Positions 1-64,000 of a DNA stretch of 64,000 nucleotides are shown one piece after another. The stretch lies in the IMG/VR virus record IMGVR_UViG_3300020580_000001, positions 1 through 64,000 of that record; one strand, 5' to 3'. A program made the position numbers and the translations under genes. Under the pieces are notes generated by a model that saw only the letters and a program-made list of their open reading frames with translations, was not told where the DNA came from and did no database searches. The stretch comes from a virus. Within the stretch, counting starts at the first letter, position 1. Each line of letters opens with the position of its first letter.

Positions 1-338
1 ACCTTCCAATTGCCAAGATTAATTAACTCGACGGTTAGCCATCCTTCCCAGCCTGGATCAAGATGAGTGTTCATCGCAGATATACCGCACCGCGCAAGGC
101 TTGATTTATCAAGTACGGAACCACAGATATTTGCCGGTAAGCAAAATCTTTCGACAGTGCTGACTAGCTCAGATTTTCCTACATCTATGATGCAATGCTG
201 AGCAATTCTGCAATCATAAGTGCATGCAGAAAGACCATATGATCGTCCACTAGCAACACCGCGCTCGACAAATGGTGTAATTAAAGGCCGATTGCTTTGG
301 CATAATTGGCGAATGGATTGGGCGGAAAGAACGGTCAT
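1..338 (-). CDS. dcd: dCTP deaminase / dUTPase-like protein, C-terminus cut by window edge
   Basis: This frame starts at the ATG at 336-338 and runs off the left edge, so 112 residues are visible. Family signatures are clear: SYGLSACTYD (33-42), the substrate-loop motif SSLAR (79-83), and DPGWEGWLTVE (94-104), whose Glu104 matches the catalytic Glu of Dcd. The family converts dCTP to dUTP, and some members continue to dUMP; phages use it to make dTTP precursors. The start overlaps the stop of the upstream gene (ATGA), so it is the most promoter-distal gene seen in the left early operon. Deaminase versus dUTPase cannot be decided without the missing C-terminus. Confidence 0.85.
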   Translation of the reverse strand, partial: MTVLSAQSIRQLCQSNRPLITPFVERGVASGRSYGLSACTYDCRIAQHCIIDVGKSELVSTVERFCLPANICGSVLDKSSLARCGISAMNTHLDPGWEGWLTVELINLGNWK

Positions 339-547
339 GATGCGCGCTTCGCTTCCATGCGCTTCATCGCTTCGCGCATCCATTTCAGCCTGCGATAGAC
401 ACGCTCGAAACTTTCCGCCTTGTGGCGCATTCCCAAATAGGAATTTCCATATTGAGCACGATACCATCCTGCAGCTTCGAAATAATCCTCTGGCTTTGGA
501 TTGTGAATTGGTTTAGAATGCTGTGGAAATCTCGCTTCAAAAAACAT
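335..547 (-). CDS. small hypothetical phage protein (70 aa)
   Basis: A 70-residue basic, aromatic-rich protein without a family I recognise. Its second half (KAESFERVYRRLKWMREAM) is strongly helical. It overlaps the gene upstream by 11 bp and the dCTP deaminase start by 4 bp, the tight packing seen across this operon, which is the main reason to accept it. No signal peptide or membrane segment. Confidence 0.6.
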   Translation of the reverse strand: MFFEARFPQHSKPIHNPKPEDYFEAAGWYRAQYGNSYLGMRHKAESFERVYRRLKWMREAMKRMEAKRAS

Positions 548-731
548 TATCCCATCCTTGCAAATAATATTTTGTCGTTGCCAATTCCAGCCTGGAAATG
601 GCCCGCGTCAAGAACCACAAATTGCTTGCCAAGTTCATCATGTAGCATTCACAAGTTGGATCGCGCGCCCAAACTACGCGGCCATAAAAATCCATTTTGT
701 AATATCCAGATATATCAATGTAATTGCTCAT
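537..731 (-). CDS. small hypothetical phage protein (64 aa)
   Basis: I chose the ATG at 729-731 (MSNYIDISGYY) because it overlaps the preceding stop as ATGA; a longer frame upstream would run into the neighbour. The protein is aromatic-rich and has two Cys about a third of the way in (CECYMMN). No family recognised. Its position between two coupled genes supports expression. Confidence 0.55.
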   Translation of the reverse strand: MSNYIDISGYYKMDFYGRVVWARDPTCECYMMNLASNLWFLTRAISRLELATTKYYLQGWDNVF

Positions 732-985
732 TTCATCGGTTCCTGCGGCTCTCCATCTCCAGCCCATATCATAAGTACTGACCAGTAGCCATGATGTCCT
801 TCAAGCACGGCCGTGGATAACCAACCAATTGCTTCATACGAAGCTCGGCGGGAATGCGGAACATAGCGATAATATGTTACATCTTCGACAGGCGTAACAG
901 CAGCTTCAATTGCTGATGTTCTAGCTGGCTTGGCGGTCATTAGGCGGCCCCGTAAACTGCCGTACTGGCGATGAAGCATTTTCAC
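728..985 (-). CDS. hypothetical phage protein (85 aa)
   Basis: An 85-residue protein starting MKMLHRQYG; its ATG overlaps the methyltransferase stop (ATGA). The segment from about residue 38 (YYRYVPHSRRASYEAIGWL) has alternating aromatic residues and ends in a Gly-Asp-Gly-Glu tail, like short DUF-type accessory proteins of Rhizobiales phages. No catalytic motif seen, function unknown. Confidence 0.6.
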   Translation of the reverse strand: MKMLHRQYGSLRGRLMTAKPARTSAIEAAVTPVEDVTYYRYVPHSRRASYEAIGWLSTAVLEGHHGYWSVLMIWAGDGEPQEPMK

Positions 986-3114
986 ACTCCACCAAACAAA
1001 GGTAGAGAATTGACGGACTCAGCTTGACCTCTCTTTTTTATAGATTCCCGCCGTCTTTCGTCAGGTCCGCTCATAACTAAAGAAAGCCTTTTCTCAATAT
1101 CACTAACGTACTCTAATTCTTTTTCGATAAGTATGGAATTGAAGCCCTCACGAAATGCGGCTTCGCCAAGTGTTCCGGTGCCGGCAAACAAATCGAGGCA
1201 AGTTCCGTTTTTGGGAGTGATAAGGCGGACTAAATATTGTATAAGATCAAGTGGCTTTATTGTTGGATGGCGTGATCCGAGCCTATCATCCGCGCCAGCT
1301 TTCGACGTGTAAAATATGCGCTGCACATCTTCTTGCGGAAAGCTCGCAAAGAAGTGCGCGGCAGAGCCGGAGTCGCTAAATCCGCCAAGCTTATCTTCAT
1401 AATGTTCGTGTGCCGGTCTCCTCCATCCATCATTAACATTTCCTGACGTCATCCCTCGCGAATATGATGGAGGCTTTACACCAGCCGTCGGCCCGCTCTC
1501 CGGAAAGCACGCCAAGACTTCCTCGCTGCCATCGTGAAGAAGGTTGGCCGGCCAGCGGGCGTGCGGTCCTTGATTAAAATCAGTGGTTCCAGTAAATGAG
1601 CCTACTGTAGATCCAGATCCACGATGTAACCCGGCAGCCTGATGATCAATATTTACACCAACGCGGCACGCCCCTACATTTATCGCGCCAGTGCCCCACT
1701 TCAACACATTCTGCGCAATGCTTTTCTCGGATATTGGCTTACGAGCTAGACAAATCGGCTCATGTGCAGGCTTTAGAGCCGTGCCAAGACCCTCGGGAAT
1801 AATCGGTTTGCCACACCGGCCACAAATCGGCCAGCTTCCCCGCGCTTGTGATCCGAATTCGTCGGATAAAGAGTCAGATTGCTCGGATGGTTGTTCGCCG
1901 GATTGTGGTCCTCGTGGTTGACGACTTCCGTTCTCATAAGAAGGAATCCGCACATCTGAGCCATCACCAATCGATGCTCCATGATGTAGCGATCCTTCCG
2001 TGCCATTTCGAGCGCCCATGTCGGCGCCTTCACATAGCGGACTCCGTTGTAATTCCCGTGCGGCCTCTTGAGCGTCACGCCACCCTTCCACGCAGGATTC
2101 CGTTCCATCGCCATTCCCTTGCCGGGACGTTTCTTGCCCTTTCCATTCGCCGCGAACGGCACTAGTCGAGCAGCATGCGCCTTCGCTCGACATGACCGGC
2201 TGCAATAATTGTTCTTGACCTTCCTTATCCACGCCAGAGGAATTGTCTTCTCCGTTCCACAAACTGGGCAAGCAACCGTCTGTTTCTGGTTGCGTGGCGA
2301 TGGAATTCCAGTCTTGCGAATTGATATGAGTTTGTTCGCGCATGCCCTCGAACAAGTTTTCTCTCTCGCTCCATGTTTGTGCGTCTTCGGTTCCCACACT
2401 TTCCCGCAAACTGCGCAAGTTCGTATCTTTCGCTTCGCCATTCCGAAGCATGTCCGGCTGCAATATGGCCCGCGCAACGCCGGTGACCTGTAAGGAAGAG
2501 GCAAGCGGCAATGCGCACAAACACCTGTCGATGCAAGTATTGATGTTTTTACTTTTGGGGAATCCAACCCCAAACTGCCAAGAAAGTCGCCCCGTGCCGC
2601 GTTCTCGAAAAAGCTTTCCAAACTGTCTGCGTTGCTCATCACTTAAGCTTTCCTCGAAAACGCGATATTCAGTTTCCGAATCCTTATCTAATAAGATCTC
2701 ATCTCTGATCTCAAATCCAGCATCTTCTATCGCGCATACCATTCTATGCGCCGTGCGGGTACCCCCAAATATTATCGCATAACCGCCTGGCTTGAGCACG
2801 CGCAGCACTTCTGCCCATAGTTCCGGCTGGAATGCAATGTTACCACCATCCCATTGCTTGCCCATGAAACCAGCCGCAGCACGCTTATATGGACTCACAG
2901 TACCGCCACCACCTTTATTTGACGGCAATTGTAAATTGAATTCGTCTCGTTCCAAGTTGCTCTTACCAAAGCGCTTCACAATCGACGTCAGGTGATACGG
3001 CGGGTCTGTTACGACGCTATCAACGCTATTATCTGCAAGCCCTTTGAGCACATCCCGGCAATCGCCAGCATGCAGCGTCACGCGCCCATTGAGGAATGAT
3101 CGCGGCTCGCTCAT
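982..3114 (-). CDS. beta-class DNA methyltransferase with an overprinted central insert
   Basis: A 710-residue SAM-dependent DNA methyltransferase. The catalytic DPPY motif is at 37-40 and the SAM-binding FAGTGT motif lies near the C-terminus, the motif order of beta-class enzymes, which usually methylate adenine N6. Conserved blocks include GFPKSKNINTCID before the insert and GTALKPAHEPICLARKP after it. Family members of this type are usually 350-450 residues. The excess is a hydrophilic, low-complexity stretch (about residues 195-425) exactly where an HNH nuclease is encoded in another frame of the same strand. The frame is open across the whole insert. It could protect phage DNA from restriction or regulate genes; whether the insert is tolerated is not known. 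Confidence 0.88.
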   Translation of the reverse strand: MSEPRSFLNGRVTLHAGDCRDVLKGLADNSVDSVVTDPPYHLTSIVKRFGKSNLERDEFNLQLPSNKGGGGTVSPYKRAAAGFMGKQWDGGNIAFQPELWAEVLRVLKPGGYAIIFGGTRTAHRMVCAIEDAGFEIRDEILLDKDSETEYRVFEESLSDEQRRQFGKLFRERGTGRLSWQFGVGFPKSKNINTCIDRCLCALPLASSLQVTGVARAILQPDMLRNGEAKDTNLRSLRESVGTEDAQTWSERENLFEGMREQTHINSQDWNSIATQPETDGCLPSLWNGEDNSSGVDKEGQEQLLQPVMSSEGACCSTSAVRGEWKGQETSRQGNGDGTESCVEGWRDAQEAARELQRSPLCEGADMGARNGTEGSLHHGASIGDGSDVRIPSYENGSRQPRGPQSGEQPSEQSDSLSDEFGSQARGSWPICGRCGKPIIPEGLGTALKPAHEPICLARKPISEKSIAQNVLKWGTGAINVGACRVGVNIDHQAAGLHRGSGSTVGSFTGTTDFNQGPHARWPANLLHDGSEEVLACFPESGPTAGVKPPSYSRGMTSGNVNDGWRRPAHEHYEDKLGGFSDSGSAAHFFASFPQEDVQRIFYTSKAGADDRLGSRHPTIKPLDLIQYLVRLITPKNGTCLDLFAGTGTLGEAAFREGFNSILIEKELEYVSDIEKRLSLVMSGPDERRRESIKKRGQAESVNSLPLFGGV
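1773..2642 (-). CDS. HNH endonuclease encoded in an alternative frame inside the methyltransferase
   Basis: This frame, on the same strand as the methyltransferase but shifted, encodes a convincing HNH nuclease. It has three treble-clef-like zinc units, each CxxC then CSRxC (Cys 42/45/61/65, 76/79/97/101, 125/128/147/151), followed by an HNH core: EHRLVMAQ (222-229), VNHEDHNPANNHPSNLTL (241-258) and HKRGE (265-269). The first ~38 codons only shadow conserved methyltransferase sequence, so the real start is probably internal, for example TTG at 2567 or ATG at 2441. The C-terminus reaches into the methyltransferase GTALKP block. Such nucleases are mobile; this looks like an insertion that kept both frames open. 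Expression is not proven. Confidence 0.75.
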   Translation of the reverse strand: MMSNADSLESFFENAARGDFLGSLGLDSPKVKTSILASTGVCAHCRLPLPYRSPALRGPYCSRTCFGMAKRKIRTCAVCGKVWEPKTHKHGAREKTCSRACANKLISIRKTGIPSPRNQKQTVACPVCGTEKTIPLAWIRKVKNNYCSRSCRAKAHAARLVPFAANGKGKKRPGKGMAMERNPAWKGGVTLKRPHGNYNGVRYVKAPTWALEMARKDRYIMEHRLVMAQMCGFLLMRTEVVNHEDHNPANNHPSNLTLYPTNSDHKRGEAGRFVAGVANRLFPRVLARL

Positions 3115-3305
3115 TCCAGCACAGCTTTCTTAATAATGTGGATTTCCGTCTTCATGTTTGCGAAATTGCGCGTGTCCACCTCGACGCCACAAATCCGCTT
3201 TCCAAGCGCTATTCCAAGCTGCTCATCTAAAGTCAATAATAGTAGCTGAATCTTATTTTCCACAACAGCAAGCAGAGCTTGTTCATGTGGTAGCAAATCG
3301 CTCAT
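3111..3305 (-). CDS. small hypothetical phage protein (64 aa)
   Basis: Start set at the ATG at 3303-3305 (MSDLLPHEQALLA), which overlaps the upstream stop as ATGA. The 64-residue product is a Leu-rich helical protein with a likely coiled coil (ENKIQLLLLTLDEQLGIAL). It overlaps the methyltransferase start by 4 bp. No family recognised. Confidence 0.6.
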   Translation of the reverse strand: MSDLLPHEQALLAVVENKIQLLLLTLDEQLGIALGKRICGVEVDTRNFANMKTEIHIIKKAVLE

Positions 3306-3508
3306 TTCAGCATCTCGTCGATCATTGATTGCCAAGAGCACAGCACTCCGCCACTGCTCGTTTTTATCCCGGCTAACAGAACATCTTCTGGCGGCTCGCG
3401 CGTGGCGGCAATCGCAGCACGGGCAATTTGTGCTAAATATGCATCCGGATTTGCGCCAGGCAAATTCCGATCAATCGCCTTCGCGACGCGATCTACCATT
3501 TCGCTCAT
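3302..3508 (-). CDS. small hypothetical phage protein (68 aa)
   Basis: Start taken at the ATG at 3506-3508 (MSEMVDRVAKAI), two bases after the stop of the 25-residue gene upstream; the longer frame would cover that gene. The N-terminal part (VDRVAKAIDRNLPGANPD) resembles short phage proteins whose role is unknown. The end overlaps the next start (ATGA). Confidence 0.6.
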   Translation of the reverse strand: MSEMVDRVAKAIDRNLPGANPDAYLAQIARAAIAATREPPEDVLLAGIKTSSGGVLCSWQSMIDEMLK

Positions 3509-3510
3509 GA

Positions 3511-3588
3511 TTAAATCCAATGTGCTAGCGTCACGCCGATCAAGGCTCCTATGAGGCCTGCTAACCATCCTTGCCAATAATCACTCAT
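3511..3588 (-). CDS. 25-aa single-pass membrane peptide
   Basis: A 25-codon gene from the ATG at 3586-3588 to TAA at 3511. Residues 7-23 are a hydrophobic glycine-containing span (GWLAGLIGALIGVTLAHW) fit for one membrane segment. It overlaps the end of the DnaA-like gene by 8 bp and stops 2 bp before the next start, so it exactly fills an otherwise empty slot in the operon. Function unknown. Confidence 0.5.
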   Translation of the reverse strand: MSDYWQGWLAGLIGALIGVTLAHWI

Positions 3589-4264
3589 GATTCAGCATCC
3601 CGCGCAGGATTGCGATGTCATCGGCAAGCGTCTTGTCAGTTTCAATCAACTTAATTATTCTTTGTATTGAATGGAGGACCGTCGTATGATCGCGGTTAAA
3701 CCGACGACCTATTTCCGCCATTGTGTTATTCGTCAATTCTTTCGATAGAAAGATAGCTATGTGGCGCGGACGTGCCATACGAGCATAATGTCTAACACAA
3801 ACAATGTCGGCCACGCACAAATTGAAATATCTTGCTGTCACGGCTTGAATGCGTGCGATTGTAGGCTTATCGGATTGTACTTCCGGCTGATAATCAAAGG
3901 GCTGCGCCCGTGTTTGTTCGCTGAAATCGCCGAAATAGTCTGCGCTTTCACGAATACATTCTATAATGTACTTTGTGAGTAAAATTGGGAGGTTGAGATT
4001 ACGCGCTTCTTCCACGCGTTCTTCGACGGACTTGATATTTTGTTGTGGTAATGGCGGGAATGCAGGCGCATGTTTCGGCTCTAGTTCTAGTCCTGGCTGT
4101 GGCTGTGGCACTGGCCGAGTATTAAGTCGTTTCCATATTTGATCGCGCCTTGCTATTAATTCGTCTAAATATGCCGAGCCGGTATGATGTTTGGATCGTA
4201 CCGCGTTAAATGCACCCATATTGGCATGCCTAATTCTGACATAATCGATTGGAGAGTCGGTCAT
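3581..4264 (-). CDS. DnaA domain IV-containing phage replication protein
   Basis: Start chosen at ATG 4264 (MTDSPIDYVR), 4 bp after the preceding stop; the longer frame lacks sense upstream. The 227-residue protein has a Pro-rich linker (PVPQPQPGLELEP) and a C-terminal DnaA-type DNA-binding domain: ARPRHIAIFLSKEL, AEIGRRFNRDHTTVLHSI. The DHTTVLH signature is the DnaA-box recognition motif. There is no AAA+ ATPase domain, so it cannot act as a full initiator; it may bind DnaA boxes at a phage origin or interfere with host initiation. Such truncated DnaA-like proteins occur in alphaproteobacterial phages and prophages. Confidence 0.82.
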   Translation of the reverse strand: MTDSPIDYVRIRHANMGAFNAVRSKHHTGSAYLDELIARRDQIWKRLNTRPVPQPQPGLELEPKHAPAFPPLPQQNIKSVEERVEEARNLNLPILLTKYIIECIRESADYFGDFSEQTRAQPFDYQPEVQSDKPTIARIQAVTARYFNLCVADIVCVRHYARMARPRHIAIFLSKELTNNTMAEIGRRFNRDHTTVLHSIQRIIKLIETDKTLADDIAILRGMLNHE

Positions 4265-4268
4265 TGTC

Positions 4269-4688
4269 CTACGCCGATTTGCGACGCCCATTCCACCACG
4301 CCCGCAAAGCGCGCGCATGCTTACCCAGCGATTCCGAGGCGAGAAGAAATCGCTCTTCGTTGTAATCAACATCATCATCCGTCATGTTCTCTCGGAGAAC
4401 ATAAGAGCGCTCAACACCCTTCACTGGCCGGATTGGATATCTCCATTGCAGCTCAGTAAATAGCTCGAATTGAACATTATCGTCATCCGTAGCCTCGAAT
4501 TTCTTTCGAAGACGGCTCATGGCATATTGCTTCGCATGTTCCACACATCCAGCATAAACGCACGGAACAGAAAGCCTATCAGGATCGACAATTTTCATGG
4601 CTTCATTGGCAACCCATGGCGCATTGATATGCGTCTCATCACGCCTATTCTCAATTATATTGTCAATAATTGCATATAGCTCACTCAT
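4269..4688 (-). CDS. hypothetical phage protein (139 aa)
   Basis: Start at ATG 4688 (MSELYAIIDNI) overlapping the upstream stop by 8 bp; a TTG two codons earlier is less likely. It has an acidic middle (ATDDDNVQFELFTELQWRYP) and a basic Trp-containing tail (HARALRAWWNGRRK). No family recognised. Placement next to the DnaA-like gene hints at replication or DNA metabolism but nothing in the sequence proves it. Confidence 0.65.
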   Translation of the reverse strand: MSELYAIIDNIIENRRDETHINAPWVANEAMKIVDPDRLSVPCVYAGCVEHAKQYAMSRLRKKFEATDDDNVQFELFTELQWRYPIRPVKGVERSYVLRENMTDDDVDYNEERFLLASESLGKHARALRAWWNGRRKSA

Positions 4689-5259
4689 ATACAAGTTCCT
4701 TTATTGTAGAGAGCCAGCCAGCAGCGAGCGGCGCAATACGCATGACATCTTCAATCATTGTTTCGGTCATTGTAGACATGAAGAATTCAGGCGATTGCTT
4801 AAGCCAGCGACGCTCGAAATCGCGCATCATCCCGTAGAGCAACAGCGCATCGCCATCAACTGAAGACGGCTTGACAATTAGTTCGCTGACTGATTTAGTA
4901 GCTAGCGCTGTTTCGAATTGATCTTCTGGAACTTCTGAAAGCCTCTCCCATTCGGAAGCTTGCTGATGCTCTATCCCGGCATCTTCGAGTACTTTTGACT
5001 TCTGCGGACGATCCGCAGAAGTTCGGAGATCGTTTCTCTGTCCTTGCGCCTTCTCTATCTTTTTCGATAGAGCGCCAGCTTTGCGCGCCGCCCGCATTCG
5101 GATTTCATAGGCGCGCGTTTCCGCTTCGACGTTCTTGGCTACCCGCGCGGCCGCTTGCAGCATTTGCGCTTGATCATGAATGGCCTTCACTTCGTCGACC
5201 GCATAGGCGGCATCGATCGCACGGCACATAGCATCATAGCGGACGAGTTCAGCGGTCAT
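4681..5259 (-). CDS. conserved phage protein, helical ParB-neighbour type
   Basis: A 192-residue helical protein of a kind common in the early region of Rhizobiales phages: N-terminal YDAMCRAIDAAYAVDEVKAI, an Ala/Arg-rich helix (RAYEIRMRAARKAGAL) and a central block ending in SEWERLSEVPEDQFE. Relatives are sometimes labelled ParB-like or replication-associated, but I see no ParB box or nuclease motif. The start overlaps the preceding stop (TAATG). Confidence 0.7.
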   Translation of the reverse strand: MTAELVRYDAMCRAIDAAYAVDEVKAIHDQAQMLQAAARVAKNVEAETRAYEIRMRAARKAGALSKKIEKAQGQRNDLRTSADRPQKSKVLEDAGIEHQQASEWERLSEVPEDQFETALATKSVSELIVKPSSVDGDALLLYGMMRDFERRWLKQSPEFFMSTMTETMIEDVMRIAPLAAGWLSTIKELVYE

Positions 5260-5462
5260 TATATTTTGTAGCTCCGCCGGTCAGTTGGTTGATCATTGTT
5301 AGAGGCTACGGCGGCAATGATCATGGGTAGTAATTTCCTTGCCATTGGCCACCCGTGATCATGCAGTTCAGAAAGAAACATTGTAAGATCAAAGTCTGGT
5401 AATGACTTGATCTGCACAATCTCACTTGGAGATATCTCTATGCTGGTTGGTTGATCGTCCAT
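5259..5462 (-). CDS. small hypothetical phage protein (67 aa)
   Basis: A 67-residue protein, acidic at the N-terminus (MDDQPTSIEISPSEI) with a hydrophobic helix near 40-55 (ARKLLPMIIAAVASN). It ends in a TAATG overlap with the next gene. No family recognised. Confidence 0.55.
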   Translation of the reverse strand: MDDQPTSIEISPSEIVQIKSLPDFDLTMFLSELHDHGWPMARKLLPMIIAAVASNNDQPTDRRSYKI

Positions 5463-5517
5463 ATTTTAGCTTTCTTCCGCAGCGCCACACGAGCTTTCGC
5501 GTGCCTTGTGGCGTCAT
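5422..5517 (-). CDS. possible 31-aa basic peptide overlapping the next gene
   Basis: ATG 5517 overlaps the stop of the HTH-like gene upstream (ATGA) and the frame runs 31 codons, covering the 50-bp gap before the 67-aa gene and overlapping its start by about 40 bp. The product is highly basic with one Cys. The coupling favours it; the length and the deep overlap make it uncertain. It may serve mainly to couple translation. Confidence 0.3.
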   Translation of the reverse strand: MTPQGTRKLVWRCGRKLKYGRSTNQHRDISK

Positions 5518-5885
5518 TGGATACCATCATCTAAAATGTTCGATATGAGGTGCGGATCCACGGCAATTTCGCGCATAAGAACGCACGCAAGAGCTTCGCG
5601 ACTGAGCCCTCGCTTATCCGCCGCCGCAACGAACCGGTCGCGTGCTTCCGGCGGAAAATCCAAATCCAATGATTTTTCTCTAGCCTCGAGAAACGAAAGC
5701 CCGAATCGGTTTGCCCGCGCATAGACATTGCGCACACTGCAGGCGAGAAACGGGTCTTCGGCGATCCGCTTGGCGCTCCAGCCGAGGCCGATCAGAAATC
5801 CAAAGCGGGCAACCTGCTTCACATTCCACTTGGTAGGCGGATCAAAAGCCGCCGTTTTGTAAATGCCCTTACTGGGGCTGGTCAT
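5514..5885 (-). CDS. putative helix-turn-helix phage regulator
   Basis: A 123-residue protein. Residues about 20-60 (KQVARFGFLIGLGWSAKRIA and SVRNVYARANRFGLSF) look like a helix-turn-helix of the kind found in GcrA-like or sigma-region-4-like domains: a 'GWSAKRIAEDP' first helix and an 'NVYARANRFGL' recognition helix. The second half is acidic to neutral and helical. It sits directly downstream of the Cro-like gene and may control early genes. Family not certain. Confidence 0.55.
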   Translation of the reverse strand: MTSPSKGIYKTAAFDPPTKWNVKQVARFGFLIGLGWSAKRIAEDPFLACSVRNVYARANRFGLSFLEAREKSLDLDFPPEARDRFVAAADKRGLSREALACVLMREIAVDPHLISNILDDGIQ

Positions 5886-6067
5886 TCGGCTGCTCCCTTA
5901 TGCAGAAATTTTAGCTTGGGAAGCGTGATAGGAGCTGCTTTGGCACGAGCAGAATTTGCAGAAAGGAGAGCTTTCCTTTGCGCTCTTTTGCAGCGGTCAC
6001 GATAGAGATTAGGTTGTCCAGATGGGCTGGTCCGCATTCGAATGCTACAATGCCGGAAACTGTTCAT
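5882..6067 (-). CDS. small basic phage protein, possibly a frame-disrupted gene
   Basis: The open frame from ATG 6067 encodes 61 residues and ends in ATGA with the next gene. Only its second half (QRKALLSANSARAKAAP) looks like a conserved protein. The first half reads better in the neighbouring frame, where SGIVAFECGPAHLDNLIS can be read before the frames would have to switch near 5985. The gene may therefore carry a frameshift (plus a stop after a 9-codon leader at 6091), or two short overlapping genes exist. Function unknown. Confidence 0.4.
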   Translation of the reverse strand: MNSFRHCSIRMRTSPSGQPNLYRDRCKRAQRKALLSANSARAKAAPITLPKLKFLHKGAAE

Positions 6068-6094
6068 TCCGCCCTCGCGGATTCGTTGGTCATG

Positions 6095-6328
6095 CTATTC
6101 CGCAGCCTCGCTATTGCTATCTGACGGCGGAGGCCAAATGTCCGGGCGCAAGCTCCACAGGGGCACCATACCATTTGTGATCCGTGCGATTTTTTGCGCG
6201 GTCTTCGGAGCTGGAGCTATGCCATGCTCCCATTTGTACGCCGTGCCCCTCGTGCAGCCCAGCAAAGCGCCCATTTGGGTGAGCGTGAACCCTAGCTGTT
6301 TTCGGTAGGTCGCGAGAGGATGTTCCAT
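6095..6328 (-). CDS. Cro-like XRE-family repressor
   Basis: A 77-residue helix-turn-helix protein: RKQLGFTLTQMGALLGCTRG and TAYKWEHGIAPAPKTAQKIA form the XRE fold. It is transcribed away from the CI-like gene with a 105-bp divergent region between them that holds two operator sites, the classic cro position. It should act as first gene of the left early operon and antagonise the CI-like repressor. Ala/Glu C-terminal tail of no clear role. Confidence 0.8.
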   Translation of the reverse strand: MEHPLATYRKQLGFTLTQMGALLGCTRGTAYKWEHGIAPAPKTAQKIARITNGMVPLWSLRPDIWPPPSDSNSEAAE

Positions 6329-6335
6329 GCTGACG

Positions 6336-6364
6336 ATAGTTTCAAAATTAGAAACTTATGTCAA
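6336..6364 (-). promoter_or_regulatory. promoter of the left early operon (cro side)
   Basis: On the minus strand TTGACA (6364-6359) is followed after 17 bp by AACTAT (6341-6336), a perfect -35 with a weak -10. Operator O1 covers most of the spacer and -10 start, so repressor binding would block it. The cro-like start codon lies 8 bp further on. Confidence 0.55.
6339..6355. promoter_or_regulatory. repressor operator O1
   Basis: GTTTCAAAATTAGAAAC, a 17-bp imperfect palindrome with GTTTC/GAAAC arms. Three more sites of the same shape flank the CI-like gene (O2 6384-6400, O3 6791-6807, O4 6826-6842). O1 overlaps the cro-side promoter. Confidence 0.7.
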
Positions 6365-6383
6365 GTGAAAACTACCGTTCAGT

Positions 6384-6400
6384 GTTTCTAATTTGGGTGA
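6384..6400. promoter_or_regulatory. repressor operator O2 (degenerate)
   Basis: GTTTCTAATTTGGGTGA keeps the left half-site and A/T core of O1 but has a degenerate right arm. It ends at the first base of the -35 of the CI-like promoter, a position where bound repressor could activate or block that promoter, as in lambda OR2/OR3. Confidence 0.5.
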
Positions 6401-6428
6401 TGACATTGGTATCCTTAATGGATACAAT
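6400..6428 (+). promoter_or_regulatory. promoter of the CI-like gene, predicts leaderless mRNA
   Basis: ATGACA (6400-6405), 17-bp spacer, TACAAT (6423-6428): both hexamers match five of six consensus bases. The start codon is at 6434, about six bases after the -10, so transcription should begin at or next to the AUG. Leaderless CI mRNAs are known from lambda PRM. Confidence 0.6.
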
Positions 6429-6433
6429 ACAGC

Positions 6434-6784
6434 ATGAACGAAATCTCCCGCCCTCGACCTCCATGGGTCCAGCGCTGGTATTTGAGAGCATGGCGCGAGC
6501 ATCACGCCATGACGCAAGAGCAGCTTGCTGACATAATCGGCACAAGAAAATCAACCATAAGCAAGCTAGAGCGTTACCAGTTATATGGTCCAGGCCCAGG
6601 ACGCCAAAAAATCAATGACGACTGGCTCAATTATTATTGCCACGCCTTAGGCATGACCGCGCGACAACTTTCGGAACCGCCAGAAAGCCAGCGCTCGATC
6701 GATGAGATTCTGCGGAACTCTTCACCCACCGATCAAACCCGCTTTCGCGCTCTGGCCGAAGCCTTCGTGAAATCAGACAAATAA
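6434..6784 (+). CDS. CI-like XRE-family repressor
   Basis: A 116-residue protein with an XRE helix-turn-helix at about 22-60: REHHAMTQEQLADIIGTRKS then TISKLERYQLYGPG. The C-terminal half is not a LexA/CI-type peptidase (no Ser-Lys cleavage module seen), so induction may not use RecA-stimulated self-cleavage. It faces the Cro-like gene and lies between operator pairs O1/O2 and O3/O4, which makes it the likely lysogeny repressor of both early operons. The start is fixed by the promoter; no upstream ribosome-binding site is seen. Confidence 0.75.
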   Translation: MNEISRPRPPWVQRWYLRAWREHHAMTQEQLADIIGTRKSTISKLERYQLYGPGPGRQKINDDWLNYYCHALGMTARQLSEPPESQRSIDEILRNSSPTDQTRFRALAEAFVKSDK

Positions 6785-6790
6785 ATAAAA

Positions 6791-6807
6791 GTTTCTAAAT
6801 TTGCAAC
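6791..6807. promoter_or_regulatory. repressor operator O3
   Basis: GTTTCTAAATTTGCAAC, the same 17-bp architecture as O1, immediately after the CI-like stop codon and just upstream of the rightward promoter -35. Confidence 0.65.
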
Positions 6808-6814
6808 TTTCCGC

Positions 6815-6843
6815 TTGACTTGTGTGTTTCCGTATTAGATACT
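6815..6843 (+). promoter_or_regulatory. rightward early promoter with operator O4
   Basis: TTGACT (6815-6820), 17-bp spacer, GATACT (6838-6843). The 17-bp site GTTTCCGTATTAGATAC (6826-6842, O4) covers the spacer and -10, matching O1 in the GTTTC arm and TTAGA/TAC ends. Repressor at O3/O4 would shut the right early operon. The first gene starts about 75 bp downstream. Confidence 0.55.
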
Positions 6844-6926
6844 CTCTCCCATATTCGCGGCGAAAGGAAGCCCTTACAGGGGGATGGAGCCGACGTTTAT
6901 TCGCGGTCGAAGCGGGGAGGCCAAGA

Positions 6927-7595
6927 ATGGCAGTAGCAGCCATAGCGGCCAAAGGCCCGTCGCGAAGAGGAGTGGAACTTGTTGTCGCTATGACCACGAA
7001 CCGATCACCTACCGAAGACGAGTTGCATGATTCTATCCTGCACTCGCTCCGGTTCGTCCTTGGCGGCTTTGGTTCTAGGAATCAAATATACAACAGAGCG
7101 GTTGAGCCTGAACAAATTCATGGCTCGAGTCAGAAGAGGAAAGCTAAATATCGGTTCAATCGCGTATTGGCTGACTTGGAGAGACATGGCCTACTAGAAA
7201 ACTCCAACGGGTTCCTGATCGCCAAGGAAAAACTAGAGGCGGCGGCGGCTAACCGAATATCCAGGCCCGGTGCCGCGTACGCTCGCAGCCCGGCAATCCG
7301 CGCCGCCGTAATGAAACGAGCAAAAGGCAAATGTGAGTTTTGTGGCGAGCCGGGGTTCATGGGAATCGACGGTGCTCCTTATCTGGAATGCCACCACATA
7401 GTTGCTCTCGCTAACGACGGCGTGGACCGAATGATTAACGTCATTGCCATCTGCGCGAACCATCACCGCGAGGCTCACTTCGGGAAACAGCACGACGAGA
7501 TCGAAAAGCGAATGATCCGGATTGTAGAGAAGGCAGAACAATTTCGTTTGGGGCGCTGCGGTCCTCTCTCCGCTCACCCCATTTCTCCGGTATGA
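6927..7595 (+). CDS. HNH endonuclease, McrA/5mC-nuclease-like
   Basis: Start at ATG 6927, preceded by GGGGAGG at a good distance; the frame is open further upstream but would cover the promoter. A second possible start is ATG 6990 (MTTNRSPTEDEL). The N-terminal ~125 residues are helical (ELHDSILHSLRFVLGG) and could be a DNA-contact domain. The C-terminal HNH domain shows KCEFCGEPGF, ECHHIVALANDGVD and ICANHHREAHFG, i.e. a CxxC zinc site plus catalytic His pair. First gene of the right early operon; may cut host or rival phage DNA or act as a mobile nuclease. Confidence 0.82.
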   Translation: MAVAAIAAKGPSRRGVELVVAMTTNRSPTEDELHDSILHSLRFVLGGFGSRNQIYNRAVEPEQIHGSSQKRKAKYRFNRVLADLERHGLLENSNGFLIAKEKLEAAAANRISRPGAAYARSPAIRAAVMKRAKGKCEFCGEPGFMGIDGAPYLECHHIVALANDGVDRMINVIAICANHHREAHFGKQHDEIEKRMIRIVEKAEQFRLGRCGPLSAHPISPV

Positions 7596-7836
7596 GCCAT
7601 GTGCCGTCAACGCTCGCGGCAAGGTTACGAACTAGGCTCATGAAGCCACGTAGCCATTCACAACTAGGCTCATGGCAACGCTTCGTTGGGCGCCGGGGGA
7701 TACGGAGCGCCGGGCGGTATAGGGTGAGAAGTAGCCGAGGGCGAGAAGCAACCCCGCAGGATAGCAGGCCCTGTTGGCGACATGACTATTCGCGTGCCCG
7801 GCGTTTCTATAGTGATGATGGATGATGGAAGCTACA
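7596..7836. other. non-coding spacer with a 13-bp direct repeat
   Basis: I see no convincing gene here. The open frames are Arg-rich shadows; a 26-codon frame at 7782-7862 (MTIRVPGVSIVMM...) is possible but lacks a ribosome-binding site. The sequence AACTAGGCTCATG occurs twice, at 7630-7642 and 7662-7674 (32-bp period), in a GC-rich stretch. It could be a binding site or replication iteron; two copies are too few to say. Confidence 0.4.
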
Positions 7837-8049
7837 ATGACGCGCCGCCCCTCAATCGATAGTCTCTGGTACGCGCCGGTCATGGATCCGACGTCGGCTG
7901 CATGCATCGCGCTTGAGCATCGCTCGGCCGAGCTGGAAGTCATCTGGCGCGCAAACATGGCGCGGCGTGACGCCGCTGCAATTAGGCACGGCGAGCCGCA
8001 GACCTCGCATGAGTTCTACCGTGGCACGCACATCAAGAGGACGGCATGA
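7837..8049 (+). CDS. small hypothetical phage protein (70 aa)
   Basis: Start at ATG 7837 (MTRRPSIDSLWYAPV), preceded by GGAAG; the frame could also begin at 7822. Acidic-basic helical centre (EHRSAELEVIWRANMARRDA). Its stop overlaps the next start (ATGA). No family recognised. Confidence 0.6.
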   Translation: MTRRPSIDSLWYAPVMDPTSAACIALEHRSAELEVIWRANMARRDAAAIRHGEPQTSHEFYRGTHIKRTA

Positions 8050-8339
8050 ACATGCCAGAGCCCATTTGGGAAACCATATATGCGCACGACCGCCGCGCGC
8101 ATAGACATCGCTGTCGTTGCTGCAACAAAATCATCAACGCTGGCGAGCCGGTCATCATGGCGCGCGTGAAGCCACGGAGAACTTGGGCAATCCATAAAAG
8201 CTGCGGCGATCTTCAGCACAGTGTTAACGCGTACGGCCCCGTTCGGATGACATGGCGCGAAGTCATGTACGTTTGGGGTAGCCAATATCTCCGCAAATGT
8301 GGCTGGAAGATTTCCGAAGAAGCGTGGAGGGCAGCGTAA
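8046..8339 (+). CDS. putative zinc-finger protein (97 aa)
   Basis: A basic protein with CRCCNKIINAGEPV (23-36) followed by WAIHKSC (47-53), a Cys/His arrangement like the PARP-type or treble-clef finger found in small phage proteins. The rest is Trp-rich. Coupled to both neighbours by ATGA and TAATG overlaps. Could bind DNA or RNA; role unknown. Confidence 0.65.
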   Translation: MNMPEPIWETIYAHDRRAHRHRCRCCNKIINAGEPVIMARVKPRRTWAIHKSCGDLQHSVNAYGPVRMTWREVMYVWGSQYLRKCGWKISEEAWRAA

Positions 8340-9106
8340 TGCTCTATAACACGCTTGGTAAGCGCACAAATTACAAACCTAACATGCCATGGGGATTGGA
8401 TGAACTGACATCTAGCCGACAACTTGAACGCGGGACCGAGGGAGGTGTCTTATTCGCACGCAAGGGAGACGGAGACGAGAAGGCATCCGCACGTCAATTG
8501 GTGCTTAATATATTCCATCAGCGCATGAAGTCCCGACTTCAAATGCTAACAATGCCAGGCGTTAATTGGAAGTTTGAACGCAAGCTCTTTGGTATACGCG
8601 AGGGCGATTGGATGAACAAGCCAAATCCTCAACGCACATATTTTATCACCGCAGAAAATAATCGTGCTATTTTCTCTGCTTCGCTTCATAAAATTCCTGG
8701 AATGCATAGATCAATCATTAAGGAAACAAAACCTAAGCCATTCGCCGAAATAGGTTTTAAGTCATCTTTTGCATCACATTATTTCTGCAATGTCGATGAT
8801 CTTATGGCTTATGACAAATGGAGAGAAGGAAAGTTTACCGCCGCTTGGTTGGATTATACCGGCCCTCTTAACACCGAACGTCTGGACATAATCAAACGCT
8901 TTTATGATCGGCATTTGAGGCGTGGAATACTCATTGTAACCGCACTAAAGGCACGGTGGAATATGGCCACAGTCAACGCCATTGATAATGCTGGCGGTTA
9001 TTTTGAATGGCTACAGCAACACCTTGATGGCGACGTTCTGCACAATATTGAGTATATGGATACCTCTCCTATGGCACAGTTTGCCGTAGCCAGGAGAGCA
9101 GTATGA
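8339..9106 (+). CDS. hypothetical protein, possibly methyltransferase-like (255 aa)
   Basis: Start at the ATG that overlaps the preceding stop (TAATG at 8337-8341). The C-terminal half has a Rossmann-like rhythm: AAWLDYTGPLNTERLDII, then HLRRGILIVTALKARWN. The 'LDYTGPL' segment resembles the acidic motif of class I SAM methyltransferase-like proteins in phages, but no glycine-rich SAM loop is obvious in the N-terminal half. I therefore do not assign a function. Codon use is more A/T-rich than the neighbours. Confidence 0.6.
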   Translation: MLYNTLGKRTNYKPNMPWGLDELTSSRQLERGTEGGVLFARKGDGDEKASARQLVLNIFHQRMKSRLQMLTMPGVNWKFERKLFGIREGDWMNKPNPQRTYFITAENNRAIFSASLHKIPGMHRSIIKETKPKPFAEIGFKSSFASHYFCNVDDLMAYDKWREGKFTAAWLDYTGPLNTERLDIIKRFYDRHLRRGILIVTALKARWNMATVNAIDNAGGYFEWLQQHLDGDVLHNIEYMDTSPMAQFAVARRAV

Positions 9107-9228
9107 AGCTTGGCACTGCAATCACAATAACTGTGCCACTAGGAACGGCAATTGGCCTCATTGCGCTTGAATGGCCGGTTTGGATTGCTTGCCTTGTGGG
9201 GCTTTCAATTTTCGGGAGAGCAGCATGA
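9103..9228 (+). CDS. 41-aa membrane peptide
   Basis: A 41-codon gene with two hydrophobic stretches (ITITVPLGTAIGLIAL and VWIACLVGLSIFG). Starts and ends in ATGA overlaps with its neighbours, and GGAGAG precedes the ATG. First of several tiny membrane proteins in this operon. Confidence 0.55.
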   Translation: MKLGTAITITVPLGTAIGLIALEWPVWIACLVGLSIFGRAA

Positions 9229-9449
9229 GCATCGACATAAGTTACGGGAAAAATGATGCGGAATTCGCTGCCGACATAGCTTCGATTAGCGCCTCATTCG
9301 ATCGTCTTATCGCGGAGAATCGGCGCCTCCGCAAAGCGAATTCCGGGCTGCGCGTGGCCGCGGCGGTCGCACTTACTTTCATGAGTCCTACTGGACATGC
9401 TCAGGACATGCTTCGCGACGCGATTGCCAAAGCCGAGGAGGCGTCATGA
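9225..9449 (+). CDS. small coiled-coil protein (74 aa)
   Basis: Start at ATG 9225 in an ATGA overlap. The middle (FDRLIAENRRLRKANSGLRV) is a basic heptad coil, followed by a short hydrophobic piece (AAAVALTFMSPTG) and an acidic helical end. No family recognised. Confidence 0.55.
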   Translation: MSIDISYGKNDAEFAADIASISASFDRLIAENRRLRKANSGLRVAAAVALTFMSPTGHAQDMLRDAIAKAEEAS

Positions 9450-9523
9450 TTCCAATTTTCTTCTGCATGACAGTAGCATTCGCCTGCGTATTCTTCAGCT
9501 ATTTCGGAGGAAGGTTGCCATGA
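9446..9523 (+). CDS. 25-aa membrane peptide
   Basis: ATG 9446 overlaps the preceding stop. The product is a single hydrophobic span (IPIFFCMTVAFACVFFSYF) ending GGRLP. Its last codons carry the GGAGGAAGG ribosome-binding site of the next gene. Confidence 0.45.
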   Translation: MIPIFFCMTVAFACVFFSYFGGRLP

Positions 9524-9588
9524 ATTTTGATTTTTTTGAAGGATACATTTTAGGAAGCATATGCACCTCAATAATCTTTTATTGTTAA
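9520..9588 (+). CDS. 22-aa membrane peptide
   Basis: Starts at ATG 9520 overlapping the stop of the previous peptide and preceded by a strong GGAGGAAGG. Hydrophobic throughout (YILGSICTSIIFYC). The good ribosome-binding site is the main reason to accept such a short gene. Confidence 0.4.
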   Translation: MNFDFFEGYILGSICTSIIFYC

Positions 9589-9608
9589 CAAGTATGTTGG
9601 TGAGTAGC

Positions 9609-9710
9609 ATGATCAATGGCGCTATCTTGATCATTTGTGGAATTATAATAGGGCTCGTGGCAGCACTGATACTAGGCGCCCTAGCCGAGCCTGATAATAT
9701 TGAGGAATGA
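9609..9710 (+). CDS. 33-aa membrane peptide
   Basis: A hydrophobic span (GAILIICGIIIGLVAALILG) followed by an acidic tail (EPDNIEE). ATG 9609 fits the peptide best; in-frame ATGs at 9594 and 9561 would add up to 16 residues. Single-pass topology with acidic tail. Confidence 0.5.
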   Translation: MINGAILIICGIIIGLVAALILGALAEPDNIEE

Positions 9711-9729
9711 TTGTATGATGAGTCTGAAT

Positions 9730-9816
9730 CCCGGCAATTAGGCCGGGCGCTGCCGGACATGCCAATCCCCGGTAGCAAAGGATGCGGGGGCCAATTCCTC
9801 CCTGGCTCCCGCATCC
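9730..9816 (+). promoter_or_regulatory. structured leader with two strong hairpins
   Basis: The 141-bp gap before the 9852 gene holds CCCGGC-6-GCCGGG (9730-9747) and a larger hairpin with perfect 9-bp arms GGATGCGGG/CCCGCATCC (9780-9816) enclosing a second GCCA/TGGC step. Neither is followed by a T-run, so they are not classical terminators. They could be a cis-regulatory RNA, an RNA processing site or a small RNA. Confidence 0.45.
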
Positions 9817-9851
9817 GAATACCGTCATGTCACGCTAATAGGAGAACTAGA

Positions 9852-10196
9852 ATGCTACAAAAGACAAATGCCAGGACCCTTCGCCTATTGGATTTTGCGG
9901 ACTTTTTAGAGAATCTTCCTGATGATAGGATTGACCTAACAAGTTGGTGCTGGCCGTTCCGCAAAGGCTGCAATACCGTGGGTTGCTATGCTGGTCACAC
10001 GATCTATAGGTATGGTACGAAGACTCAAATAGCGAATATGGAATGTAATATGCGATCGCCCAGCATGGAATCGCCCCGCATGGTCGCGGAGAAACTTCTT
10101 GATCTTCGTGATACTTACTCACCAAGATTATTTACAAATCTAAGCATAACAAAAACACAGGCGGTGCAGGCACTCCGCAAGTGGGCATTCGAATGA
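9852..10196 (+). CDS. conserved phage protein with CxTVGCxxGH motif (114 aa)
   Basis: Start at ATG 9852 after AGGAGAAC. The layout 'FADFLENLPDDRIDLTSW' followed by CNTVGCYAGHTIYRY is typical of a small family in phages of Alphaproteobacteria (hydrophobic acidic N-terminus, then a Gly-Cys motif and helical tail). Function of the family is not known to me. It follows a structured leader, unlike most genes here. Confidence 0.65.
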   Translation: MLQKTNARTLRLLDFADFLENLPDDRIDLTSWCWPFRKGCNTVGCYAGHTIYRYGTKTQIANMECNMRSPSMESPRMVAEKLLDLRDTYSPRLFTNLSITKTQAVQALRKWAFE

Positions 10197-10233
10197 TTAA
10201 CGAACCGAATCAGGCAAAAAGGAGCATCATCAT

Positions 10234-10755
10234 ATGACTAAGTCTGACCGACACCGCGCATTCGAGGGCATTCCAGTCGTGGAAGCCAAGAAGGAATTGA
10301 GGGTTTTTATAAACTCAGACGATATCAAAACGGCGATTAGAAAAGATCCAGCGCATTGTGCATTTTCAAATGCATGTCGACGACTTTTTGGATCTCATTC
10401 CGTCGTATTCTTTCGCACTGTCGCCTATGTGGAATTGCCGGACGGGAAAGGCTCTACACGCATCGAAAGATTTGCACTGACAAAAGAAACGAAGCGCCTA
10501 ATTAAAAAATTTGATCGCACTGGAAAGGCTTCCATGGACGGATATGTACTTATCCCACCTTCAATCGGGTTTACTATGGATTACCGGCGAAAGATTGGTC
10601 AGGAATATTCCGCTTCCGGGAGACGCCGCGAAGTGATAGCACTTCGTACGCGTGTTAAAAAGAAAGAGGCAACTGACATTAGAAGCGGAAAGGGCATAGT
10701 ACAGTTTATTATGCGCGAGAAAAAATCACTTCGGATATTATTGGCTGCATCATGA
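10234..10755 (+). CDS. conserved phage protein of unknown function (173 aa)
   Basis: A basic 173-residue protein; the ribosome-binding site AAAGGAGC lies before ATG 10234. The DPAHCAFSNACRRLFG segment (38-53) with its paired Cys recurs in phage proteins of this size class. The C-terminal half is rich in Arg/Lys. ATGA overlap with the next gene. Confidence 0.65.
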   Translation: MTKSDRHRAFEGIPVVEAKKELRVFINSDDIKTAIRKDPAHCAFSNACRRLFGSHSVVFFRTVAYVELPDGKGSTRIERFALTKETKRLIKKFDRTGKASMDGYVLIPPSIGFTMDYRRKIGQEYSASGRRREVIALRTRVKKKEATDIRSGKGIVQFIMREKKSLRILLAAS

Positions 10756-10907
10756 TGGATGGAGCGATGATGTTTGTTTATTTCGCAATAACGGTCTCTA
10801 CAGTAGGGATAACGATTGCAATCTATTTTTTGGAGGCGAAGCTTAATCGAATAGAGGAGAAGATCGATAGAATCGACGCATGGCTTGCGGAGGCACACCA
10901 TGTTTGA
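10752..10907 (+). CDS. 51-aa membrane protein with coiled-coil tail
   Basis: One hydrophobic span (MFVYFAITVSTVGITIAIYF) followed by a charged heptad helix (EAKLNRIEEKIDRIDAW). This is the layout of small phage membrane proteins. It overlaps both neighbours. Confidence 0.5.
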   Translation: MMDGAMMFVYFAITVSTVGITIAIYFLEAKLNRIEEKIDRIDAWLAEAHHV

Positions 10908-10968
10908 GAATTTCATGCTTGTATGCGTAATCTATGTCCTCGCCTGGATTTTCCAAGATGCCAAATAA
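10900..10968 (+). CDS. 22-aa membrane peptide
   Basis: ATG 10900 lies inside the end of the preceding gene, after GGAGGCACACC, and the frame ends inside the Gp157 start. A single hydrophobic span (FMLVCVIYVLAWIF). Short but tightly embedded in the operon. Confidence 0.4.
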   Translation: MFENFMLVCVIYVLAWIFQDAK

Positions 10969-11461
10969 CATCCAAACATCCGTCCGGATTTATGAGGCGA
11001 TTAAGGAGCAACTTGCATTTGAGCATGATCTTTTGCCGGAGGACCAATGTCTTATCGACACGCTTGACGGGCTAACCGATTTAAATGAGCAAATCGCCGC
11101 GCTTGTTCGCGATGCGGTGCGCGCGAAAGCAATGGCTGATGCTCTCAAGATAATTATCGAGGACAATGCTTCGCGCAAACAACGATTTGAAGCCAAGGCA
11201 GAACGATTGAGGGCTTTGGCACTATGGGCATTGACCGAAGCAAATATTCAGCGCGTCGAGGCGCCCGATATGACCATCTCGCAAGTGCCTGGAAGGCCAT
11301 CTGTTGTCATTACCGACGAAGCGGCTATCCCGGATGAATTCTGTAAACTCATCCGCGTGCCAAAAAAGACTGAAATCGCGGAAGAACTGAAGAGCGGGCG
11401 CTTCGTGCCATATGCGGTCTGGTCAAATCCTGAGAAAGTTTTGAGAGTGCAAACAAAATGA
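10958..11461 (+). CDS. siphovirus Gp157-family protein
   Basis: Start at ATG 10958 ([10 protein letters not shown]). The middle is a long coiled coil (residues about 25-90). The family hallmark follows: [20 protein letters not shown], then [23 protein letters not shown]. Gp157 proteins occur in the early or recombination clusters of many phages, close to single-strand-binding genes, as here. Their biochemical role is not settled. Ends in ATGA with an HNH gene. Confidence 0.85.
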
Positions 11462-11934
11462 TGCCAAGAGTTCAAAAATCGCTAGCCGAACGTTTTTGGC
11501 CAAAAGTTATTATTGGCGGTAATAATGATTGTTGGCTTTGGGCGGGCGCCAAAGATAGTAATGGATATGGGCGCATACAAGCTATTAACGCACAAGGACA
11601 ATGGCGTGCACAGCTAGCAACACGGATATCTTATATGCTTGCTAACGGTGAACTAGATTCCTCGATCGGCGTTTGCCATCATTGTGACAATCCACAATGT
11701 GTAAATCCAAATCATCTTTTTATTGGATCTCAAGCCGCAAATATGGCTGATGCACAACGCAAGGGTAGGATACCAAACCGAACTACCGGACATTTCCAAG
11801 CTGTAAAAACTCATTGCCCAAGAGGGCACGAATATACCGAAGAAAACACCTACTGGCCACCAGGAAAAAATGAGCGATGGTGTAGAGAGTGTCAGCGCAT
11901 GCACAACCGTAATTTCAAAAGGAAATCATCATGA
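11458..11934 (+). CDS. phage-type HNH endonuclease
   Basis: A 158-residue nuclease of the small phage HNH class: [17 protein letters not shown] at 24-40, then [20 protein letters not shown] (72-91) with the catalytic His pair, and [13 protein letters not shown] second Cys/His cluster ([25 protein letters not shown]) follows, as in the zinc-containing variants. It sits between Gp157 and the SSB-like gene, probably as a mobile insertion in the operon. Confidence 0.85.
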
Positions 11935-12341
11935 AAATAAGCTCGGCGTTCCCATCAGATTACTTAAGAGCTGCCGACCTTCAAGGACGTGCTGTAACTG
12001 TCACTATGGCACATGTCAATATGGAAAAAGTTGGCAATGACCAAAAGCCAATTCTATATTTTCAGGGGAAAGAACGCGGATTGGTACTAAATGTAACAAA
12101 CGCTAAAAAAATTGCTGAGATATATGGCGACGACACCGAAAATTGGACTGGCGCAAAAATCGTCCTCTACGAAGCAATGGTGGATTTTAAAGGCGACACT
12201 GTCGCGGCAATTAGAGTTCGTATTGCTCCCGCAAAAGCGAATGGACCAAGCCAAATTCAGGATTACGCAAATCCAAAGCCAAGGCCATCTCCGCCGCCAT
12301 CTGAAGACGACGTTATTTATGACGACCCGATTCCTTTTTAA
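11931..12341 (+). CDS. phage protein with SSB-like acidic C-terminal tip
   Basis: A 136-residue protein with beta-rich core ([52 protein letters not shown]), then a Pro-rich linker and an acidic end [12 protein letters not shown]. The tail is very like the DDDIPF tip that bacterial SSB uses to recruit partners. Relatives lie next to Gp157 genes in many Rhizobiales phages. Single-strand DNA binding is inferred from the tail and the neighbours, not from a recognised OB-fold motif. Confidence 0.65.
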
Positions 12342-12355
12342 CTAAGGACAAGGCA

Positions 12356-12595
12356 ATGGGTCCGCTCGAAAAAGAAATTGCCGCGTACATAACAGCTACG
12401 CTCGCTCGCATTGCCGCGCCATGGACATCTGCAGCTGATTTGAAATCATGGTGGTTCAGCCAGCGCGAAAAGGACATGCGCGCATCGCTTGTGATCACCG
12501 GAACAACTCCGGAGCATAGACAGCTTTACAATGCTTTCATGGCACGCGGGAATGCGCTCGCGACGGCATCACATATTAGGGGTGGAGCTGAATGA
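12356..12595 (+). CDS. small hypothetical phage protein (79 aa)
   Basis: A helical 79-residue protein (EKEIAAYITATLARIAAPWT). AAGGACAAGGCA precedes the ATG. ATGA overlap with the next gene. No family recognised. Confidence 0.6.
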   Translation: MGPLEKEIAAYITATLARIAAPWTSAADLKSWWFSQREKDMRASLVITGTTPEHRQLYNAFMARGNALATASHIRGGAE

Positions 12596-13062
12596 AAGTA
12601 ACCGCAGAGCCACCAATGGCGTTCAAAGCAACATTTGCCAAAATCAATCCGATCATGACTCGCGAGGTGGTTCAATTTATCTTTGAAGTGCCGACGGATG
12701 AAGCGGATGCCGCACTCAAGCTTCTTGGCGGGATGCCAAAATCGCGATCGGAGCGGTGGTGCGCTATTGCGAGGCTTGATTTAGAGCACGGTAACGGCGA
12801 GGAGAAGACAACACATAACCAACATGTGGTTGGTCGCCGTGCCTTCAGTAATCTTCCGTTCCCCCAACAAGCAGGCATCCTAAGCAAAGATGCTGCTTTT
12901 CAATATTGGATAAATGGCGGCTTTCTCTCGGAGCAGGATTGCGCGGCTGGAATCCGGAAACGTTGCGGAGTTGAGTCGCGTTCAGACCTTCAGGCCGGGA
13001 CGCCGGCCGGAGAAAAATGGCTTTCGTTATTACGGGAATTCGAGGGGAGAGAGATACGGTGA
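12592..13062 (+). CDS. hypothetical phage protein (156 aa)
   Basis: The N-terminus (KATFAKINPIMTREVVQFIFEVP) resembles phage proteins that act in DNA recombination or single-strand binding clusters. The C-terminal part has an Arg/Cys-rich helix (DCAAGIRKRCGVESRSDL) of a type seen in replication-linked phage proteins. The stop overlaps a GTG start. Function not assigned. Confidence 0.65.
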   Translation: MKVTAEPPMAFKATFAKINPIMTREVVQFIFEVPTDEADAALKLLGGMPKSRSERWCAIARLDLEHGNGEEKTTHNQHVVGRRAFSNLPFPQQAGILSKDAAFQYWINGGFLSEQDCAAGIRKRCGVESRSDLQAGTPAGEKWLSLLREFEGREIR

Positions 13063-13172
13063 GCATATTAGGCATTGGATTAACTGTCGCGACAAGCTTT
13101 CTAGCGGGCGTCGGTGTTGGATTCTATATGCTTATCATAGTGATTGGGAGATTGCTTGTTGACCCGCCATAA
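13059..13172 (+). CDS. 37-aa membrane peptide with GTG start
   Basis: GTG 13059 overlaps the preceding stop (GTGA), with GAGGGGAGAGAG just upstream. Two hydrophobic stretches (LGIGLTVATSFLAGVGVG and YMLIIVIGRLLV) joined by Gly-rich residues. Its end overlaps the next HNH gene. Confidence 0.5.
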   Translation: MSILGIGLTVATSFLAGVGVGFYMLIIVIGRLLVDPP

Positions 13173-13548
13173 TTTCACCAAGGCCACAATGGTCGCCAGT
13201 TTCCAACTCTGCGGGGGCCATTGCGAAGGCGTCCTAAAAACTGGAAAACGCTGCAATGCTGTTCTGGTGCCTGGACGCTGGCATTGTGATCATCATAATC
13301 CTGATGCTCTTGGCGGCCAGCCAACGTTAGAAAATGCAAGATGCCTATGCCTTGAATGCCATGCAGCAAAGACTGGAATCGATATGGCCTACATCGCGCA
13401 ATCCCACCAACGAGAGGCCAAGAATATAGGTGTACCATGGCCAAAGCCATCGATTAAATCACGGGGGTTTCCGAAGGCAGAAAAGCCCAAGCGCGAACAA
13501 CTTCCGCTGCCGCCGCGGAAAGTTGATGCTTATGGAGGGCGGCAATGA
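13159..13548 (+). CDS. HNH endonuclease, TTG start
   Basis: A small HNH nuclease: CGGHCEGVLKTGKRCNAVLV provides the zinc Cys pairs, followed by CDHHNPDALGGQPTLENARC and CLECHAAKTGIDM with the catalytic His. Start taken at TTG 13159 (MTRHNFTKATMVA), 9 bases after GGGAG; ATG 13189 is possible but would trim the conserved N-terminal helix. Basic C-terminal tail (KPKREQLPLPPRK). Third HNH gene of this operon. Confidence 0.82.
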   Translation: MTRHNFTKATMVASFQLCGGHCEGVLKTGKRCNAVLVPGRWHCDHHNPDALGGQPTLENARCLCLECHAAKTGIDMAYIAQSHQREAKNIGVPWPKPSIKSRGFPKAEKPKREQLPLPPRKVDAYGGRQ

Positions 13549-13581
13549 GATTGCAGTTAACCAACTAAACGAGGATATCAA

Positions 13582-13977
13582 ATGAAAAAGCTTTCAGTTA
13601 TCGCCGTCGCGACTCTTCTAGCATCGCCATCTTATGCCTGGCATGCAATTACTATAACTAACACCACAGATCCAGTGACGGTTGTATCAGCAATATTCAC
13701 CGTCAAGGGCGTCAAGGCCCAGACATTTAATCTCGATCTTCCAGGTGGTCCTGGTTGGTTTCGGGTATTTGGTCCATTGCATGAAGACGGCGGCCCATGC
13801 CTTCGGCACCTTACTATCGTTGTCAGTAATCCATATTTCGGTGTTGCATCTCAAACAGCCGCGACAAAAATGAATGTATGTACTGAGACAGAAATTAATG
13901 TTAGCGGCGTATGGCCGGTAAGCGCATGGCCTTATGGCGGTGTTGGAACGGCACCACTAGTTATCACGCATAGGTAA
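13582..13977 (+). CDS. exported protein of unknown function (131 aa)
   Basis: A Sec signal peptide is clear: MKKLSVIAVATLLASPSYA, with cleavage after SYA. The mature part is beta-rich with Cys residues spaced for disulfides and Gly-Trp motifs (PGGPGWFRVFGPLHEDGG). GAGGATATCAA precedes the ATG. An exported protein in the early operon is unusual and suggests lysogenic conversion or superinfection exclusion; that is inference. Confidence 0.65.
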   Translation: MKKLSVIAVATLLASPSYAWHAITITNTTDPVTVVSAIFTVKGVKAQTFNLDLPGGPGWFRVFGPLHEDGGPCLRHLTIVVSNPYFGVASQTAATKMNVCTETEINVSGVWPVSAWPYGGVGTAPLVITHR

Positions 13978-14010
13978 TCATAATGCGCGGTTCGATTAGG
14001 GCGGTTCAGT

Positions 14011-14361
14011 ATGACCCGTGACGAACACCGCGCGAAGTGCATCGAAGTAATGGCTCGAACATGGCTCAAACGACGTGGATACGATATCGACAGCGGCGAC
14101 AATCCATCTCTCGCATGGATTTTAAGACAGACAATTGACGAGCTTGTGGAGGTCTTCGATGCACTTCCTATGGCTGGCGCGCGCGTCGTGCCGGTCGAGG
14201 CGACGGAGGAGATGATCGATGCTGCCAGCAAGACCAAGCGCCCATGGGCTGACTGTTTCGAACTGATGGCTGCCGCTGGCGACCTCACCAATGATCCTGA
14301 TGCAGGATTACCAACCGCCGCCGATGTGCGAGGAATCCTAAAGCCAGATGGCAAGCCATGA
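14011..14361 (+). CDS. array gene 1: MTRDEHRA-prefix protein (116 aa)
   Basis: First of four genes beginning with the same prefix MTRDEHRAKCIE (DNA nearly identical over 24-35 bp). The helical body contains VVPVEATEEMIDAA, a segment seen in small Rhizobiales phage proteins. It ends KPDGKP, a variant of the PPEGKP tail of later array genes, and that DNA supplies the ATGA start of the next gene. Function unknown. Confidence 0.65.
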   Translation: MTRDEHRAKCIEVMARTWLKRRGYDIDSGDNPSLAWILRQTIDELVEVFDALPMAGARVVPVEATEEMIDAASKTKRPWADCFELMAAAGDLTNDPDAGLPTAADVRGILKPDGKP

Positions 14362-14561
14362 TCCGCATGCCGCCAGTCATAATCGAAGCCCTGCCCCCTG
14401 AAATTTGCCAGCAATGCGGCAAACTGGACGAGCTGCGCCCATATGGAAAACGCCAAGACAACGGCGCCCGCCTATGGATCTGCTTCCGTTGCATGATGCT
14501 GGACGAGGAAGAGGGCAAGCGCGCATTTAATGAGCGGTTCGATGAGGAAGGTTCAGTATGA
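14358..14561 (+). CDS. array gene 2: zinc-ribbon-like protein (67 aa)
   Basis: Contains CQQCGKLDELRPYG and WICFRCMMLDEEEG, two CxxC pairs spaced for one zinc ribbon. Coupled upstream by an ATGA overlap and downstream to the next MTRDEHRA gene the same way. Possibly nucleic-acid binding. Confidence 0.65.
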   Translation: MIRMPPVIIEALPPEICQQCGKLDELRPYGKRQDNGARLWICFRCMMLDEEEGKRAFNERFDEEGSV

Positions 14562-14665
14562 CCCGTGACGAACACCGCGCTGCTTTCTTCTGGTATTGGC
14601 TTGGCTTCATCATGGGGAGCTTCAGCGTCATGGGCTCACTTGCACTCACGGGACATCTGATATGA
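14558..14665 (+). CDS. array gene 3: MTRDEHRA prefix fused to a membrane segment (35 aa)
   Basis: Begins with the shared MTRDEHRA prefix but continues as a hydrophobic span (FFWYWLGFIMGSFSVMGSLA). Start and stop are in ATGA overlaps. The prefix DNA is shared with soluble neighbours, so it seems to move as a translation-start module. Confidence 0.5.
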   Translation: MTRDEHRAAFFWYWLGFIMGSFSVMGSLALTGHLI

Positions 14666-14817
14666 CCCGCGACGAACACCGCGCGAAGTGCATCGAACGT
14701 GCCGCATTAGCTGTGATCAAAGCGACATGGCGAAATCTCGATACAAAGCCATGGCCGCAGAAATACGCAGCCCCATACGGGGCTCTCGTCAAACTACAGA
14801 AAGCGCTTGAACAATGA
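14662..14817 (+). CDS. array gene 4: MTRDEHRA-prefix protein (51 aa)
   Basis: Prefix MTRDEHRAKCIE, then a short helical, Trp-containing body ending KLQKALEQ. Starts and stops in ATGA overlaps. No family recognised. Confidence 0.55.
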   Translation: MTRDEHRAKCIERAALAVIKATWRNLDTKPWPQKYAAPYGALVKLQKALEQ

Positions 14818-15077
14818 CCCGCGACGAACACCGCGCGAAGTGCATCGAGGCGATCGCCGACGAGCTTGAGCCGGATTGGCGAAGATTGCAGAAAATTGAT
14901 TGGGCTCATGGGATCGTTGTCCTCCGCAAAGCCGCCCGTATCTTCGACTCCCTTCATGACATCGCGCGCGTTGTGATAGTAGGCGCCGTAATGAGGGCTA
15001 CCATTAGGCAAGATGGTAACTTTGATGTTTGTACCAACGAGGTAGACCTCACCAACCCACCGGAGAGCAAGCCGTGA
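14814..15077 (+). CDS. array gene 5: MTRDEHRA prefix and DLTNPPESKP tail (87 aa)
   Basis: The only array gene with both shared ends: prefix MTRDEHRAKCIE and tail DLTNPPESKP. The middle is helical and amphipathic (VVLRKAARIFDSLHDIARVV). Its last 16 bases contain GGAG and a GTGA overlap, giving the ribosome-binding site and start of the next gene. Confidence 0.6.
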   Translation: MTRDEHRAKCIEAIADELEPDWRRLQKIDWAHGIVVLRKAARIFDSLHDIARVVIVGAVMRATIRQDGNFDVCTNEVDLTNPPESKP

Positions 15078-15235
15078 TTCCTATTGCCCTTGCAATATAT
15101 GCCATAGCTATAGCGATAGATCGGTGCTGGAACACACACGACAATGGAGGGTCACCAACAGGAGCGATTTGTTTTTTTGGAATAGTGATCTTTGCCATCC
15201 GCGACCTCACCAACCCACCGGAGAAGAAGCCTTGA
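15074..15235 (+). CDS. array gene 6: membrane protein with DLTNPPEKKP tail (53 aa)
   Basis: GTG start at 15074 in a GTGA overlap, with GGAG upstream inside the previous tail. Two hydrophobic spans (IPIALAIYAIAIAID and GAICFFGIVIFAI) and the shared tail DLTNPPEKKP. No cleaved signal expected. Confidence 0.5.
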   Translation: MIPIALAIYAIAIAIDRCWNTHDNGGSPTGAICFFGIVIFAIRDLTNPPEKKP

Positions 15236-15363
15236 CGCCGTTCTGGGATCAGCAATCTGGGGCAGCTGGAGGCCTTCTATACGCTCTCGTATGCGCCTCG
15301 CTAATTATGATAATTTTGAGATTGTGGCGCGACCTCACCAACCCGCCGGAGGGCAAGCCGTGA
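15232..15363 (+). CDS. array gene 7: membrane protein with DLTNPPEGKP tail, TTG start (43 aa)
   Basis: Starts at TTG 15232 overlapping the stop (TTGA); the base change in the junction repeat turned GTG into TTG. One hydrophobic span (GLLYALVCASLIMIILRLW) then DLTNPPEGKP. Confidence 0.5.
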   Translation: MTPFWDQQSGAAGGLLYALVCASLIMIILRLWRDLTNPPEGKP

Positions 15364-15557
15364 GCGAAGCGTACATTTTGATCATAATAGGGTCCGGTGG
15401 CTTACATGGACTTGGCTTCACTGCGACATTCCAAAATAAAGACGCATGTGAGCACGCCCGCGCTACGGCCATGGAAACTTTCACCGGAGAATGGAAATCC
15501 GTTGTGAAATCTATGTGCGTTCCGTACGCCACCAACCCACCGGAGGGCAAGCCGTGA
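15360..15557 (+). CDS. array gene 8: small protein with TNPPEGKP tail (65 aa)
   Basis: GTG 15360 in a GTGA overlap, preceded by GGAGGGCAAGCC. The N-terminus is an alternating hydrophobic strand (YILIIIGSGGLHGLGFT), then a helical Cys-containing body with TNPPEGKP end. Could be a small alpha/beta domain. Function unknown. Confidence 0.5.
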   Translation: MSEAYILIIIGSGGLHGLGFTATFQNKDACEHARATAMETFTGEWKSVVKSMCVPYATNPPEGKP

Positions 15558-15886
15558 CCAGCACATTAACCGCCGCCGGGATTGCCCTATGCACAACCTT
15601 GATAGGCAACCCAAATCCTAATTATGAAGAGTGCAGTACCGCGATTTCAAGATCGCAGCCGCCAATGGATCAATTTTACAAATCGCCATCTCTAAATGAG
15701 CACTGCCCAGACTCGATGAAGTGCGATCATGAGAAGTGGCCTGACTGCACCGCATGGTCCACCTATGATATTTTAGACGGCTCAAAAGGCACGTCCTATT
15801 TTTGCCGCCGCAACGCAAGGCTGATTTGGCTGCCCGATGGAAGATGGAGCTGGATCGTTGACAGCCCGCCGGAGGGCAAGCCGTGA
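15554..15886 (+). CDS. array gene 9: Cys-rich protein with SPPEGKP tail (110 aa)
   Basis: GTG 15554 in a GTGA overlap. N-terminus MTSTLTAAGIALCTTLIGNP could be a signal or membrane anchor. The body has six further Cys in pairs (HCPDSMKCDHEKWPDC) compatible with disulfides outside the cytoplasm. Ends SPPEGKP, whose DNA starts the excisionase. Confidence 0.55.
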   Translation: MTSTLTAAGIALCTTLIGNPNPNYEECSTAISRSQPPMDQFYKSPSLNEHCPDSMKCDHEKWPDCTAWSTYDILDGSKGTSYFCRRNARLIWLPDGRWSWIVDSPPEGKP

Positions 15887-16158
15887 CCCCGCTACGCCCG
15901 CGGGATATTGCCGCCCGGTGGCAGTGCAGCGAACGCCATATTCTTAATCTCATTCGCTGGCACGACTTGCCAGCCTTTCGAATTGGAGGCAAATTGCTTC
16001 GCGTTCCCCTAGACGCCGTTGAGGCATATGAGAGATGTCACCTAAATTCAGGCTCATCAAATACCGCGGATGGTTCTATGCCGCATGGCGGGAGGACGGA
16101 GTCTCGCGCCGCAAAGCGCTCCGTACCCGCGATCGTGAATCTGCCGAGCAAACGCTAA
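15883..16158 (+). CDS. excisionase-like MerR/HTH_17 protein
   Basis: GTG start in the last junction repeat. Residues 1-50 form a winged HTH of the excisionase kind: RPRDIAARWQCSERHILNLI, then RIGGKLLRVPLDAVEAYE. It lies just upstream of the integrase and overlaps it by 124 bp in another frame, so its C-terminal ~40 residues are dual coding. Expected role: directing excision or controlling the integrase. Confidence 0.78.
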   Translation: MTPLRPRDIAARWQCSERHILNLIRWHDLPAFRIGGKLLRVPLDAVEAYERCHLNSGSSNTADGSMPHGGRTESRAAKRSVPAIVNLPSKR

Positions 16159-17066
16159 AGTCTTTCACCGCCGCATTCGAAATCGCCAATAGGCCAGAAA
16201 TTATCACTGTGGAGTATTGTTGGAATGGGTATCGCGAGACGCTTAAAGGAAGACCTGCATTTTCGACTATGGGCTTTGAAGCAAAGTCTGTTCTTCCTTT
16301 TTTTGGCTCTCTCGACGCCATATCAATTTCGGAAGACGACTGCAGGACTTACCTTGTCAAGCGCCAAGTGGCAGGCCGCGCATCTGGTACTGTATGGACC
16401 GAGCTTGGCCGACTCCGATCGGCACTGAAATGGGCAGAACGGAAAAACTTAATCGCGAAGGCCCCGGCAATCTACCGGCCGCCGATGCCGCCGCCGCGGG
16501 ACTTAAGGTTGACGCGCGAACAGGCAAAATCATTTTTGACGGCCGCCAAAATGCCCCACGTCCGCCTATTTACTTTACTAGCTATGACGACTGGCGCGCG
16601 TATGAGTGCATTGTTAGGGCTCACTTGGGATCGTGTGGACTTCACTGGACGCTTAATCGATTTAGCCGATCCGGGGCGCCCGAAGACTAAGAAAGGAAGG
16701 GCCGTGGTGCCGATCAACCGGACGCTAATGGCGGCCCTCCAGGAAGCCAGCGCTGGTGCTCTGACGCCCTATGTCATCGAATGGGCAGGGCACCCGGTCA
16801 AGGAGGTCAAACATGCCTTGGCGAGCGTTGGAAGGCGATGCGGCTTGCCCTGGGTGACGGCGCACGTGTTTCGTCACTCGGTTGCCTCGTGGCTCGCGGA
16901 AGATGGGGTGAGCATGGAGAAGATCGCCGAATTGCTTGGGCACGCAGACAGCCGCACGACCTACAAAACCTATGTGCGGTTCACGCCAGATTTCTTACGC
17001 GACGCGGCCGAGGCGCTGGAGATCGACGCGTTCAAACAAGATGTGCGCCGCAATGCTAATTCTTAA
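16035..17066 (+). CDS. int: tyrosine recombinase / phage integrase
   Basis: A 343-residue tyrosine recombinase. Catalytic residues visible: Arg189 (TTGARMSALL), Lys near 219-220, HxxR at 277-280 (HVFRHSVASWL), His303 (LLGHADSRTT) and the nucleophile Tyr313 (TYKTYVRF). The N-terminal 100 residues match a SAM-like arm-binding and core-binding layout. It faces a tRNA-Thr gene 0.4 kb downstream, the usual target type. Its last 12 codons appear to have been replaced: a second, diverged copy of the LRDAAEALEI coding sequence lies at 17264-17290 with a different C-terminus. Confidence 0.92.
   Translation: MSPKFRLIKYRGWFYAAWREDGVSRRKALRTRDRESAEQTLKSFTAAFEIANRPEIITVEYCWNGYRETLKGRPAFSTMGFEAKSVLPFFGSLDAISISEDDCRTYLVKRQVAGRASGTVWTELGRLRSALKWAERKNLIAKAPAIYRPPMPPPRDLRLTREQAKSFLTAAKMPHVRLFTLLAMTTGARMSALLGLTWDRVDFTGRLIDLADPGRPKTKKGRAVVPINRTLMAALQEASAGALTPYVIEWAGHPVKEVKHALASVGRRCGLPWVTAHVFRHSVASWLAEDGVSMEKIAELLGHADSRTTYKTYVRFTPDFLRDAAEALEIDAFKQDVRRNANS
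16998..17024 (+). repeat. integrase 3'-end repeat, copy 1
   Basis: Codes RDAAEALEI in the integrase. The same 27 bp recurs at 17264-17290 with two differences (coding RGAAEALEI), 266 bp downstream. Confidence 0.75.
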
Positions 17067-17259
17067 GAGGCTGATAGCCGTATGTTTGGCGTCGATTCTG
17101 TTTGTCGCTTATTGGGCCGGATTTATCATCGCTGAGAATGACGCATATACTCATGGCCATAACGGCTTCGTGCATGATCCTACTGGAATACTCTTATATG
17201 TTGCAGCGGTACTCCTAAGCGTAATTTCGATACCGATTCTGGTCTGGCTTTGGGAGTAA
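17053..17259 (+). CDS. two-span membrane protein (68 aa) inserted after the integrase
   Basis: ATG 17053 lies inside the integrase end. Two hydrophobic spans (LIAVCLASILFVAYWAGFII and GILLYVAAVLLSVISIPILV) flank a polar His/Asp loop. It occupies the DNA between the two copies of the integrase 3' repeat, so it looks like a recent insertion. Function unknown; membrane exclusion proteins are one possibility. Confidence 0.6.
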   Translation: MLILKRLIAVCLASILFVAYWAGFIIAENDAYTHGHNGFVHDPTGILLYVAAVLLSVISIPILVWLWE

Positions 17260-17263
17260 CTCT

Positions 17264-17328
17264 CGCGGCGCAGCCGAGGCGCTGGAGATCGGCATGGCTC
17301 ACTCAATGCGGAGTGGCCGGGAGGCAAA
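17264..17328 (+). pseudogene. remnant of an alternative integrase C-terminus
   Basis: In frame with the 27-bp repeat (17264-17290), the DNA continues GMAHSMRSGREAK and then TGA at 17330, a plausible integrase tail. It has no start of its own. The simplest reading is that the original end of the integrase was displaced when the segment carrying the membrane gene inserted. Confidence 0.55.
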
Positions 17329-17412
17329 ATGAACTCGATGAAAGAACGCACCGTGCCGGAAACGGCGTCAGATGCCGAACAAATTTCTGTAAACGAAGCC
17401 AAAAGCCCTTAG
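17329..17412 (+). CDS. possible 27-aa acidic peptide
   Basis: ATG 17329 follows GGGAGGCAAA, a strong ribosome-binding site, and overlaps the TGA of the integrase remnant. The product is short and hydrophilic. Likely a former coupled gene behind the original integrase end. Confidence 0.35.
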   Translation: MNSMKERTVPETASDAEQISVNEAKSP

Positions 17413-17447
17413 ATTCCATTGGGGCCGCTCCCTTGGTAAAAGAGTGG

Positions 17448-17471
17448 CCGCCACAGCTAACTGCGGTTTTT
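17448..17471 (+). terminator. weak intrinsic terminator after the integrase operon
   Basis: CCG..CAG-CTAA-CTG-CGG forms a 6-bp bulged stem followed by TTTTT at 17467-17471, just before the tRNA gene. Would end the right early operon. The bulge makes it uncertain. Confidence 0.35.
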
Positions 17472-17474
17472 GAC

Positions 17475-17549
17475 GCCGCCGTAGCTTAGGGGTAAAGCAT
17501 TGCTTTGGTAAAGCAAAGACCGGAAGTTCGAGTCTTCCCGGCGGCACCA
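17475..17549 (+). tRNA. tRNA-Thr (anticodon GGT)
   Basis: Complete cloverleaf: acceptor GCCGCCG/CGGCGGC, D stem GCTT/AAGC, anticodon stem TTGCT/AGCAA with loop TTGGTAA (anticodon GGT, Thr), T stem GGAAG/CTTCC, discriminator A and encoded CCA. It lies downstream of the integrase in the same direction, so it is a likely attachment target or carries the attP core. Alternatively it is a phage-borne tRNA. Confidence 0.92.
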
Positions 17550-17569
17550 TTTCTCAAACGGTTGGGTGT

Positions 17570-17577
17570 TCATTTTG
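17570..17577. repeat. target-site duplication, left copy
   Basis: TCATTTTG immediately outside the left inverted repeat; identical to 20155-20162 outside the right one. Confidence 0.85.
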
Positions 17578-17628
17578 GGTGCTGTCCTAATTTGCCGCTG
17601 GGTGTCCGAATTTGAGAGAAGTGGTGTC

Positions 17629-17961
17629 CTAAGTTGATTTTTGCTTCTCTTCGGATTCCTTAATCATTTTCTTGAGTATCTCGGCAGTAGCTGGCGAGAC
17701 CTGTATTTCTACCCCAGAAATTTTTTCCACATGCTCAATAATAGACTTGAGACTAATGTAGAGTGTTTTCATGGCTGGGGGCGTCATGAAAACCGCTACC
17801 TGTTCTTGCATCCCCTTATTGTGGTCGGCCGCATCATGTGCTACCCCAAAACGCACACATAGATCTGCCCCACTAAACTGCATTGCAAATGCATTGCAAT
17901 ACACAAAGCGAAAATCTATTGCATGTGTATTTTGCGTGGTCGCTAGATATGGTTCAGACAT
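17629..17961 (-). CDS. DUF3467 protein, third gene of the TA operon
   Basis: A 110-residue protein with the DUF3467 pattern: RFVYCNAFAMQFSGADLCVRF, then QVAVFMTPPAMKTLYISL and VEKISGVEIQV. It overlaps the antitoxin end by 19 bp, so it is co-translated with the TA pair. The family is small and of unknown function. Here it is transposon cargo. Confidence 0.75.
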   Translation of the reverse strand: MSEPYLATTQNTHAIDFRFVYCNAFAMQFSGADLCVRFGVAHDAADHNKGMQEQVAVFMTPPAMKTLYISLKSIIEHVEKISGVEIQVSPATAEILKKMIKESEEKQKST

Positions 17962-18479
17962 AAAGCACCTCTTTTCGAATCCATTCCAGGCGCAATAATT
18001 AATGACGCTCTAATATCTCCAACCTTTCCAGCGATACCAAACGTATCAGACGAAATTGAAACTGTATCTAAATTTGTTCTAAACGTTGCCGAAGCGAAGA
18101 TGGGCAATTTCTTCTCACACATGGGCAATGCATCACGATCGAAATTCATGACGCACAAATCAGACGTTTCGAGGTTACCAGCTTGAACGGCAATCTCGCT
18201 AAACGGAACGAAGCGAACTGAAAGTCCAACATCAAATGCCGAGGCCAGACGGCGCAAAGTTGCTATCTCAACATTTTCAAAGTCTGGATCCTCGATCGCC
18301 GAAATTCTGGATTGTTTCATGCCCGCTTTTTCAGCCAATATCGTTTGCGTCCATTCACGATCTTCGCGCATCATAAAAATTTGCGCAGCAATTGTGCTCG
18401 AGACGTGAGACGCCACAAAGGATTCACGATACTCTTTACTCTTCATCCTTTTCCATAGCGTCCGAACTGTCGAACTCAT
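17943..18479 (-). CDS. HigA-like antitoxin with C-terminal extension
   Basis: Start taken at ATG 18479 (MSSTVRTLWKRM); ATG 18491 is four codons earlier. Residues about 34-80 form an XRE HTH: REDREWTQTILAEKAGMKQS, RISAIEDPDFENVEIATLRR, LASAFDVGLSVRFVPFSEI. This layout is typical of antitoxins paired with phage-Gp49/HigB toxins. A further ~85 residues follow (beta-rich), longer than usual. The gene overlaps the toxin by 44 bp. Likely autorepressor binding the palindrome at 18894-18911. Confidence 0.8.
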   Translation of the reverse strand: MSSTVRTLWKRMKSKEYRESFVASHVSSTIAAQIFMMREDREWTQTILAEKAGMKQSRISAIEDPDFENVEIATLRRLASAFDVGLSVRFVPFSEIAVQAGNLETSDLCVMNFDRDALPMCEKKLPIFASATFRTNLDTVSISSDTFGIAGKVGDIRASLIIAPGMDSKRGALCLNHI

Positions 18480-18843
18480 GCGGGACAGCATGGGAACTGT
18501 TCCTTTCTAAATTACGGAGACGTGCTAGTGCGACAGCTACGTCAGACTTGGGAATTTTGTCGTTTTTCTCAATCGCGCCGACCAAAATGATATACTGTTT
18601 TGTTCCATAGTACGTTCCAAGAGGGCGGTATTGAACGCCATTTCCCGTGATTCTGAACTCGTACAGGTCACCGGAGCAGCGATATTTTGACACCCATTTT
18701 TCAGACCAGCTTAGAAGAGCAGCCATCATCAAGAGTCTAGAATCGATACGCGCCCGGTCTCTGTCGGGGAGCGCATCTAGCCATTCGCGAATTTTGTTGC
18801 GCTTCGTCAATTCGGCATAATCGAAGAAGCGCCAGACAGCCAT
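18436..18843 (-). CDS. HigB/Gp49-type RelE-superfamily toxin
   Basis: A 135-residue toxin of the phage-derived Gp49/HigB family: basic N-terminus with LDALPDRDRARIDSRL, the core YRCSGDLYEFRI, and YGTKQYIILVGAIEKNDKIP (the 'Lxxxf.KK'-like motif of RelE folds). Such toxins are mRNA interferases. Toxin-first gene order matches higBA. Acidic C-terminal tail (DSSDAMEKDEE). It would stabilise the transposon or act in phage defence. Confidence 0.8.
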   Translation of the reverse strand: MAVWRFFDYAELTKRNKIREWLDALPDRDRARIDSRLLMMAALLSWSEKWVSKYRCSGDLYEFRITGNGVQYRPLGTYYGTKQYIILVGAIEKNDKIPKSDVAVALARLRNLERNSSHAVPHEFDSSDAMEKDEE

Positions 18844-18881
18844 AAGCTATCACATAAAACGGATAAAAGTCAAGAATTTAC

Positions 18882-18911
18882 TTGACGGGCGAATATCACT
18901 TATATATGATA
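18882..18911 (+). promoter_or_regulatory. near-consensus promoter of the structured RNA, overlapped by a palindrome
   Basis: TTGACG (18882-18887), 17-bp spacer, TATGAT (18905-18910), five of six consensus bases in each box. The palindrome TATCA-8-TGATA (18894-18911) lies over spacer and -10. It is close upstream of the divergent TA start (18843), whose own -35 TTGACT is at 18873-18868 on the minus strand. The antitoxin is a likely ligand, which would couple TA and RNA expression. Confidence 0.6.
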
Positions 18912-18928
18912 ATCGAACTTCCGGAATT

Positions 18929-19128
18929 GGTTCGACGTTTCAAGTAGTTAGCAAGAAACGTCGAACCGTCCGATTCGCATAAATGGGGGATGGTCTAACG
19001 GTAGGACGGCCCGATTTACCCCGAGGCAATCCCGGTTCGAATCCGGGTCCCCCATCAACCCGAATGGCGGGGCCGAGGTGTTCCAGCACCCCGACCCCTG
19101 ATCAAAAACCCAGGGATTTGGCCCCCTG
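18929..19128 (+). ncRNA. structured non-coding RNA block of the transposon
   Basis: Downstream of the promoter there is no gene for 300 bp but strong structure: a perfect 12-bp stem GGTTCGACGTTT/AAACGTCGAACC with 15-nt loop (18929-18967), a tRNA-like fold (18984-19055), a 12-bp stem with two mismatches and loop TTCCAG (19069-19098), and a small stem CAGGG/CCCTG (19111-19128). A 10-bp repeat ACCGTCCGAT flanks the tRNA-like part (18965 and 19135). It may be transcribed as one RNA leading into the transposase. Confidence 0.6.
18984..19055 (+). tRNA. tRNA-like sequence, Gln-type body with abnormal anticodon arm
   Basis: Acceptor TGGGGGA/TCCCCCA, D arm GTC/GAC with AACGGTA, and T arm CCCGG-TTCGAAT-CCGGG are all intact and resemble tRNA-Gln. 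At standard positions the anticodon loop reads ATTTACC (anticodon TTA, complementary to the stop codon TAA), but the 5-bp stem does not pair; pairing GCCCG with CG(A)GGC needs one bulged A and an 8-nt loop. No CCA is encoded. It may be a decayed tRNA, a tRNA mimic or a suppressor-like tRNA. Confidence 0.5.
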
Positions 19129-19217
19129 AGCATGACCGTCCGATGCATATAACACGAACGGCGCGGACTTTCCAGAGTCCAGCTCATCGCCAATCCCGCA
19201 ATCCATGGATTGGCCCC

Positions 19218-20096
19218 ATGAACATTCTTTCTCACGACCAACAGGTTAGCGTCATAGCCGCCCTCACCGAAGGCTGTAGCATTCGCTCCGTCGAGCGCTT
19301 GACCGGCATTCACCGCGATACGATCATGCGGCTAGGCGTCCGCGTCGGACGCGACTGCGCGGCCTTGCATGACCGCCTAATGCAAAACCTGCATGTCAAT
19401 CTACTTGAGTTTGACGAGGTATGGTCATTCATCGGCAAGAAGCAAAAGCGGCTTGCCCCAAGCGACCTTCGAGAAAAGGGCGACTGCTATATCTTCACGG
19501 CGTTGTCGGCTACGCACAAGGCGATCATTTCTTATCAAATCGGTAAGCGGAGCGGAGCGAATGCGAATACCTTCGCTATGGACGTTCGCCAACGGATTCT
19601 CGGGCGTCCGCAAATCAGTTCCGATGGCTTTAGTCCTTACGTTGATGCCATTGAACTGGCCTTCGGCTCGGACGTCGATTACGGGCAAATCGTGAAGGTA
19701 TATGCTGGCGAGCCTGGCCCTGATGCCGCGCGGCGCTATTCGCCGGGCGTCGTAGTAGATGTAAGGAAGGCGGTCATCGCCGGCGGCCCAGATCGGAAGA
19801 AGATCAGCACGTCTTTTGTCGAGCGATCGAACCTAACAATCCGGATGCAATGCCGCCGGCTTACGAGGCTTACAAATGCCTTCAGCAAGAAGCTTGAGAA
19901 CCATGCGGCGGCTGTGGCGCTGTTTGTGGCGCATTATAACTTTTGCCGTGTTCATGAGACTTTGCGCGTTACGCCAGCCATGGCGCTGGGCGTGACCGAT
20001 CACATTTGGACGATTGGTGAGTTAATTGACGCCGCCTCGGCAGGCCCCCAGCCCCGCATGCGTCCATTCACGGTGATCCATGGAGGGCGCGCCTAG
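19218..20096 (+). CDS. IS1-family-like transposase
   Basis: Start at ATG 19218 (MNILSHDQQVSVIAAL). N-terminal HTH CSIRSVERLTGIHRDTIMRL, then DDE-type catalytic residues: Asp in LLEFDEVWSFIGKKQ, Asp in ISSDGFSPYVDAIELAF, Glu in SFVERSNLTIRMQ, followed by LTNAFSKKLENHAAAVALFV and the HYNFCRVHETLRVTPAMA block. This is the single-frame IS1-like group common in Alphaproteobacteria. Intact at 292 residues; the element is probably still mobile. Confidence 0.9.
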   Translation: MNILSHDQQVSVIAALTEGCSIRSVERLTGIHRDTIMRLGVRVGRDCAALHDRLMQNLHVNLLEFDEVWSFIGKKQKRLAPSDLREKGDCYIFTALSATHKAIISYQIGKRSGANANTFAMDVRQRILGRPQISSDGFSPYVDAIELAFGSDVDYGQIVKVYAGEPGPDAARRYSPGVVVDVRKAVIAGGPDRKKISTSFVERSNLTIRMQCRRLTRLTNAFSKKLENHAAAVALFVAHYNFCRVHETLRVTPAMALGVTDHIWTIGELIDAASAGPQPRMRPFTVIHGGRA

Positions 20097-20154
20097 CGCC
20101 TTTCTCGCGAGTGTCCTAATCTGAGAAATCGAGTGTCCGAATTAGGACAGCACC

Positions 20155-20162
20155 TCATTTTG
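20155..20162. repeat. target-site duplication, right copy
   Basis: TCATTTTG immediately outside the right inverted repeat. Eight-bp duplications fit IS1-like transposases. Confidence 0.85.
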
Positions 20163-20194
20163 CTTCGTTTTGCCTGCCAGCCGTGCTATAAAGG

Positions 20195-20238
20195 CGAACC
20201 CGCCAAGTGGCGTTCGGTCAAGTGACCGATAGGAGGAG
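20195..20238 (+). promoter_or_regulatory. tandem AAGT-loop hairpins upstream of a TTG-start gene
   Basis: CGAAC-CC-GCC-AAGT-GGC-GTTCG (20195-20216) and CGGTC-AAGT-GACCG (20215-20228) form two adjacent hairpins with the same AAGT tetraloop, directly before AGGAGGAG (20231-20238). A TATAAA box lies at 20187-20192. The repeated loop suggests a protein or ligand site controlling the small gene. Confidence 0.45.
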
Positions 20239-20247
20239 TCACCCACT

Positions 20248-20403
20248 TTGAAAGGATTTATTTATTCGTCATTAGGTTTCGATACAGCATTATTGATAAT
20301 TCATATGTGGGGTTTTCCTCCAGCCCCATGGAATGTGATTATTTTCCAAATATGTTTTCTCCCTATTGTAGCTATTATTGACAACTATCTACCTCGGAGA
20401 TAG
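20248..20403 (+). CDS. 51-aa two-span membrane protein, TTG start
   Basis: TTG 20248 is 9 bases after the strong AGGAGGAG. Two hydrophobic spans (DTALLIIHMWGF and VIIFQICFLPIVAIIDNYL). It is plus-strand, convergent with and overlapping the end of the late operon by 15 bp. The ribosome-binding site and structured leader make it credible. It may affect the membrane or lysis timing. Confidence 0.5.
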   Translation: MKGFIYSSLGFDTALLIIHMWGFPPAPWNVIIFQICFLPIVAIIDNYLPRR

Positions 20404-20577
20404 CAGCGCGCGCTTCACGATCGTCTTTGCGATTTCCTTGATATCATCATGGCGAATTGTGCTCTTCCATGTAATTTCATCAGCGCCAATACCATAAAGT
20501 TCATCGCGAATAATATCGCGGAGATCGCGGGCGCTGATCATGACGTGTGGAGAAGGTTTTCCACTAGATTTTGACAT
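20389..20577 (-). CDS. small hypothetical protein (62 aa)
   Basis: Start at ATG 20577 (MSKSSGKPSPHVM) overlapping the upstream gene by 14 bp. Acidic-basic helical body (RDLRDIIRDELYG). Last gene of the late operon before the transposon. No family recognised. Confidence 0.55.
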   Translation of the reverse strand: MSKSSGKPSPHVMISARDLRDIIRDELYGIGADEITWKSTIRHDDIKEIAKTIVKRALLSPR

Positions 20578-21388
20578 ATGTAAATCTGTGCGTTCCGGAG
20601 CCATCATTATAGTGTTGCCGCTGTGGCGTATGTATGGAAGACCCGTCATAAATAACTTGTGGCGGTGATGTTCTCATGATAGAATACAATGAGATCATAA
20701 TACTCACAAAGACACCGACAGCCATAGCAATACCGATAAGATTTTGATTGCCGCCATGTTGAGCTGCGGCCCCCTGTAGTCGCAATGTTTCAGCAACGAT
20801 TTGAGATGCCGTTGTTCCGCTTGCTCCGCCGCGCTCACCAGCCTCTCTAGTCACGGAGAGCTTAAGAGCCGCCAAATCTGAGGCGATCTGAGACATTGCC
20901 GGATCTGACACCGATGTTCTGCCCCCTGTCTCATAACGAAATTGCTCAACACCAGCGAGGCGCTTGTCCATCGTTGCCAGCGTTGCAGCAATGTTGTCGG
21001 CTGTTTTGTTGATCGTATCAGAGAGGGAGGTGGTAACTTTATCGAGCTGCGTCGAGACTAAGTCCGAGGTCGTTTTCATTTGACCTGTCTGGGTCTCAGA
21101 AATTTGCTTGTCATAATCCTTTTTGAGATCAGCGAGATTATCGACTCGTCGCCTTTCGGCCTCAATAACCATACTGAAATATTCAGAAACATGTTTTACT
21201 TCTGCGGCATTAAATTTAGCAGTCAAGGTGTCGAATTTTTCCTGGAATTGCTGATTAGCATCGACAAGCGCAAGGACATTTTCGGAAGGATCAATTGCGC
21301 CAGCGCCATATCTATCGACGCTAAGGCCAGCACCGGGCGATATTATGCCGTTTGATTTCGGAGAACGCCTTATCTGCCGTGCCGCCAT
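20564..21388 (-). CDS. coiled-coil protein with a C-terminal membrane span (274 aa)
   Basis: After a basic N-terminus, residues about 40-190 are a long hydrophilic coiled coil (QFQEKFDTLTAKFNAAEVKH). A hydrophobic span follows (LIGIAMAVGVFVSIMISLYS, about 217-236) and then a polar tail. This tail-anchored layout in the lysis region could serve spanin- or scaffold-like roles; no motif settles it. Confidence 0.6.
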   Translation of the reverse strand: MAARQIRRSPKSNGIISPGAGLSVDRYGAGAIDPSENVLALVDANQQFQEKFDTLTAKFNAAEVKHVSEYFSMVIEAERRRVDNLADLKKDYDKQISETQTGQMKTTSDLVSTQLDKVTTSLSDTINKTADNIAATLATMDKRLAGVEQFRYETGGRTSVSDPAMSQIASDLAALKLSVTREAGERGGASGTTASQIVAETLRLQGAAAQHGGNQNLIGIAMAVGVFVSIMISLYSIMRTSPPQVIYDGSSIHTPQRQHYNDGSGTHRFTYVKI

Positions 21389-21393
21389 TGAGC

Positions 21394-21594
21394 TTATGAT
21401 CTCCTTGACAACTTAGCCGCCGCGCGCATGATAACCTCTGGCTTGCGCTGAATTAAACTCCGCGTCGTATAACGGATTATGTATCGATATACGATCCAGC
21501 GAAACCATGGTTCACGCCACATGCTGGCGCCATAGGCACAGCGCCACACAAATCTTGCGCCGATGTCACGGGAGTGAGGAAGCTTGTCTTTCAT
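21394..21594 (-). CDS. small basic protein (66 aa)
   Basis: A strongly basic, aromatic protein (WFRWIVYRYIIRYTTRSLIQ) 5 bp from the next gene. Amphipathic and possibly membrane-associated. No family recognised. Confidence 0.5.
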   Translation of the reverse strand: MKDKLPHSRDIGARFVWRCAYGASMWREPWFRWIVYRYIIRYTTRSLIQRKPEVIMRAAAKLSRRS

Positions 21595-21612
21595 TGTCAG
21601 TCATGTTTCCTC

Positions 21613-21852
21613 TTAATGTAATGACAGATGCATCCCGCCAGCGCCTAATAGGCACTTGAGAAGATCGAAGATGATCTTGATTGCTATAATCGCCACGATG
21701 ACCCACAGAACGATCCTAATTATAGCGGTAACGATCGCGGGCAAGAACTGTGTTAGATATGGCAACAAGAGTTGAATCAGTGACCATATACCGATTATGA
21801 CCACTATCATAATACAAACTTGCTCCCAGAATCCTAAATCAAAACAGCCCAT
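21613..21852 (-). CDS. small membrane protein, holin candidate (79 aa)
   Basis: AGGAGATCAGC precedes the ATG. Two long hydrophobic spans (CIMIVVIIGIWSLIQLLLPY and TAIIRIVLWVIVAIIAIKII) with short ends. In the lysis region this is compatible with a class II holin, but other small membrane proteins nearby are also candidates. Confidence 0.6.
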   Translation of the reverse strand: MGCFDLGFWEQVCIMIVVIIGIWSLIQLLLPYLTQFLPAIVTAIIRIVLWVIVAIIAIKIIFDLLKCLLGAGGMHLSLH

Positions 21853-21969
21853 GCTGATCTCCTATGTGAATTTTCTGTTGCGCAGACGCGCTGGATATGG
21901 TAGGTTTTGCAGGTGAGCGGCGGCGTGGAAATGCAGACACGCGGGTCGGCGGTTAAAAGAGTCCTTGAT

Positions 21970-22006
21970 CTGCCTATGGGTCAAGGCCGCTAGGTCAAAT
22001 AGGCAG
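21970..22006. repeat. inverted repeat in a 183-bp intergenic region
   Basis: CTGCCTAT and ATAGGCAG are perfect 8-bp arms around a 21-bp centre that itself contains GGTCAA twice. It lies between two membrane-protein genes. No T-run follows on either strand. I see no gene between 21853 and 22035. Confidence 0.5.
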
Positions 22007-22035
22007 CCGGGATTGCGTCCGGCCCGCTCATGCCT

Positions 22036-22209
22036 TCATATGGGTTGCTTATGATGCTGATCATTGGCTGGCGGCGGTGCCGGCGCGATTTCTTCGATTG
22101 TAGAGCTGATAACATCAGAGTTAGGACCGCGCGAAGCAAAGAAACTCATAACTGTCATCACAATCCCGACTATGATGAGAACAATACCTATTGCGTCAAT
22201 GAGTTTCAT
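22036..22209 (-). CDS. 57-aa single-pass membrane protein
   Basis: ATG 22209 overlaps the preceding stop (ATGA). Residues 3-25 are hydrophobic (LIDAIGIVLIIVGIVMTVMS), then a Pro-rich hydrophilic tail (EEIAPAPPPANDQHHK). Looks like an anchored periplasmic or cytoplasmic tail protein; could be part of a spanin pair. Confidence 0.55.
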   Translation of the reverse strand: MKLIDAIGIVLIIVGIVMTVMSFFASRGPNSDVISSTIEEIAPAPPPANDQHHKQPI

Positions 22210-22388
22210 GCAAATGACCGCTCAAGTAATACTAGCATTCCGGCAACACCAAGCGGGAGAGGGGTTAAGAATTCATCCATAATCCCGTGCTTGCCATTGA
22301 TTGTTTCCAACCAGCGCCCGAGGACCATCAAACCAGATACGAATGCAAAGCCAATTACAAGCTGAACGCTAATCCCAAGCTCACACAT
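22206..22388 (-). CDS. small two-span membrane protein, holin candidate (60 aa)
   Basis: Start at ATG 22388 (MCELGISVQLVIGF) after AAAGGGGTAAG. Two spans (VQLVIGFAFVSGLMVLGRWL and FLTPLPLGVAGMLVLL) with a charged loop between. Downstream of the endolysin and close to other membrane proteins, so a holin or antiholin is plausible. Confidence 0.6.
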   Translation of the reverse strand: MCELGISVQLVIGFAFVSGLMVLGRWLETINGKHGIMDEFLTPLPLGVAGMLVLLERSFA

Positions 22389-22392
22389 GTGC

Positions 22393-22608
22393 TTACCCCT
22401 TTGCGATTTTGTGCATAACAATCGCCTGCCCGACTGTCCATCCGATAAGGTGCCATGCCCAATCTTGATCCGATGCCCAATCGGTTGATGTCGGTGGCTT
22501 GTCCGACTCGACGTCGGCAAGTTCATGTTCAAGCATAGACATGGAAAATGCTGGGGGTTGACCATCATGACCAAGCCGGTATCCGGCAACGAAGGCTTCA
22601 ACGTTCAT
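22393..22608 (-). CDS. hypothetical protein (71 aa)
   Basis: MNVEAFVAGYRLGHDG, then an acidic middle and DWAWHLIGWTVGQAIVMHKI. Proteins with this Gly-Tyr-Arg-Leu-Gly start and Trp-rich end are seen among phage lysis-region genes. Start overlaps the upstream stop. Function unknown. Confidence 0.55.
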   Translation of the reverse strand: MNVEAFVAGYRLGHDGQPPAFSMSMLEHELADVESDKPPTSTDWASDQDWAWHLIGWTVGQAIVMHKIAKG

Positions 22609-22916
22609 AGGAATTTGCCTGTTTTTGGATCATACCGGCTATTTGAATCCGGCACCCATGATATACCGTCACCGGCGAGCACAAGTGGCGCGCGTGGCGC
22701 GGTCATTTTGTTTAGCAACAAGAAGATTTCAAGGGCCTTCTCGGCCATAGCGGCGGGCGGAAAAATAAGTCCGGTTTCCGACAGCATATGTTCCGTGAAG
22801 GCCACTTGGCTATCGTACTTGCCTTTAGCTAGTCCTGTTAAAAGAGCCGCCGCCATTGCCGACAGCATCCTTGCATGCGATTGGATCTCGCCAACAGTAA
22901 TTGGACGATCTGGCAT
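22605..22916 (-). CDS. hypothetical protein (103 aa)
   Basis: Helical N-terminal half (VGEIQSHARMLSAMAAALLT), hydrophobic patches in the middle, and an Asp-rich tail (DSNSRYDPKTGKFL). Overlaps neighbours by a few bases. No family recognised. Confidence 0.55.
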   Translation of the reverse strand: MPDRPITVGEIQSHARMLSAMAAALLTGLAKGKYDSQVAFTEHMLSETGLIFPPAAMAEKALEIFLLLNKMTAPRAPLVLAGDGISWVPDSNSRYDPKTGKFL

Positions 22917-23164
22917 TATTGCGGACCTGGCGTAGCCCCTGGAACCGGAACCGCCGCAATGGCCGATTTGATTTCGCCATTTGTGTCCTTCATAGTTGCA
23001 AGCATACTGGCTTGATCAGCAACGATCACGTCCAAAACTGCCGCATGACCGGCGGCGCCGGTTGCAGTTAAGTCAGCGAGAGCTTTGTGGACATCTGTTT
23101 TTAGAGATTCCAATTCAGTTTTCATTGCTGCATGATTTGCTTGTACGTCTGCCAAAGTCGCCAT
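22916..23164 (-). CDS. coiled-coil protein (82 aa)
   Basis: Start at ATG 23164 (MATLADVQANHAAM), with AAAGGA about 13 bases upstream; the longer frame only overlaps the HNH gene. The body is a coiled coil (AMKTELESLKTDVHKALADL) ending in a Pro/Gly tail (PVPGATPGPQ). Likely an oligomeric accessory protein. Confidence 0.55.
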   Translation of the reverse strand: MATLADVQANHAAMKTELESLKTDVHKALADLTATGAAGHAAVLDVIVADQASMLATMKDTNGEIKSAIAAVPVPGATPGPQ

Positions 23165-23238
23165 GATTCTTTCATTCCTTTGTGTTGCGATCTCGAAATA
23201 ATCGTAGACCGTGGTTGCGAAATCGTCATCGAGGCGCC

Positions 23239-23730
23239 TCACATTATCCTCGCATATTGCCCAAATAATTTATTGGCTGCCTCTATATAAGCCGAATGCG
23301 CCTCTTCAGCTGTAGAAAAATAACCAAGATTATAAAGCTTTCTCTTGCACCTTATAGCCGCCGTCCATTTTCTCTGATGCTTATGCCAAAATGCCCCTTT
23401 CAGACCAGATGTATTAGAGCACATAATAGCAATATTTGCGTGGTTCTGAGAATTTGTAGCCTCACGAAGATTGCACCAGCGATTATTCGACGGATCTAGA
23501 TCGCGATGATCGATCTGGTTACATGGCCATTCACCAGTCATATAAAGCCACGCAAGGCGATGCGATAAATAACGGCGCCTATCAATTACTATTCCGCGAT
23601 ATCCAGCTGCGTCTATTGTCGTTCCAGCCGGCTTGTCTTTGGGAGCGCCAAGGCGTTTGCCAAGCCATGTAAATACGCCAGTTTCTTGATCGTAATGCAA
23701 AATTTCGCGAAGGCGTTCAGACGTTAGCAT
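23239..23730 (-). CDS. HNH-AP2 homing endonuclease
   Basis: A 163-residue free-standing homing nuclease: HRLAWLYMTGEWPCNQIDHR and DLDPSNNRWCNLREATNSQN form the HNH core, then an AP2 DNA-binding domain (GLKGAFWHKHQRKWTAAIRC, LGYFSTAEEAHSAYIEAANK). The start overlaps the endolysin stop (TAATG), so it has been inserted cleanly between late genes. Confidence 0.9.
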   Translation of the reverse strand: MLTSERLREILHYDQETGVFTWLGKRLGAPKDKPAGTTIDAAGYRGIVIDRRRYLSHRLAWLYMTGEWPCNQIDHRDLDPSNNRWCNLREATNSQNHANIAIMCSNTSGLKGAFWHKHQRKWTAAIRCKRKLYNLGYFSTAEEAHSAYIEAANKLFGQYARIM

Positions 23731-24785
23731 TACGCGCCGACACGTCTTTTAGCTTCCGGCGTTGCCGGAACCGTACCGCCGGTTACGTCACCATCCTTAG
23801 CGGCCATCAAGCCAACGCCGGCGGAGATGCCCATAATAGTGGTGAGAATGTCAGCATACGGCTGCAATGACGGGATGACCTTAGCCGCCCCCGTTAACGC
23901 GGCGATGATACCAGGGATCGTGGTTTTCCAGTTTATCATTCCAAGAACTTTGTTCATTGGTTGAGTTCCTTGTGTGGTCGGTGCCGTCGGTTCGGCGGCC
24001 TTAATTTGCAAAACTGGAGGAGGCGGAGGAGGAGGGGTGAATATCTCCTCAAGTTTTGCAAAATCTGTTGCTTGCGCTTCGATCTTCGCAATTCGGATAT
24101 TGATTGCGTCGCGTTGTGCAACAAGCGCATCGCGAATCGCGCCGAAATGATCGAGAATCGCCGCATCTAGCCCAGCAATCGTTGCCGATATCGTGGGAGG
24201 CCCAGCGGGCGGCGCTGGCTGGGAAGGACTTGGAGCTGGCGTTGGTGGGGGCGAGGCTGGCTGGGGCGCGGGAGGGGCTTTAAGCAGCCTTGCTTTTGCA
24301 ACAACCGCCTCAGCATGGGCAATGCGATTGTCGAGGTTTGCGGTCGGCCCTAGCTTTGGCCGCTCATAGACCATCATAAAATTAGCGGTGAGATTTGCGA
24401 TTGATCTTGACCCGCCCGTCAATTGCTTGTATAGTGTTTCATACTCAGGAGTGGTTTGCAATTCATAAACAACGAAATCGCACTGTGTGCCCAAGTCGTT
24501 CAGTAATGCCCCCTTGGGTAATCCGAGACGTGTTTCAGCGCGGCCGGAAAAGGCGATATATGCAGTTTTTCGGTCGCCAAGCCATTCGGCAATTCCGCCG
24601 GATTTTAGCGCGTCTGGAACGCCGCCAGAGGCGTCTGGATGCGCACGAAACATCGTGGCAATTAGAAATTCTCCTGACTCCTGGCAAAAGTTCCCAACCG
24701 CCGCCCCCGCTCCATTCTCAATGAATCCAACAGACATAAAATGATTGAACGCCGCGATCATTGGTGCTGTAACATGAACTGTCAT
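23730..24785 (-). CDS. endolysin with Pro-rich linker and membrane-embedded C-terminus
   Basis: Start taken at ATG 24785 (MTVHVTAPMIAAFNHF); an ATG at 24824 is possible. Residues 1-165 match the phage tail-lysozyme/Phage_lysozyme2 kind: FMSVGFIENGAGAAVGNFCQ, with a Glu following (ESGEF) as likely catalytic residue, and IANLTANFMMVYERPK. A Pro/Ala-rich linker follows, a coiled coil, a PPPPPPP stretch and a C-terminal hydrophobic region (TTIPGIIAALTGAAKVIPSL and ILTTIMGISAGVGLMAA) that looks like membrane spans. A soluble lysozyme fused to a holin-like tail is unusual. Confidence 0.75.
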   Translation of the reverse strand: MTVHVTAPMIAAFNHFMSVGFIENGAGAAVGNFCQESGEFLIATMFRAHPDASGGVPDALKSGGIAEWLGDRKTAYIAFSGRAETRLGLPKGALLNDLGTQCDFVVYELQTTPEYETLYKQLTGGSRSIANLTANFMMVYERPKLGPTANLDNRIAHAEAVVAKARLLKAPPAPQPASPPPTPAPSPSQPAPPAGPPTISATIAGLDAAILDHFGAIRDALVAQRDAINIRIAKIEAQATDFAKLEEIFTPPPPPPPVLQIKAAEPTAPTTQGTQPMNKVLGMINWKTTIPGIIAALTGAAKVIPSLQPYADILTTIMGISAGVGLMAAKDGDVTGGTVPATPEAKRRVGA

Positions 24786-24793
24786 GATGTTGT

Positions 24794-24948
24794 CTAAGTC
24801 CCTGGGATGTAGAACAACATCCATCTCAACTCATTATGCGCGACGGCGATAGTTGCTAACCAGTTCGCATCTAGTCCCCAGAAAAGTCCCAATAAAATGC
24901 CGGCAGGACTCCACCAGTTAATCTTTAGCCAAGCCAAAAAGGGCGCAT
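24794..24948 (-). pseudogene. frame-disrupted small membrane-protein gene before the endolysin
   Basis: ATG 24948 has AAGG six bases upstream but its frame stops after seven codons. After a run of five Ts (24936-24940 on the plus strand as A) the neighbouring frame reads LAWLKINWWSPAGILLGLFW and then LATIAVAHNELRWMLFYIPG to TAG 24794. One extra T in the run would give a 51-residue membrane protein. So this is either a pseudogene, a sequencing error in a homopolymer, or a frameshift site. Confidence 0.5.
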
Positions 24949-25020
24949 ATTTTACCTTGCCTTTTGGATAAATTTTGGATAGGATTTTTTGGTGAGCGGG
25001 GCGCTAGCCTGGATTTTTCG

Positions 25021-25116
25021 ATGTTTGACTTTCTAATTTTCCGCGTGTACCCAGTGATAATTGCGCTAATGATATTAATTTTTGTATTTGGGGTATTGAC
25101 TGGGCGATTTCATTAA
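25021..25116 (+). CDS. possible 31-aa membrane peptide
   Basis: Plus-strand ATG 25021 begins a 31-codon frame: MFDFLIFRVYP then one hydrophobic span (VIIALMILIFVFGVLTG). No good ribosome-binding site. The region 24949-25138 otherwise has no gene and is A/T-rich. Confidence 0.25.
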   Translation: MFDFLIFRVYPVIIALMILIFVFGVLTGRFH

Positions 25117-25138
25117 ATTTATGCGCCTAAGTTTGCTA

Positions 25139-28100
25139 TCAAGGATTATTGCTGAACATCGTACCGTCGACTAGATTTATATTGTTCGAAAAAGTCGATG
25201 AACCGCCGCCGCTGCACGTAAGGCACGAACTGCCGGGAAGTGCGAATCTAGGGGAGCCAAAAGCCCCCGCACGGATATCAGCGTAATTATTGCTCACTTG
25301 TACCGCGCCTGTCGTCTGCGTCGGGTCAACTGCATAATGATAGGAAATATTAGCTCCGGTCTGCCCGATCGTTGTATTAAAGCGCGCCTCGCTCGTTCCA
25401 ATATTTCCGTTAATATTAGTTCCGAATGTTACACCCTGGCTTCCGGTCCCTGATGTCTGATTGACCGTATTGAAGTCCCAGGTAATATGGCTAACGGCTC
25501 CAGGACCTCCGCCGGTCTGGAACCAATCCGAATGAGTGCCGCCACCTGGGCCTGTGAATAAATTATACTTAACTACCGCAGTTAGCGATCCTATATCAAT
25601 AAAATCAAGGCTGGCATTAAGAAAATAGTTATACGTAAATGTACAGGAGTCTCCGGTAACGTTCTCATTACAAAAGACATTCCCATCTGAGCCGCCGGTT
25701 ATGCTATGTGCATCGAACTTGTTATATGACGCCGTCAGGCTGGTGCAAGATGACGTTCCGACAAGCATATCTTGCGCATTTGTTCCTCTCCCGAAATTGG
25801 AATTAGTAACGATAAGTGTGCCGCCGGTACAAATAAGCTGCCAGCCGCCATTGGGAGAAAAATCTATACTATCGACTGTCGCATTTGTGCATGTCCACTG
25901 AAAAGTCCCAGCATTACGAGAGCACCCGGCCGGCACTGTAGCCGTAGCCGCGCTAACCGGCGTAATATTGCTTGGGATACCGACCGCATAATCGACACCC
26001 GCCACGTCCCAAGGTGGCCGAACCGAGTAGCCGGCGGCGCTTAGCAAGGTGGGGAATTGAATCGCCGCATTCGGGGCCGCGCCGCATCCGTCCGAATATC
26101 CGGCGCCGGCAAACGGACATGCTCCACTGCTACCGACGACGGCGCTTGTCGGCACACTATTCGCGGGCGAACTCGTCCCGGCTGAATTCGAGGCCACCAC
26201 GGAAACCGTCAATGTATTGCCGATATCTGCTGAAACCGGAGCATACGTGTTAGATGGGCCGTAAGTGCCGGTCGGCCCAACGAATGTAACGGCGTTACTG
26301 ACATGGTTCCGAATGTTCGGCTTGCCTACCGCATAAACTACCGCAGTATAACTCACTCCTGGTGTAAATCCATGTGGCGCAAGATTAAATGTATGCGTGC
26401 CAGAAGCCACATTGCCAATAAAGGCGGAGTTGGCTCCATCAGGCGAGGCATATATTTCATAATGATCTACTGTCGTTTCACTCGCCGTTCCGGTCAACAA
26501 GTTTGGCGTCCAATTCAATGTAGTCCCTGCCGCTGATGCGGTCACGGAGATATCATTCTCATAGGCAGGCTCCGATCCGGTTCCCTCCGGATAATCGTTC
26601 CATGTAGCCCAGTGCATGATATGAATATTAGACGGAATATTCGTATTGATATAAGCGGCACGCTGAACAATCGTCTTTCCGCTGTCTTGCTGAAGATAAG
26701 CGCCGTTTGGCCTGGCAAGTGTTTCGTTATATCCGCCGGCCATGGCCCCAATACCAGCTTTGGCTGGATGCGCGCCAACACAGCTAAGGAAAGTTCCTAT
26801 AGCGCCCAAGTTATATGGATCACCCCCATTAACACCGCCAAACCATGCATCATGCCAATCATAAGGAGCGTCCTCCCATGCTTCATTTATATAGGTGCAG
26901 TTCGTATCGACATCAGACCAGAACATATTCCCGCCCTGATTCGCTTTGACGGTATTCATCGCGGCTTGCCCACCGCCTGCGACGGAATTCATGGAGTTTC
27001 TAACCCCATACATGAGCACTGCTGGGTTCCCATTCACATGCAGCCATGCCGGATCGGAAAAATAAGTTGATTTGAGATGAGCAATCGCCGCTTCCAAGGT
27101 TGCGACCTTGTCGGGGGCGTTTGTAATAGTTCCTTCATCAATATTTACTACATAATGGAATGTCCCGGCTGGCAATGTATCAACATAGGTTTTTATTTTC
27201 TGAAGTATGCTTTCCGCATTAGGATCGGAAAAATTCCAACTGAGTTCGATACCATTGAACCCTCTTGAGATAAGATCAGTAACCCATGCCTGGACATAGG
27301 CCGTGGTATTCATGTTGATCCCCATATGAATCGGCTCGTTCGATGTCCCCCACCATGTCATCGAGTGCATGAGCCAAATATCTGTTGCGTGCGTTGGCGA
27401 TGGAATTAGGGAGTGCACATTTACATGAGATACATGACCAGGCGTGACCGGATTCAGTGATCTATCCTGCTTGGTTGGATCGGTTGCCATGGTGGTTGGG
27501 CCGGGTCCGATATTGGTCGTCGCAGGCGTAAAATTAGCGACATTCAATCCGGCTGGATTAGGCGTATTGAAATTCGTCTGATTATAGGCTGGATTTGCCG
27601 ACGTATTATGTGCAGACAATGATGCGGTAGTCAAGCTTACCGCGGGACTACTATTCCACTGATAAGCAAGATTTGTCGGATTATTCGTCCAATCCGAAAG
27701 AAGGCTATGGGCAGTAAGTGTGCTATTCACTTGCGGTGGTGATAAGCCGGAGATGGTCGGTGGATTTATGTTTACGGGTGGGTTGCCGCTTGGGCCTATT
27801 ACTGTAGCTGACTGACCGCTTGTCGAGGGGGCGCTCGTGCCTCCCGAGTTAGTAGCCGTTACCGTGATCGTTAGCTTATTACCAATGTCGGCAGTGACTG
27901 GAGTATATGTTAGAGTTGTGGCGCCTGGACCGGTCGCGTTTATCCCCCCAGGATTCTTCCATTGATAGGCCGTGCTCGTGACGGTATTGTTCCAGGTCGC
28001 ATCAACCGCCGTTATCGGCACCCCCACTTGCGGAGTGCCAGGGATCGAGGCCACTGTGTTGATCGTTGGCGGGAGGTCGATTATGGCGACCGTGGAGGCG

Positions 28101-28984
28101 CTGGTTGCCGGGGCACTCGCGCCAGCAATATTGGAGGCCGTAACAGAGACGGTAATAAACTCCCCAACATCCTCGGCAATAGGCACATATGTCGAAGCCG
28201 TCCCGTTGACAGTGATCGCAGCCGGAGCAAAGTCTATCGAGGCAACAAAATGATCTGTATTTGTCTGCTGCGACCATGATCCTGGATAGGTAGGCGGCAT
28301 GGTTACGCTAGCATCCAAATCCGTGCAACTGGTCCATGTACTATTATTTGTGCTCGACCTATCCACATTTGAATTAATCTGCGTTCCGCCCCATACGGCG
28401 GACACAACCAGAGATTTTGTCGGATCGAGAGCAAAATTAACCCGGTCTGACACAAAGATACTAGGTCCATTCAAACCTGTAACCGTATTGGCTCCGCTAA
28501 ATGTGAGCCTAACCTGATTGCTGTCAAAGCTAACCCCGTCTCCAGGTCCAAGTTCCCCAACATAGGCACCTGTCAAGGAGCCGGCAGAAGTTCCGGTTCC
28601 GACGCTAAATGCAACCTTGATCGTTCCATTGATCATGCCTGGATTGGTTAAATTAGCAGGAGGAATAATGACCCGGACCTGACATCCATTAAACGTTCCT
28701 CCTACTAATGGAAGGGAGGAGTTGAAAACGTTTGCTGGCTCGCCCCACTGATAGGCGAGACTTGTCGGGTTATTTGCCCAATCCGTGAGAAGACTATGAG
28801 CTGTGAGAGTTTGACCTACCTGCGCGGTTCCCGTAATGGTCGGAAGGATAATATTTGTCGGCGTCATAGTGACTGACACCGGCTGTCTCGTAATAATTAG
28901 AACATTAGCCGATGCCGATATACCTATTAGGAGGGTTAGAGCAACACAGAAACGTTTAAACCAGATCAAAGCGTATAACCCCAT
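25139..28984 (-). CDS. giant modular glycanase with Ig-like, GH71/99-like and beta-helix modules
   Basis: A 1281-residue exported or virion protein. A signal-type N-terminus (FCVALTLLIGISASA) comes first; a TTG at 28969 would also preserve it. Ig-like modules follow (PTITGTAQVGQTLTAHSLL; VASIPGTPQVGVPITAVDAT; PTISGLSPPQVNSTLTAHSL). At about 540-810 there is a (beta/alpha)8-like glycosidase (IWLMHSMTWWGTSNEPIHMG, SRGFNGIELSWNFSD, MHWATWNDYPEGTGSEPAYE) resembling GH71/GH99. A fibronectin-III-like module and a Cys-containing right-handed beta-helix end the protein. Expected role: degrading host capsule or exopolysaccharide. Overlaps its upstream neighbour by 19 bp. Confidence 0.78.
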   Translation of the reverse strand: MGLYALIWFKRFCVALTLLIGISASANVLIITRQPVSVTMTPTNIILPTITGTAQVGQTLTAHSLLTDWANNPTSLAYQWGEPANVFNSSLPLVGGTFNGCQVRVIIPPANLTNPGMINGTIKVAFSVGTGTSAGSLTGAYVGELGPGDGVSFDSNQVRLTFSGANTVTGLNGPSIFVSDRVNFALDPTKSLVVSAVWGGTQINSNVDRSSTNNSTWTSCTDLDASVTMPPTYPGSWSQQTNTDHFVASIDFAPAAITVNGTASTYVPIAEDVGEFITVSVTASNIAGASAPATSASTVAIIDLPPTINTVASIPGTPQVGVPITAVDATWNNTVTSTAYQWKNPGGINATGPGATTLTYTPVTADIGNKLTITVTATNSGGTSAPSTSGQSATVIGPSGNPPVNINPPTISGLSPPQVNSTLTAHSLLSDWTNNPTNLAYQWNSSPAVSLTTASLSAHNTSANPAYNQTNFNTPNPAGLNVANFTPATTNIGPGPTTMATDPTKQDRSLNPVTPGHVSHVNVHSLIPSPTHATDIWLMHSMTWWGTSNEPIHMGINMNTTAYVQAWVTDLISRGFNGIELSWNFSDPNAESILQKIKTYVDTLPAGTFHYVVNIDEGTITNAPDKVATLEAAIAHLKSTYFSDPAWLHVNGNPAVLMYGVRNSMNSVAGGGQAAMNTVKANQGGNMFWSDVDTNCTYINEAWEDAPYDWHDAWFGGVNGGDPYNLGAIGTFLSCVGAHPAKAGIGAMAGGYNETLARPNGAYLQQDSGKTIVQRAAYINTNIPSNIHIMHWATWNDYPEGTGSEPAYENDISVTASAAGTTLNWTPNLLTGTASETTVDHYEIYASPDGANSAFIGNVASGTHTFNLAPHGFTPGVSYTAVVYAVGKPNIRNHVSNAVTFVGPTGTYGPSNTYAPVSADIGNTLTVSVVASNSAGTSSPANSVPTSAVVGSSGACPFAGAGYSDGCGAAPNAAIQFPTLLSAAGYSVRPPWDVAGVDYAVGIPSNITPVSAATATVPAGCSRNAGTFQWTCTNATVDSIDFSPNGGWQLICTGGTLIVTNSNFGRGTNAQDMLVGTSSCTSLTASYNKFDAHSITGGSDGNVFCNENVTGDSCTFTYNYFLNASLDFIDIGSLTAVVKYNLFTGPGGGTHSDWFQTGGGPGAVSHITWDFNTVNQTSGTGSQGVTFGTNINGNIGTSEARFNTTIGQTGANISYHYAVDPTQTTGAVQVSNNYADIRAGAFGSPRFALPGSSCLTCSGGGSSTFSNNINLVDGTMFSNNP

Positions 28985-29529
28985 GCTTGGATATTTTGCA
29001 CGGTATTACCGGCTCCAAATGCACCGAGAGTAAGCTGAATATTAACGTTCGTGGCGTTTGCTTGTAATGGGGGATTGAACGTAAGCAATAGTGGGGCTAT
29101 TGGAGTTGTAACCCCAGCCGGAACTGTGATGTAATATGTAAAAGTACCTCCAGCAAGGCCGCCAATAGTGAATGTTACAGTTGACGCCCCCGTCGCTCCC
29201 AGTCCAGTAATTTGCACTCCGCATAGAAATGATGTCCTTCCCACAACACCGGTTATGCTGGTGGTGGTAATTGCATTCGCCTGAGTTCCCACCGGAGCAT
29301 TAACAATCGCGCCAACTGGATATGGTATCGATGCCGATGAAACCGGATTTCCGGCAACAACACCCTGCACCGTGACAACATTAGATCCGGCTGGAGGAAC
29401 CCCCGGTGTCCCGCCCTGAATTCCATTATTAAACGATGCCCCGCCACCTTGGCCTATGGCTTGAGCATGCGCGCCTATCACTCCAAAAAATAAGAGCGAA
29501 ACCGCACACCAAACTCCGGTAAATCGCAT
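28966..29529 (-). CDS. exported fibre-like protein (187 aa)
   Basis: Start at ATG 29529 (MRFTGVWCAVSLLFFGVIGA), giving a signal peptide cleaved after AHA. Mature part is Gly/Thr-rich beta structure (ASTVTFTIGGLAGGTFTYYI). The frame is open upstream but coded differently. One of six neighbouring genes with Sec signals. Confidence 0.65.
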   Translation of the reverse strand: MRFTGVWCAVSLLFFGVIGAHAQAIGQGGGASFNNGIQGGTPGVPPAGSNVVTVQGVVAGNPVSSASIPYPVGAIVNAPVGTQANAITTTSITGVVGRTSFLCGVQITGLGATGASTVTFTIGGLAGGTFTYYITVPAGVTTPIAPLLLTFNPPLQANATNVNIQLTLGAFGAGNTVQNIQAWGYTL

Positions 29530-29554
29530 AGGCTGGCCTCCTCGAAACTTTCGT

Positions 29555-30235
29555 TCAATCGACGAGGCCATGATAAGCAACAACGGCCGCTGGTGCTGTA
29601 TATGTAAATGGTGTCGCCGCAACTGTTTCGGCACAAGTGATACCAGTAGAATACGCGGCCGGAGGACCGGGGCTATAGCTAATACCAACTGTGGTCGGCC
29701 CCGCGCCCATGGCAACAAAATCAACAGGAGTAATCGCCCCCGCCGTGATCGTAGTTGCATTCACGCAAACAAGGAACCCAGCCACACCACTCGCGGTCGA
29801 TGTCGCATAGACGGAATAGAGATTTCCGGCTCCTGCTTTAAGAGTATGACTAGCTTCTAGCGCAGCGCTGAACACAGGGGTGAGATTGCCGCCCTGAGCA
29901 TTAGTGAGAGGAACAAGGGCGACGGCGTTTGTGACGCCTTGGGTGGTTTGGTCGATGCCAAACTTCCCGACTATATTTGATCCCGCATTCAGCCCAACTG
30001 TGCCAAGGCTCGCAACTCCCGTCGTCAGCTGTACGAACATAGGGTTTCCAATGGCATTTGCCGCACCTCCTATCGTCGGCACAGTCGGCCACGCATTTGC
30101 AGATGATGCCTGCGTGCCCTGATTAACCGTTCCGCCACCGGCACCACCCGTGCCGATGCCGCCGATTTCTTGCGCGAATACGCCCAAAGGAAAAACGGCA
30201 AATAGGAAGATTGCAAGAAGTCTATTGAGTATCAT
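29555..30235 (-). CDS. exported fibre-like protein, paralogue A (226 aa)
   Basis: Signal peptide MILNRLLAIFLFAVFPLGVF then AQ. C-terminal ~100 residues (SAALEASHTLKAGAGNLYSV onward) match the C-terminal domain of the next gene upstream (30232-30873), which has no signal peptide. A Gly-rich linker joins. Overlaps that gene by 4 bp. Confidence 0.65.
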   Translation of the reverse strand: MILNRLLAIFLFAVFPLGVFAQEIGGIGTGGAGGGTVNQGTQASSANAWPTVPTIGGAANAIGNPMFVQLTTGVASLGTVGLNAGSNIVGKFGIDQTTQGVTNAVALVPLTNAQGGNLTPVFSAALEASHTLKAGAGNLYSVYATSTASGVAGFLVCVNATTITAGAITPVDFVAMGAGPTTVGISYSPGPPAAYSTGITCAETVAATPFTYTAPAAVVAYHGLVD

Positions 30236-30873
30236 TGTATCCTCGCTGAAAGGAATGCAGTTGCAGAAGCAGTCTTTGTGAATGGGCCGGTTGAGGAAAA
30301 CACACCGACCAAACCGGAAGCAAAAGAAAGCGGAAAATATGTAGGATAAGCAATAGAACCAGACGCGCCGGCTCCGACATTGACAACAATAAGAGGCGTT
30401 ACCGCCCCATCGGCCGGAACCGTAGTTTGGTCAAAAAGCATATAAAAGCCGCCAACGCTCGTTGTAAGGCAGTAGGCATCTAAAAGACTTCCGGCGCTAG
30501 TCTTGAATATATGACTTGATTCCAGTGCTCCCGATCTAATGGCCGCGACCGGAGTGGTGCCGGTAGCAGCGCCGGATGGAAGCGGCAACGAGACTGCGGA
30601 AATCGGCTGTGTCGCCTGGAAGAATGTTCCGGTAACGGCTATCGATGCATTGAGCTTGGACCAAATACTAGAAAGCCAGCCTCTAATTCCAATAGCCCCG
30701 GCTGGGGGCGTGACTCCAGTTGCATCGACACCGTCCTGGGCCGGAATAATAAATGTTCCGCCAGCCGGCTCCGTAAGCGCAATTTTCTGAACTTTATTTG
30801 TAGTCGCCGAGTCCTGCCCCATATCGAGAGTGAATGAAGAGCCGGATGCTGTCGGGCTGTTAGTTATAGTCAT
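30232..30873 (-). CDS. fibre-like protein, paralogue B (213 aa)
   Basis: Cytosolic-type start (MTITNSPTASGSSFTLDMGQ). The C-terminal domain begins SGALESSHIFKTSAGSLLDA and is homologous to that of paralogue A. The N-terminal part has alternating hydrophobic residues typical of receptor-binding or decoration proteins. Probably virion-associated. Confidence 0.65.
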   Translation of the reverse strand: MTITNSPTASGSSFTLDMGQDSATTNKVQKIALTEPAGGTFIIPAQDGVDATGVTPPAGAIGIRGWLSSIWSKLNASIAVTGTFFQATQPISAVSLPLPSGAATGTTPVAAIRSGALESSHIFKTSAGSLLDAYCLTTSVGGFYMLFDQTTVPADGAVTPLIVVNVGAGASGSIAYPTYFPLSFASGLVGVFSSTGPFTKTASATAFLSARIQ

Positions 30874-30885
30874 TAATGGTAACCT

Positions 30886-31572
30886 TTAGGCGGCAATCGG
30901 CAGCGAATTAGCAGTAATTTGAAGCGCAATTTTTAGCACATCACTACTAGCCGCAATAACTGGAGATGATGGAGCGCTAATTGACGGTTGGCTTTGCCCA
31001 GCACTATTTGCTGCCGTCACTGTGATCGTAAGAGTTAAACCAAGATCGCCACTCCCCGGCCTATAAGTCAGGCTTGTAGCGCCGAGTCCAGTTGCATTGA
31101 TACCACCGGCCTGCCATTGATAAGTTAGACTTGTAACAGTATTAATCCATGTTGCATCAATTGCCGTAATAGGACTTCCAACCACCGGTATGGTTGGAAT
31201 CGATGGAGGCGTATTGATATGGGGGAGAGCCTGAACTTCGTTGATTTTAAGGTGCGTAGTATGAGGCGAATTTGGCGATCCGCTTAACATTTCCATAAGT
31301 TCAATATCAAATACGCCTTGGCCTGCGGGTGGCGCCGGACCAACTTGGATTACGCCATCAGCAAGTTGCACAGCGCCGAAATTAGAATCCGTCAATAGCA
31401 ATGTAGAGCCGCTTGAGATCCCCTGAATGATTCCGATTACTGTTCCCTGAGGATCTCCGGTCATAAATTGATTTGCGCTAAGAGTTAGTGGAGAAAGTGG
31501 CATGAAAATTGGTGTGTGAACGGCTACCTTATTTCCGAATGACAGTCCCCTAACTGGCGGAGGAGCAATCAT
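30886..31572 (-). CDS. cadherin-like plus Ig-like module protein (228 aa)
   Basis: Two modules: residues about 28-112 (LTLSANQFMTGDPQGTVIGI ... GAVQLADGVIQVGPAPP) match the module after the GH16 domain in 38165-40831, and residues about 117-205 are an Ig-like repeat (PVVGSPITAIDATWINTVTS, TYQWQAGGINATGLGATSL). No signal peptide. Probably a fibre or adhesion protein sharing modules with the glycanases. Confidence 0.7.
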   Translation of the reverse strand: MIAPPPVRGLSFGNKVAVHTPIFMPLSPLTLSANQFMTGDPQGTVIGIIQGISSGSTLLLTDSNFGAVQLADGVIQVGPAPPAGQGVFDIELMEMLSGSPNSPHTTHLKINEVQALPHINTPPSIPTIPVVGSPITAIDATWINTVTSLTYQWQAGGINATGLGATSLTYRPGSGDLGLTLTITVTAANSAGQSQPSISAPSSPVIAASSDVLKIALQITANSLPIAA

Positions 31573-31602
31573 TTTTTCCTCGACCAGCTTAAAAATGGCG
31601 CA

Positions 31603-31851
31603 TTATTTTGGCTCCGGAGGGATTGTCTCAGGTGGTGCCTGCATTGGCTTAACGTCAGGTGGGCAAGTGACCGGCGGCGGCTGATGTTGCACTTCGTTTT
31701 GAAGCATCCCCACTACTCCGGTAACCGATAGCCTCTGAAACAGCTCCTCGACTAGCGGAGCACTCAGAACGATGGTCTTTTGCGGCAGCACCGTCTGGGC
31801 CATGGCCACAGTCGGGATGAAGAGTAGGAACGCGATCAATAGATGCTTCAT
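31603..31851 (-). CDS. exported Pro-rich protein (82 aa)
   Basis: Start at ATG 31851 (ATGA overlap): MKHLLIAFLLFIPTVAMA is a signal peptide, cleaved before QT. The mature part ends in a Pro/Cys tail (VTCPPDVKPMQAPPETIPPE). The Pro-rich exported layout resembles outer spanins, but no lipobox Cys follows the signal. Confidence 0.6.
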   Translation of the reverse strand: MKHLLIAFLLFIPTVAMAQTVLPQKTIVLSAPLVEELFQRLSVTGVVGMLQNEVQHQPPPVTCPPDVKPMQAPPETIPPEPK

Positions 31852-32108
31852 TGGCTTTTCCTCCACCATGCCTTGACGTGACCACCCCTGATGTTGTTGC
31901 CCTCGTCTTCCGCTGCCTTCCGATGCGCGTACGCCGTTTCGTCAAGCGCGCAATGCTCAAACCCAGCATCCCAGGTTACGCCAATACGCGGGTTCGATAT
32001 GTGTCGGTACGGCCGGCAAGCCGCGTAGGCGGCGTCGAGGTCATCGGCTCGAGCCGCTAGAATCATCACTGTCCACACTAGTAGCAAGATCGTCGCAAAA
32101 AGTTTCAT
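31848..32108 (-). CDS. exported small protein (86 aa)
   Basis: Signal peptide MKLFATILLLVWTVMILAAR, then AD. Mature part carries two Cys (YAACRPYRH and FEHCALDET) likely forming a disulfide in the periplasm. Coupled to the Pro-rich exported gene by ATGA, so the two may work as a pair. Confidence 0.6.
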   Translation of the reverse strand: MKLFATILLLVWTVMILAARADDLDAAYAACRPYRHISNPRIGVTWDAGFEHCALDETAYAHRKAAEDEGNNIRGGHVKAWWRKSQ

Positions 32109-32117
32109 CGGTATCCC

Positions 32118-33359
32118 TCAGCTCGTCTGAATCCAGTTAGGTCCGGCGATGCACTCGAACGAATGGCCTAAGTAAGGAGCGACAAGGTACGGCCCAGCAT
32201 AAAGAACTCCTCCCGCCGTCGCGGTTACCGTCAACGTGGTGATTTGCTGATTGCTAACAAATCCGGCCCGCTTCCCAAAAACTGCCGACGCGCATGTCGG
32301 AAGCTGCAAAGTCAAAGTGGCGATTGTCCCGGCAGGGGACAATATCTGAAAGTCCTTATTGTCTGCCAGGATCACCGTCTGTCCGGTAGTTGGTGCGGTG
32401 TTCGTATAGCTTTGGTCTACGATCGCCGCGTTGATTAAGAGAATGCCGCCGCTGGAATATGTCCCGGTAAGCGAGAGACCCCACGGGGACGTGCTGGCAT
32501 CTTGCATCCCAGACGACGACTTTGTGCCGCTGGAGAAAAACCCTATTGGAGTCGTCGCGGCATCCCAAAATCCGGCAGACCCATGTGACCCGCTATCGTA
32601 ATAACTATAGGATGAAGAGCTTGCATCATGAATAACATAATCTTTAATCGTCCAGGCATTAGGAGGAATATAAATCAAATCATGGGCTGCATATGTCGAG
32701 GTATTGATGGTGCCTACATTTATCATTGCAGCAATAGGTTGCAAAGATGCGGCAAGAATGCTAAGTCCAACTCCGACAGCGCCGGATACCCCCGCCTCAG
32801 GATAAGGAATATTATTATTATTTAGGTCTATTTCCGGCCCCGACATCGAAAAGTTTCCGACGCCGGAATCCATAATTGTCACAAAATTTGCAACATAGGT
32901 GTTTGTCGTGCCCACATGGCCTATTGACTGAACCGCCAGAGGCATCTTAAATGCCGCCGTATTCGGAGCATTCCCGGACGCCGCTCCGGTACTGGACTGC
33001 ATTTGAATAAATGTTGTAAGTTCTGGGGTAGCCGCCGAAGCGGCTGTGACATTGAAATACGCAGCAGCATTCTCGGAAAGTCCGGAGAATGCAACCGTCT
33101 GAGCCGGTGCCCCGGACATGATCATATTGGCGAGAGTGGAAAGACCGGTAAGTGTAGGAGCCGCACTAAATACGACATTGCCGCTGCCCGTCGTCCCTAT
33201 TGAGGCAAAATCCGAGGTGCATAATAGACGGCCCTTAAAAAATCCAGTTGCTCCACATGGTGACGCCATAAATGTTCCAGCCGGCTGTGCCGCTTTTTGT
33301 GCTAGCGCGATTGACGGCATTAGAAATACAAGGATTACTGCAATAAAATATTTCATCAC
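32118..33359 (-). CDS. exported tail-fibre-like protein (413 aa)
   Basis: Signal peptide MMKYFIAVILVFLMPSIALA then QK. Mature part is Ser/Ala/Gly-rich beta structure (GNVVFSAAPTLTGLSTLANM), common in tail fibres, and ends in a compact Trp/Cys module. A Sec signal on a fibre-like phage protein is unusual. Overlaps upstream fibre gene by 4 bp. Confidence 0.65.
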   Translation of the reverse strand: MMKYFIAVILVFLMPSIALAQKAAQPAGTFMASPCGATGFFKGRLLCTSDFASIGTTGSGNVVFSAAPTLTGLSTLANMIMSGAPAQTVAFSGLSENAAAYFNVTAASAATPELTTFIQMQSSTGAASGNAPNTAAFKMPLAVQSIGHVGTTNTYVANFVTIMDSGVGNFSMSGPEIDLNNNNIPYPEAGVSGAVGVGLSILAASLQPIAAMINVGTINTSTYAAHDLIYIPPNAWTIKDYVIHDASSSSYSYYDSGSHGSAGFWDAATTPIGFFSSGTKSSSGMQDASTSPWGLSLTGTYSSGGILLINAAIVDQSYTNTAPTTGQTVILADNKDFQILSPAGTIATLTLQLPTCASAVFGKRAGFVSNQQITTLTVTATAGGVLYAGPYLVAPYLGHSFECIAGPNWIQTS

Positions 33360-33760
33360 GATCCCACCGGCGCATCTGTTGATACAACTCTCCAGGATCC
33401 TGCCGAATAATAAACCGGAACACCGGTTCCTGATCCGGTAGTCTCGCCGATCTTCAATCCGTTTGTTGCAAATGCTCGTAGTCCCTCACTGCCAGCCGGA
33501 AGCCCTGCCACGGAGGTAATTATTCCAGTCCCTCCGGCAGATGCCGCAGCGGCAGAAGCCGAGGCCTGCGCCGAGGCCGCCGCTGCCAACGCCACCGCTT
33601 CAGCGCTATTGCAAATAGCCGCCGCGGCAATGGCAGCATCATTAGCCGTTTTGGTCTGACTGCCATATAATTGCGCAGCCGCAATTGCATCGCTCAATGT
33701 GGGCTGAAGAACCGCAAGCGCCGAGTCCGGAGCGGTGACGACAACTGTGTCGGCACACAT
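33356..33760 (-). CDS. Ala-rich fibre protein (134 aa)
   Basis: The centre is a long Ala-rich helix (SAEAVALAAAASAQASASAA) suited to a trimeric coil, followed by a Gly-rich C-terminal cap (SEGLRAFATNGLKIGE, GVPVYYSAGSWRVV) seen in phage fibres. No signal peptide. Probably a tail-fibre subunit. Confidence 0.7.
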   Translation of the reverse strand: MCADTVVVTAPDSALAVLQPTLSDAIAAAQLYGSQTKTANDAAIAAAAICNSAEAVALAAAASAQASASAAAASAGGTGIITSVAGLPAGSEGLRAFATNGLKIGETTGSGTGVPVYYSAGSWRVVSTDAPVGS

Positions 33761-33772
33761 TATGGGACAGGC

Positions 33773-34129
33773 CTATTCATAAGTAACCCCACCGGTAATC
33801 ACAAATGCACCGCCGGTCAGAATTTTAACAAATCCGGAAAATATCAATGCCAAGTCCCACTCATAATTTCCTGGCACAAGAAGAATCATGTCGGAATACG
33901 GCGCCGAAAGATAAAGTAATCCGGTTGCATCGGTGTATGTAATTGTACCATTGCCCCAATTATCTACCGGATTGGATGACCATGCATAAATAATAGGAGG
34001 AACTTTTACGGGCATCGATCTAATCTGCATATGAAATACACAAGCAGTCAGTGGGTAGATCGGCTTCCATTGCGCGATATTGAGCGATAGTGCAAAAGAT
34101 TGGTTATTCTCAAATGATAGATCCATCAC
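33773..34129 (-). CDS. tail-associated protein (118 aa)
   Basis: Beta-rich protein: FALSLNIAQWKPIYPLTACV, then LLYLSAPYSDMILLVPGNYE with a hydrophobic strand to the C-terminus. This 'MQIR....P......L......W.......G.Y..D......' pattern is shared with tail proteins that follow fibre genes. Coupled to the 61-aa gene by ATGA. Confidence 0.65.
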   Translation of the reverse strand: MMDLSFENNQSFALSLNIAQWKPIYPLTACVFHMQIRSMPVKVPPIIYAWSSNPVDNWGNGTITYTDATGLLYLSAPYSDMILLVPGNYEWDLALIFSGFVKILTGGAFVITGGVTYE

Positions 34130-34311
34130 AGTCCATATGTCGCTAACATAGCCAGCATCTCGGCTTCTGTCGCAATGAAGCTAGGTACTCCGAATGTTGC
34201 TTTCCATGTCACATAAGTAGCGTCACTAATAGCGAAATAAGCATGGCGCTTGCTTGAATATACATGTGAGACATCGCCGGCGACGATCCAATACCAATCA
34301 AATGGGAACAT
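34126..34311 (-). CDS. small tail-fibre accessory protein (61 aa)
   Basis: Pattern WYWIVAGDVSHVYSSKRHAY and YVTWKATFGVPSFIATEAEM is typical of short proteins encoded directly after phage tail fibres. It may be a fibre assembly or tip component. Start shares a base with the fibre stop. Confidence 0.7.
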   Translation of the reverse strand: MFPFDWYWIVAGDVSHVYSSKRHAYFAISDATYVTWKATFGVPSFIATEAEMLAMLATYGL

Positions 34312-35999
34312 TAGATATATTGCCCTCCGGTTGCCGTCGCCCCTGCAATGCTCCCAGGATAATAATTCACCCCTGATCCATTAGTGTTGATCGTTCCGTT
34401 AAGGCTCGCCGAAAATCGCTGTCCAGTTGCCGGGCCGGTAATCGAAGAAAATGGAATTTGGATCGACGCAACTTGTTGTACAACCGCAAATGCTGCGGAA
34501 AAATTAGGAGTTCCGACGAGCGTCAATGCAGTTTGGCCGGTCGATATTATTCCGCCGACCGCCGCAAACATGAATGCCGGCGCCGAACCTACAATATTTA
34601 TGAAAGCTGATGGATTCCCGGTGGCTGTCCCGAGAAAATTAGTGGTTGCCCCAAATTCGCTCTGTACGTGAGAATAAAAACACGCACCAAAAGACATGTT
34701 ATATAATGTAACAGGAACGCTTTGTGTTCTAACTCCACATCCTAAATGGGGCGCGGTGCCATTCGCAGCACTAGATACTGTCATCCCGGATATTGTATAA
34801 CCCGCCCCAGTAACATAAATTGCTTCTCCGGTTGTCGCGCTAACAATCACATTGGCCGGAGTAGTGTTATTCCCAACTATAAGAACCGTTCCCGAGCCGT
34901 TCAATACCGGACATGTAAATGGTGCATATGTACCATTAGCGACATTAACCGTAACAGTAAAATTGTTCATATTCAATGACAGGATGGTATTAATAGATTT
35001 TTGGATAGTAGCAAAAGCATGTCCGGACCCAGCCGCCAGACCATTGTTAGAATCGTTTCCGGCAGACGCATCGACATAATAAGTTCTAGGCGCCAACAAC
35101 GGAGCCGGCGTACCTGGAACAATAAACGATGCCGGACTTACGACACTTAGTAGTCTGTAATTTCCATCATAGACAACTTCACCGTCAGCACCTGCCGGCC
35201 ATTCCGGCCCAAGACCAGATAATGGCGTTCCATCGCCCCATGTTAGCGCCGCGTTAGTACCGACAAGATTTAAGGTTACAGCACCTGTATTCGCCGCCGC
35301 TCCTTTCTTGATAACAAATTGCATGCCGGTAGTAACGGCCGCGATTCCAGGTGACACAGTAGAAACCAGCATGGCATTAGCGGTGCCGACATCAGCGCCA
35401 TAATGATCCAATGCCGCCTGGGGGACTGCCGATGCGCTAATAATTCTCCACTTCGAAGCTGTTGCATCATATTCAAAAACAATCGCGGTATTTATGGAAA
35501 TATCGCCAGGGTTAAGCGCTGTCCCATCCGAATGAACAATAACTGTCGCCGCCAACCCGTTGGCACTGAGAGTCGGATTTGTGGTGGTATTGCTAAATTG
35601 CGGGAATGTTGATAAAGTCATCCCGTCGGCATATGCCGTGATGATTGGCGATGCCGCCACCTGCATCACATTTACCGGCCCAGCATCATGGCCAAAATGC
35701 CATAGAGATGCCTGCGCAGGAGATCCAACAGAGAGCTGAATTGCACTAATAAATTGGGCTTCGAGAGTTGCTATGTTGCCATTATCGGCAACGCTTTGTG
35801 CAAGTGTGTCAGAAATAAACTGAGCAATTGCCGAGGTAATCTCACTGACTTGTCTGATCGCGGTATTCGTCTGGGCCGACGATGCTGTTCCGCTCTGGAA
35901 CCCGGTAAATCGCGATGTCGTTGTTGCCCACGTTGCGGGAGCAATTACATTCGCGCCTGACCCAGTAGCGAAAGGCTGGAAATCATTTGTAACAGGCAT
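34311..35999 (-). CDS. tail fibre with beta-helix domain (562 aa)
   Basis: N-terminal attachment region (MPVTNDFQPFATGSGANVIA ... SRFTGFQSGTASSAQTNTAI), then fibre repeats, and at about 305 a DUF1565/pectate-lyase-like beta-helix (TYYVDASAGNDSNNGLAAGS, ATIQKSINTILS). Such domains bind or cleave polysaccharides. It lies right after the DUF2612 baseplate gene, the usual place for the main fibre. Confidence 0.82.
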   Translation of the reverse strand: MPVTNDFQPFATGSGANVIAPATWATTTSRFTGFQSGTASSAQTNTAIRQVSEITSAIAQFISDTLAQSVADNGNIATLEAQFISAIQLSVGSPAQASLWHFGHDAGPVNVMQVAASPIITAYADGMTLSTFPQFSNTTTNPTLSANGLAATVIVHSDGTALNPGDISINTAIVFEYDATASKWRIISASAVPQAALDHYGADVGTANAMLVSTVSPGIAAVTTGMQFVIKKGAAANTGAVTLNLVGTNAALTWGDGTPLSGLGPEWPAGADGEVVYDGNYRLLSVVSPASFIVPGTPAPLLAPRTYYVDASAGNDSNNGLAAGSGHAFATIQKSINTILSLNMNNFTVTVNVANGTYAPFTCPVLNGSGTVLIVGNNTTPANVIVSATTGEAIYVTGAGYTISGMTVSSAANGTAPHLGCGVRTQSVPVTLYNMSFGACFYSHVQSEFGATTNFLGTATGNPSAFINIVGSAPAFMFAAVGGIISTGQTALTLVGTPNFSAAFAVVQQVASIQIPFSSITGPATGQRFSASLNGTINTNGSGVNYYPGSIAGATATGGQYI

Positions 36000-36014
36000 T
36001 GATTATTCCCGAAT

Positions 36015-36812
36015 TCATGCAGCAAGCTGTTCCGGAGTGACGCCCCATGCGCCATTATCCCAGCCAGAAATATACTGGTTTTCCACATCCCATCCAAAGA
36101 TTGGAGTACCGTCGACGGATGTTACTTTTACATCCGATCGCACGCCCTCTGGCTTGATCTCTATGAGACCTTGTTCAAGTATAGAGAGTAGTACAATCGA
36201 CGGGATCTTACCGGAAACTGCAATCGTCATAGATGGATCGTTAGCCGGCTGATTTTGAATCGCTAGCGATGGTTCGAACCATACACCAGCATCCCATCCA
36301 TTTAGCGGACCGGCATCCCAAATGAAAAAATTTGATGGCTGAGAAAATGTTGTATGATCGTCTATAAATACGAATGTCGATGGATAAGAGGCAAAGAAAT
36401 TATTCAAAATCGCCTGGGCAGATGAAATGCTTCCGTCCCACGCATTTGCCAACACGATTGTTTTTAGCAGTAGTCTATATGTGTCATCATCGAGAGCGCT
36501 AAGGCCATTAACTGTTGCATAAGGCCCCTGCCAAACTCCACGATCCCAACCTTTTGCTAGATTGGCGCTGTCCCAGCTAAAGAATATATTCGGCAACTGG
36601 ACGGAGATATTTCTCGATTGCCCAACCCAAAGGCCGACTATATCGAGTTGCGCACCGATCGCTTGATCGATGTCAAATTGTTGCGGGAGCCCATTAAGAA
36701 ACGCTTGCAAGTCGGAAAACGGTTGTAAAACCGCCGAGAGCATGCTATTGTATTTAGGCTGGCTTGCATGAAGGCGAGTGACTTTGGCTAGATAATCACT
36801 TACGAGGCGCAC
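36015..36812 (-). CDS. DUF2612 tail/baseplate protein
   Basis: A 265-residue protein starting at GTG 36812. Diagnostic features: LPQQFDIDQAIGAQLDIVGL near 45-62, GLWVGQSRNI and the repeated WD-type strands (FSWDSANLAKGWDRGVWQG, FIWDAGPLNGWDAGVWFE, YISGWDNGAWG). It follows baseplate J, as in other myophage-like clusters, and probably forms the link to the fibre. Confidence 0.82.
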   Translation of the reverse strand: MRLVSDYLAKVTRLHASQPKYNSMLSAVLQPFSDLQAFLNGLPQQFDIDQAIGAQLDIVGLWVGQSRNISVQLPNIFFSWDSANLAKGWDRGVWQGPYATVNGLSALDDDTYRLLLKTIVLANAWDGSISSAQAILNNFFASYPSTFVFIDDHTTFSQPSNFFIWDAGPLNGWDAGVWFEPSLAIQNQPANDPSMTIAVSGKIPSIVLLSILEQGLIEIKPEGVRSDVKVTSVDGTPIFGWDVENQYISGWDNGAWGVTPEQLAA

Positions 36813-36998
36813 ATGATCACCACAAAGCTAACCGCAGAAATCACAATAACCGGCGATGATGACTATGCATCCGACCAATTGGAAACGATCGAAGATGATA
36901 TCGAAAGCGGTCTACTTGATAGTTGCGGGTTCCCAGATGGCTTGCAAATTAAAGTCAAAATTTTGGATAGAATAGTCATATCACAATTATATTTATAA
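36813..36998 (+). CDS. small acidic plus-strand protein (61 aa)
   Basis: A plus-strand frame in a 163-bp gap of the late operon. The product is acidic with two repeated 'DDD/ESG' turns (TGDDDYASDQLETIEDDIES). It overlaps baseplate J by 23 bp tail-to-tail. The even composition and fit to the gap support it; no promoter was recognised. Confidence 0.45.
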   Translation: MITTKLTAEITITGDDDYASDQLETIEDDIESGLLDSCGFPDGLQIKVKILDRIVISQLYL

Positions 36999-38151
36999 AT
37001 GACACTTGGGTAAAAGGTGCCTCATCGAAGGCTAAAATGATATCGTTTGGCACCGGCATTAAGCCATCTCTTGCTATAGTGATCGAGACAAGCTCGAAAG
37101 TTCCGCTACCGAAACCACCGCTGAGCTGAGCCGGCATGTAGATGCGCGGAAGAAGTATCGCCGCTCCGATCGGAAGCGCATTGATCCACGCAATTAGAGA
37201 AGCTTGGATATTTGATTGAACGACAAACGTAAATCCGACGAGTGCCCTAACGATCACATTGATTGAGATATTGATAATTTCAGGCGGGAAATATGCAATG
37301 TTATGAACGATCCCATAAGCATCTATAATCGGCGTGATTATCGATCCATATGTGGAACATGCACCTGGAGGTTTTTTAAGAGCGATCGTAGTCGCTATTG
37401 CAGTTGTATCCCCGCCATCGACTATAAACGCCACACTATGTCCGGGTAGGCCGTTCACATCCGGAAATGCCGTGTCGTTTTCATAGGCGACAATTCGATT
37501 GACATTTGGGAGTGCGGCGAGCGCGCTAATCGTTCCCTCAAGCGAGGTCTTGGAGGGAATAGCGGTCGAGATAGCCTGCCGCTGCCGCAAGGCCGCGTCG
37601 CTCTCCACAGGGGCTCCAGGAGTGGCCGCAGCGAAGAAAACAGCGCTCTGCCAGCCAAAAGATGGATTGCCTATTGTAGCGGGCCCCGCAGTCGTCGTAA
37701 TGGCCCCAAGAACCGCGCATGTTGCGGTGACCGTGATTTGACCCAATGATGGAATCGTGACCAAGGTAGGGAGATTCCACCGAACTCCGTTAATGTCCGT
37801 AACAAATCCATTGTTTATCACAGTTCCGGCTTGGCCCCCGATTATAACCGGAACTGTGCTAAAGGACGGCACTTTACGAGCTATGCCGTTTATTTTGACA
37901 TTAGAGGCAAGCCCAGTCCCTTGCGCGGTAGCGGGCGAGAAAGAATTATAGACCTCGATTGCTTGATTGTTGACGTCGTCTAGAGTGAGCGCTAAGAGAC
38001 CGACGAATTGACCGTCCTGAGAGTCGTTGCCAAGATATATATCGGCGCCGAAAATTGATTGGAACTGTGAGGTAAAATACGCTAACTCTGTCGGAAAGTC
38101 CGGTTTGTGAATTCCAAATGAATCAATAAAAGCTATCGGAGTAGCGCCCAT
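36976..38151 (-). CDS. baseplate J-like protein
   Basis: A 391-residue GpJ protein: AFIDSFGIHKPDFPTELAYF N-terminus, LALTLDDVNNQAIEVYNSF, ATAQGTGLASNVKINGIARK (the conserved G-x-x-L-D/N...G..R/K block), and DAALRQRQAISTAIPSKTSL. It forms the baseplate wedge periphery in contractile tails. Neighbours agree. Confidence 0.9.
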   Translation of the reverse strand: MGATPIAFIDSFGIHKPDFPTELAYFTSQFQSIFGADIYLGNDSQDGQFVGLLALTLDDVNNQAIEVYNSFSPATAQGTGLASNVKINGIARKVPSFSTVPVIIGGQAGTVINNGFVTDINGVRWNLPTLVTIPSLGQITVTATCAVLGAITTTAGPATIGNPSFGWQSAVFFAAATPGAPVESDAALRQRQAISTAIPSKTSLEGTISALAALPNVNRIVAYENDTAFPDVNGLPGHSVAFIVDGGDTTAIATTIALKKPPGACSTYGSIITPIIDAYGIVHNIAYFPPEIINISINVIVRALVGFTFVVQSNIQASLIAWINALPIGAAILLPRIYMPAQLSGGFGSGTFELVSITIARDGLMPVPNDIILAFDEAPFTQVSFINIIVI

Positions 38152-38164
38152 GATAAATGCCGTC

Positions 38165-40831
38165 TTATGCTAGCGTAGCAGCAAATATTGTCACGTTTTG
38201 TCCGATTGATGTATTGTTCAACCACTGAATTGTTAGAGTCTGCGCTGCAGACGCGGCCTTATAGACGATTGTATATGTCGCCAGTCCGTTATTAACACCG
38301 CCTGAAACGCTCGTATCAGTATAAGGAATAGCAGCCCCATCGCTTAGAGATGCTGTCAATTTTCCATTTGAAAATGCCGCACTACCGCCAACGCTAGTTC
38401 CAACATATATTTTGAGAGTTCTTGTTGTGGTATCAGCCGGCACAGTAAACGACATTCCCGGTCCTGAAGTTGATGATTGGCTATAGACCAAATACCCCTC
38501 GCCGGTAACTGAGGCATCCGGACTTCCGTCTGTCCAGGTTGAAGCAAAACCACCACTTGCCGCGTTATAATTCAACAAAGCAACCGCACCAACTTGGCTA
38601 AGCGCACTTATCTGTGAGCCTCCAGTGCTTTTGCGCTCGATCGAAGCAGCGTTGACATTATAGCCAAAAGCCGCCCAGTCACTCGTGCCAAGCGTCGTAA
38701 GATTAATAGCTTGTCCAGTCGTAAACAAGACAACCGACCCAGACAGTGTCCCGCCACCTGCCAGCTCGTTTATCGAAAGCGTCGTCACATTCGGGGAATT
38801 TGGAGCCGCTGCAAGAGTTTCAGTGAGCGATATATTAAATGTGCCCGCCGTTGCTGGAGGCGTAGGGCCGACCTGAATAACTCCAGACACGAGCTGTACC
38901 GCACCGGAGTGTGAATCAGTCAGCGCCAGCGATGAAGATGGAGTCAGCCCCTGCACCGTTCCAATCACGGAACCTTGCGGATTGTTGCCATGCGCGAATA
39001 CATTAGCACTTAATGTGAGAACGCTTAGCGTGTAGTTGGCATAATACCTAACATAATCAATCCACATATCGTAATAGCCAGCCGGTGGCGCATTATCAGG
39101 CCAGCCACTGCCCATGGCCAAATTGAGCATAAGGAATACATTAATCTGCAAGCCGCCTGGCAAGGCGCTTTTTGCTACGGTTCCCTTTAGTACGTCATCG
39201 AAATATGCCGAGACCGTAGTATTCGTGACTTGCAATCCATAACGGTGGAAATCCCACGAAAGATCAGCGCCGCCCGGTGCCGGGGCACCTGAAAATATAG
39301 CTGTATTTGGCCCCGTCGCAGGTGAGTAGCTGTGCACGTTGGCGTGCCATATAGTACCATCCACTCCATACCATTCACCAATATCCCACTCGACGTTGCC
39401 AATCGAGGTATTGGTGACGGCATCCTTATCAAGAGTCCAGAACGCCGGCCATGTCCCGCCACTCGCTGGAATGTTAAAACTCGTATCAGCAGTTGGTATC
39501 ATGATACGGGATTCATAATATCCATTGCTCAGCAACGGAAGATTAGATGTTCCATCAGGAAAAGCAGTTGCAAGAAGTCCGGAGCGCCAGTGCCGGCCAA
39601 AGCCATATGGATCAACATAATTTGGATCATAGGTTGAGCGGATGCGAAGGAAACTATTTATGATTGTATAAGGATTGTAGACGGAATCGGTGTGCTCGAA
39701 AGCCGCGTCACCGAAATCGCCACCACCTGGCTTATTTTCATACCAAGTGAATCCATCGGATGCCGTAGGGGCCAAACCGGTAGGCCATACCCCAGTGCCC
39801 GGCTTAACTGGCGTTGCACTGAGTGATGTAAATTCATCACTCCAAGTAAGAGGCATCCCACTTGCACCAACCGGAAGCGACCCGATACCAGCCGGCGTGC
39901 CCTGGACTTGCAGTATCATCCGCGCAGAAAGATGAACTGTATAGGTATTATCACCAGGCGGCTTGTTCCAAGTAAAAACAGCCATCAATAATGGCCCTAC
40001 AGCCTCAGCCGTAAGGTCAAGATTTCCGGTGAAATTTCCAGCCACGTCACCAGTAAGTCGGACCGCAAATGCGCCATGGGTCCAAACCTCTACATTGACT
40101 TGCCCAGGCGCTAATACGTGAACAGCTAATGGCGCTCTAGGCACCCCAGCATTTGCATCGGATATTGCAATATATTGCAATGCCGGCGCCGTGACTTGGT
40201 TAGCATTGACAACCGTTGGTGAGAACGGTGTCATAATTATCATCGTGTTGATTGCATTAATAACCACTGCAGATGCGGCGCTTGTCGATGGCGCGCTAGC
40301 CCCACCTGTATTTGTTGCCGTCACGGTAAGTGTTAAAGTTAACCCAATATCGGCGGTGATGGGAGTATAAGTTAACGTTGCCGATCCGGGGCCCATCGCA
40401 TTGACGCCGCCCGCTTTCCATTGATACGCGCTACTTGTGACGGTATGATTCCATACCGCATCTGTTGCGGTAATTGGAGCGCCTACCTGCGGAGTGCCGG
40501 AAATTATTGCTGGGGTAGCAATTGTCGGACTGACATCAATTACAGGAACGGTAGCTTCACTAGTCGCAGCAGAGCTTGAACCAATAGAATTAATTGCAAT
40601 AACGGAAACCGTCAAGGTCTTACCAACGTCGGCAGCTACAGGCGTATAGGTCGAATTCGTAGCTCCCCTAATCGGAGCCCCAGAACGGTTCCATTGATAT
40701 GTGAAACTCATCGTATATCCGACCACGTTGCGGCTAGTATTTGACCATCCTGCGCAATTACAGAAAGTTGCAACAATTGAAGTTCCTACCTTCGGAGTGC
40801 CAGAAATTATTATTAAAGTAACTGTATTCAT
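38165..40831 (-). CDS. tail-associated GH16 glucanase with Ig-like and lectin-like modules
   Basis: Start at ATG 40831, overlapping the GpW/gp25-like stop (ATGA). Order: two Ig-like modules (IIISGTPKVGTSIVATF; AIISGTPQVGAPITATDAVW), a beta module, a GH16 catalytic domain (about 330-600) with the active-site pattern EWDIGE at 481-486 (ExDxxE: nucleophile Glu481 and acid/base Glu486) and FHRYGLQVTNTTVSAYFDD, a cadherin-like module shared with the 30886 gene, and a C-terminal beta-sandwich. GH16 enzymes cut beta-glucans or galactans. Placed within the baseplate cluster, so it is probably a virion depolymerase. Confidence 0.85.
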   Translation of the reverse strand: MNTVTLIIISGTPKVGTSIVATFCNCAGWSNTSRNVVGYTMSFTYQWNRSGAPIRGATNSTYTPVAADVGKTLTVSVIAINSIGSSSAATSEATVPVIDVSPTIATPAIISGTPQVGAPITATDAVWNHTVTSSAYQWKAGGVNAMGPGSATLTYTPITADIGLTLTLTVTATNTGGASAPSTSAASAVVINAINTMIIMTPFSPTVVNANQVTAPALQYIAISDANAGVPRAPLAVHVLAPGQVNVEVWTHGAFAVRLTGDVAGNFTGNLDLTAEAVGPLLMAVFTWNKPPGDNTYTVHLSARMILQVQGTPAGIGSLPVGASGMPLTWSDEFTSLSATPVKPGTGVWPTGLAPTASDGFTWYENKPGGGDFGDAAFEHTDSVYNPYTIINSFLRIRSTYDPNYVDPYGFGRHWRSGLLATAFPDGTSNLPLLSNGYYESRIMIPTADTSFNIPASGGTWPAFWTLDKDAVTNTSIGNVEWDIGEWYGVDGTIWHANVHSYSPATGPNTAIFSGAPAPGGADLSWDFHRYGLQVTNTTVSAYFDDVLKGTVAKSALPGGLQINVFLMLNLAMGSGWPDNAPPAGYYDMWIDYVRYYANYTLSVLTLSANVFAHGNNPQGSVIGTVQGLTPSSSLALTDSHSGAVQLVSGVIQVGPTPPATAGTFNISLTETLAAAPNSPNVTTLSINELAGGGTLSGSVVLFTTGQAINLTTLGTSDWAAFGYNVNAASIERKSTGGSQISALSQVGAVALLNYNAASGGFASTWTDGSPDASVTGEGYLVYSQSSTSGPGMSFTVPADTTTRTLKIYVGTSVGGSAAFSNGKLTASLSDGAAIPYTDTSVSGGVNNGLATYTIVYKAASAAQTLTIQWLNNTSIGQNVTIFAATLA

Positions 40832-41322
40832 CTTATATTCGTCCACATTCCATCTGTTGCAACAAGCGTCTGGCCTACTTGCACAATTCCAGAAATAGTG
40901 GGGATCATCACATTCACTGGGATTAGAGAAGATATATTTGCCGGAGATGTCGGAATAGATATTGCTCCATAAATTGTGTCAATCTCGGCGTTGACCGTGA
41001 AAGCCCGTGTATCGCGCGCCACATTTGACGAATAGACGAGAATCGCCTTAACACCTTGCGTCCCGAGAATGCGCGATTGAATTGCTGGATCACGAGTGTT
41101 CCTGGTGTAATGACCTAGAACCTGAGTATTCCATGGAGTACCGTCAGAGGTATCAAGGAACCAATCACCGAGAAAAAGATACATGCGGGTTAGAGCGGCT
41201 TGCGCCGGCGCATCCGGGACATTAATCCAGAAATCTGACGATCCATGACCCATTACATAATCACCGCCTTGATAGTTAAATACATTTATATTAGGCGGTT
41301 GCGCAAGTTTTCGATATCTCAT
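40828..41322 (-). CDS. GpW/gp25-like baseplate wedge protein with truncated Ig tail
   Basis: The first ~120 residues match the gp25/GpW fold: ALTRMYLFLGDWFLDTSDGT, RDPAIQSRILGTQGVKAILV and FTVNAEIDTIYGAI. The C-terminus (VMIPTISGIVQVGQTLVATD then GMWTNIR) is the first third of an Ig-like module that stops abruptly. The next gene starts at the stop and begins with a similar module, suggesting module shuffling or truncation here. Confidence 0.8.
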   Translation of the reverse strand: MRYRKLAQPPNINVFNYQGGDYVMGHGSSDFWINVPDAPAQAALTRMYLFLGDWFLDTSDGTPWNTQVLGHYTRNTRDPAIQSRILGTQGVKAILVYSSNVARDTRAFTVNAEIDTIYGAISIPTSPANISSLIPVNVMIPTISGIVQVGQTLVATDGMWTNIR

Positions 41323-41325
41323 CGG

Positions 41326-42537
41326 TTAACCCGCCACCCAAGCCACACCGTTGCAAAAAGCCGGGCATACAACTGAACCGCCGCCGGTTAGTGTGCTCAA
41401 AAAAGCGGGCGCAGGAACCGAATCTGTCACGTAGGCCCGCATGCCTACATTGCTAGCCGGTGGAAACGCGGCATTGAGTGATGCTACCGTAAACCCCGTC
41501 GTTTGAATCGTGGCCCCTGCAACCGCCCCGGTTACCGCAACACTCGATCCAGTAACCGCCCCGCCGCCCGAAATCCCGCCACCTCCGCCACCCGATATAC
41601 CGCCAAGCGCGCTAAGAATTCCACTGATGTTCGTGTTGCCGGCAATGTTCGTATTGCCGTTGATGTTGTTTTGCGGCGCCGTGATATTTGTATTGTTACT
41701 GCCAGTCAAACTAACACTAGGCGCGCTATGCGATATTTCGGCATTCGACGTGCTGTCTATTCCGCCGCTTCCAAGCTTGATTTTATGCTGGCCGTTGAAA
41801 AGGCTATGAACGATCGTATTTGCGACACTATCCAGCGTTATAGAATGCTGGCCATTTTTCAACGAATGAGTGATTTGATTATGATCAACCGTTGATTGAT
41901 GCGTTGTGTTTCCATCAACCGCCTGATGGTAAACTCCGGTTTGCCCAAGGACGAAAGATTGGAAATATTTTTTGGCGTCTTTCCAGGGATTATCGGCTTT
42001 ATCGTCCTTGTCGACGGATTTTGTCGTGATCCCGTTGACCGGATGCACATCATGAGTATGCTTGCCATCCTCACTGCGATTTTGCGCCGATACATTGGAT
42101 ACATTTTTGATCTTGCGCGGATCGCTGCGATATCCGCGGATCGTGAACCCATCGCTCATATGATGAGTGCGCGAATCAATTGGATTATTTTCCGTGCCGC
42201 CGTTTTGATGCCACGTATCATGCGGGCGCGAGGAAAACACAACAAGTGTTTCGTCGCCCTTCACAACCGGCATTGTGTGGACATTCTTTCCGCCGCCATG
42301 ATGATGAATTGGGACGTCATCTATAAGCGGATAGGCGGGATTAGTCTTCTTTCCATCTCCATCAATGACCGTACCGTTAACCGCAATTTGCAATTGCGCA
42401 ATATGCCCGTCCGTGGTATCCTTTGCCACGATTGCAGGCATTGCTGACCATATTTGAGTCAAATGCGAGCGGATTGCATTTGCAATCACCTCGTCATCGG
42501 TAGTGCCTGGAATTTCGGCAAAGAATGGGCTAGTCAT
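41326..42537 (-). CDS. baseplate spike, gp138-like
   Basis: N-terminal gp138 region (TQIWSAMPAIVAKDTTDGHI, YPLIDDVPIHHHGGGKNVHT, VKGDETLVVFSSRPHDTWHQ) with the HHH and DTWHQ signatures, then spike repeats rich in Asn/His (HSLKNGQHSITLDSVANTIV, NNINGNTNIAGNTNISG) that build a beta-helical needle, a Gly-rich linker and a fibre-like C-terminal cap. It forms the membrane-piercing tip. Confidence 0.88.
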   Translation of the reverse strand: MTSPFFAEIPGTTDDEVIANAIRSHLTQIWSAMPAIVAKDTTDGHIAQLQIAVNGTVIDGDGKKTNPAYPLIDDVPIHHHGGGKNVHTMPVVKGDETLVVFSSRPHDTWHQNGGTENNPIDSRTHHMSDGFTIRGYRSDPRKIKNVSNVSAQNRSEDGKHTHDVHPVNGITTKSVDKDDKADNPWKDAKKYFQSFVLGQTGVYHQAVDGNTTHQSTVDHNQITHSLKNGQHSITLDSVANTIVHSLFNGQHKIKLGSGGIDSTSNAEISHSAPSVSLTGSNNTNITAPQNNINGNTNIAGNTNISGILSALGGISGGGGGGISGGGAVTGSSVAVTGAVAGATIQTTGFTVASLNAAFPPASNVGMRAYVTDSVPAPAFLSTLTGGGSVVCPAFCNGVAWVAG

Positions 42538-42854
42538 AGCGTCTCAAAATATAAATGTGACGTCGTCCCTAGATTGGCAAACGTCGGCACGGCATCCCTA
42601 TTTCCATCCGTAAAGCAATACAAAATAAATCCGAAATTAAGATATTTATATTGTCCAATCATATCGGCACCTGGAACAAGCGGGATGCCGCAAACCATGG
42701 GAATATTGTTCGCGTCGTTTATATCCAAAAGCCAACATGCGCTTGAATCGAGAGTTTGATTATAAATCAATCTCAAATTATAAGTTACGCCGGCAATTGC
42801 TATATTCAATAGCGTATTTGCACTTGTCAGCGGAATCTCGAATTTCTGTGACAT
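42534..42854 (-). CDS. baseplate plug protein, Pam3 gp18-like
   Basis: A 106-residue beta protein with the layout of the cyanophage Pam3 baseplate plug: FEIPLTSANTLLNIAIAGVT, YNLRLIYNQTLDSSACWLLD, and GADMIGQYKYLNFGFILYCF. It overlaps the spike gene by 4 bp. Plugs sit between tube and spike. Confidence 0.75.
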   Translation of the reverse strand: MSQKFEIPLTSANTLLNIAIAGVTYNLRLIYNQTLDSSACWLLDINDANNIPMVCGIPLVPGADMIGQYKYLNFGFILYCFTDGNRDAVPTFANLGTTSHLYFETL

Positions 42855-43433
42855 TCATTGAAAAACCGGAGTTGACGGAGATAGACCACCGGCAGCAAAT
42901 GCATTCACCTGCGCGAAATTATTACCGGCTCCTTGACTTATAGGCTGCTCCGGTCCAAAATTTTGCGGTGCCGATGTCTGATCAGGCAATGCCTGATTTG
43001 CTGTCGTTGCACCACCACCGGATGTATTGGTAATGATGACCATCTTCAGGCCGACAACGACATTGAGAGCATATTCGCTTTCCTGATCGGTTGTGACCAG
43101 GAGTGACGAAACCATCATATTGCTATATTGTCGCTTCCCGGTCGTAACGTTGAACGGCTGTAGGCCGTCCTGCAAGTCGAGAAGCAATCCATAAACTTGC
43201 TGAACATATCCTTCGGATTGCACCGTACTGTTCGAAAACCCACAGCGCATAATGATTTCAGGAGGGCGCTTGTAAGCGTGATCAGAAATCGGGGCACCCG
43301 ATTCAACCGGAAATTCCGTTATTTGAAGTTGATCGTGCCCGATTTCTTCGACCACAATATCAGGAATAATAGTTCCTATAATGCGCGGATTTGGATGAGT
43401 TATTAAAGCGAAATTGGTATCAAGAATAGCCAT
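42855..43433 (-). CDS. Dit-like baseplate/tail hub protein (192 aa)
   Basis: Residues 30-140 resemble the Dit-like domain of myophage clusters: ITEFPVESGAPISDHAYKRP, VYGLLLDLQDGLQPFNVTTG, MMVSSLLVTTDQESEYALNV. The C-terminal tail is Gly/Asn-rich. It sits between plug and hub genes as in related phages. Confidence 0.78.
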   Translation of the reverse strand: MAILDTNFALITHPNPRIIGTIIPDIVVEEIGHDQLQITEFPVESGAPISDHAYKRPPEIIMRCGFSNSTVQSEGYVQQVYGLLLDLQDGLQPFNVTTGKRQYSNMMVSSLLVTTDQESEYALNVVVGLKMVIITNTSGGGATTANQALPDQTSAPQNFGPEQPISQGAGNNFAQVNAFAAGGLSPSTPVFQ

Positions 43434-43436
43434 CTG

Positions 43437-44366
43437 TTAGCCATTCCCGGACCGCAATTGGCTCAATGTCCCAGATCCGCTTTGCGCAACACATGATAGC
43501 TCCATGAACCAAGGATCACCTCTAGAGTCGCCAACATGCTCTATAAATGTAACACGATATATCCCAGCCGGATCAAAGCCGCCCTGAAACAAGCTATTGT
43601 CTATCTTGATCTGTCCCTCGCGGGTTAGTTCTGGCGTAAATCCCTGAATTGATTTCGAGTCGAGATGGATGAGCGAATTCAGCTTGATTTGCGGATTTAT
43701 CAATATCCGCACATTTATTCCGCGCGGTGTCTGCGTCGGCAGCCCAATCATTCCAGTCGCCCGATTGACAATAACCGGAGATCCGGTTCCTTTATCATCC
43801 GGTTTTGTTATATGAAGCTTAGAGTCGGTATGATCATAATGCGCGACGCCTCCAACGCTATTTGCCAGGATATGCATGTAATGCTTTGCCATCCCAAACA
43901 TTGACACAGCACGCGGATATTTGAGACTCATCAAATCGTCTGTCGGTATATTCCCGGCGTTCATGCCATTCATGGTCGACAACAGATATTTATAATGATC
44001 TAGTCCGGTACTGCCTGCCTTAAAGCTCTTATTGGCGACAGCCGTATTATGTGGTTCATCCATAGCAGCGGCAAAAACTGTCGTTGTCGTATCGGTTGCG
44101 TTATCCTTTCCGAGGTTCACCCACTTTATGTCACCGGAAAATATTTTCCCCATATTATCTCGATAGCCGGCCGAAAAGTCAGCCTTCTTGCCCATGGCAG
44201 CAAGGATCGCCTTTGCAGTGCTTGGCGCAAGATTGTAAACACATATAGATGCGGCGATAGGCTGAAATTCCGTCATCCCCTTAATGTCGAAGACGACTCT
44301 CAGATCACCGCCACAGCTTACGCCGCCGGCCGAGAGATTCCAGGCACGCAGCCATTGCCGGCCCAT
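43437..44366 (-). CDS. baseplate hub protein (309 aa)
   Basis: Start near MGRQWLRAWNLSAGGVSCGG. LRVVFDIKGMTEFQPIAASI and VYNLAPSTAKAILA are typical of tail hub proteins of the Mu gp44/Pam3 hub kind, with later GINVRILINPQIKLNSLIHL and GIYRVTFIEHVGDSRGDPWF. Forms the centre of the baseplate under the tape measure. Confidence 0.8.
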   Translation of the reverse strand: MGRQWLRAWNLSAGGVSCGGDLRVVFDIKGMTEFQPIAASICVYNLAPSTAKAILAAMGKKADFSAGYRDNMGKIFSGDIKWVNLGKDNATDTTTTVFAAAMDEPHNTAVANKSFKAGSTGLDHYKYLLSTMNGMNAGNIPTDDLMSLKYPRAVSMFGMAKHYMHILANSVGGVAHYDHTDSKLHITKPDDKGTGSPVIVNRATGMIGLPTQTPRGINVRILINPQIKLNSLIHLDSKSIQGFTPELTREGQIKIDNSLFQGGFDPAGIYRVTFIEHVGDSRGDPWFMELSCVAQSGSGTLSQLRSGNG

Positions 44367-44383
44367 TTATTATCCGATTGTGC

Positions 44384-44413
44384 TTGACAAACTGCAAAAA
44401 GGGGTGCTGAATA
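44384..44413 (+). promoter_or_regulatory. promoter of a plus-strand moron operon, predicts leaderless mRNA
   Basis: TTGACA (44384-44389), 18-bp spacer, TGAATA (44408-44413). The first gene starts with GTG at 44420, seven bases after the -10, so transcription likely begins at the start codon. It runs against the late operon. Confidence 0.55.
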
Positions 44414-44419
44414 GAACCC

Positions 44420-44554
44420 GTGAGACAGAAGCGATCGATTGCACTGACTGCCCAGCAACTTGATTTCCTTGAAAAGGAAGCTGCGCGGCTTGGAATAACG
44501 GTCTCGGACCTCATTCGGAGAATTATCGATCAATATCGGGAGGAAAAGAAATGA
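44420..44554 (+). CDS. ribbon-helix-helix DNA-binding protein (44 aa)
   Basis: A 44-residue CopG/Arc-type protein: strand KRSIALTAQQ, helix LDFLEKEAARLG, turn ITVSDLIRRIIDQY. The ITVSDLIRRII pattern is diagnostic of RHH proteins. GTG start, no ribosome-binding site, matching a leaderless mRNA. It probably regulates its own promoter. The stop overlaps the next start (ATGA). Confidence 0.7.
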   Translation: MRQKRSIALTAQQLDFLEKEAARLGITVSDLIRRIIDQYREEKK

Positions 44555-44787
44555 AAAACTTACTTATTGCTGTCGCAATCTCGGCGGCGCTAATTTCTGG
44601 CACAACAGCAAAAGAAACCTGGAATGTTATAGGCGATTCTCAGTGCTGGTTTCCAAAGACCTCTAATTATGACGACGGTGAAGTCACCGTCCAATCAGGA
44701 CATGGCTTGACATTGATATGCAAAATCAAACGGCCATTCTGTCTTCCGCCGGAATGCACCACATACGGTCATTCAGACCTGGAGTAA
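44551..44787 (+). CDS. exported Cys-containing protein (78 aa)
   Basis: GGGAGGAAAAGAA precedes ATG 44551. Signal peptide MKNLLIAVAISAALISGTTA is cleaved before KE. Mature part has four Cys (SQCWFPK, LICKIKRPFCLPPECTTYG) for disulfides. Likely expressed from the lysogen-type moron promoter; may act in the periplasm. Confidence 0.65.
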   Translation: MKNLLIAVAISAALISGTTAKETWNVIGDSQCWFPKTSNYDDGEVTVQSGHGLTLICKIKRPFCLPPECTTYGHSDLE

Positions 44788-44792
44788 GAACA

Positions 44793-45176
44793 ATGATTAT
44801 AGCCATGCTTGCCTTAATCCTCTTCGCAATCCTGTTTCCGAAGGCGCTGCGATTTCTATTTGCGCTGTTGTTCATTGGTGCTATTGTGATATCGGCGCAC
44901 GCCGAAACAAATGTTTCGTGCAACCCAGACAGCATGGTCGCTAATGGATATTTTACGCACGGGTCAATGGTATGCAATGACAACTGGCTTGACCGCCCGG
45001 CAGGCATTGCAATGGAGACACTTGCTAGACGGTGCGGCCATTTGTCAGAAGATACCCTGTTTTATCTCGCAATGAGTGGCGGAAAAGCCTTTGATAATTA
45101 TGTCGCCAAAGTAGGCAAAAAAATAGCGTGCAAGGCCTTAGATAAAGAAATGTCAATCATCGACAACGCCAACTAA
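44793..45176 (+). CDS. membrane-anchored or exported Cys protein (127 aa)
   Basis: Start at ATG 44793 after GGAG. Two hydrophobic stretches (MLALILFAILFPKALRF and LLFIGAIVISAHA); the second ends like a signal cleavage site before ETNVSCNPD. The exported part has four Cys. It ends tail-to-tail with the tape measure, overlapping by 4 bp. Third gene of the moron operon; function unknown. Confidence 0.6.
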   Translation: MIIAMLALILFAILFPKALRFLFALLFIGAIVISAHAETNVSCNPDSMVANGYFTHGSMVCNDNWLDRPAGIAMETLARRCGHLSEDTLFYLAMSGGKAFDNYVAKVGKKIACKALDKEMSIIDNAN

Positions 45177-47119
45177 GCCGCATAGCTCGTCGTGTTCCTG
45201 ATCGAATCCGCATTGCGCGGACGACTTAATGGACGCTCTGTCTTTTCAACTGGGAAGTCGCCAGCAATGTGAATATTCACATCATTAGTTACGGCGCGGT
45301 GATCATGAATTTCATTCATTGACTGCTGCCATGGCGTTGATGGCTTGGCCCGAATTGTTTCAAGCGCCTTATGAAAATCTGATGCTGGTGGAATATGCGC
45401 AAGAGGGTTTGTAATTGGATGATGTCCGAAAGCAGCCCTCACATGCGGAATTCGCTGTCCGCTATTATCAACCAATGGCCCTTCAAAATTAGGTGTTATC
45501 ACATGTGTAGCTGATGCTAGACCAGATTCGCTTGCTCTCATAAGCTGATTGCGCGTCCTCACAAATCGTGGGTCCGTCATGGCCGCATGAATCATTTGAC
45601 GCGACTGCCCCTCCAAAGAATTCTTTGCGTAGCCATGTGCAGCTAGCCATTCCAACATTCTGGTCTTTCTGCGAAAATCGGGATTGCGTTCATTTCGAGG
45701 ATCACGCGCACCATAGATGCCAAAGCCAGTACCTTGATCGTGCACGGCATTGGGATCTAATGAAGACTCAGACATGGCTTGCCCAACCATGAGGGCCGCC
45801 GCCGCATGAATACTAGCTTCCGGTACTCCTTCCTTGCGTAGCTGATCTTTCATCGCGGCCATTGCTGTAGCAATCCTTTCTCGCGATGTTCCGCCTGTAT
45901 TTACGCCGCCAGCGTCTGCGCCGCCACCCCCTCCTCGAGCGCCGCCATGCCCAAACCTGCCGCGGCGCTGAGCGCCATGGCCGCCAGATTCCGTGCCTTC
46001 CCCTGGCCCAAAGCCGCCGCCAGCACCCCCAGCACCAGCGCCGCCGCCCAACCAACCCCGGACAGCCTCGCCGGCCGCATAGGCACCAACCCCAATGATC
46101 CCGAGCGCCGCTAGCCCCGCCAGCAACGCCGTCAGTGGCGCAAACGCGGCAATGAAGCCAGCTACCATGCTGGCCACGAACCGAACCATCACGATGCCAC
46201 TAATAAGTTCTAGGAGATGCCTTACACCGGCAAGACCGGTTCCGTCCGGCTGCCCGATGATTTTTTGTAGCCAGCCGCCGACCTCTTTTAGTGCATCCCA
46301 TAGGAACACAAAAACCGGGCCAAGTTTGGAAAGATCCGTAAAAACATGGCCGATCTGCGTAACAAGCTCTGTGAAAAACTTGACGATACGGTCGGAATCA
46401 TCATTAAGCCAGCTTGTAATCCGATCAAGAATGGCCATGAACTTGTCGAATAGCGCAGCATCGGCTTTCCGCGCGACTGTTTGAATCGCATCCGACAATG
46501 CATTATATGCGCGGGTAAGCGCTGCAGCCTTCTCGGCCTCTATGCCTAAATTGCTAGCTAATTGCTTTTCGAAATATGGACCAAAAATATCTTGCCGATG
46601 TTTTATTAAGGCATCTTCTTCAATGCTAAGCGCACTAGCCCTTGCGATCGCACGCCCCTTGCCTTCCTTGTCCGTTGCCTCATTATATTCTTTTGCGGCC
46701 TTCTCTCGTGCCTTCAGGAAGGCGCCGAAGCTATCCTTGGGATCATATTTGATGCCATATAAATTTTGTAGTTGTCTTGCGGCCGCGTCGCCAAATTTAC
46801 GAAATGTCTCGGACCAGCCCTCCCACGAGCGCTGGGCATTATCCGCCCCCTCACCGCTCTGTACTGCCGCCTTGCGCAATGCATCTATTTGTTCCGCCGA
46901 TGCGCCGGTCTTCTGCGATGCATACCATAATTCGCTAAGCGAGAATGAAATTCGCTTTGTTGCATCACTAACAATTGTCGGCAGCTCACCAATCTTTGCG
47001 CCGAATTCCTCGGCACGAGTTTGGACCCGCTTTAAGCCCTCATCAAAATCTTTGCGGCTTTTTTGATCCTGGTCGTACGCTATCTTGACCAAAAAACTTG
47101 AAAGGATATCGTCGGCCAT
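45173..47119 (-). CDS. tape measure protein 2 with tail lysozyme domain
   Basis: A 648-residue protein paralogous to the next gene: LSELWYASQKTGASAEQID, IFGPYFEKQLASNLGIEAEK, AALFDKFMAILDRITSWLND. A hydrophobic core (ASMVAGFIAAFAPLTALLAG) and a very Gly-rich linker follow, then a Phage_lysozyme2-like domain (GVPEASIHAAAALMVGQAMS, ESSLDPNAVHDQGTGFGIYG). It would measure tail length and open peptidoglycan during entry. Confidence 0.82.
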   Translation of the reverse strand: MADDILSSFLVKIAYDQDQKSRKDFDEGLKRVQTRAEEFGAKIGELPTIVSDATKRISFSLSELWYASQKTGASAEQIDALRKAAVQSGEGADNAQRSWEGWSETFRKFGDAAARQLQNLYGIKYDPKDSFGAFLKAREKAAKEYNEATDKEGKGRAIARASALSIEEDALIKHRQDIFGPYFEKQLASNLGIEAEKAAALTRAYNALSDAIQTVARKADAALFDKFMAILDRITSWLNDDSDRIVKFFTELVTQIGHVFTDLSKLGPVFVFLWDALKEVGGWLQKIIGQPDGTGLAGVRHLLELISGIVMVRFVASMVAGFIAAFAPLTALLAGLAALGIIGVGAYAAGEAVRGWLGGGAGAGGAGGGFGPGEGTESGGHGAQRRGRFGHGGARGGGGGADAGGVNTGGTSRERIATAMAAMKDQLRKEGVPEASIHAAAALMVGQAMSESSLDPNAVHDQGTGFGIYGARDPRNERNPDFRRKTRMLEWLAAHGYAKNSLEGQSRQMIHAAMTDPRFVRTRNQLMRASESGLASATHVITPNFEGPLVDNSGQRIPHVRAAFGHHPITNPLAHIPPASDFHKALETIRAKPSTPWQQSMNEIHDHRAVTNDVNIHIAGDFPVEKTERPLSRPRNADSIRNTTSYAA

Positions 47120-49053
47120 CAGGCTAGCCTATCTAACGAACGCAATGTGCCGGCATGTATGGATTTCATATGCCTTGCTATCTCGGATGCCGCGGTATGC
47201 GGATCGGTCGACGCTAGTTGTATATTTGTGACCTGCTTCCTAGATCCGATATTATTCACCCACTGCTTGCGAACTTGATGCGGATGCCCGAACGAATGCC
47301 GCAAAGGGGCTCCGTGTCTAACAAATATATCCAAGAAATCATTTAGAGTCCGCCCTTGAAGGTGGCCCTCCTTCCGCGTAATCCCATAAGCAACTTTTGC
47401 TGCAACTTCTGGATTATTTAAATCCAACTTAGCGTGCCGTGGAAGCCCCGTCCATTGCTCAACCTGACGCGCATATTCAGCCGGGTCATTGCGGTCCGCG
47501 CGTGGGGCATATTTCTTAAGCTCGCCGGCTAATGTATCAACACCCTTCATATTTGCAAACATTGTTTTGTATCGAGATAATTGTTCAATTATTGCATGCG
47601 CAGCATCCGCCGGTGTCTCAAATTTCTTAAATCCTCCTTCCTTGGCTCTAATATTGCCTAGATTAAATCCTCGAATATCACTAGCTGCACCAGCGATTGG
47701 ATGGAATGCGCCTTGTGCACCAGGAATGTTAAAATCCTGCCCTGCCCCCACGTTCTGATCGTGAGAAAATGGACCATAACCGCCTTTCTTGATGTAATCT
47801 TGCGTTCCAGGCTCTGGCATGGCAAGTAGTGGTGTGGTTGGAGCTTTCTGAGCGTGCGTTTCCTCCTTCGGCATTCCCGGATGCCAGCCGGGATGATCGA
47901 GGCCATAAGGATCGTCTCCCTCGGCCTTCCCAATGCCAGGAGTTCTATTCCAAAGCCGTTCCGCAGCAGCAGCTCCAGAGCCGCCAAGCGCATGCCCAGG
48001 ATCTCCGGCAAATGCTTCGGCGCCTTCATATGCCGCCAGAAAGGCCACGCCACCAGGCAAGAGCCGGATCAATGCGCGGATTCCAAGAAGTCCAGCAAGC
48101 TTCAGCGCCCACTTACCGGCGATGTAAACCGCCAGCGCGTCCAGCACATAGCGAACCGCATGCAAGCCACCATGCTGGCCGTCCGGCGAGCCCAGAAGTC
48201 GGTCGAGCGCCGCCGTTGTCCTATCTAGCCCGGCAGCGATTAGATGCACCGCAGGAACCGCTACAGGCTCGATGTCCCTCCAGGCAAGCACAAGCTGGTC
48301 GACAACCGTTGTTAGATCGGCAACGATCTCCTCGGAATGCTCATTGACCCACTTCGTCATGTCGTCGAGGACGATGCCATATTTGTCAAATAGCGCCGCG
48401 GCCATTTTGCGGCCAAGAGTCTCAAGCGAATCGCCAAGCGCGTCCAATGACCGGATTAGAGCAACCGCCTTCTCGGCCGCCTCCGGAAGATATTCATTGC
48501 TCTCCATCTGTTTTTGAAAATACGGATCGTAGACGGCACGGCCGCGGGCGAGAATAACATCCTCGTCCGTCTTCATCAGCTCGAGCATGCCGACCTGCAT
48601 GTCGCCATGTTTGCGGCGCTCGGCCATCGCTTTCAAATATGCTTGATGGGCGGTTGCCGCATCTTTAAAATCTTCGTCTCTCAGTCCTAATTGCCTTTTT
48701 AACACATCCTTGTATTGAGGGTATAATCTAAGCTTTTCTGAGAATTTATCAAAATCAGCGTGAAATTTCTCTAAGGTCGTGCCGGACTGCACCATCGCCT
48801 TGCCGGCGGCATCAAGAGTCCTAATCGAGACATTTGCTTTTTGGGCTTCATAATATAGCTTGCTTAATCCGGCCGCGATCTTATCCGTCGCATATACAAT
48901 TGCTGTAGCCGCCGCGGTAATTGTCGGCACAACAATGGCAACCGCCTCGGCGAGCGCATCAAATGCCTTCTCCGCCTCGCGCACTTCCGTCGAGGTCGGC
49001 CCCTTCATCGAGAGGCTGACCAAGTAATGTTCTAGTATATTAGGGGCGGCCAT
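47119..49053 (-). CDS. tape measure protein 1 with a different C-terminal hydrolase
   Basis: A 644-residue protein. The N-terminal 300 residues align with tape measure 2 (SKLYYEAQKANVSIRTLDAA, VYDPYFQKQMESNEYLPEAA, AALFDKYGIVLDDMTKWVNE), followed by a hydrophobic stretch. The C-terminal domain differs: NLGNIRAKEGGFKKFETPAD, AAHAIIEQLSRYKTMFANMK and LKKYAPRADRNDPAEYARQV, a pattern of structural lysozyme-type peptidoglycan hydrolases. Two paralogous tape measures with different hydrolases in tandem is unusual. Confidence 0.82.
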   Translation of the reverse strand: MAAPNILEHYLVSLSMKGPTSTEVREAEKAFDALAEAVAIVVPTITAAATAIVYATDKIAAGLSKLYYEAQKANVSIRTLDAAGKAMVQSGTTLEKFHADFDKFSEKLRLYPQYKDVLKRQLGLRDEDFKDAATAHQAYLKAMAERRKHGDMQVGMLELMKTDEDVILARGRAVYDPYFQKQMESNEYLPEAAEKAVALIRSLDALGDSLETLGRKMAAALFDKYGIVLDDMTKWVNEHSEEIVADLTTVVDQLVLAWRDIEPVAVPAVHLIAAGLDRTTAALDRLLGSPDGQHGGLHAVRYVLDALAVYIAGKWALKLAGLLGIRALIRLLPGGVAFLAAYEGAEAFAGDPGHALGGSGAAAAERLWNRTPGIGKAEGDDPYGLDHPGWHPGMPKEETHAQKAPTTPLLAMPEPGTQDYIKKGGYGPFSHDQNVGAGQDFNIPGAQGAFHPIAGAASDIRGFNLGNIRAKEGGFKKFETPADAAHAIIEQLSRYKTMFANMKGVDTLAGELKKYAPRADRNDPAEYARQVEQWTGLPRHAKLDLNNPEVAAKVAYGITRKEGHLQGRTLNDFLDIFVRHGAPLRHSFGHPHQVRKQWVNNIGSRKQVTNIQLASTDPHTAASEIARHMKSIHAGTLRSLDRLA

Positions 49054-49252
49054 CGCGCTTGTTCATCGCCTCGTGCGCCCTGAATTGATTCTCGGCGTCC
49101 GCTTCGATCGCCTCGTTCAATTCGGCAATTTTGCAAAGATCATATGTTCCATCAAACAATTCACTGAACTTAATATGCCGGCTTATAACTGGCCGCATGA
49201 TCCAATCTCGCCCATTCGGCAAAGATACAACATCATAATCTAGGTGCGGCAC
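49040..49252 (-). CDS. tail assembly protein, DUF6889-like (70 aa)
   Basis: A short protein: WIMRPVISRHIKFSELFDGT, YDLCKIAELNEAIEADAENQ. The layout and position between chaperone and tape measure match the DUF6889-type partner of tail assembly chaperones. It overlaps the tape-measure start by 14 bp; it does not appear to be a frameshift product. Confidence 0.7.
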   Translation of the reverse strand: MPHLDYDVVSLPNGRDWIMRPVISRHIKFSELFDGTYDLCKIAELNEAIEADAENQFRAHEAMNKRDGRP

Positions 49253-49266
49253 ATGACTAGTAAATT

Positions 49267-49689
49267 CTAGCCTGTGCCTGGTAAAAAATTTTGGAAATTA
49301 TCCTGTAGCACAGCAATGACAATACCGCCTATTTCCATCAGGCCGATATCGTCAAACATTGGCTGGTGCGCCGCTTCATTCCATACCTTTGCCCAGCCTT
49401 TGCCTGCAACCATTTTGCGTTCGCACGAACCCATGCATACGGCAATGAGAGCATGTGTCTTCTCCCGCGGCATATCTGCTATTGAGGTTGCGATTTGCGA
49501 AACCACCTTTATTTGCAAAGTCCGTTTTGCTTCGCCAGAATCAACATCAGAGGAGGAATCTTTATCTAAGCCGATAAGATCCTTAACGCTGACCAAAAGC
49601 GGCGATAGATCGAGCATTAAATCCAATTGATCCATTGCGGACAATTTTTTATTTTTGTAAGTTATTCCATTAATCTCGAATTCAGCCAT
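49267..49689 (-). CDS. tail assembly chaperone (140 aa)
   Basis: ITYKNKKLSAMDQLDLMLDL, PLLVSVKDLIGL and ADMPREKTHALIAVCMGSCE are typical of the chaperone encoded between tube and tape measure in DUF3383/DUF3277 tail clusters. Probably keeps the tape measure folded. Confidence 0.75.
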   Translation of the reverse strand: MAEFEINGITYKNKKLSAMDQLDLMLDLSPLLVSVKDLIGLDKDSSSDVDSGEAKRTLQIKVVSQIATSIADMPREKTHALIAVCMGSCERKMVAGKGWAKVWNEAAHQPMFDDIGLMEIGGIVIAVLQDNFQNFLPGTG

Positions 49690-49690
49690 A

Positions 49691-50161
49691 TCACCCCGCT
49701 AGAATTGTCGTACTACCGGGACTGCCATCTCCGAGAGTTTCGTCAATAACCCCGGCATTAAATACCCAATCAAGCATCCCTCCTTCCCTGGCATTGACAT
49801 TGTCAGGAATCTTTTTGATCGAGCACAAAAGACAAACGATCGTATCGCCACGGGTCGGATTGCGGACGGTAATCGTGCTGTTTCCGCAATTCGCGGAACT
49901 GTTCGTGGTTTGCTTATAAAGCGACGACATCAAAGAATTTGTGGGACTTGTTTTTTGTAGACGTATGGACACTGTACCTCCCTGTGCCGCATGAAGCGAG
50001 GTCATTGGTGTACCATCACAGCCCCATACGATTGTTGTCTTATCGCCTTCGAGCGCAATCGTAACTCCCTCTTCGGCAATGCCTCCTCCGGGAGATATAG
50101 AGAATGATCCGGCCGGATCGGTAATCGCGACATTGACATCTGAAAAAGAATAAGTTGCCAT
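49691..50161 (-). CDS. DUF3277 tail tube protein
   Basis: A 156-residue tube protein: YSFSDVNVAITDPAGSFSIS, EEGVTIALEGDKTTIVWGCD, GGTVSIRLQKTSPTNSLMSS. These blocks match DUF3277 closely. It lies after the sheath gene, the standard order. Confidence 0.88.
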   Translation of the reverse strand: MATYSFSDVNVAITDPAGSFSISPGGGIAEEGVTIALEGDKTTIVWGCDGTPMTSLHAAQGGTVSIRLQKTSPTNSLMSSLYKQTTNSSANCGNSTITVRNPTRGDTIVCLLCSIKKIPDNVNAREGGMLDWVFNAGVIDETLGDGSPGSTTILAG

Positions 50162-50165
50162 TTGA

Positions 50166-51986
50166 TTACCTATTCACGGTGATGATGACATTTACATAAT
50201 GTACGGCCCCAGCGAGCTTAATCGCGCATTGGATCGGCACCGACTTACGAGCTTCTCGATCTGCCTGTGCCTGCGTTGCTACTGGCGGCGCAAAGACGTA
50301 ATAACCAAGGGTTAACGTATCCCCGGTATTTAACTGACCGAACGGAGGTCCGGTCCATCTTCCAGGTGCCACAAGACCATTATTGACGGCTCCCTGCAAA
50401 GTATCATTGATCTCATTGACGATCTGATGCATACCTGGATCAGTTTGGGGAATTTTGGTTGGAGACTGATAAAGGAGATTATAAACATTGGTCTGCACTG
50501 CATTCGCAAGCCAATCTGTTCCGTGGACCTCGTCAAAGAAAAATCCGTTAGCCATCACGCCTTGCTGAATAATTGCAGTAGCGTTTTGGAAGTTCACGAA
50601 GACATTACAATTTTTATTGGTTAATGTCTGGGCCTGCGATTCCGTTATGAATTCTGCAACAATCCCTGGCTCTTGCTTGAATTTAAGAGTTATAACAGAA
50701 TTATTAGCACTGAAATTGACAGTGAATGCACGACCGAATACTGAAGCCGCAGAATATGGGCTGGAAGACGAATATTGCTCAAACGTACGTTTGTATCCCA
50801 ACACCTTTATGGAGCTGGCGATATCAGAGTTGTTTGTTGGATCGAGGACTCCCGGCGCCTGCGTCGAGACGCCAAATATGTGCGCCCTATTAGCGCCCTC
50901 GATATATCCAGCGACAGCAATATAGTCTGAATCGGCCGGCGGAGTTGCAGTGGCGAATGTTGCTCCGTACCACACACCGGAAAGATTATCTAGCACTCCG
51001 ATGCATGCGAGAGCCGTCTCGGGATTTACGCCGATCACCGGAGCAGAAGCAGTACTCAATGTCGTATTAGTCAACACCGAAAGGTCTGTACCGCTTCCCC
51101 CGGTCAGCGTAGCGCCTGATACCGTAGCGGCTGATGCAGCCAATGTATAGGCATTTCCAGCCGTACCAGCCAAATCCGAAACGACATAAACCTTTGTTCC
51201 GACCACATTCGGTATTGAAAGCGTCACTTTAGAAATATTAACATCTAATGACGGATTAGCAAACGCTACTAAATTAGCCATTGTTGCGGCTGTCGTGCCA
51301 CCAATCAGCACCTGATTGCCAGTCGGCCCAGAAGAAACAAATGTTACAACTGTGCCATTGATGGTAACCGAGGCACCAGCTAGTGGATTCACCGGGAAAC
51401 TAATCCATCCACTTGCGGTTGGCGCACGTGCTGCGCTTACGGAGCTTGTAACTCCGGTCGTTCCAGAAGTAATATCAAATCTTTGAATGTTGCTATTCCA
51501 AACAAATGTTGCCCCTGCCGCCAAAGTTTGCAATTCTGTTTGAATAGCCGATGCCACACCGTTGAGATTAAGCGCGCCAGTAAGTCCTATACCAGTCAAT
51601 GAGCATGGCACGCCATCAACATAAACCAAAAAACCGCCATTAGATATTGATGTGAAATTGGAGAGAAGTTGCATAGTAGGCGACATCACACCACTATGAA
51701 GAATGCCGCTTGTGGCGAATTGTGCCCAGCGGCCGATATAACAAAACGCCGGCTGTGGACTTTGTGAAAAGAAGAGATCCGCCGCTAGCCACTCTGGAGA
51801 GGTTGTGCCAAAATCGCTTGTCACACCCGCAAGCGTCGTGTAGAGACGAATACGCTCGGTCGTATCGATTACCGGCGACGAGCCAATAATCACAAGACTG
51901 CCAAAATTAGAAAACGTCGCGGCGAGTGGCGCAATATTAACTTGAACATTGACGACGTCGGAGACGTTGAGGCCCGTGGGCGCCAT
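50166..51986 (-). CDS. DUF3383 tail sheath protein
   Basis: A 606-residue sheath: VVNVQVNIAPLAATFSNFGS, YTTLAGVTSDFGTTSPEWLA, ADLFFSQSPQPAFCYIGRWA, then near the C-terminus NVFVNFQNATAIIQQGVMAN, FFFDEVHGTDWLANAVQTNV. A middle domain (about 195-310) of repeated Val/Thr strands (ASVTINGTVVTFVSSGPTGN) is an insertion often seen in this family. AAGGAAATATC precedes the ATG. Marks the phage as having a contractile tail. Confidence 0.9.
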   Translation of the reverse strand: MAPTGLNVSDVVNVQVNIAPLAATFSNFGSLVIIGSSPVIDTTERIRLYTTLAGVTSDFGTTSPEWLAADLFFSQSPQPAFCYIGRWAQFATSGILHSGVMSPTMQLLSNFTSISNGGFLVYVDGVPCSLTGIGLTGALNLNGVASAIQTELQTLAAGATFVWNSNIQRFDITSGTTGVTSSVSAARAPTASGWISFPVNPLAGASVTINGTVVTFVSSGPTGNQVLIGGTTAATMANLVAFANPSLDVNISKVTLSIPNVVGTKVYVVSDLAGTAGNAYTLAASAATVSGATLTGGSGTDLSVLTNTTLSTASAPVIGVNPETALACIGVLDNLSGVWYGATFATATPPADSDYIAVAGYIEGANRAHIFGVSTQAPGVLDPTNNSDIASSIKVLGYKRTFEQYSSSSPYSAASVFGRAFTVNFSANNSVITLKFKQEPGIVAEFITESQAQTLTNKNCNVFVNFQNATAIIQQGVMANGFFFDEVHGTDWLANAVQTNVYNLLYQSPTKIPQTDPGMHQIVNEINDTLQGAVNNGLVAPGRWTGPPFGQLNTGDTLTLGYYVFAPPVATQAQADREARKSVPIQCAIKLAGAVHYVNVIITVNR

Positions 51987-51998
51987 GATATTTCCTTA

Positions 51999-52032
51999 TA
52001 AAAAAAGCCCCGCTTGCTTTCGCAATGGGGCT
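51999..52032 (-). terminator. intrinsic terminator before the sheath gene
   Basis: On the minus strand AGCCCC...GGGGCT (52032-52006) forms a 6-bp stem with a 15-nt loop, followed by TTTTTTT (52005-51999). It ends the neck-gene transcript partly, so the sheath gene may be set by attenuation or its own promoter. Confidence 0.75.
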
Positions 52033-52061
52033 TAGAATTATCGATGATTGAATTTTAGCTG

Positions 52062-52691
52062 TTAAACCTGCGGGGGATTAGGCCCGGCACTGAATGCATT
52101 CGTATTGCCGGTATCGCCCTCAATCGTAATTGGAGCTGATAGAATATTGAGAACTGGATATGTGCGATCGATCTCGCGCCGGACACAAAATGTCAGATCG
52201 ACACGGCGAAACCAAACCTCATTGATCAATTCCGATGTGTTGATTATTTTGCAATCCGAAGCGACGATATTCATGTTTTGTAAAAAGAACGATTCCCGAT
52301 TTTGATCGACCGCAAGCCCGGCTCGGAACATGTTTGCATTGCCCCGTGAGTTCGGGCCATAGAAGCTCGCCATGACCTCCAGCACTTCATGACGGCGCTG
52401 CTCGTCATAGCCTTGCCCGGCCGGATCATTGGGATTGGATGGCTCGCCACGCCAATGCCGTGTATATGCGCTATATTCCGGCGTTTCGGAAAGGATGCCT
52501 ACCCCACACCAATCAACCGTTGCCTCCGGCTGCTTGGGCGACGGTGTTTGCCAGCGCGGCCGAACCATAGGCCCAGGCAGGCCTGTCATGCCAACCACGG
52601 CGCCTTGCAAAAACGCATCGAGCGCGATATCTTCGATAGGTGGCGCACTTGACGGAACAAGATAGCCGCCGGTTGAGGAATCGTTTGACAA
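52062..52691 (-). CDS. tail terminator/neck protein, LIC_12616-like
   Basis: A 209-residue protein: LDAFLQGAVVGMTGLPGPMV, RPRWQTPSPKQPEATVDWCG, RRHEVLEVMASFYGPNSRGN and FCVRREIDRTYPVLNILSAP. These are hallmarks of the LIC_12616-type tail completion family next to sheath genes. Caps the tail. Confidence 0.8.
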   Translation of the reverse strand: MSNDSSTGGYLVPSSAPPIEDIALDAFLQGAVVGMTGLPGPMVRPRWQTPSPKQPEATVDWCGVGILSETPEYSAYTRHWRGEPSNPNDPAGQGYDEQRRHEVLEVMASFYGPNSRGNANMFRAGLAVDQNRESFFLQNMNIVASDCKIINTSELINEVWFRRVDLTFCVRREIDRTYPVLNILSAPITIEGDTGNTNAFSAGPNPPQV

Positions 52692-52712
52692 GGCATGTCC
52701 TAAATTGATAAG
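52685..52712 (+). promoter_or_regulatory. promoter of a plus-strand moron
   Basis: TTGACA (52685-52690), 16-bp spacer, GATAAG (52707-52712), 24 bases before the start at 52736. It overlaps the start of the divergent neck gene. Confidence 0.5.
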
Positions 52713-52735
52713 GAGTGATTACAAGGATACAAAAA

Positions 52736-53026
52736 ATGAGCAAAACATCAAAAATGATCCCGATCCCCAAAGGCGCAATATTTACTATCACTACTGGAGA
52801 ATATAGTGACTATTCCGTGCATGGCGTTTTCCGAGCTAAGGAAGATATCGATGTAGAGACATTGCGTGATTTATGGATCGTGGCCCACCCAGATCAGCAA
52901 GAAGATTACCATTTTGACGAGATTAAATTCCTAGCCTCGCTTAGCGGTATCTTGGAGCCAATTGATGCATTCGAATGGCATCTGTCCAATTATTCATGTG
53001 TAAAAGAAATGAATGTATATAGATGA
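52736..53026 (+). CDS. plus-strand moron protein (96 aa)
   Basis: Start at ATG 52736 (MSKTSKMIPIPKGAIF) after AAGGATAC. A small alpha/beta protein: GEYSDYSVHGVFRAKEDIDV, LRDLWIVAHPDQQEDYHFDE. It lies against the late operon and has its own promoter, so it could be expressed in lysogens. No family recognised. Confidence 0.6.
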   Translation: MSKTSKMIPIPKGAIFTITTGEYSDYSVHGVFRAKEDIDVETLRDLWIVAHPDQQEDYHFDEIKFLASLSGILEPIDAFEWHLSNYSCVKEMNVYR

Positions 53027-53037
53027 GTCGTTACTCA

Positions 53038-53253
53038 TCAGCGCTGTTGACCATGAAGACAGACTTCGTCATATAGCGCCTTATGAAGCGCCTCGCTGAG
53101 TTCCTTAGCGGTAGCCATCCATGTTGCAGATATATCTGCCTCGACATAGGCGAGCATGGCTTCGTGAACCATGCGCTGCTTCGCTTCCAATGTGGCAATT
53201 CGCTGTTCGTAATGATGAAAATCAACGAACTTGGACTGATCATGATCGATCAT
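53038..53253 (-). CDS. small hypothetical protein (71 aa)
   Basis: MIDHDQSKFVDFHHYEQRIA, then a helical coil (ATLEAKQRMVHEAMLAYVEA). Start overlaps the upstream neck gene by 4 bp. A competing shifted frame (53031-53243) has an unlikely composition. Function unknown. Confidence 0.55.
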   Translation of the reverse strand: MIDHDQSKFVDFHHYEQRIATLEAKQRMVHEAMLAYVEADISATWMATAKELSEALHKALYDEVCLHGQQR

Positions 53254-53621
53254 GGGCTTACCACCTTCAGCACACAGAGAGCCTCAATGAACCCAGCGCC
53301 CCATCCACTCCAGTCGCCAGTTGTCTTGACTTGATATTGACGACCATGCCATGTCACAACATCTGCATCCGTGGTGCCGGCGCCGTTGGTCAATCTAAAT
53401 TTGGTAATGATGGTTATCGATCCGGAAAGCAATTCACCATCCGGCATCTTTATCAAATCAATATCGTCATTGGCGGTGACGACGCCGGATATATTATTAT
53501 AGATAACTGACGAATCGCTTGCTATCCCACCAAGCGTAATAGTCTGAGTAAATCTAGCAACCGAAAATCTGTCGGCAAAATCAGGATCTGTTAGAATATC
53601 CGTAACGTCAAGGGATGGCAT
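53250..53621 (-). CDS. head-tail joining protein (123 aa)
   Basis: DILTDPDFADRFSVARFTQT begins a beta-rich protein with DIDLIKMPDGELLSGSITII and WHGRQYQVKTTGDWSGWGAG. This pattern is shared by short head-tail connector proteins located just after gp10-like genes. Overlaps its neighbours by 1-4 bp. Confidence 0.7.
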   Translation of the reverse strand: MPSLDVTDILTDPDFADRFSVARFTQTITLGGIASDSSVIYNNISGVVTANDDIDLIKMPDGELLSGSITIITKFRLTNGAGTTDADVVTWHGRQYQVKTTGDWSGWGAGFIEALCVLKVVSP

Positions 53622-54103
53622 TATCGCACGATATAGGTAATGGCCCGCCTGAGCTGGCCAGTGTCAAGTAAGGGAGCAGTTCCGGTTCGTCCGCGAGCGC
53701 GCCGTGCCGCCAGCGTAGCTGGCTTCAATGGCTCAAACGGTCCATCTGTTATCTTCTTCTGAACCGATACTTGCGCAATAAGCCCGACCTTTTCTAGTTC
53801 CTGGTCGATTTGATCTTGCTTGCCGTGAAGCGCTAGTTGACCGGCTTTTTTCATATGAATTTCGATGTCGGCTCGCGCATTGGCAATGCCCGGATGTAAA
53901 AATGGGCGAGCAGGAATATTTTTAGCGGGAGACCCATACTCATGAACATAGCCAAGGAGTGCATTTGTCGCCACCGTTGTCTCCCCCGGTTCCGGATCGC
54001 GCGCCGCGTTGGCCGCCGGAATGCCGACAAGGACCTCGCGTTTTAAAAGTCCTTCAAGAGCTTTTCGGAATTGCGCGGTATGGCTTTTCTGTTCAATGTT
54101 CAT
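53621..54103 (-). CDS. HK97 gp10/Mu gpG-like neck protein (160 aa)
   Basis: KALEGLLKREVLVGIPAANA, NALLGYVHEYGSPAKNIPAR (the 'HEYGsp...IPaRPFL' signature), and PLLDTGQLRRAITYIV at the C-terminus. These are clear marks of the tail-completion/virion-morphogenesis family. Confidence 0.85.
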   Translation of the reverse strand: MNIEQKSHTAQFRKALEGLLKREVLVGIPAANAARDPEPGETTVATNALLGYVHEYGSPAKNIPARPFLHPGIANARADIEIHMKKAGQLALHGKQDQIDQELEKVGLIAQVSVQKKITDGPFEPLKPATLAARRARGRTGTAPLLDTGQLRRAITYIVR

Positions 54104-54543
54104 GGAACAAATTGCCAGTTAGGCGTTGGCCATCTATTCAGCGCCGCTGTTTGTCTGCCAGGAAAATAGACAAACCCACCATTCGATATCATCATCCTAT
54201 AAAGGCGCTGGCCATAAGAAGTCGCATTCCACATGCCGGCCCCCGGACTCTGATTGGCCGTAGTATCATAGCCAGCATGAACTTTATCAACGCCTTTTGA
54301 ATTAAGCGGCCCTGACGACTGGCCAGGAATGCCACCATTAGCCGTAATAGCCGCATCCCGCGCGGACAATACAAGATTATGAGCAACAAAAAGCATTGCG
54401 GCTAAATCAAGTGTTACTCCGAAGCGGCATGCATTGAGTTGATTATATGCTTGTGGAATCCAGAAATTGATTTGCGCAATTGGATAAGAGGGCGTATTAA
54501 ATTCCGGGAACGCTGCGATAAAATCGGTTGCCAATATCGTCAT
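54100..54543 (-). CDS. DUF4054 head-tail adaptor (147 aa)
   Basis: FIAAFPEFNTPSYPIAQINF, YNQLNACRFGVTLDLAAMLF, VAHNLVLSARDA match DUF4054 neck proteins. The C-terminal part with GQRLYRMMISNGG fits too. ATGA overlap with its neighbour. Confidence 0.82.
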   Translation of the reverse strand: MTILATDFIAAFPEFNTPSYPIAQINFWIPQAYNQLNACRFGVTLDLAAMLFVAHNLVLSARDAAITANGGIPGQSSGPLNSKGVDKVHAGYDTTANQSPGAGMWNATSYGQRLYRMMISNGGFVYFPGRQTAALNRWPTPNWQFVP

Positions 54544-55040
54544 GCAATCAATGGCCCATCATTTGGATCGATAACATGTGGAATACGTGGATCTGCGGGG
54601 ACGCGCTGACCATTCCTGATGATCTTTTCAGGATTCAGCGGCTCTAGCCCACTACGCGCGGACTTGGCATTATTTTTCGCTCTATCTTCCACATCGGCCG
54701 GTTTTTCATTAGCAAACACTAACCTATTTACAATGAAATCAGACTTCTTGTTATCTTCTAACCATGCCTTCCATATATCGATAGGCACATTATGAGTTAT
54801 CGCATATCCTCCGATAATCTGCGCTTGATCCTCGCGCCGTGTTTTTGGAGGAGTACCGAGACCATTTATCGTGACCGTCTCCGGACGTTGCTGTGCAACT
54901 TTGATTAGGCGCTTGCCGCCATCATCGTATTTCTCAACCATATCAAAAGTGCGAAGTATCAATGGAAAAGGAAGTCGCGACGCCACACTGACAGTTTGAT
55001 TTGATGAGGAAGCGATCGGAGGATTAATGCCTTGCGCCAT
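54540..55040 (-). CDS. capsid-adjacent structural protein (166 aa)
   Basis: LILRTFDMVEKYDDGGKRLI, AQIIGGYAITHNVPIDIWKA and WLEDNKKSDFIVNRLVFANE recur in proteins encoded right after DUF2184 capsids. Probably a virion or connector component; precise role unknown. Confidence 0.65.
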   Translation of the reverse strand: MAQGINPPIASSSNQTVSVASRLPFPLILRTFDMVEKYDDGGKRLIKVAQQRPETVTINGLGTPPKTRREDQAQIIGGYAITHNVPIDIWKAWLEDNKKSDFIVNRLVFANEKPADVEDRAKNNAKSARSGLEPLNPEKIIRNGQRVPADPRIPHVIDPNDGPLIA

Positions 55041-55042
55041 TA

Positions 55043-56134
55043 TTAGACCCCAACCATTTGGGCAATCGCAATCGGCATCTTGATCACGGCCCCCCAGGTT
55101 CCGGCAACAAGCTTTTGCTTGAAGCTGGAAGTCGCCCGAATCATCGGAGAAGCGCGCATTTTATCGGAGAATGCACAAAACCCAGTATCTTGCCCATCAA
55201 CCGAGTCTGCAATCAACTGTACAAGATTGCCGGCAAGGTTCCCTTGTGGATTCAATGTGGACTGTGCGCCGTATTGAACTGCGTCCTCGATTCTGATGTT
55301 CGGGAAATTATCCGCCATCAATTGCTTGGTAGTTACACCAAAGGAGTTCTCGGCGTTCATCGCCATTTTAGATACCGGCGACATTGCAAGAACCATCTTA
55401 GATTCTGCATTCACCAACCCGGCTGTTTGCGAGACGAGTTGCGTAATGAGAGTTAGAATATCGTTATAAACCTCATTCGGCGAAGCATTAGGCGCATTTG
55501 TCGTGGTCATCCATGCCGTGCCGCCATTTTGTTTTGCCGCCGGAGTCAATGCCGCCGACAGGCTTGGGTCATTCAACAGACCATAATTTCGCAAACCACT
55601 AATCCCGAAGAAATATGAGAAATTCAGAAACTTGTCGAGATTGTAGGCCGCCGCGCCATTGACCTCGGACACATAGTTTAACCGAGCGAGGCCGGCAACT
55701 TCAAGCTCGCGATCGCCGACTTCCATCATCGTTTGATAGATATAATTCTGGCGATATTCCCATTGCGTGTTAATACCAGCACGGCCATTTTCATTATAAT
55801 CGCCGTAGGTCGAAACCTCGCCCGTGACTTCCAGCATTTGGATTTGCCAAGTGCTATCGATCCACGTCCCACGCTTGGTTTCACCAAAAATCTGCGCCGC
55901 CTTATTGAGCGCGAATTTCACCCGGACGATCTCCGGATCGAAATACGTAGTCAAATAGGCCGGAACGGATGAGTTAGGCGTTGTGAATAATGCGGGCTGC
56001 GCATCCATCGCCATTTGGAAGTTATGTCGATATTCATCCGGCAAATAGGCTTTGACATCCGGCAGCACAATACCGCGCGCTTCATGCATCGCCGCATGAG
56101 AGCGCCATGCCTGCATTGATTCCTGAACGTTCAT
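55043..56134 (-). CDS. major capsid protein, DUF2184 family
   Basis: A 363-residue capsid protein: KAYLPDEYRHNFQMAMDAQP, VPAYLTTYFDPEIVRVKFAL, NKAAQIFGETKRGTWIDSTW, and YQTMMEVGDRELEVAGLARL. These features match the HK97-fold DUF2184 group. AAGGAGTCCTTTTAA precedes the ATG. Flanked upstream by a terminator. Confidence 0.9.
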   Translation of the reverse strand: MNVQESMQAWRSHAAMHEARGIVLPDVKAYLPDEYRHNFQMAMDAQPALFTTPNSSVPAYLTTYFDPEIVRVKFALNKAAQIFGETKRGTWIDSTWQIQMLEVTGEVSTYGDYNENGRAGINTQWEYRQNYIYQTMMEVGDRELEVAGLARLNYVSEVNGAAAYNLDKFLNFSYFFGISGLRNYGLLNDPSLSAALTPAAKQNGGTAWMTTTNAPNASPNEVYNDILTLITQLVSQTAGLVNAESKMVLAMSPVSKMAMNAENSFGVTTKQLMADNFPNIRIEDAVQYGAQSTLNPQGNLAGNLVQLIADSVDGQDTGFCAFSDKMRASPMIRATSSFKQKLVAGTWGAVIKMPIAIAQMVGV

Positions 56135-56154
56135 TTAAAAGGACTCCTTAACAA

Positions 56155-56177
56155 TAAAAAACCCCGCTATTGCGGGG
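56155..56177 (-). terminator. intrinsic terminator between decoration and capsid genes
   Basis: On the minus strand CCCCGC-AATA-GCGGGG followed by TTTTTTT-like run (56161-56155). It would lower read-through from protease and decoration genes, unless the capsid gene has its own promoter nearby. Confidence 0.8.
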
Positions 56178-56204
56178 CCGCTTCCACGTTGCTTATATAA
56201 TTAT

Positions 56205-57143
56205 TTATCCGAGTGTGTGAGTTGACATTTTAATCAACCCGCCCGCTGGGCCTTGTGAGCGCGCACGCCATTTCGTCTGATATGACAGCGCAGCCGTAAT
56301 AGTTGTCGAGGAGACAACAGTGTTATTGCTGACGATATATGTCCCGAGACCGCCGGTACCAGTGCCTAGCGCGGAGATATAAGTGCCGGCAACAACACTT
56401 GCGCCTGAAAGCACGTCGCCGGCGCCGAACAGCCCGACAAGTGCGGAAGCCGCCGTGAATGTGCCATAGGTTTCGGAAATCGTCGTTGACGCCACGACCT
56501 GGTCGGGGATCGATACCGAATATGTACCGATGCCGCCTGCCGTTCCGGTGAGCTGCGCAACGACCATCGTGCCGGTGGCAACTGCCGTTCCAGAGAGCGT
56601 ACCGCCCGGAACAACTACGCCGGAACCTACTGCCGTAATCGTCATCACATTGCCGGCAATAGAGCCAGTAAATGATCCGGTCGACGCCGCTATCGAGCCG
56701 GTAGCACTTGCCGTTGCGCCGGCCGCGGCCGCCGCAAATGATATTCTGCCATCGGCATAATTCGCATAGGCGAACTGATCATAAAGAGCTTCGGTCGTCC
56801 CATCGTTTTTGACCCAAACATCACCGCCGCTTATTAAGGTGACGCCAAACCCAGGGGGGATCAAGAAACTAGTTTCTGCGAGATAAATCGTGAGAAGGCC
56901 TTGCTGTTCACGATGGACGAACCCTGCTGGCTGACCATTGCCAAAGTTATTGACAATCATCGGAGTTTCGTTTGGATCTAGTGGCGATGGCTGAAGCCAG
57001 GCAAACCTGCCAATGGTAAGGCCGGCCGCCCCGGTTACGAGTCCACCTGGACCAGCCGGAACAAACATCCGAACATTAGAGCTTGCCCAATCACCCGGGA
57101 CAGCCGGTGCCGGAACAGTTGCAACAGAAGTTTGGAAAGGCAT
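56205..57143 (-). CDS. capsid decoration/cement protein with repeat modules (312 aa)
   Basis: N-terminal 130 residues (NVRMFVPAGPGGLVTGAAGL, TIGRFAWLQPSPLDPNETPM, FVHREQQGLLTIYLAETSFL) match a gp24-like structural cement protein. Between 135 and 290 two related Gly/Thr-rich repeats follow (GTAGGIGTYSVS and GTGTGGLGTYIVS, both leading to STTI). These may be exposed display modules. Confidence 0.75.
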   Translation of the reverse strand: MPFQTSVATVPAPAVPGDWASSNVRMFVPAGPGGLVTGAAGLTIGRFAWLQPSPLDPNETPMIVNNFGNGQPAGFVHREQQGLLTIYLAETSFLIPPGFGVTLISGGDVWVKNDGTTEALYDQFAYANYADGRISFAAAAAGATASATGSIAASTGSFTGSIAGNVMTITAVGSGVVVPGGTLSGTAVATGTMVVAQLTGTAGGIGTYSVSIPDQVVASTTISETYGTFTAASALVGLFGAGDVLSGASVVAGTYISALGTGTGGLGTYIVSNNTVVSSTTITAALSYQTKWRARSQGPAGGLIKMSTHTLG

Positions 57144-57210
57144 AATACTTGATCTCCTTTAGCAATTATGCTAGTGTTTTTAGAGAGATTGATACAGATG
57201 GGAAACGCGA

Positions 57211-57483
57211 ATGAACCGGGCTGATCATAAACATATCGCAGATATGCTGAAGCATATCTTAGACAAGAAATTGAAGAATCTTACTGTCTCAGATAAGAAA
57301 TGGCTTGATGCTGCATCGAACGCCATGGTTGCACTTATGAATGAAGATGCCGAATCGGCAATTACCATTCTCAGTTCAATTGGAGAACATGAGGCTGCCG
57401 ATTTTATTAGAATGAATGGATGTAACATCGCAAAGTTCATGGCTAATAGCCGTTCATTTCGCAATGTAACATCAAGCCATTGA
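57211..57483 (+). CDS. plus-strand moron protein (90 aa)
   Basis: A plus-strand frame filling a 340-bp gap. Helical: DHKHIADMLKHILDKKLKNL, KWLDAASNAMVALMNEDAES, ITILSSIGEHEAADFIR. It resembles short helical repeat-type proteins. No clear promoter. Convergent with the protease gene (stops 1 bp apart). Confidence 0.55.
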   Translation: MNRADHKHIADMLKHILDKKLKNLTVSDKKWLDAASNAMVALMNEDAESAITILSSIGEHEAADFIRMNGCNIAKFMANSRSFRNVTSSH

Positions 57484-58995
57484 TTACATTATTCGAATGC
57501 GAGCTGCATCTGGGAACATTTCGGAAAAGCTCTTTACCCCTGCAGCATCCATAGCAACCCTCGGCTTTGACTTAGGATCGGATGCTTTCGGCTGCATTTC
57601 CAAGATAGTTTTGAGCGCGATAAGCTCATTGATGCCTTCGGTTTTGATCCCCATGGCGTCAAGAGCGGTGCGGTAAACTTCATCCGCGCTATCATGCGCC
57701 ATCGCGAGGTCGCCAACATAGGGGCGAACCGCGCGCTCGGCATCGCGAATATCTTTCTGTGTTTTGATTGCTGACGCCGTTGCTGCTCTCACAGCCGATG
57801 CAATTGCCGCATCCATTGCCGGCTTTGTCACAAGATCGTCAGGCTCGCCATCCTTGGCGCCTTTCTTTTTGTCCTTGGCCTTACCCTTTGGTTCTTGCTC
57901 TTCCTCGTCCTTATCGTCTCCCTTGTCATCATCAAGATCAGCATCTTTTGCGGACTTCTTTTTGTCCTTAGCCTTTTTCTTGTCGTCCTCGTCCTCGTCG
58001 TCCCACTCGTCCTCGCCCTTGGCCTTATCTTTGTCCTTATCTGGCCATTCGTCCTCGGCAATGCTAAGCGCATCGATCGAATCGAGAAGTGAGCCGGCGT
58101 CATCTAGGGACGCATCCTGAGCGAGCTTTCCTTTAGTCCGCTCTGTCAGCGCCGTAATGATGCTCGGCTTGCTGTCCTTGAAATTGTCTTTAGTGATCTT
58201 TGCAAGAATTGGCGTAAGATCAATCTTTGCATCCTGTGCCAGCTTTGGCCGCAGATAAACAAGCAACGCGCCTTGGGCCACTGCGGCCTTGCGGCTCAAT
58301 ACGGTCTTTGACATGATTATTTCTCCATTGGAATCGCCGACAACGACATCGGGACCGGCGCGCCCCTCAGCAACCAACGCAACATGGTTGGCTTGAATTT
58401 CTCGCATAACGCCATCATAAGCCTGCCCTTGATAAACACCGGGCGTCATATCGGCTTTATAGCGATAGCCACATGACAGCTCTTGCTTCGAGCCATCTTC
58501 GATTGCATCAATGGCCTTGCCGGGCCACACAACCAGCTCGGCTTTTAAAAATGGCGCATCGAATACCGGATTATAAACGGCACCGACAACCGTATTATAA
58601 GCATGATCTTCGGCATCTACCGGGCGATGCTGGAATAACAGCGGCTTGCCATCGAATGTGTCGACAGCCTTTTTTAATTCCTCCGGATCGCGGAGCAGAT
58701 GATAGATTCGATCGCCATCGAGACCGAGCTCTTTCCAGTCCGGGATTTCACGGCCGAGGTATGGATTAACCGTGGCTTTAGAGATATTGCTTTCGGCAAT
58801 GTGGAGATGGCCATCCTGGTCGACGGTGCGAACGGATGCCTTGTCTAGCGCTAGAGCGTCATCTCCCGTGTATCCATTAGCATGCGCTGCCGCGGCCTGC
58901 TTCTCAGCATCCGCGCGATCAGCATAGCATTTGCCGGAATCGCCCCATTGCCAACCATCACTACCACTCGGGAGTTTGCATTGTTTGATGGGCAT
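57484..58995 (-). CDS. DUF2213 prohead protease fused to a scaffold-like acidic domain
   Basis: The N-terminal ~40 residues (CKLPSGSDGWQWGDSGKCYA) are a DUF-type Cys/Gly region. Residues 60-240 match DUF2213 (VNPYLGREIPDWKELGLDGD, DGKPLLFQHRPVDAEDHAYN, KQELSCGYRYKADMTPGVYQ). From ~310 to 400 a highly charged Lys/Asp/Glu tract follows, then a helical domain. Protease plus internal scaffold in one chain is usual for this family. Confidence 0.85.
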   Translation of the reverse strand: MPIKQCKLPSGSDGWQWGDSGKCYADRADAEKQAAAAHANGYTGDDALALDKASVRTVDQDGHLHIAESNISKATVNPYLGREIPDWKELGLDGDRIYHLLRDPEELKKAVDTFDGKPLLFQHRPVDAEDHAYNTVVGAVYNPVFDAPFLKAELVVWPGKAIDAIEDGSKQELSCGYRYKADMTPGVYQGQAYDGVMREIQANHVALVAEGRAGPDVVVGDSNGEIIMSKTVLSRKAAVAQGALLVYLRPKLAQDAKIDLTPILAKITKDNFKDSKPSIITALTERTKGKLAQDASLDDAGSLLDSIDALSIAEDEWPDKDKDKAKGEDEWDDEDEDDKKKAKDKKKSAKDADLDDDKGDDKDEEEQEPKGKAKDKKKGAKDGEPDDLVTKPAMDAAIASAVRAATASAIKTQKDIRDAERAVRPYVGDLAMAHDSADEVYRTALDAMGIKTEGINELIALKTILEMQPKASDPKSKPRVAMDAAGVKSFSEMFPDAARIRIM

Positions 58996-59001
58996 AATTG
59001 C

Positions 59002-59769
59002 TTAATCCGACCCAATAACAACCAATGGAACGCATCGGCAATTCGGCAGCGCCCCCGCGTGCCCTGTCATATTATCCAGCGTAGGCGGATTATCCCATCG
59101 CACGAATTTGCCTTCCATTTTCTTGTGAGAAGGCCGTACATCGCTATCCCGCACGGTCGCCCAGGTATACCCCTCGGAGCCAACAAACTGCGCCCTTGCC
59201 TGCGTGAGCGCGGTTGCGGTACGGCCTACCTCAGTCCTCGCGATCAGCGTTGCCCGACTTTTGCTAACTTCGCCAGTTCGCATGATCTCGGCGGCGATGT
59301 CCTTTGCTCGCGTGCCTTGCTGGATGCCCTCTATAGTGAGCTCATGCACCCGCTGCGCGGCATCCAATGGCAGGCTTTTGATTAAATGAACCTGCTCTTG
59401 AAGAAGCTGCTGCATTGTGGCACCGATAGGAGCATATTCGATTTCCTGATGCAGCGCGCGGCCCATCTGAGCCGATACCTCACGCCACGTTTGCTTATCG
59501 CGAGCCGCGACTTCCGTGATCATCCGATTCGCAACCGCGCGCGCCCAAGGCTCGATTAGCTGCGCATAGCGATCAAGCGCCGCATGCATTTGAATCCATC
59601 CGTCACTTGTCGATGGATCAAAGCCGCGAACAATGTCTCCGATATGCGAGGCTATTTTGCGAAGCCGGATTGCAAATTGTGTTTCCGCTTTCCGCGCCCG
59701 CATAAACGCGGCCTTTAATGGCGGGATATCACGGCGACGTTTATTGAACCCAGTATTGTGAACGTTCAT
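59002..59769 (-). CDS. MuF-like head morphogenesis protein
   Basis: A 255-residue MuF domain protein: IEGIQQGTRAKDIAAEIMRT, SRATLIARTEVGRTATALTQ, and the C-terminal WATVRDSDVRPSHKKMEGKF ... CRCVPLVVI with the 'R..Rp.H..m.Gk' and final CRC signature. Minor head protein near the portal. Confidence 0.88.
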   Translation of the reverse strand: MNVHNTGFNKRRRDIPPLKAAFMRARKAETQFAIRLRKIASHIGDIVRGFDPSTSDGWIQMHAALDRYAQLIEPWARAVANRMITEVAARDKQTWREVSAQMGRALHQEIEYAPIGATMQQLLQEQVHLIKSLPLDAAQRVHELTIEGIQQGTRAKDIAAEIMRTGEVSKSRATLIARTEVGRTATALTQARAQFVGSEGYTWATVRDSDVRPSHKKMEGKFVRWDNPPTLDNMTGHAGALPNCRCVPLVVIGSD

Positions 59770-60239
59770 TAAGCCTGCGTATAATTAATAACAAGCATTC
59801 CGGCACCAACTGCGGTTGGTGTGGTACTTTGCGCAATCCTGATAAATACATTAGGTGTTCCGACCGGCATGGCAAGCAGTGCAGCAGCCGCAGCATTTAC
59901 CAATGTCAATTGAACAATTCCAATTGAGGCTATAGAAGTAGCAGCCACATATTGCGCACCACCTTGCGCGCTGCCAATAGAGATGTTAGCGGTTGTTCCG
60001 GTATATGCCGTAGTCGTATAAACGGCGATCGACTCAATCGTAGCGCCGGCCGGAACCGACATAGTAAAATCCGTATTGGTCACGGCCGTAACCGGCAGAC
60101 TCAATCTCTGGATAAAATCAGTCTTCCCGGCAATGCCGCTAGCCGAATCTATTAGACCGCCACCATCAACGCCAATACTAGCAAATACCGGATTTGTCAC
60201 ATTGCCGAGGTTCGGATCCCATATCGTATTCATAATCAT
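59769..60239 (-). CDS. hypothetical structural protein (156 aa)
   Basis: ATG 60239 or 60233. Beta-rich sandwich-like sequence: FIQRLSLPVTAVTNTDFTMS, VPAGATIESIAVYTTTAYTG, PNVFIRIAQSTTPTAVGAGM. Such proteins are found beside portals as head decoration or fibre-like components. Shares a base with the MuF start. Confidence 0.6.
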   Translation of the reverse strand: MIMNTIWDPNLGNVTNPVFASIGVDGGGLIDSASGIAGKTDFIQRLSLPVTAVTNTDFTMSVPAGATIESIAVYTTTAYTGTTANISIGSAQGGAQYVAATSIASIGIVQLTLVNAAAAALLAMPVGTPNVFIRIAQSTTPTAVGAGMLVINYTQA

Positions 60240-60252
60240 TATATTTTATTCC

Positions 60253-60492
60253 TTATTTAGAAACCACGACTTCGCCGGTTCCGATTACCCAAAGATGACT
60301 TACAGTGGCAGTTGAATATGGGCCAAAATCAGGATTGATGCGAAATCCGAATGTTGGCGACAAGCCAGGCTTAACATCGGCAATCGCGAATAGGTTGTTA
60401 GCCTCGCCTGATTCAACCGCAAGAAATGGCCCAGCCCCCAAATCAGTCCAATCGGTTATCGCTGCCTGAACGAGCGTTGTCGCAACAGCCAT
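60253..60492 (-). CDS. small structural protein (79 aa)
   Basis: MAVATTLVQAAITDWTDLGA then a beta-rich end (YSTATVSHLWVIGTGEVVVS). Follows the portal with 2 bp between. Probably virion-associated. No family recognised. Confidence 0.55.
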   Translation of the reverse strand: MAVATTLVQAAITDWTDLGAGPFLAVESGEANNLFAIADVKPGLSPTFGFRINPDFGPYSTATVSHLWVIGTGEVVVSK

Positions 60493-60494
60493 GT

Positions 60495-62255
60495 TTAATC
60501 CTCACCACCATTGCCGGCTGATTTATTTACATTAGCTTCAAGATTGCCGCTTCCACTACCTGGTGGCTTCATCTTGAGTTCCGCCTCTGCTTGCATCATA
60601 TCCATTTCGCTTGGCGGCGGAGGTTCTGCCTCGGCCTCCTCGATATCCTCGGGCGTGATAGTCGTAAAAATACCAGACTCCTTCGAGGATTCAAGAAGCT
60701 CCTTCAAGCCCTGAGCATGACTGATCAAACCGGCCGTAAACGCCTCGACTACCGCCGTAGTCGCCTTAGCCCCATATTCAACCTTCTTATCCGGAGCGCC
60801 CGGCTCATCACTCAAGTTCAGCCCGGCATAAGGCGTGTCTGGATCGCCCGCAACCCGCTGGCGTGCCTCCGATGGCGCTATAACCCCAGTAGCAATATGA
60901 ACCTGATCTGTCTCCGCCTCAATCTTTTGCTTCTCGGCAAGAGCCTTCTCGTCGAGTGACCAAAGCGGCTCATATTCAAAGGTGATATCTGGATCTACCG
61001 AGCCGAATTCATTGAGTTGTATAAACCCTAGAACTGTTGTTATTTTCGATGAGAATAGCAATTCCTGATAGGAATGAATCCAGTCATAGAACGATCTGAT
61101 TTCGTCTTCCGATGACGCATTAAGCCCGGATGGCGTGATGCCTGTATATTTAATTAATGGAAGTCCACTAGTACTGCATATATGCTCTTGTGACTGGGCC
61201 TGCAAATGATCAAGCGTACCTAACGGCGTCGAGACGTTAAAGAACTCTTCACCGTCTACGCCGGCCTGATTGTTTAGAACCATCAAGCCTTTGTTATCAC
61301 GCAAATTGTTAAATAGTTGGACTCGCCTATGTAGGCTAGTTGCAGAGTCCGGATTGGCATTCAATTGATCCGTAAGATTGGTTGTTATACCACTCACAGA
61401 AAACGAATGAATAAGATCCTCTACGCTTCGTTTGGTTCTAAGCCAACTCTCGACTGTCGGCATTACCATTTGCGATAGAGAGAGACCGCCAAATGAATAA
61501 GCTGGCTTGAGAAGATCAGGAACCTCGCGGCCAATAAATGTTAATAACCTAGATTTGTGAATTTCCTTCCCCATAACGAACCATGAGGCGGGATTATACC
61601 AATCGTCGCTTAGCGGGTCCTGGGCATTGTAATTCATCGGATAGCACCAGACCGCCTCGACAGCCTTAAACCCTTTCAGCCCTCCTTTGCCTACTTTCGC
61701 CGCGCTAACCTTATCGTGCCCATCTCCGATCGGTGTCTTAAGCTCATCAGGATCATCGGTTGTCCCAAGATCGATATATATATGCCCGCGGCCAAATTCA
61801 CCATCCGCCTGGGCCGCCTCACGAAAGATATCCCGAATGCGAAATTTCTTGAATGCTGCTTCTATCTTTGATATTTTATCGGTTTTGTCCGCATCTCCGA
61901 CGGCTTGAAAGCGAATCCACTTCCGCGTCATCTCCGTTGCGATGGTTTCGGAAATACGGCGATATTCAGGACGCTGGGCAAGCAGCGCTAGTTCCGGATA
62001 TCCGATAAAATGATCGGCACCTCCGGCATACATCGATGTCGTTAAAGCCGATCCAGCCCACGACATGGAGCCAGACAAGGCATCGTCCATCGCCATGCCG
62101 CGACCAGATGGCGCTACACCAGGAGGATGCTCCGGCACAGTAAATGGTTGAATTGATCTTCGTTGCGGCCCAGACGAAAATGCAAGAACTGAATCACTAA
62201 TAACAGCGGTTTGTACCGGTAGACTTTTGCGCCGGCTAGTTACAGCTCCTTTCAT
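60495..62255 (-). CDS. portal protein, DUF1073 family
   Basis: A 586-residue portal: IGYPELALLAQRPEYRRISE, TIATEMTRKWIRFQA, GRGHIYIDLGTTDDPDELKT, CYPMNYNAQDPLSDDWYNPA, SGLPLIKYTGITPSGLNASS, EDEIRSFYDWIHSYQELLFS. These are characteristic of DUF1073 portals. The C-terminal tail is Glu/Pro and Gly/Asn-rich. Confidence 0.9.
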   Translation of the reverse strand: MKGAVTSRRKSLPVQTAVISDSVLAFSSGPQRRSIQPFTVPEHPPGVAPSGRGMAMDDALSGSMSWAGSALTTSMYAGGADHFIGYPELALLAQRPEYRRISETIATEMTRKWIRFQAVGDADKTDKISKIEAAFKKFRIRDIFREAAQADGEFGRGHIYIDLGTTDDPDELKTPIGDGHDKVSAAKVGKGGLKGFKAVEAVWCYPMNYNAQDPLSDDWYNPASWFVMGKEIHKSRLLTFIGREVPDLLKPAYSFGGLSLSQMVMPTVESWLRTKRSVEDLIHSFSVSGITTNLTDQLNANPDSATSLHRRVQLFNNLRDNKGLMVLNNQAGVDGEEFFNVSTPLGTLDHLQAQSQEHICSTSGLPLIKYTGITPSGLNASSEDEIRSFYDWIHSYQELLFSSKITTVLGFIQLNEFGSVDPDITFEYEPLWSLDEKALAEKQKIEAETDQVHIATGVIAPSEARQRVAGDPDTPYAGLNLSDEPGAPDKKVEYGAKATTAVVEAFTAGLISHAQGLKELLESSKESGIFTTITPEDIEEAEAEPPPPSEMDMMQAEAELKMKPPGSGSGNLEANVNKSAGNGGED

Positions 62256-62264
62256 TACCCCGGC

Positions 62265-62480
62265 CTATCTTTTGAGCTTTTTCCACACAATAAAAAAGCA
62301 TACCGAAAAGGTAGCGACGGCGACAGCGATAAGCCAAGGAAACAGTCTTTCCTCGTTGCCTGGGAAAAAGAATATGACGACTAATCCCGCAATCCAGAAA
62401 GCCAAGCCAAGAACGAAGGGCCAGGCGCGCAGAGGCAAGCCAAAAATTCTTACCACCTTCGGCCACTCATAGCCGACCAC
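62265..62480 (-). CDS. two-span membrane protein (71 aa), GTG start
   Basis: GTG 62480 lies inside the terminase end. Two hydrophobic stretches (WPFVLGLAFWIAGLVVIFFF and PWLIAVAVATFSVCFFIVW) with a charged loop NEER. A membrane protein between terminase and portal is atypical; possibly a moron. Confidence 0.55.
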   Translation of the reverse strand: MVGYEWPKVVRIFGLPLRAWPFVLGLAFWIAGLVVIFFFPGNEERLFPWLIAVAVATFSVCFFIVWKKLKR

Positions 62481-63712
62481 CGTAGCACATCATCACTAAT
62501 CACGATCGGACGCGATGCATGTGCTTTATGCTGCACGGCAAGCGCCAATGCACACACACAGTCGTCGTGGAATCCCTCAGGAGCCGTATAGCGACAACCT
62601 GTCCGAGTATATTCATACTCGAAATTTTCCAATTCCATCCGAATCGGGCCGTCCGGAAATGTTACTTCCCGTTTTTGAATTGCAACAGCAAGGCCTTCCA
62701 TTAGCTTTTGCTTGGAGGCGGAATTAAAGTTATACCCTTCAAATCTTGTGCCTGGGCGTTTTTGCAGCATCTCAACAATTGGGTCGCCGACTCCGGTCGA
62801 ATCAACAAGTGCTGGCGTTGATCCGGTTGCGGCGATGATTTGCTCCATAGTGTTGTCCCATGGTCCTTGAAATCTATGGAAACGACACACACGCCCATAT
62901 TCATCAAGAGCAATCCCCACGGTCCAATCGATATGCTTCGCAAGATCCCAGCCCCAAACTACCGGATTCGTCAGTGCCAATGGTTCGAGACATCTCGCTA
63001 TCGCCGCAAGCCCGAATGGGTTGCCGCCGTCGTCCGAAGGTTCGGCAAGATATAGTTCACGAAATACCGCATCCGGGAGAATGCGGCGCGCGTCCTCGAC
63101 CTCTTCATCGGCGAGCACACCCGCATCAACCGCATCAGCCGCGATCAGCTTATGATAACTCAGCCCCGCCTCACCAGCCTCGGCACGTCGACAAAGCGCA
63201 TAAAACCAGTTCTTGCGGCCCTTGACATTGCCTATAATGCGAGCCGGACCTCGCGTCGCGGTAAGCGTCGAGCGCAGCGCATGCCAGGCCTCCTCGCGCA
63301 TACGAGAGGCTTCATCAATGACAGCCGCAAAAACGTCCTCGCCATAAAGCCCGTCTGGTTTTTCGCCAGACTTGAAAGTGATAATAGCCCCATTCATCAA
63401 TACTATAGATGGAGGGACTTCAACACTTGTATAAAGATCTCTTGGGATTGCCAATTTCATACGCCGAAAGGCAATTTGTGCCTGCCCGAACACGGGCGCA
63501 ATCCACCAATAGTTCTGACCAGATTTCCCCTTCAATGCCTGCTCGAACAGCCATGCTATACAGCCGACGGTTTTGCCTGTCTTGGTCGACGCCTCCGTTA
63601 ATGAATAACGGGCCGGGCTCCCAAGCGCGTCCACCGGCTGAAATATAGCAGCAAATTGTTTTCCATAAAGCGGCGGCCGCTCATAATGCCACGAATCACC
63701 CTTGCTCTGCAT
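62450..63712 (-). CDS. terL: terminase large subunit
   Basis: A 420-residue TerL. ATPase: Walker A ASTKTGKT (41-48), Walker B VFAAVIDEA (127-135) with catalytic Glu134. Nuclease: Asp256 (GWDLAKHIDWTVGIAL), Asp304/Asp310 (DSTGVGDPIVE) and HDD (382-384, HDDCVCALALA). It packages DNA into heads with TerS. It overlaps the small-subunit gene by 17 bp. Confidence 0.93.
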   Translation of the reverse strand: MQSKGDSWHYERPPLYGKQFAAIFQPVDALGSPARYSLTEASTKTGKTVGCIAWLFEQALKGKSGQNYWWIAPVFGQAQIAFRRMKLAIPRDLYTSVEVPPSIVLMNGAIITFKSGEKPDGLYGEDVFAAVIDEASRMREEAWHALRSTLTATRGPARIIGNVKGRKNWFYALCRRAEAGEAGLSYHKLIAADAVDAGVLADEEVEDARRILPDAVFRELYLAEPSDDGGNPFGLAAIARCLEPLALTNPVVWGWDLAKHIDWTVGIALDEYGRVCRFHRFQGPWDNTMEQIIAATGSTPALVDSTGVGDPIVEMLQKRPGTRFEGYNFNSASKQKLMEGLAVAIQKREVTFPDGPIRMELENFEYEYTRTGCRYTAPEGFHDDCVCALALAVQHKAHASRPIVISDDVLRWSAMSGRRW

Positions 63713-64000
63713 GCTCTATTAGTCTCGTCTCCTGACCGTTGAGCTTAGCATTCCCAATGGTAATTGTAAAGGTCCGATTATCCTGAATATTGTTCGTCGG
63801 AGATTGGTCACGCCATATTTCCGGGCGCCTATTCTTCAGCCAGAAAAAGCAAGACACAGGATCCGGAGGAACATGCTCGCGATATGGAACGGTAACCGTT
63901 CCCTTTGGGCCATTGAATATCTTAACCGCATCAAATGTATAGCCACAGGCTCTTTGATATAAACTGCGCTGCACACGACCGTCGGCAAATTCTTTCTCAA
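63696..64000 (-). CDS. terS: terminase small subunit, N-terminus beyond the window
   Basis: The frame is open to the right edge and continues past it (EKEFADGRVQRSLYQRACGY), so the gene is partial. The C-terminal signature YREHVPPDPVSCFFWLKNRR then PEIWRD is typical of TerS. It overlaps the large subunit start. Confidence 0.82.
   Translation of the reverse strand, partial: EKEFADGRVQRSLYQRACGYTFDAVKIFNGPKGTVTVPYREHVPPDPVSCFFWLKNRRPEIWRDQSPTNNIQDNRTFTITIGNAKLNGQETRLIEHAEQG

Follow-up and report, generated by a model that had tools for sequence, protein, structure and literature searches.

An HNH endonuclease gene in a second frame of a phage DNA methyltransferase gene, with intein-borne relatives

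How can one stretch of a phage DNA methyltransferase (MTase) gene be protein-like in two frames of the same strand, and what becomes of the MTase translated through it? The question is raised by a 64,000-nt stretch of DNA (positions 1 to 64,000 of IMG/VR record IMGVR_UViG_3300020580_000001, hereafter the window), which belongs to an 82.8-kb viral record carrying the myovirus genes for tail sheath, portal and head protease. The features on which the argument turns are the following.

982..3114, minus strand: MTase open reading frame (ORF), a beta-class (CcrM-like) N6/N4 DNA methyltransferase of 710 aa, open throughout
1773..2642, minus strand: HNH endonuclease ORF of 289 aa, in the +1 frame relative to the MTase
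about 1804..2523, minus strand: dual-coding insert, MTase residues 198-437, which replaces the native segment
2515..2523, minus strand: CxC in the MTase frame (C198, C200), one half of a proposed zinc staple, almost invariant among MTases of the loop type
2448..2519, minus strand: sequence motif of HNH zinc unit 1 (CAHC...YCSRTC)
2340..2417, minus strand: sequence motif of HNH zinc unit 2 (CAVC...TCSRAC)
2190..2270, minus strand: sequence motif of HNH zinc unit 3 (CPVC...YCSRSC)
1863..1976, minus strand: HNH catalytic core, HNH residues 223-260, with conserved H, D, N, N, N and H (VVNHEDHNPANNHPSNL...DHK)
1813..1824, minus strand: CxxC in the MTase frame (C431, C434; WPICGRCGKP), the other half of the proposed staple, lying within the HNH ORF

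The host gene encodes a beta-class amino DNA methyltransferase. The ORF matches N6_N4_Mtase (6.7e-25), carries DPPY early (residues 37-40) and an FxGxG-type motif late (FAGTGT, near residue 643), and in a fold search its product matched CcrM and M.BceJIV. Upstream of GVGFPKS, about 38 additional MTase residues (DKDSETEYRVFEESLSDEQRRQFGKLFRERGTGRLS) are encoded at window positions 2571-2687, and the HNH ORF begins within them.

The second frame encodes an HNH nuclease. The preliminary description had placed this gene at 1773-2642, overprinted on the MTase gene in a foreign frame of the same strand, and both its position and its identity were borne out: the best HNH matches in a PHROG search were at 2.7e-12 and 8e-11, and Pfam HNH_3 matched at 7.7e-4, under its gathering cut-off. 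The three CxxC/CSRxC zinc units and the HNH core that had been described are likewise present, the core reading YIMEHRLV...VVNHEDHNPANNHPSNL.

Across the entire HNH ORF the MTase frame contains no stop. Synonymous permutation of the HNH codons predicts 10.6 stops in that frame, and none of 50,000 permutations was as low as the observed sequence; resampling with host MTase codon usage predicts 15.7, again with no replicate at zero (0 of 20,000). The remaining third frame over the HNH region of the window is ordinary, with seven stops, and in the converse test, in which the MTase-frame residues were held fixed, the open HNH frame had a P value of 0.017. The DNA is thus dual-coding, as had been proposed, and the MTase insert, previously estimated at about 230 residues, spans about 240. 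Elsewhere in the window, a 131-aa ORF at 47661-48053 (minus strand) lies entirely within the tail protein ORF at 47122-49053 (minus strand), in another frame; it had no PHROG match and is probably nested there by chance.

A search with the HNH protein alone drew relatives from annotated phages, GTDB genomes and IMG/VR. Each of the 76 distinct relatives tested is nested in the same MTase family and in the same phase as in the window. In every close relative, MTase codons begin at HNH codon position 3 and the remaining same-strand frame has from several to 23 stops; phage Mantra is the exception in phase. The 76 nested relatives together contain no host-frame stop where 583 are expected. The exclusion can be followed to a single nucleotide position: T at HNH codon position 3 before AA, AG or GA, the sole route to a stop, is never used in nested relatives (0 of 3,862), whereas T fills that position in 2,240 of 9,838 other contexts (23%). 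No avoidance is seen in 12 distant free-standing HNHs, which have 73 stops in the equivalent frame against 80.5 expected, T preceding AA, AG or GA at 73 of 312 positions. Homologues in which the other frame had filled with stops were also sought among the nested relatives, and none was found. L067 and L069 were considered as decayed HNHs and rejected, their stops sitting upstream of the HNH start. This is an old and widely distributed arrangement, and the notion of a lucky or recent event is contradicted by the shared phase and MTase family of all 76 relatives and by more than 40 contigs in which the HNH lies inside an intein.

The nested architecture also occurs in annotated phage records and in the finished chromosome of Cupriavidus necator (CP074390; L084), where the locus is apparently a prophage. 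IMG/VR contig L022 gave match coordinates and scores identical to those of L084. HNH ORFs in the +2 frame were found at different sites in genes of this MTase family, namely in Mantra, Escherichia phage BUCT618, L111 and L126, which indicates that the overprinting trick has evolved repeatedly or has spread. The BUCT618 ORF (OM735461; L119:920-1525; PF13391 at 3.1e-5, and PF01844), in the +2 frame of a site-specific DNA-methyltransferase, is a case of overprinting in its own right, from an annotated phage of E. coli. The remaining two are located at L111:4031-4492 (HNH_3 at 8.3e-20) and L126:509-916, and one of them lies near the MTase C-terminus.

What the MTase frame encodes across the overlap takes two forms. 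In the window and 40 other loci (loop type), no splicing domain is present and the native segment has been swapped for a long insert; in 36 loci (intein type), the MTase frame is a contiguous intein with the HNH out of frame between its splicing halves. Insert-bearing and insert-free MTases are both present in an 80-locus sample. The native segment that was replaced, between the GFPKS and GWGTALKP landmarks, is put at about 50-65 residues (59-74 aa in nine of ten uninserted MTases), and the loop-type insert spans about 175-260 residues between the same landmarks. The earlier proposal that the HNH gene had inserted without breaking the host frame therefore holds for the frame, which is open, but not for a clean insertion, since comparison with uninserted MTases shows the native segment to have been replaced.

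The loop-type insert is probably a long disordered loop. In the window it is predicted to be without structure (pLDDT about 30-45; the mean over the whole MTase in the AlphaFold model is 55). No Hint motif was found in it and no intein was among the NCBIfam matches of the window, so that, as far as its sequence indicates, the window insert does not appear to be an intein. A tblastn search with the MTase-frame insert against annotated phages gave no match, as expected if conservation is in the HNH frame only.

The ends of the insert carry recurrent cysteines. Loop-type inserts typically start with CxC and finish with CxxCGKP, both motifs being found in 32 of the 41 loci; the nine not scored with both include truncated loci and L006, which has the motifs at a site of its own. 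Neither motif occurs in any of the ten uninserted MTases or, among 80 MTases fetched by their C-terminal flank, in any locus without the long insert. Wherever CxxC is present (35 of 35 loci) it lies within the HNH ORF, synonymous shuffling of the HNH retains both of its cysteines just 9% of the time, and TGT and TGC are both in use at all four Cys positions, a swap that changes the overlapping frame. The conserved motifs, the mixed codons and the low survival on shuffling indicate that the ends of the host-frame peptide are of importance. CxC and CxxC would probably bind one zinc and so staple the ends of the loop together. The MTase product over the overlap had been described as of low complexity; it is hydrophilic, yet the conserved CxxC inside the HNH ORF makes it more than filler.

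The preliminary description had also suggested comparing substitution rates in both frames, and dN/dS-like ratios were obtained for both from close pairs over the HNH core. In the HNH frame the ratio is 0.36 for loop-type pairs and 0.32 for intein-type pairs, HNH-synonymous changes being about three times as frequent per opportunity as HNH-nonsynonymous ones, whereas the MTase frame over the same core gives 1.24 and 1.31. Purifying selection is thus evident in the HNH frame and drift in the MTase frame: within the core it is the HNH protein that is conserved, and the host frame does no more than stay open. In its catalytic residues and in the purifying selection acting on it, the HNH has properties expected of a homing endonuclease. 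Where the HNH N-terminus overlies the Hint-N half of the intein type, the host-frame ratio is 0.62 and the HNH ratio 0.89, and changes that are synonymous in both frames outpace every other class by a wide margin, which indicates that both frames are constrained in this overlap.

The residue-level drift of the loop (1.24) would also fit an explanation in which the HNH is functional and homing and the loop-bearing MTase is non-functional, its frame being held open merely to spare downstream genes from polar effects. Members of this phage MTase family can indeed be dispensable (PMC11855218). However, the motifs flanking the insert are conserved across the alignment, and so, in the host frame, are CxC and CxxC, of which CxxC lies within the overlap. 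We consider a non-functional MTase unlikely, although of the alternatives it is the one that survives best.

In the intein type, the host-frame insert has the form CLSEDTEIL...DQIVSRNHRCLVER...VWCVKVPTGAFVARRNGKIFITGN|SGFPKS (33 loci with the strict pattern and three partial), and three of its residues never vary: the first Cys, the terminal Asn and a Cys close to the C-terminal end. Pfam did not recognize an intein in the relatives; when PDB sequences were searched with a profile of the insert, solved inteins were matched, with AceL NrdHF as the best (3.1e-7). The predicted structure has two confident β-rich ends and an unstructured middle that corresponds to the region of HNH overprint, and in a fold search nearly all top matches of this model were inteins, the AceL NrdHF intein again being the best (TMt 0.78). 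With their Hint blocks and modeled fold, the 36 loci appear to be inteins, splicing itself being predicted.

A search seeded with the C-terminal splicing block only recovered 42 contigs with an out-of-frame HNH and 13 others, mostly inteins with in-frame middles, some of them in other host proteins. In L261-L270, the C-terminal splicing block (TVPTGAFVARRNGK.F.TGN) belongs to inteins of other phage proteins, again with in-frame middles, and the next residues are CISVWR, CPQ and others. The MTase intein at L217:1849-3843 has a shortened out-of-frame HNH, about 143 codons being open and only the zinc part being left; with its splicing frame intact, it is a probable decay stage of the homing cycle. 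EBPR siphovirus 2 (L112) has in gp50 a canonical-looking in-frame MTase intein at a different site (after GFMG), which is unnamed in the annotation.

The window HNH has two candidate starts, GTG at 2642-2640 and ATG at 2639-2637. With a Shine-Dalgarno-like GAGGA at 2655-2651, spaced 8 nt from it, the GTG at 2642 appears to be the best candidate. The first 41 or so HNH codons (2520-2642) overlie ordinary upstream MTase sequence, and no clear start codon adjoins zinc unit 1, the best start lying about 40 codons upstream. In some intein-type HNHs, a conserved ATG with a strong Shine-Dalgarno sequence lies within the Hint-N coding sequence (e.g. accaaaaaggagttttatctATG). The overlap with upstream MTase codons, the missing start directly at zinc unit 1 and the constant co-occurrence of MTase and nuclease would suit a programmed +1 frameshift yielding an MTase-HNH (or Hint-N-HNH) fusion, an arrangement resembling restriction-modification rather than homing. 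Against such a fusion, which we regard as quite improbable, stand the HNH's own ATG or GTG in many loci, several with good Shine-Dalgarno sequences, and the separate families that lie in the +2 and not the +1 frame. L217, which retains its intein with a truncated HNH, and the canonical inteins at the same site also behave as a homing element would.

Removal at the RNA level, with the HNH gene riding in a self-splicing intron or in a byp-like segment that is bypassed, has very little probability left. Phage group I introns commonly carry HNH endonucleases, and this lends the idea some plausibility. Yet an Rfam search of window positions 500-4000 gave no match even at E ≤ 1 and revealed no catalytic RNA core, and half of the family has protein-splicing domains instead. 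An intron or a bypass would, moreover, need no open host frame, and stops are excluded from that frame in 76 loci. A chance open frame or a sequencing or assembly artefact, for which merely the short length of a single example could be cited, is already refuted for the family by the absence of the 583 expected stops and by the finished C. necator chromosome and annotated phage records.

In the HNH tree, the loop type forms one group except for L021, and the window groups with L011, L004, L006 and L013 with strong support (99/96). AU tests rejected neither the loop type nor the intein type as one clade (p-AU 0.14 and 0.25). An ectopic move may link the site of the intein with that of the loop.

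The explanation that we consider likely is that a mobile HNH homing gene resides out of frame in a phage MTase gene, its second frame being a tolerated or self-removing insert. The HNH would be translated from its own internal start and would cleave MTase alleles that lack the insert, close to the conserved GFPKS/GTALKP stretch, and repair would copy the HNH gene into the cut allele, that is, homing. The host frame would stay open so that a complete MTase could still be produced; the host would survive because the MTase is spliced (intein type) or its loop tolerated (window type). In the intein type, splicing would remove the passenger, and the window and its closest relatives would keep the MTase fold intact around a loop that does not splice and whose ends are probably joined by the CxC/CxxC zinc site. 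We also favor, with more reserve, a broader interpretation: a two-frame selfish family in which one frame encodes an HNH homing endonuclease and the other the linker of a contiguous intein or a zinc-stapled loop, with Hint-N and the HNH N-terminus dual-coding and with ancestry shared with the loop of the window.

On this interpretation, an endonuclease and its escape route, whether splicing or a tolerated loop, would be encoded by the same bases in two frames across divergent phages. The intein-borne sister form is the more surprising result, and the selection signature is unusually strong. Dual-coding selection can be studied in these loci, a large natural collection of long same-strand overlaps, and they supply separable genes for testing homing without splicing; they may also represent a step linking free-standing homing genes with conventional inteins and with inteins whose endonuclease is encoded separately. 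Annotation that allows one ORF per stretch can hide such nucleases and leave the methylase insert unexplained.

Several known systems resemble parts of this arrangement. PHROG 15471, 20891 and 7545 and Pfam HNH_3 belong to the same nuclease sequence family as the window HNH, but these are domain families, and the free-standing members tested lack openness in the equivalent frame. The "fractured genes" of Dassa et al. (2009) are reportedly split inteins whose halves flank a free-standing endonuclease gene. As in the intein-type relatives, the endonuclease is encoded apart from the splicing polypeptide and between its halves; those inteins are split, however, whereas the intein type is contiguous and shares its DNA, in a different frame, with the endonuclease gene. 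The canonical methylase intein of mycobacteriophages Bobi, Lilac, Dorothy and Atcoo (PMC9957025) has its site (YG|C...TGN|SGFPKS) and homologous splicing halves in common with the intein-type relatives. Its middle is HEN-like and in the splicing frame, in contrast to the unstructured linker and out-of-frame HNH of the intein type.

Closest to the window is the ShiLan domain of mycobacteriophage methylases, an HNH encoded out of frame; its host frame is open, and no intein or intron is involved (PMC11855218). Both place an HNH with zinc units inside a phage DNA methylase gene, in another frame of the same strand, with a stop-free host frame, no intron or intein signature and a predicted loop in the MTase. 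Mantra (L001), a phage of the ShiLan study (PMC11855218), was recovered in our HNH search; its HNH is in the +2 frame, lies between EPVVVARKP repeats and has 24.5% identity, whereas the window HNH is in the +1 frame at another site. The family of the window differs further in replacing a native segment, in the CxC and CxxC at the insert ends and in having intein-borne sisters. Judged from these sequence features, the window is of the same kind as the ShiLan-type insertions but is not the same element. The literature searched describes no intein with an out-of-frame endonuclease, a preprint on non-canonical actinophage inteins (10.1101/2025.01.02.630785) lying outside that coverage. Out-of-frame HNHs in phage methylases have thus already been published, and the intein with an out-of-frame endonuclease appears to be new relative to the literature covered.
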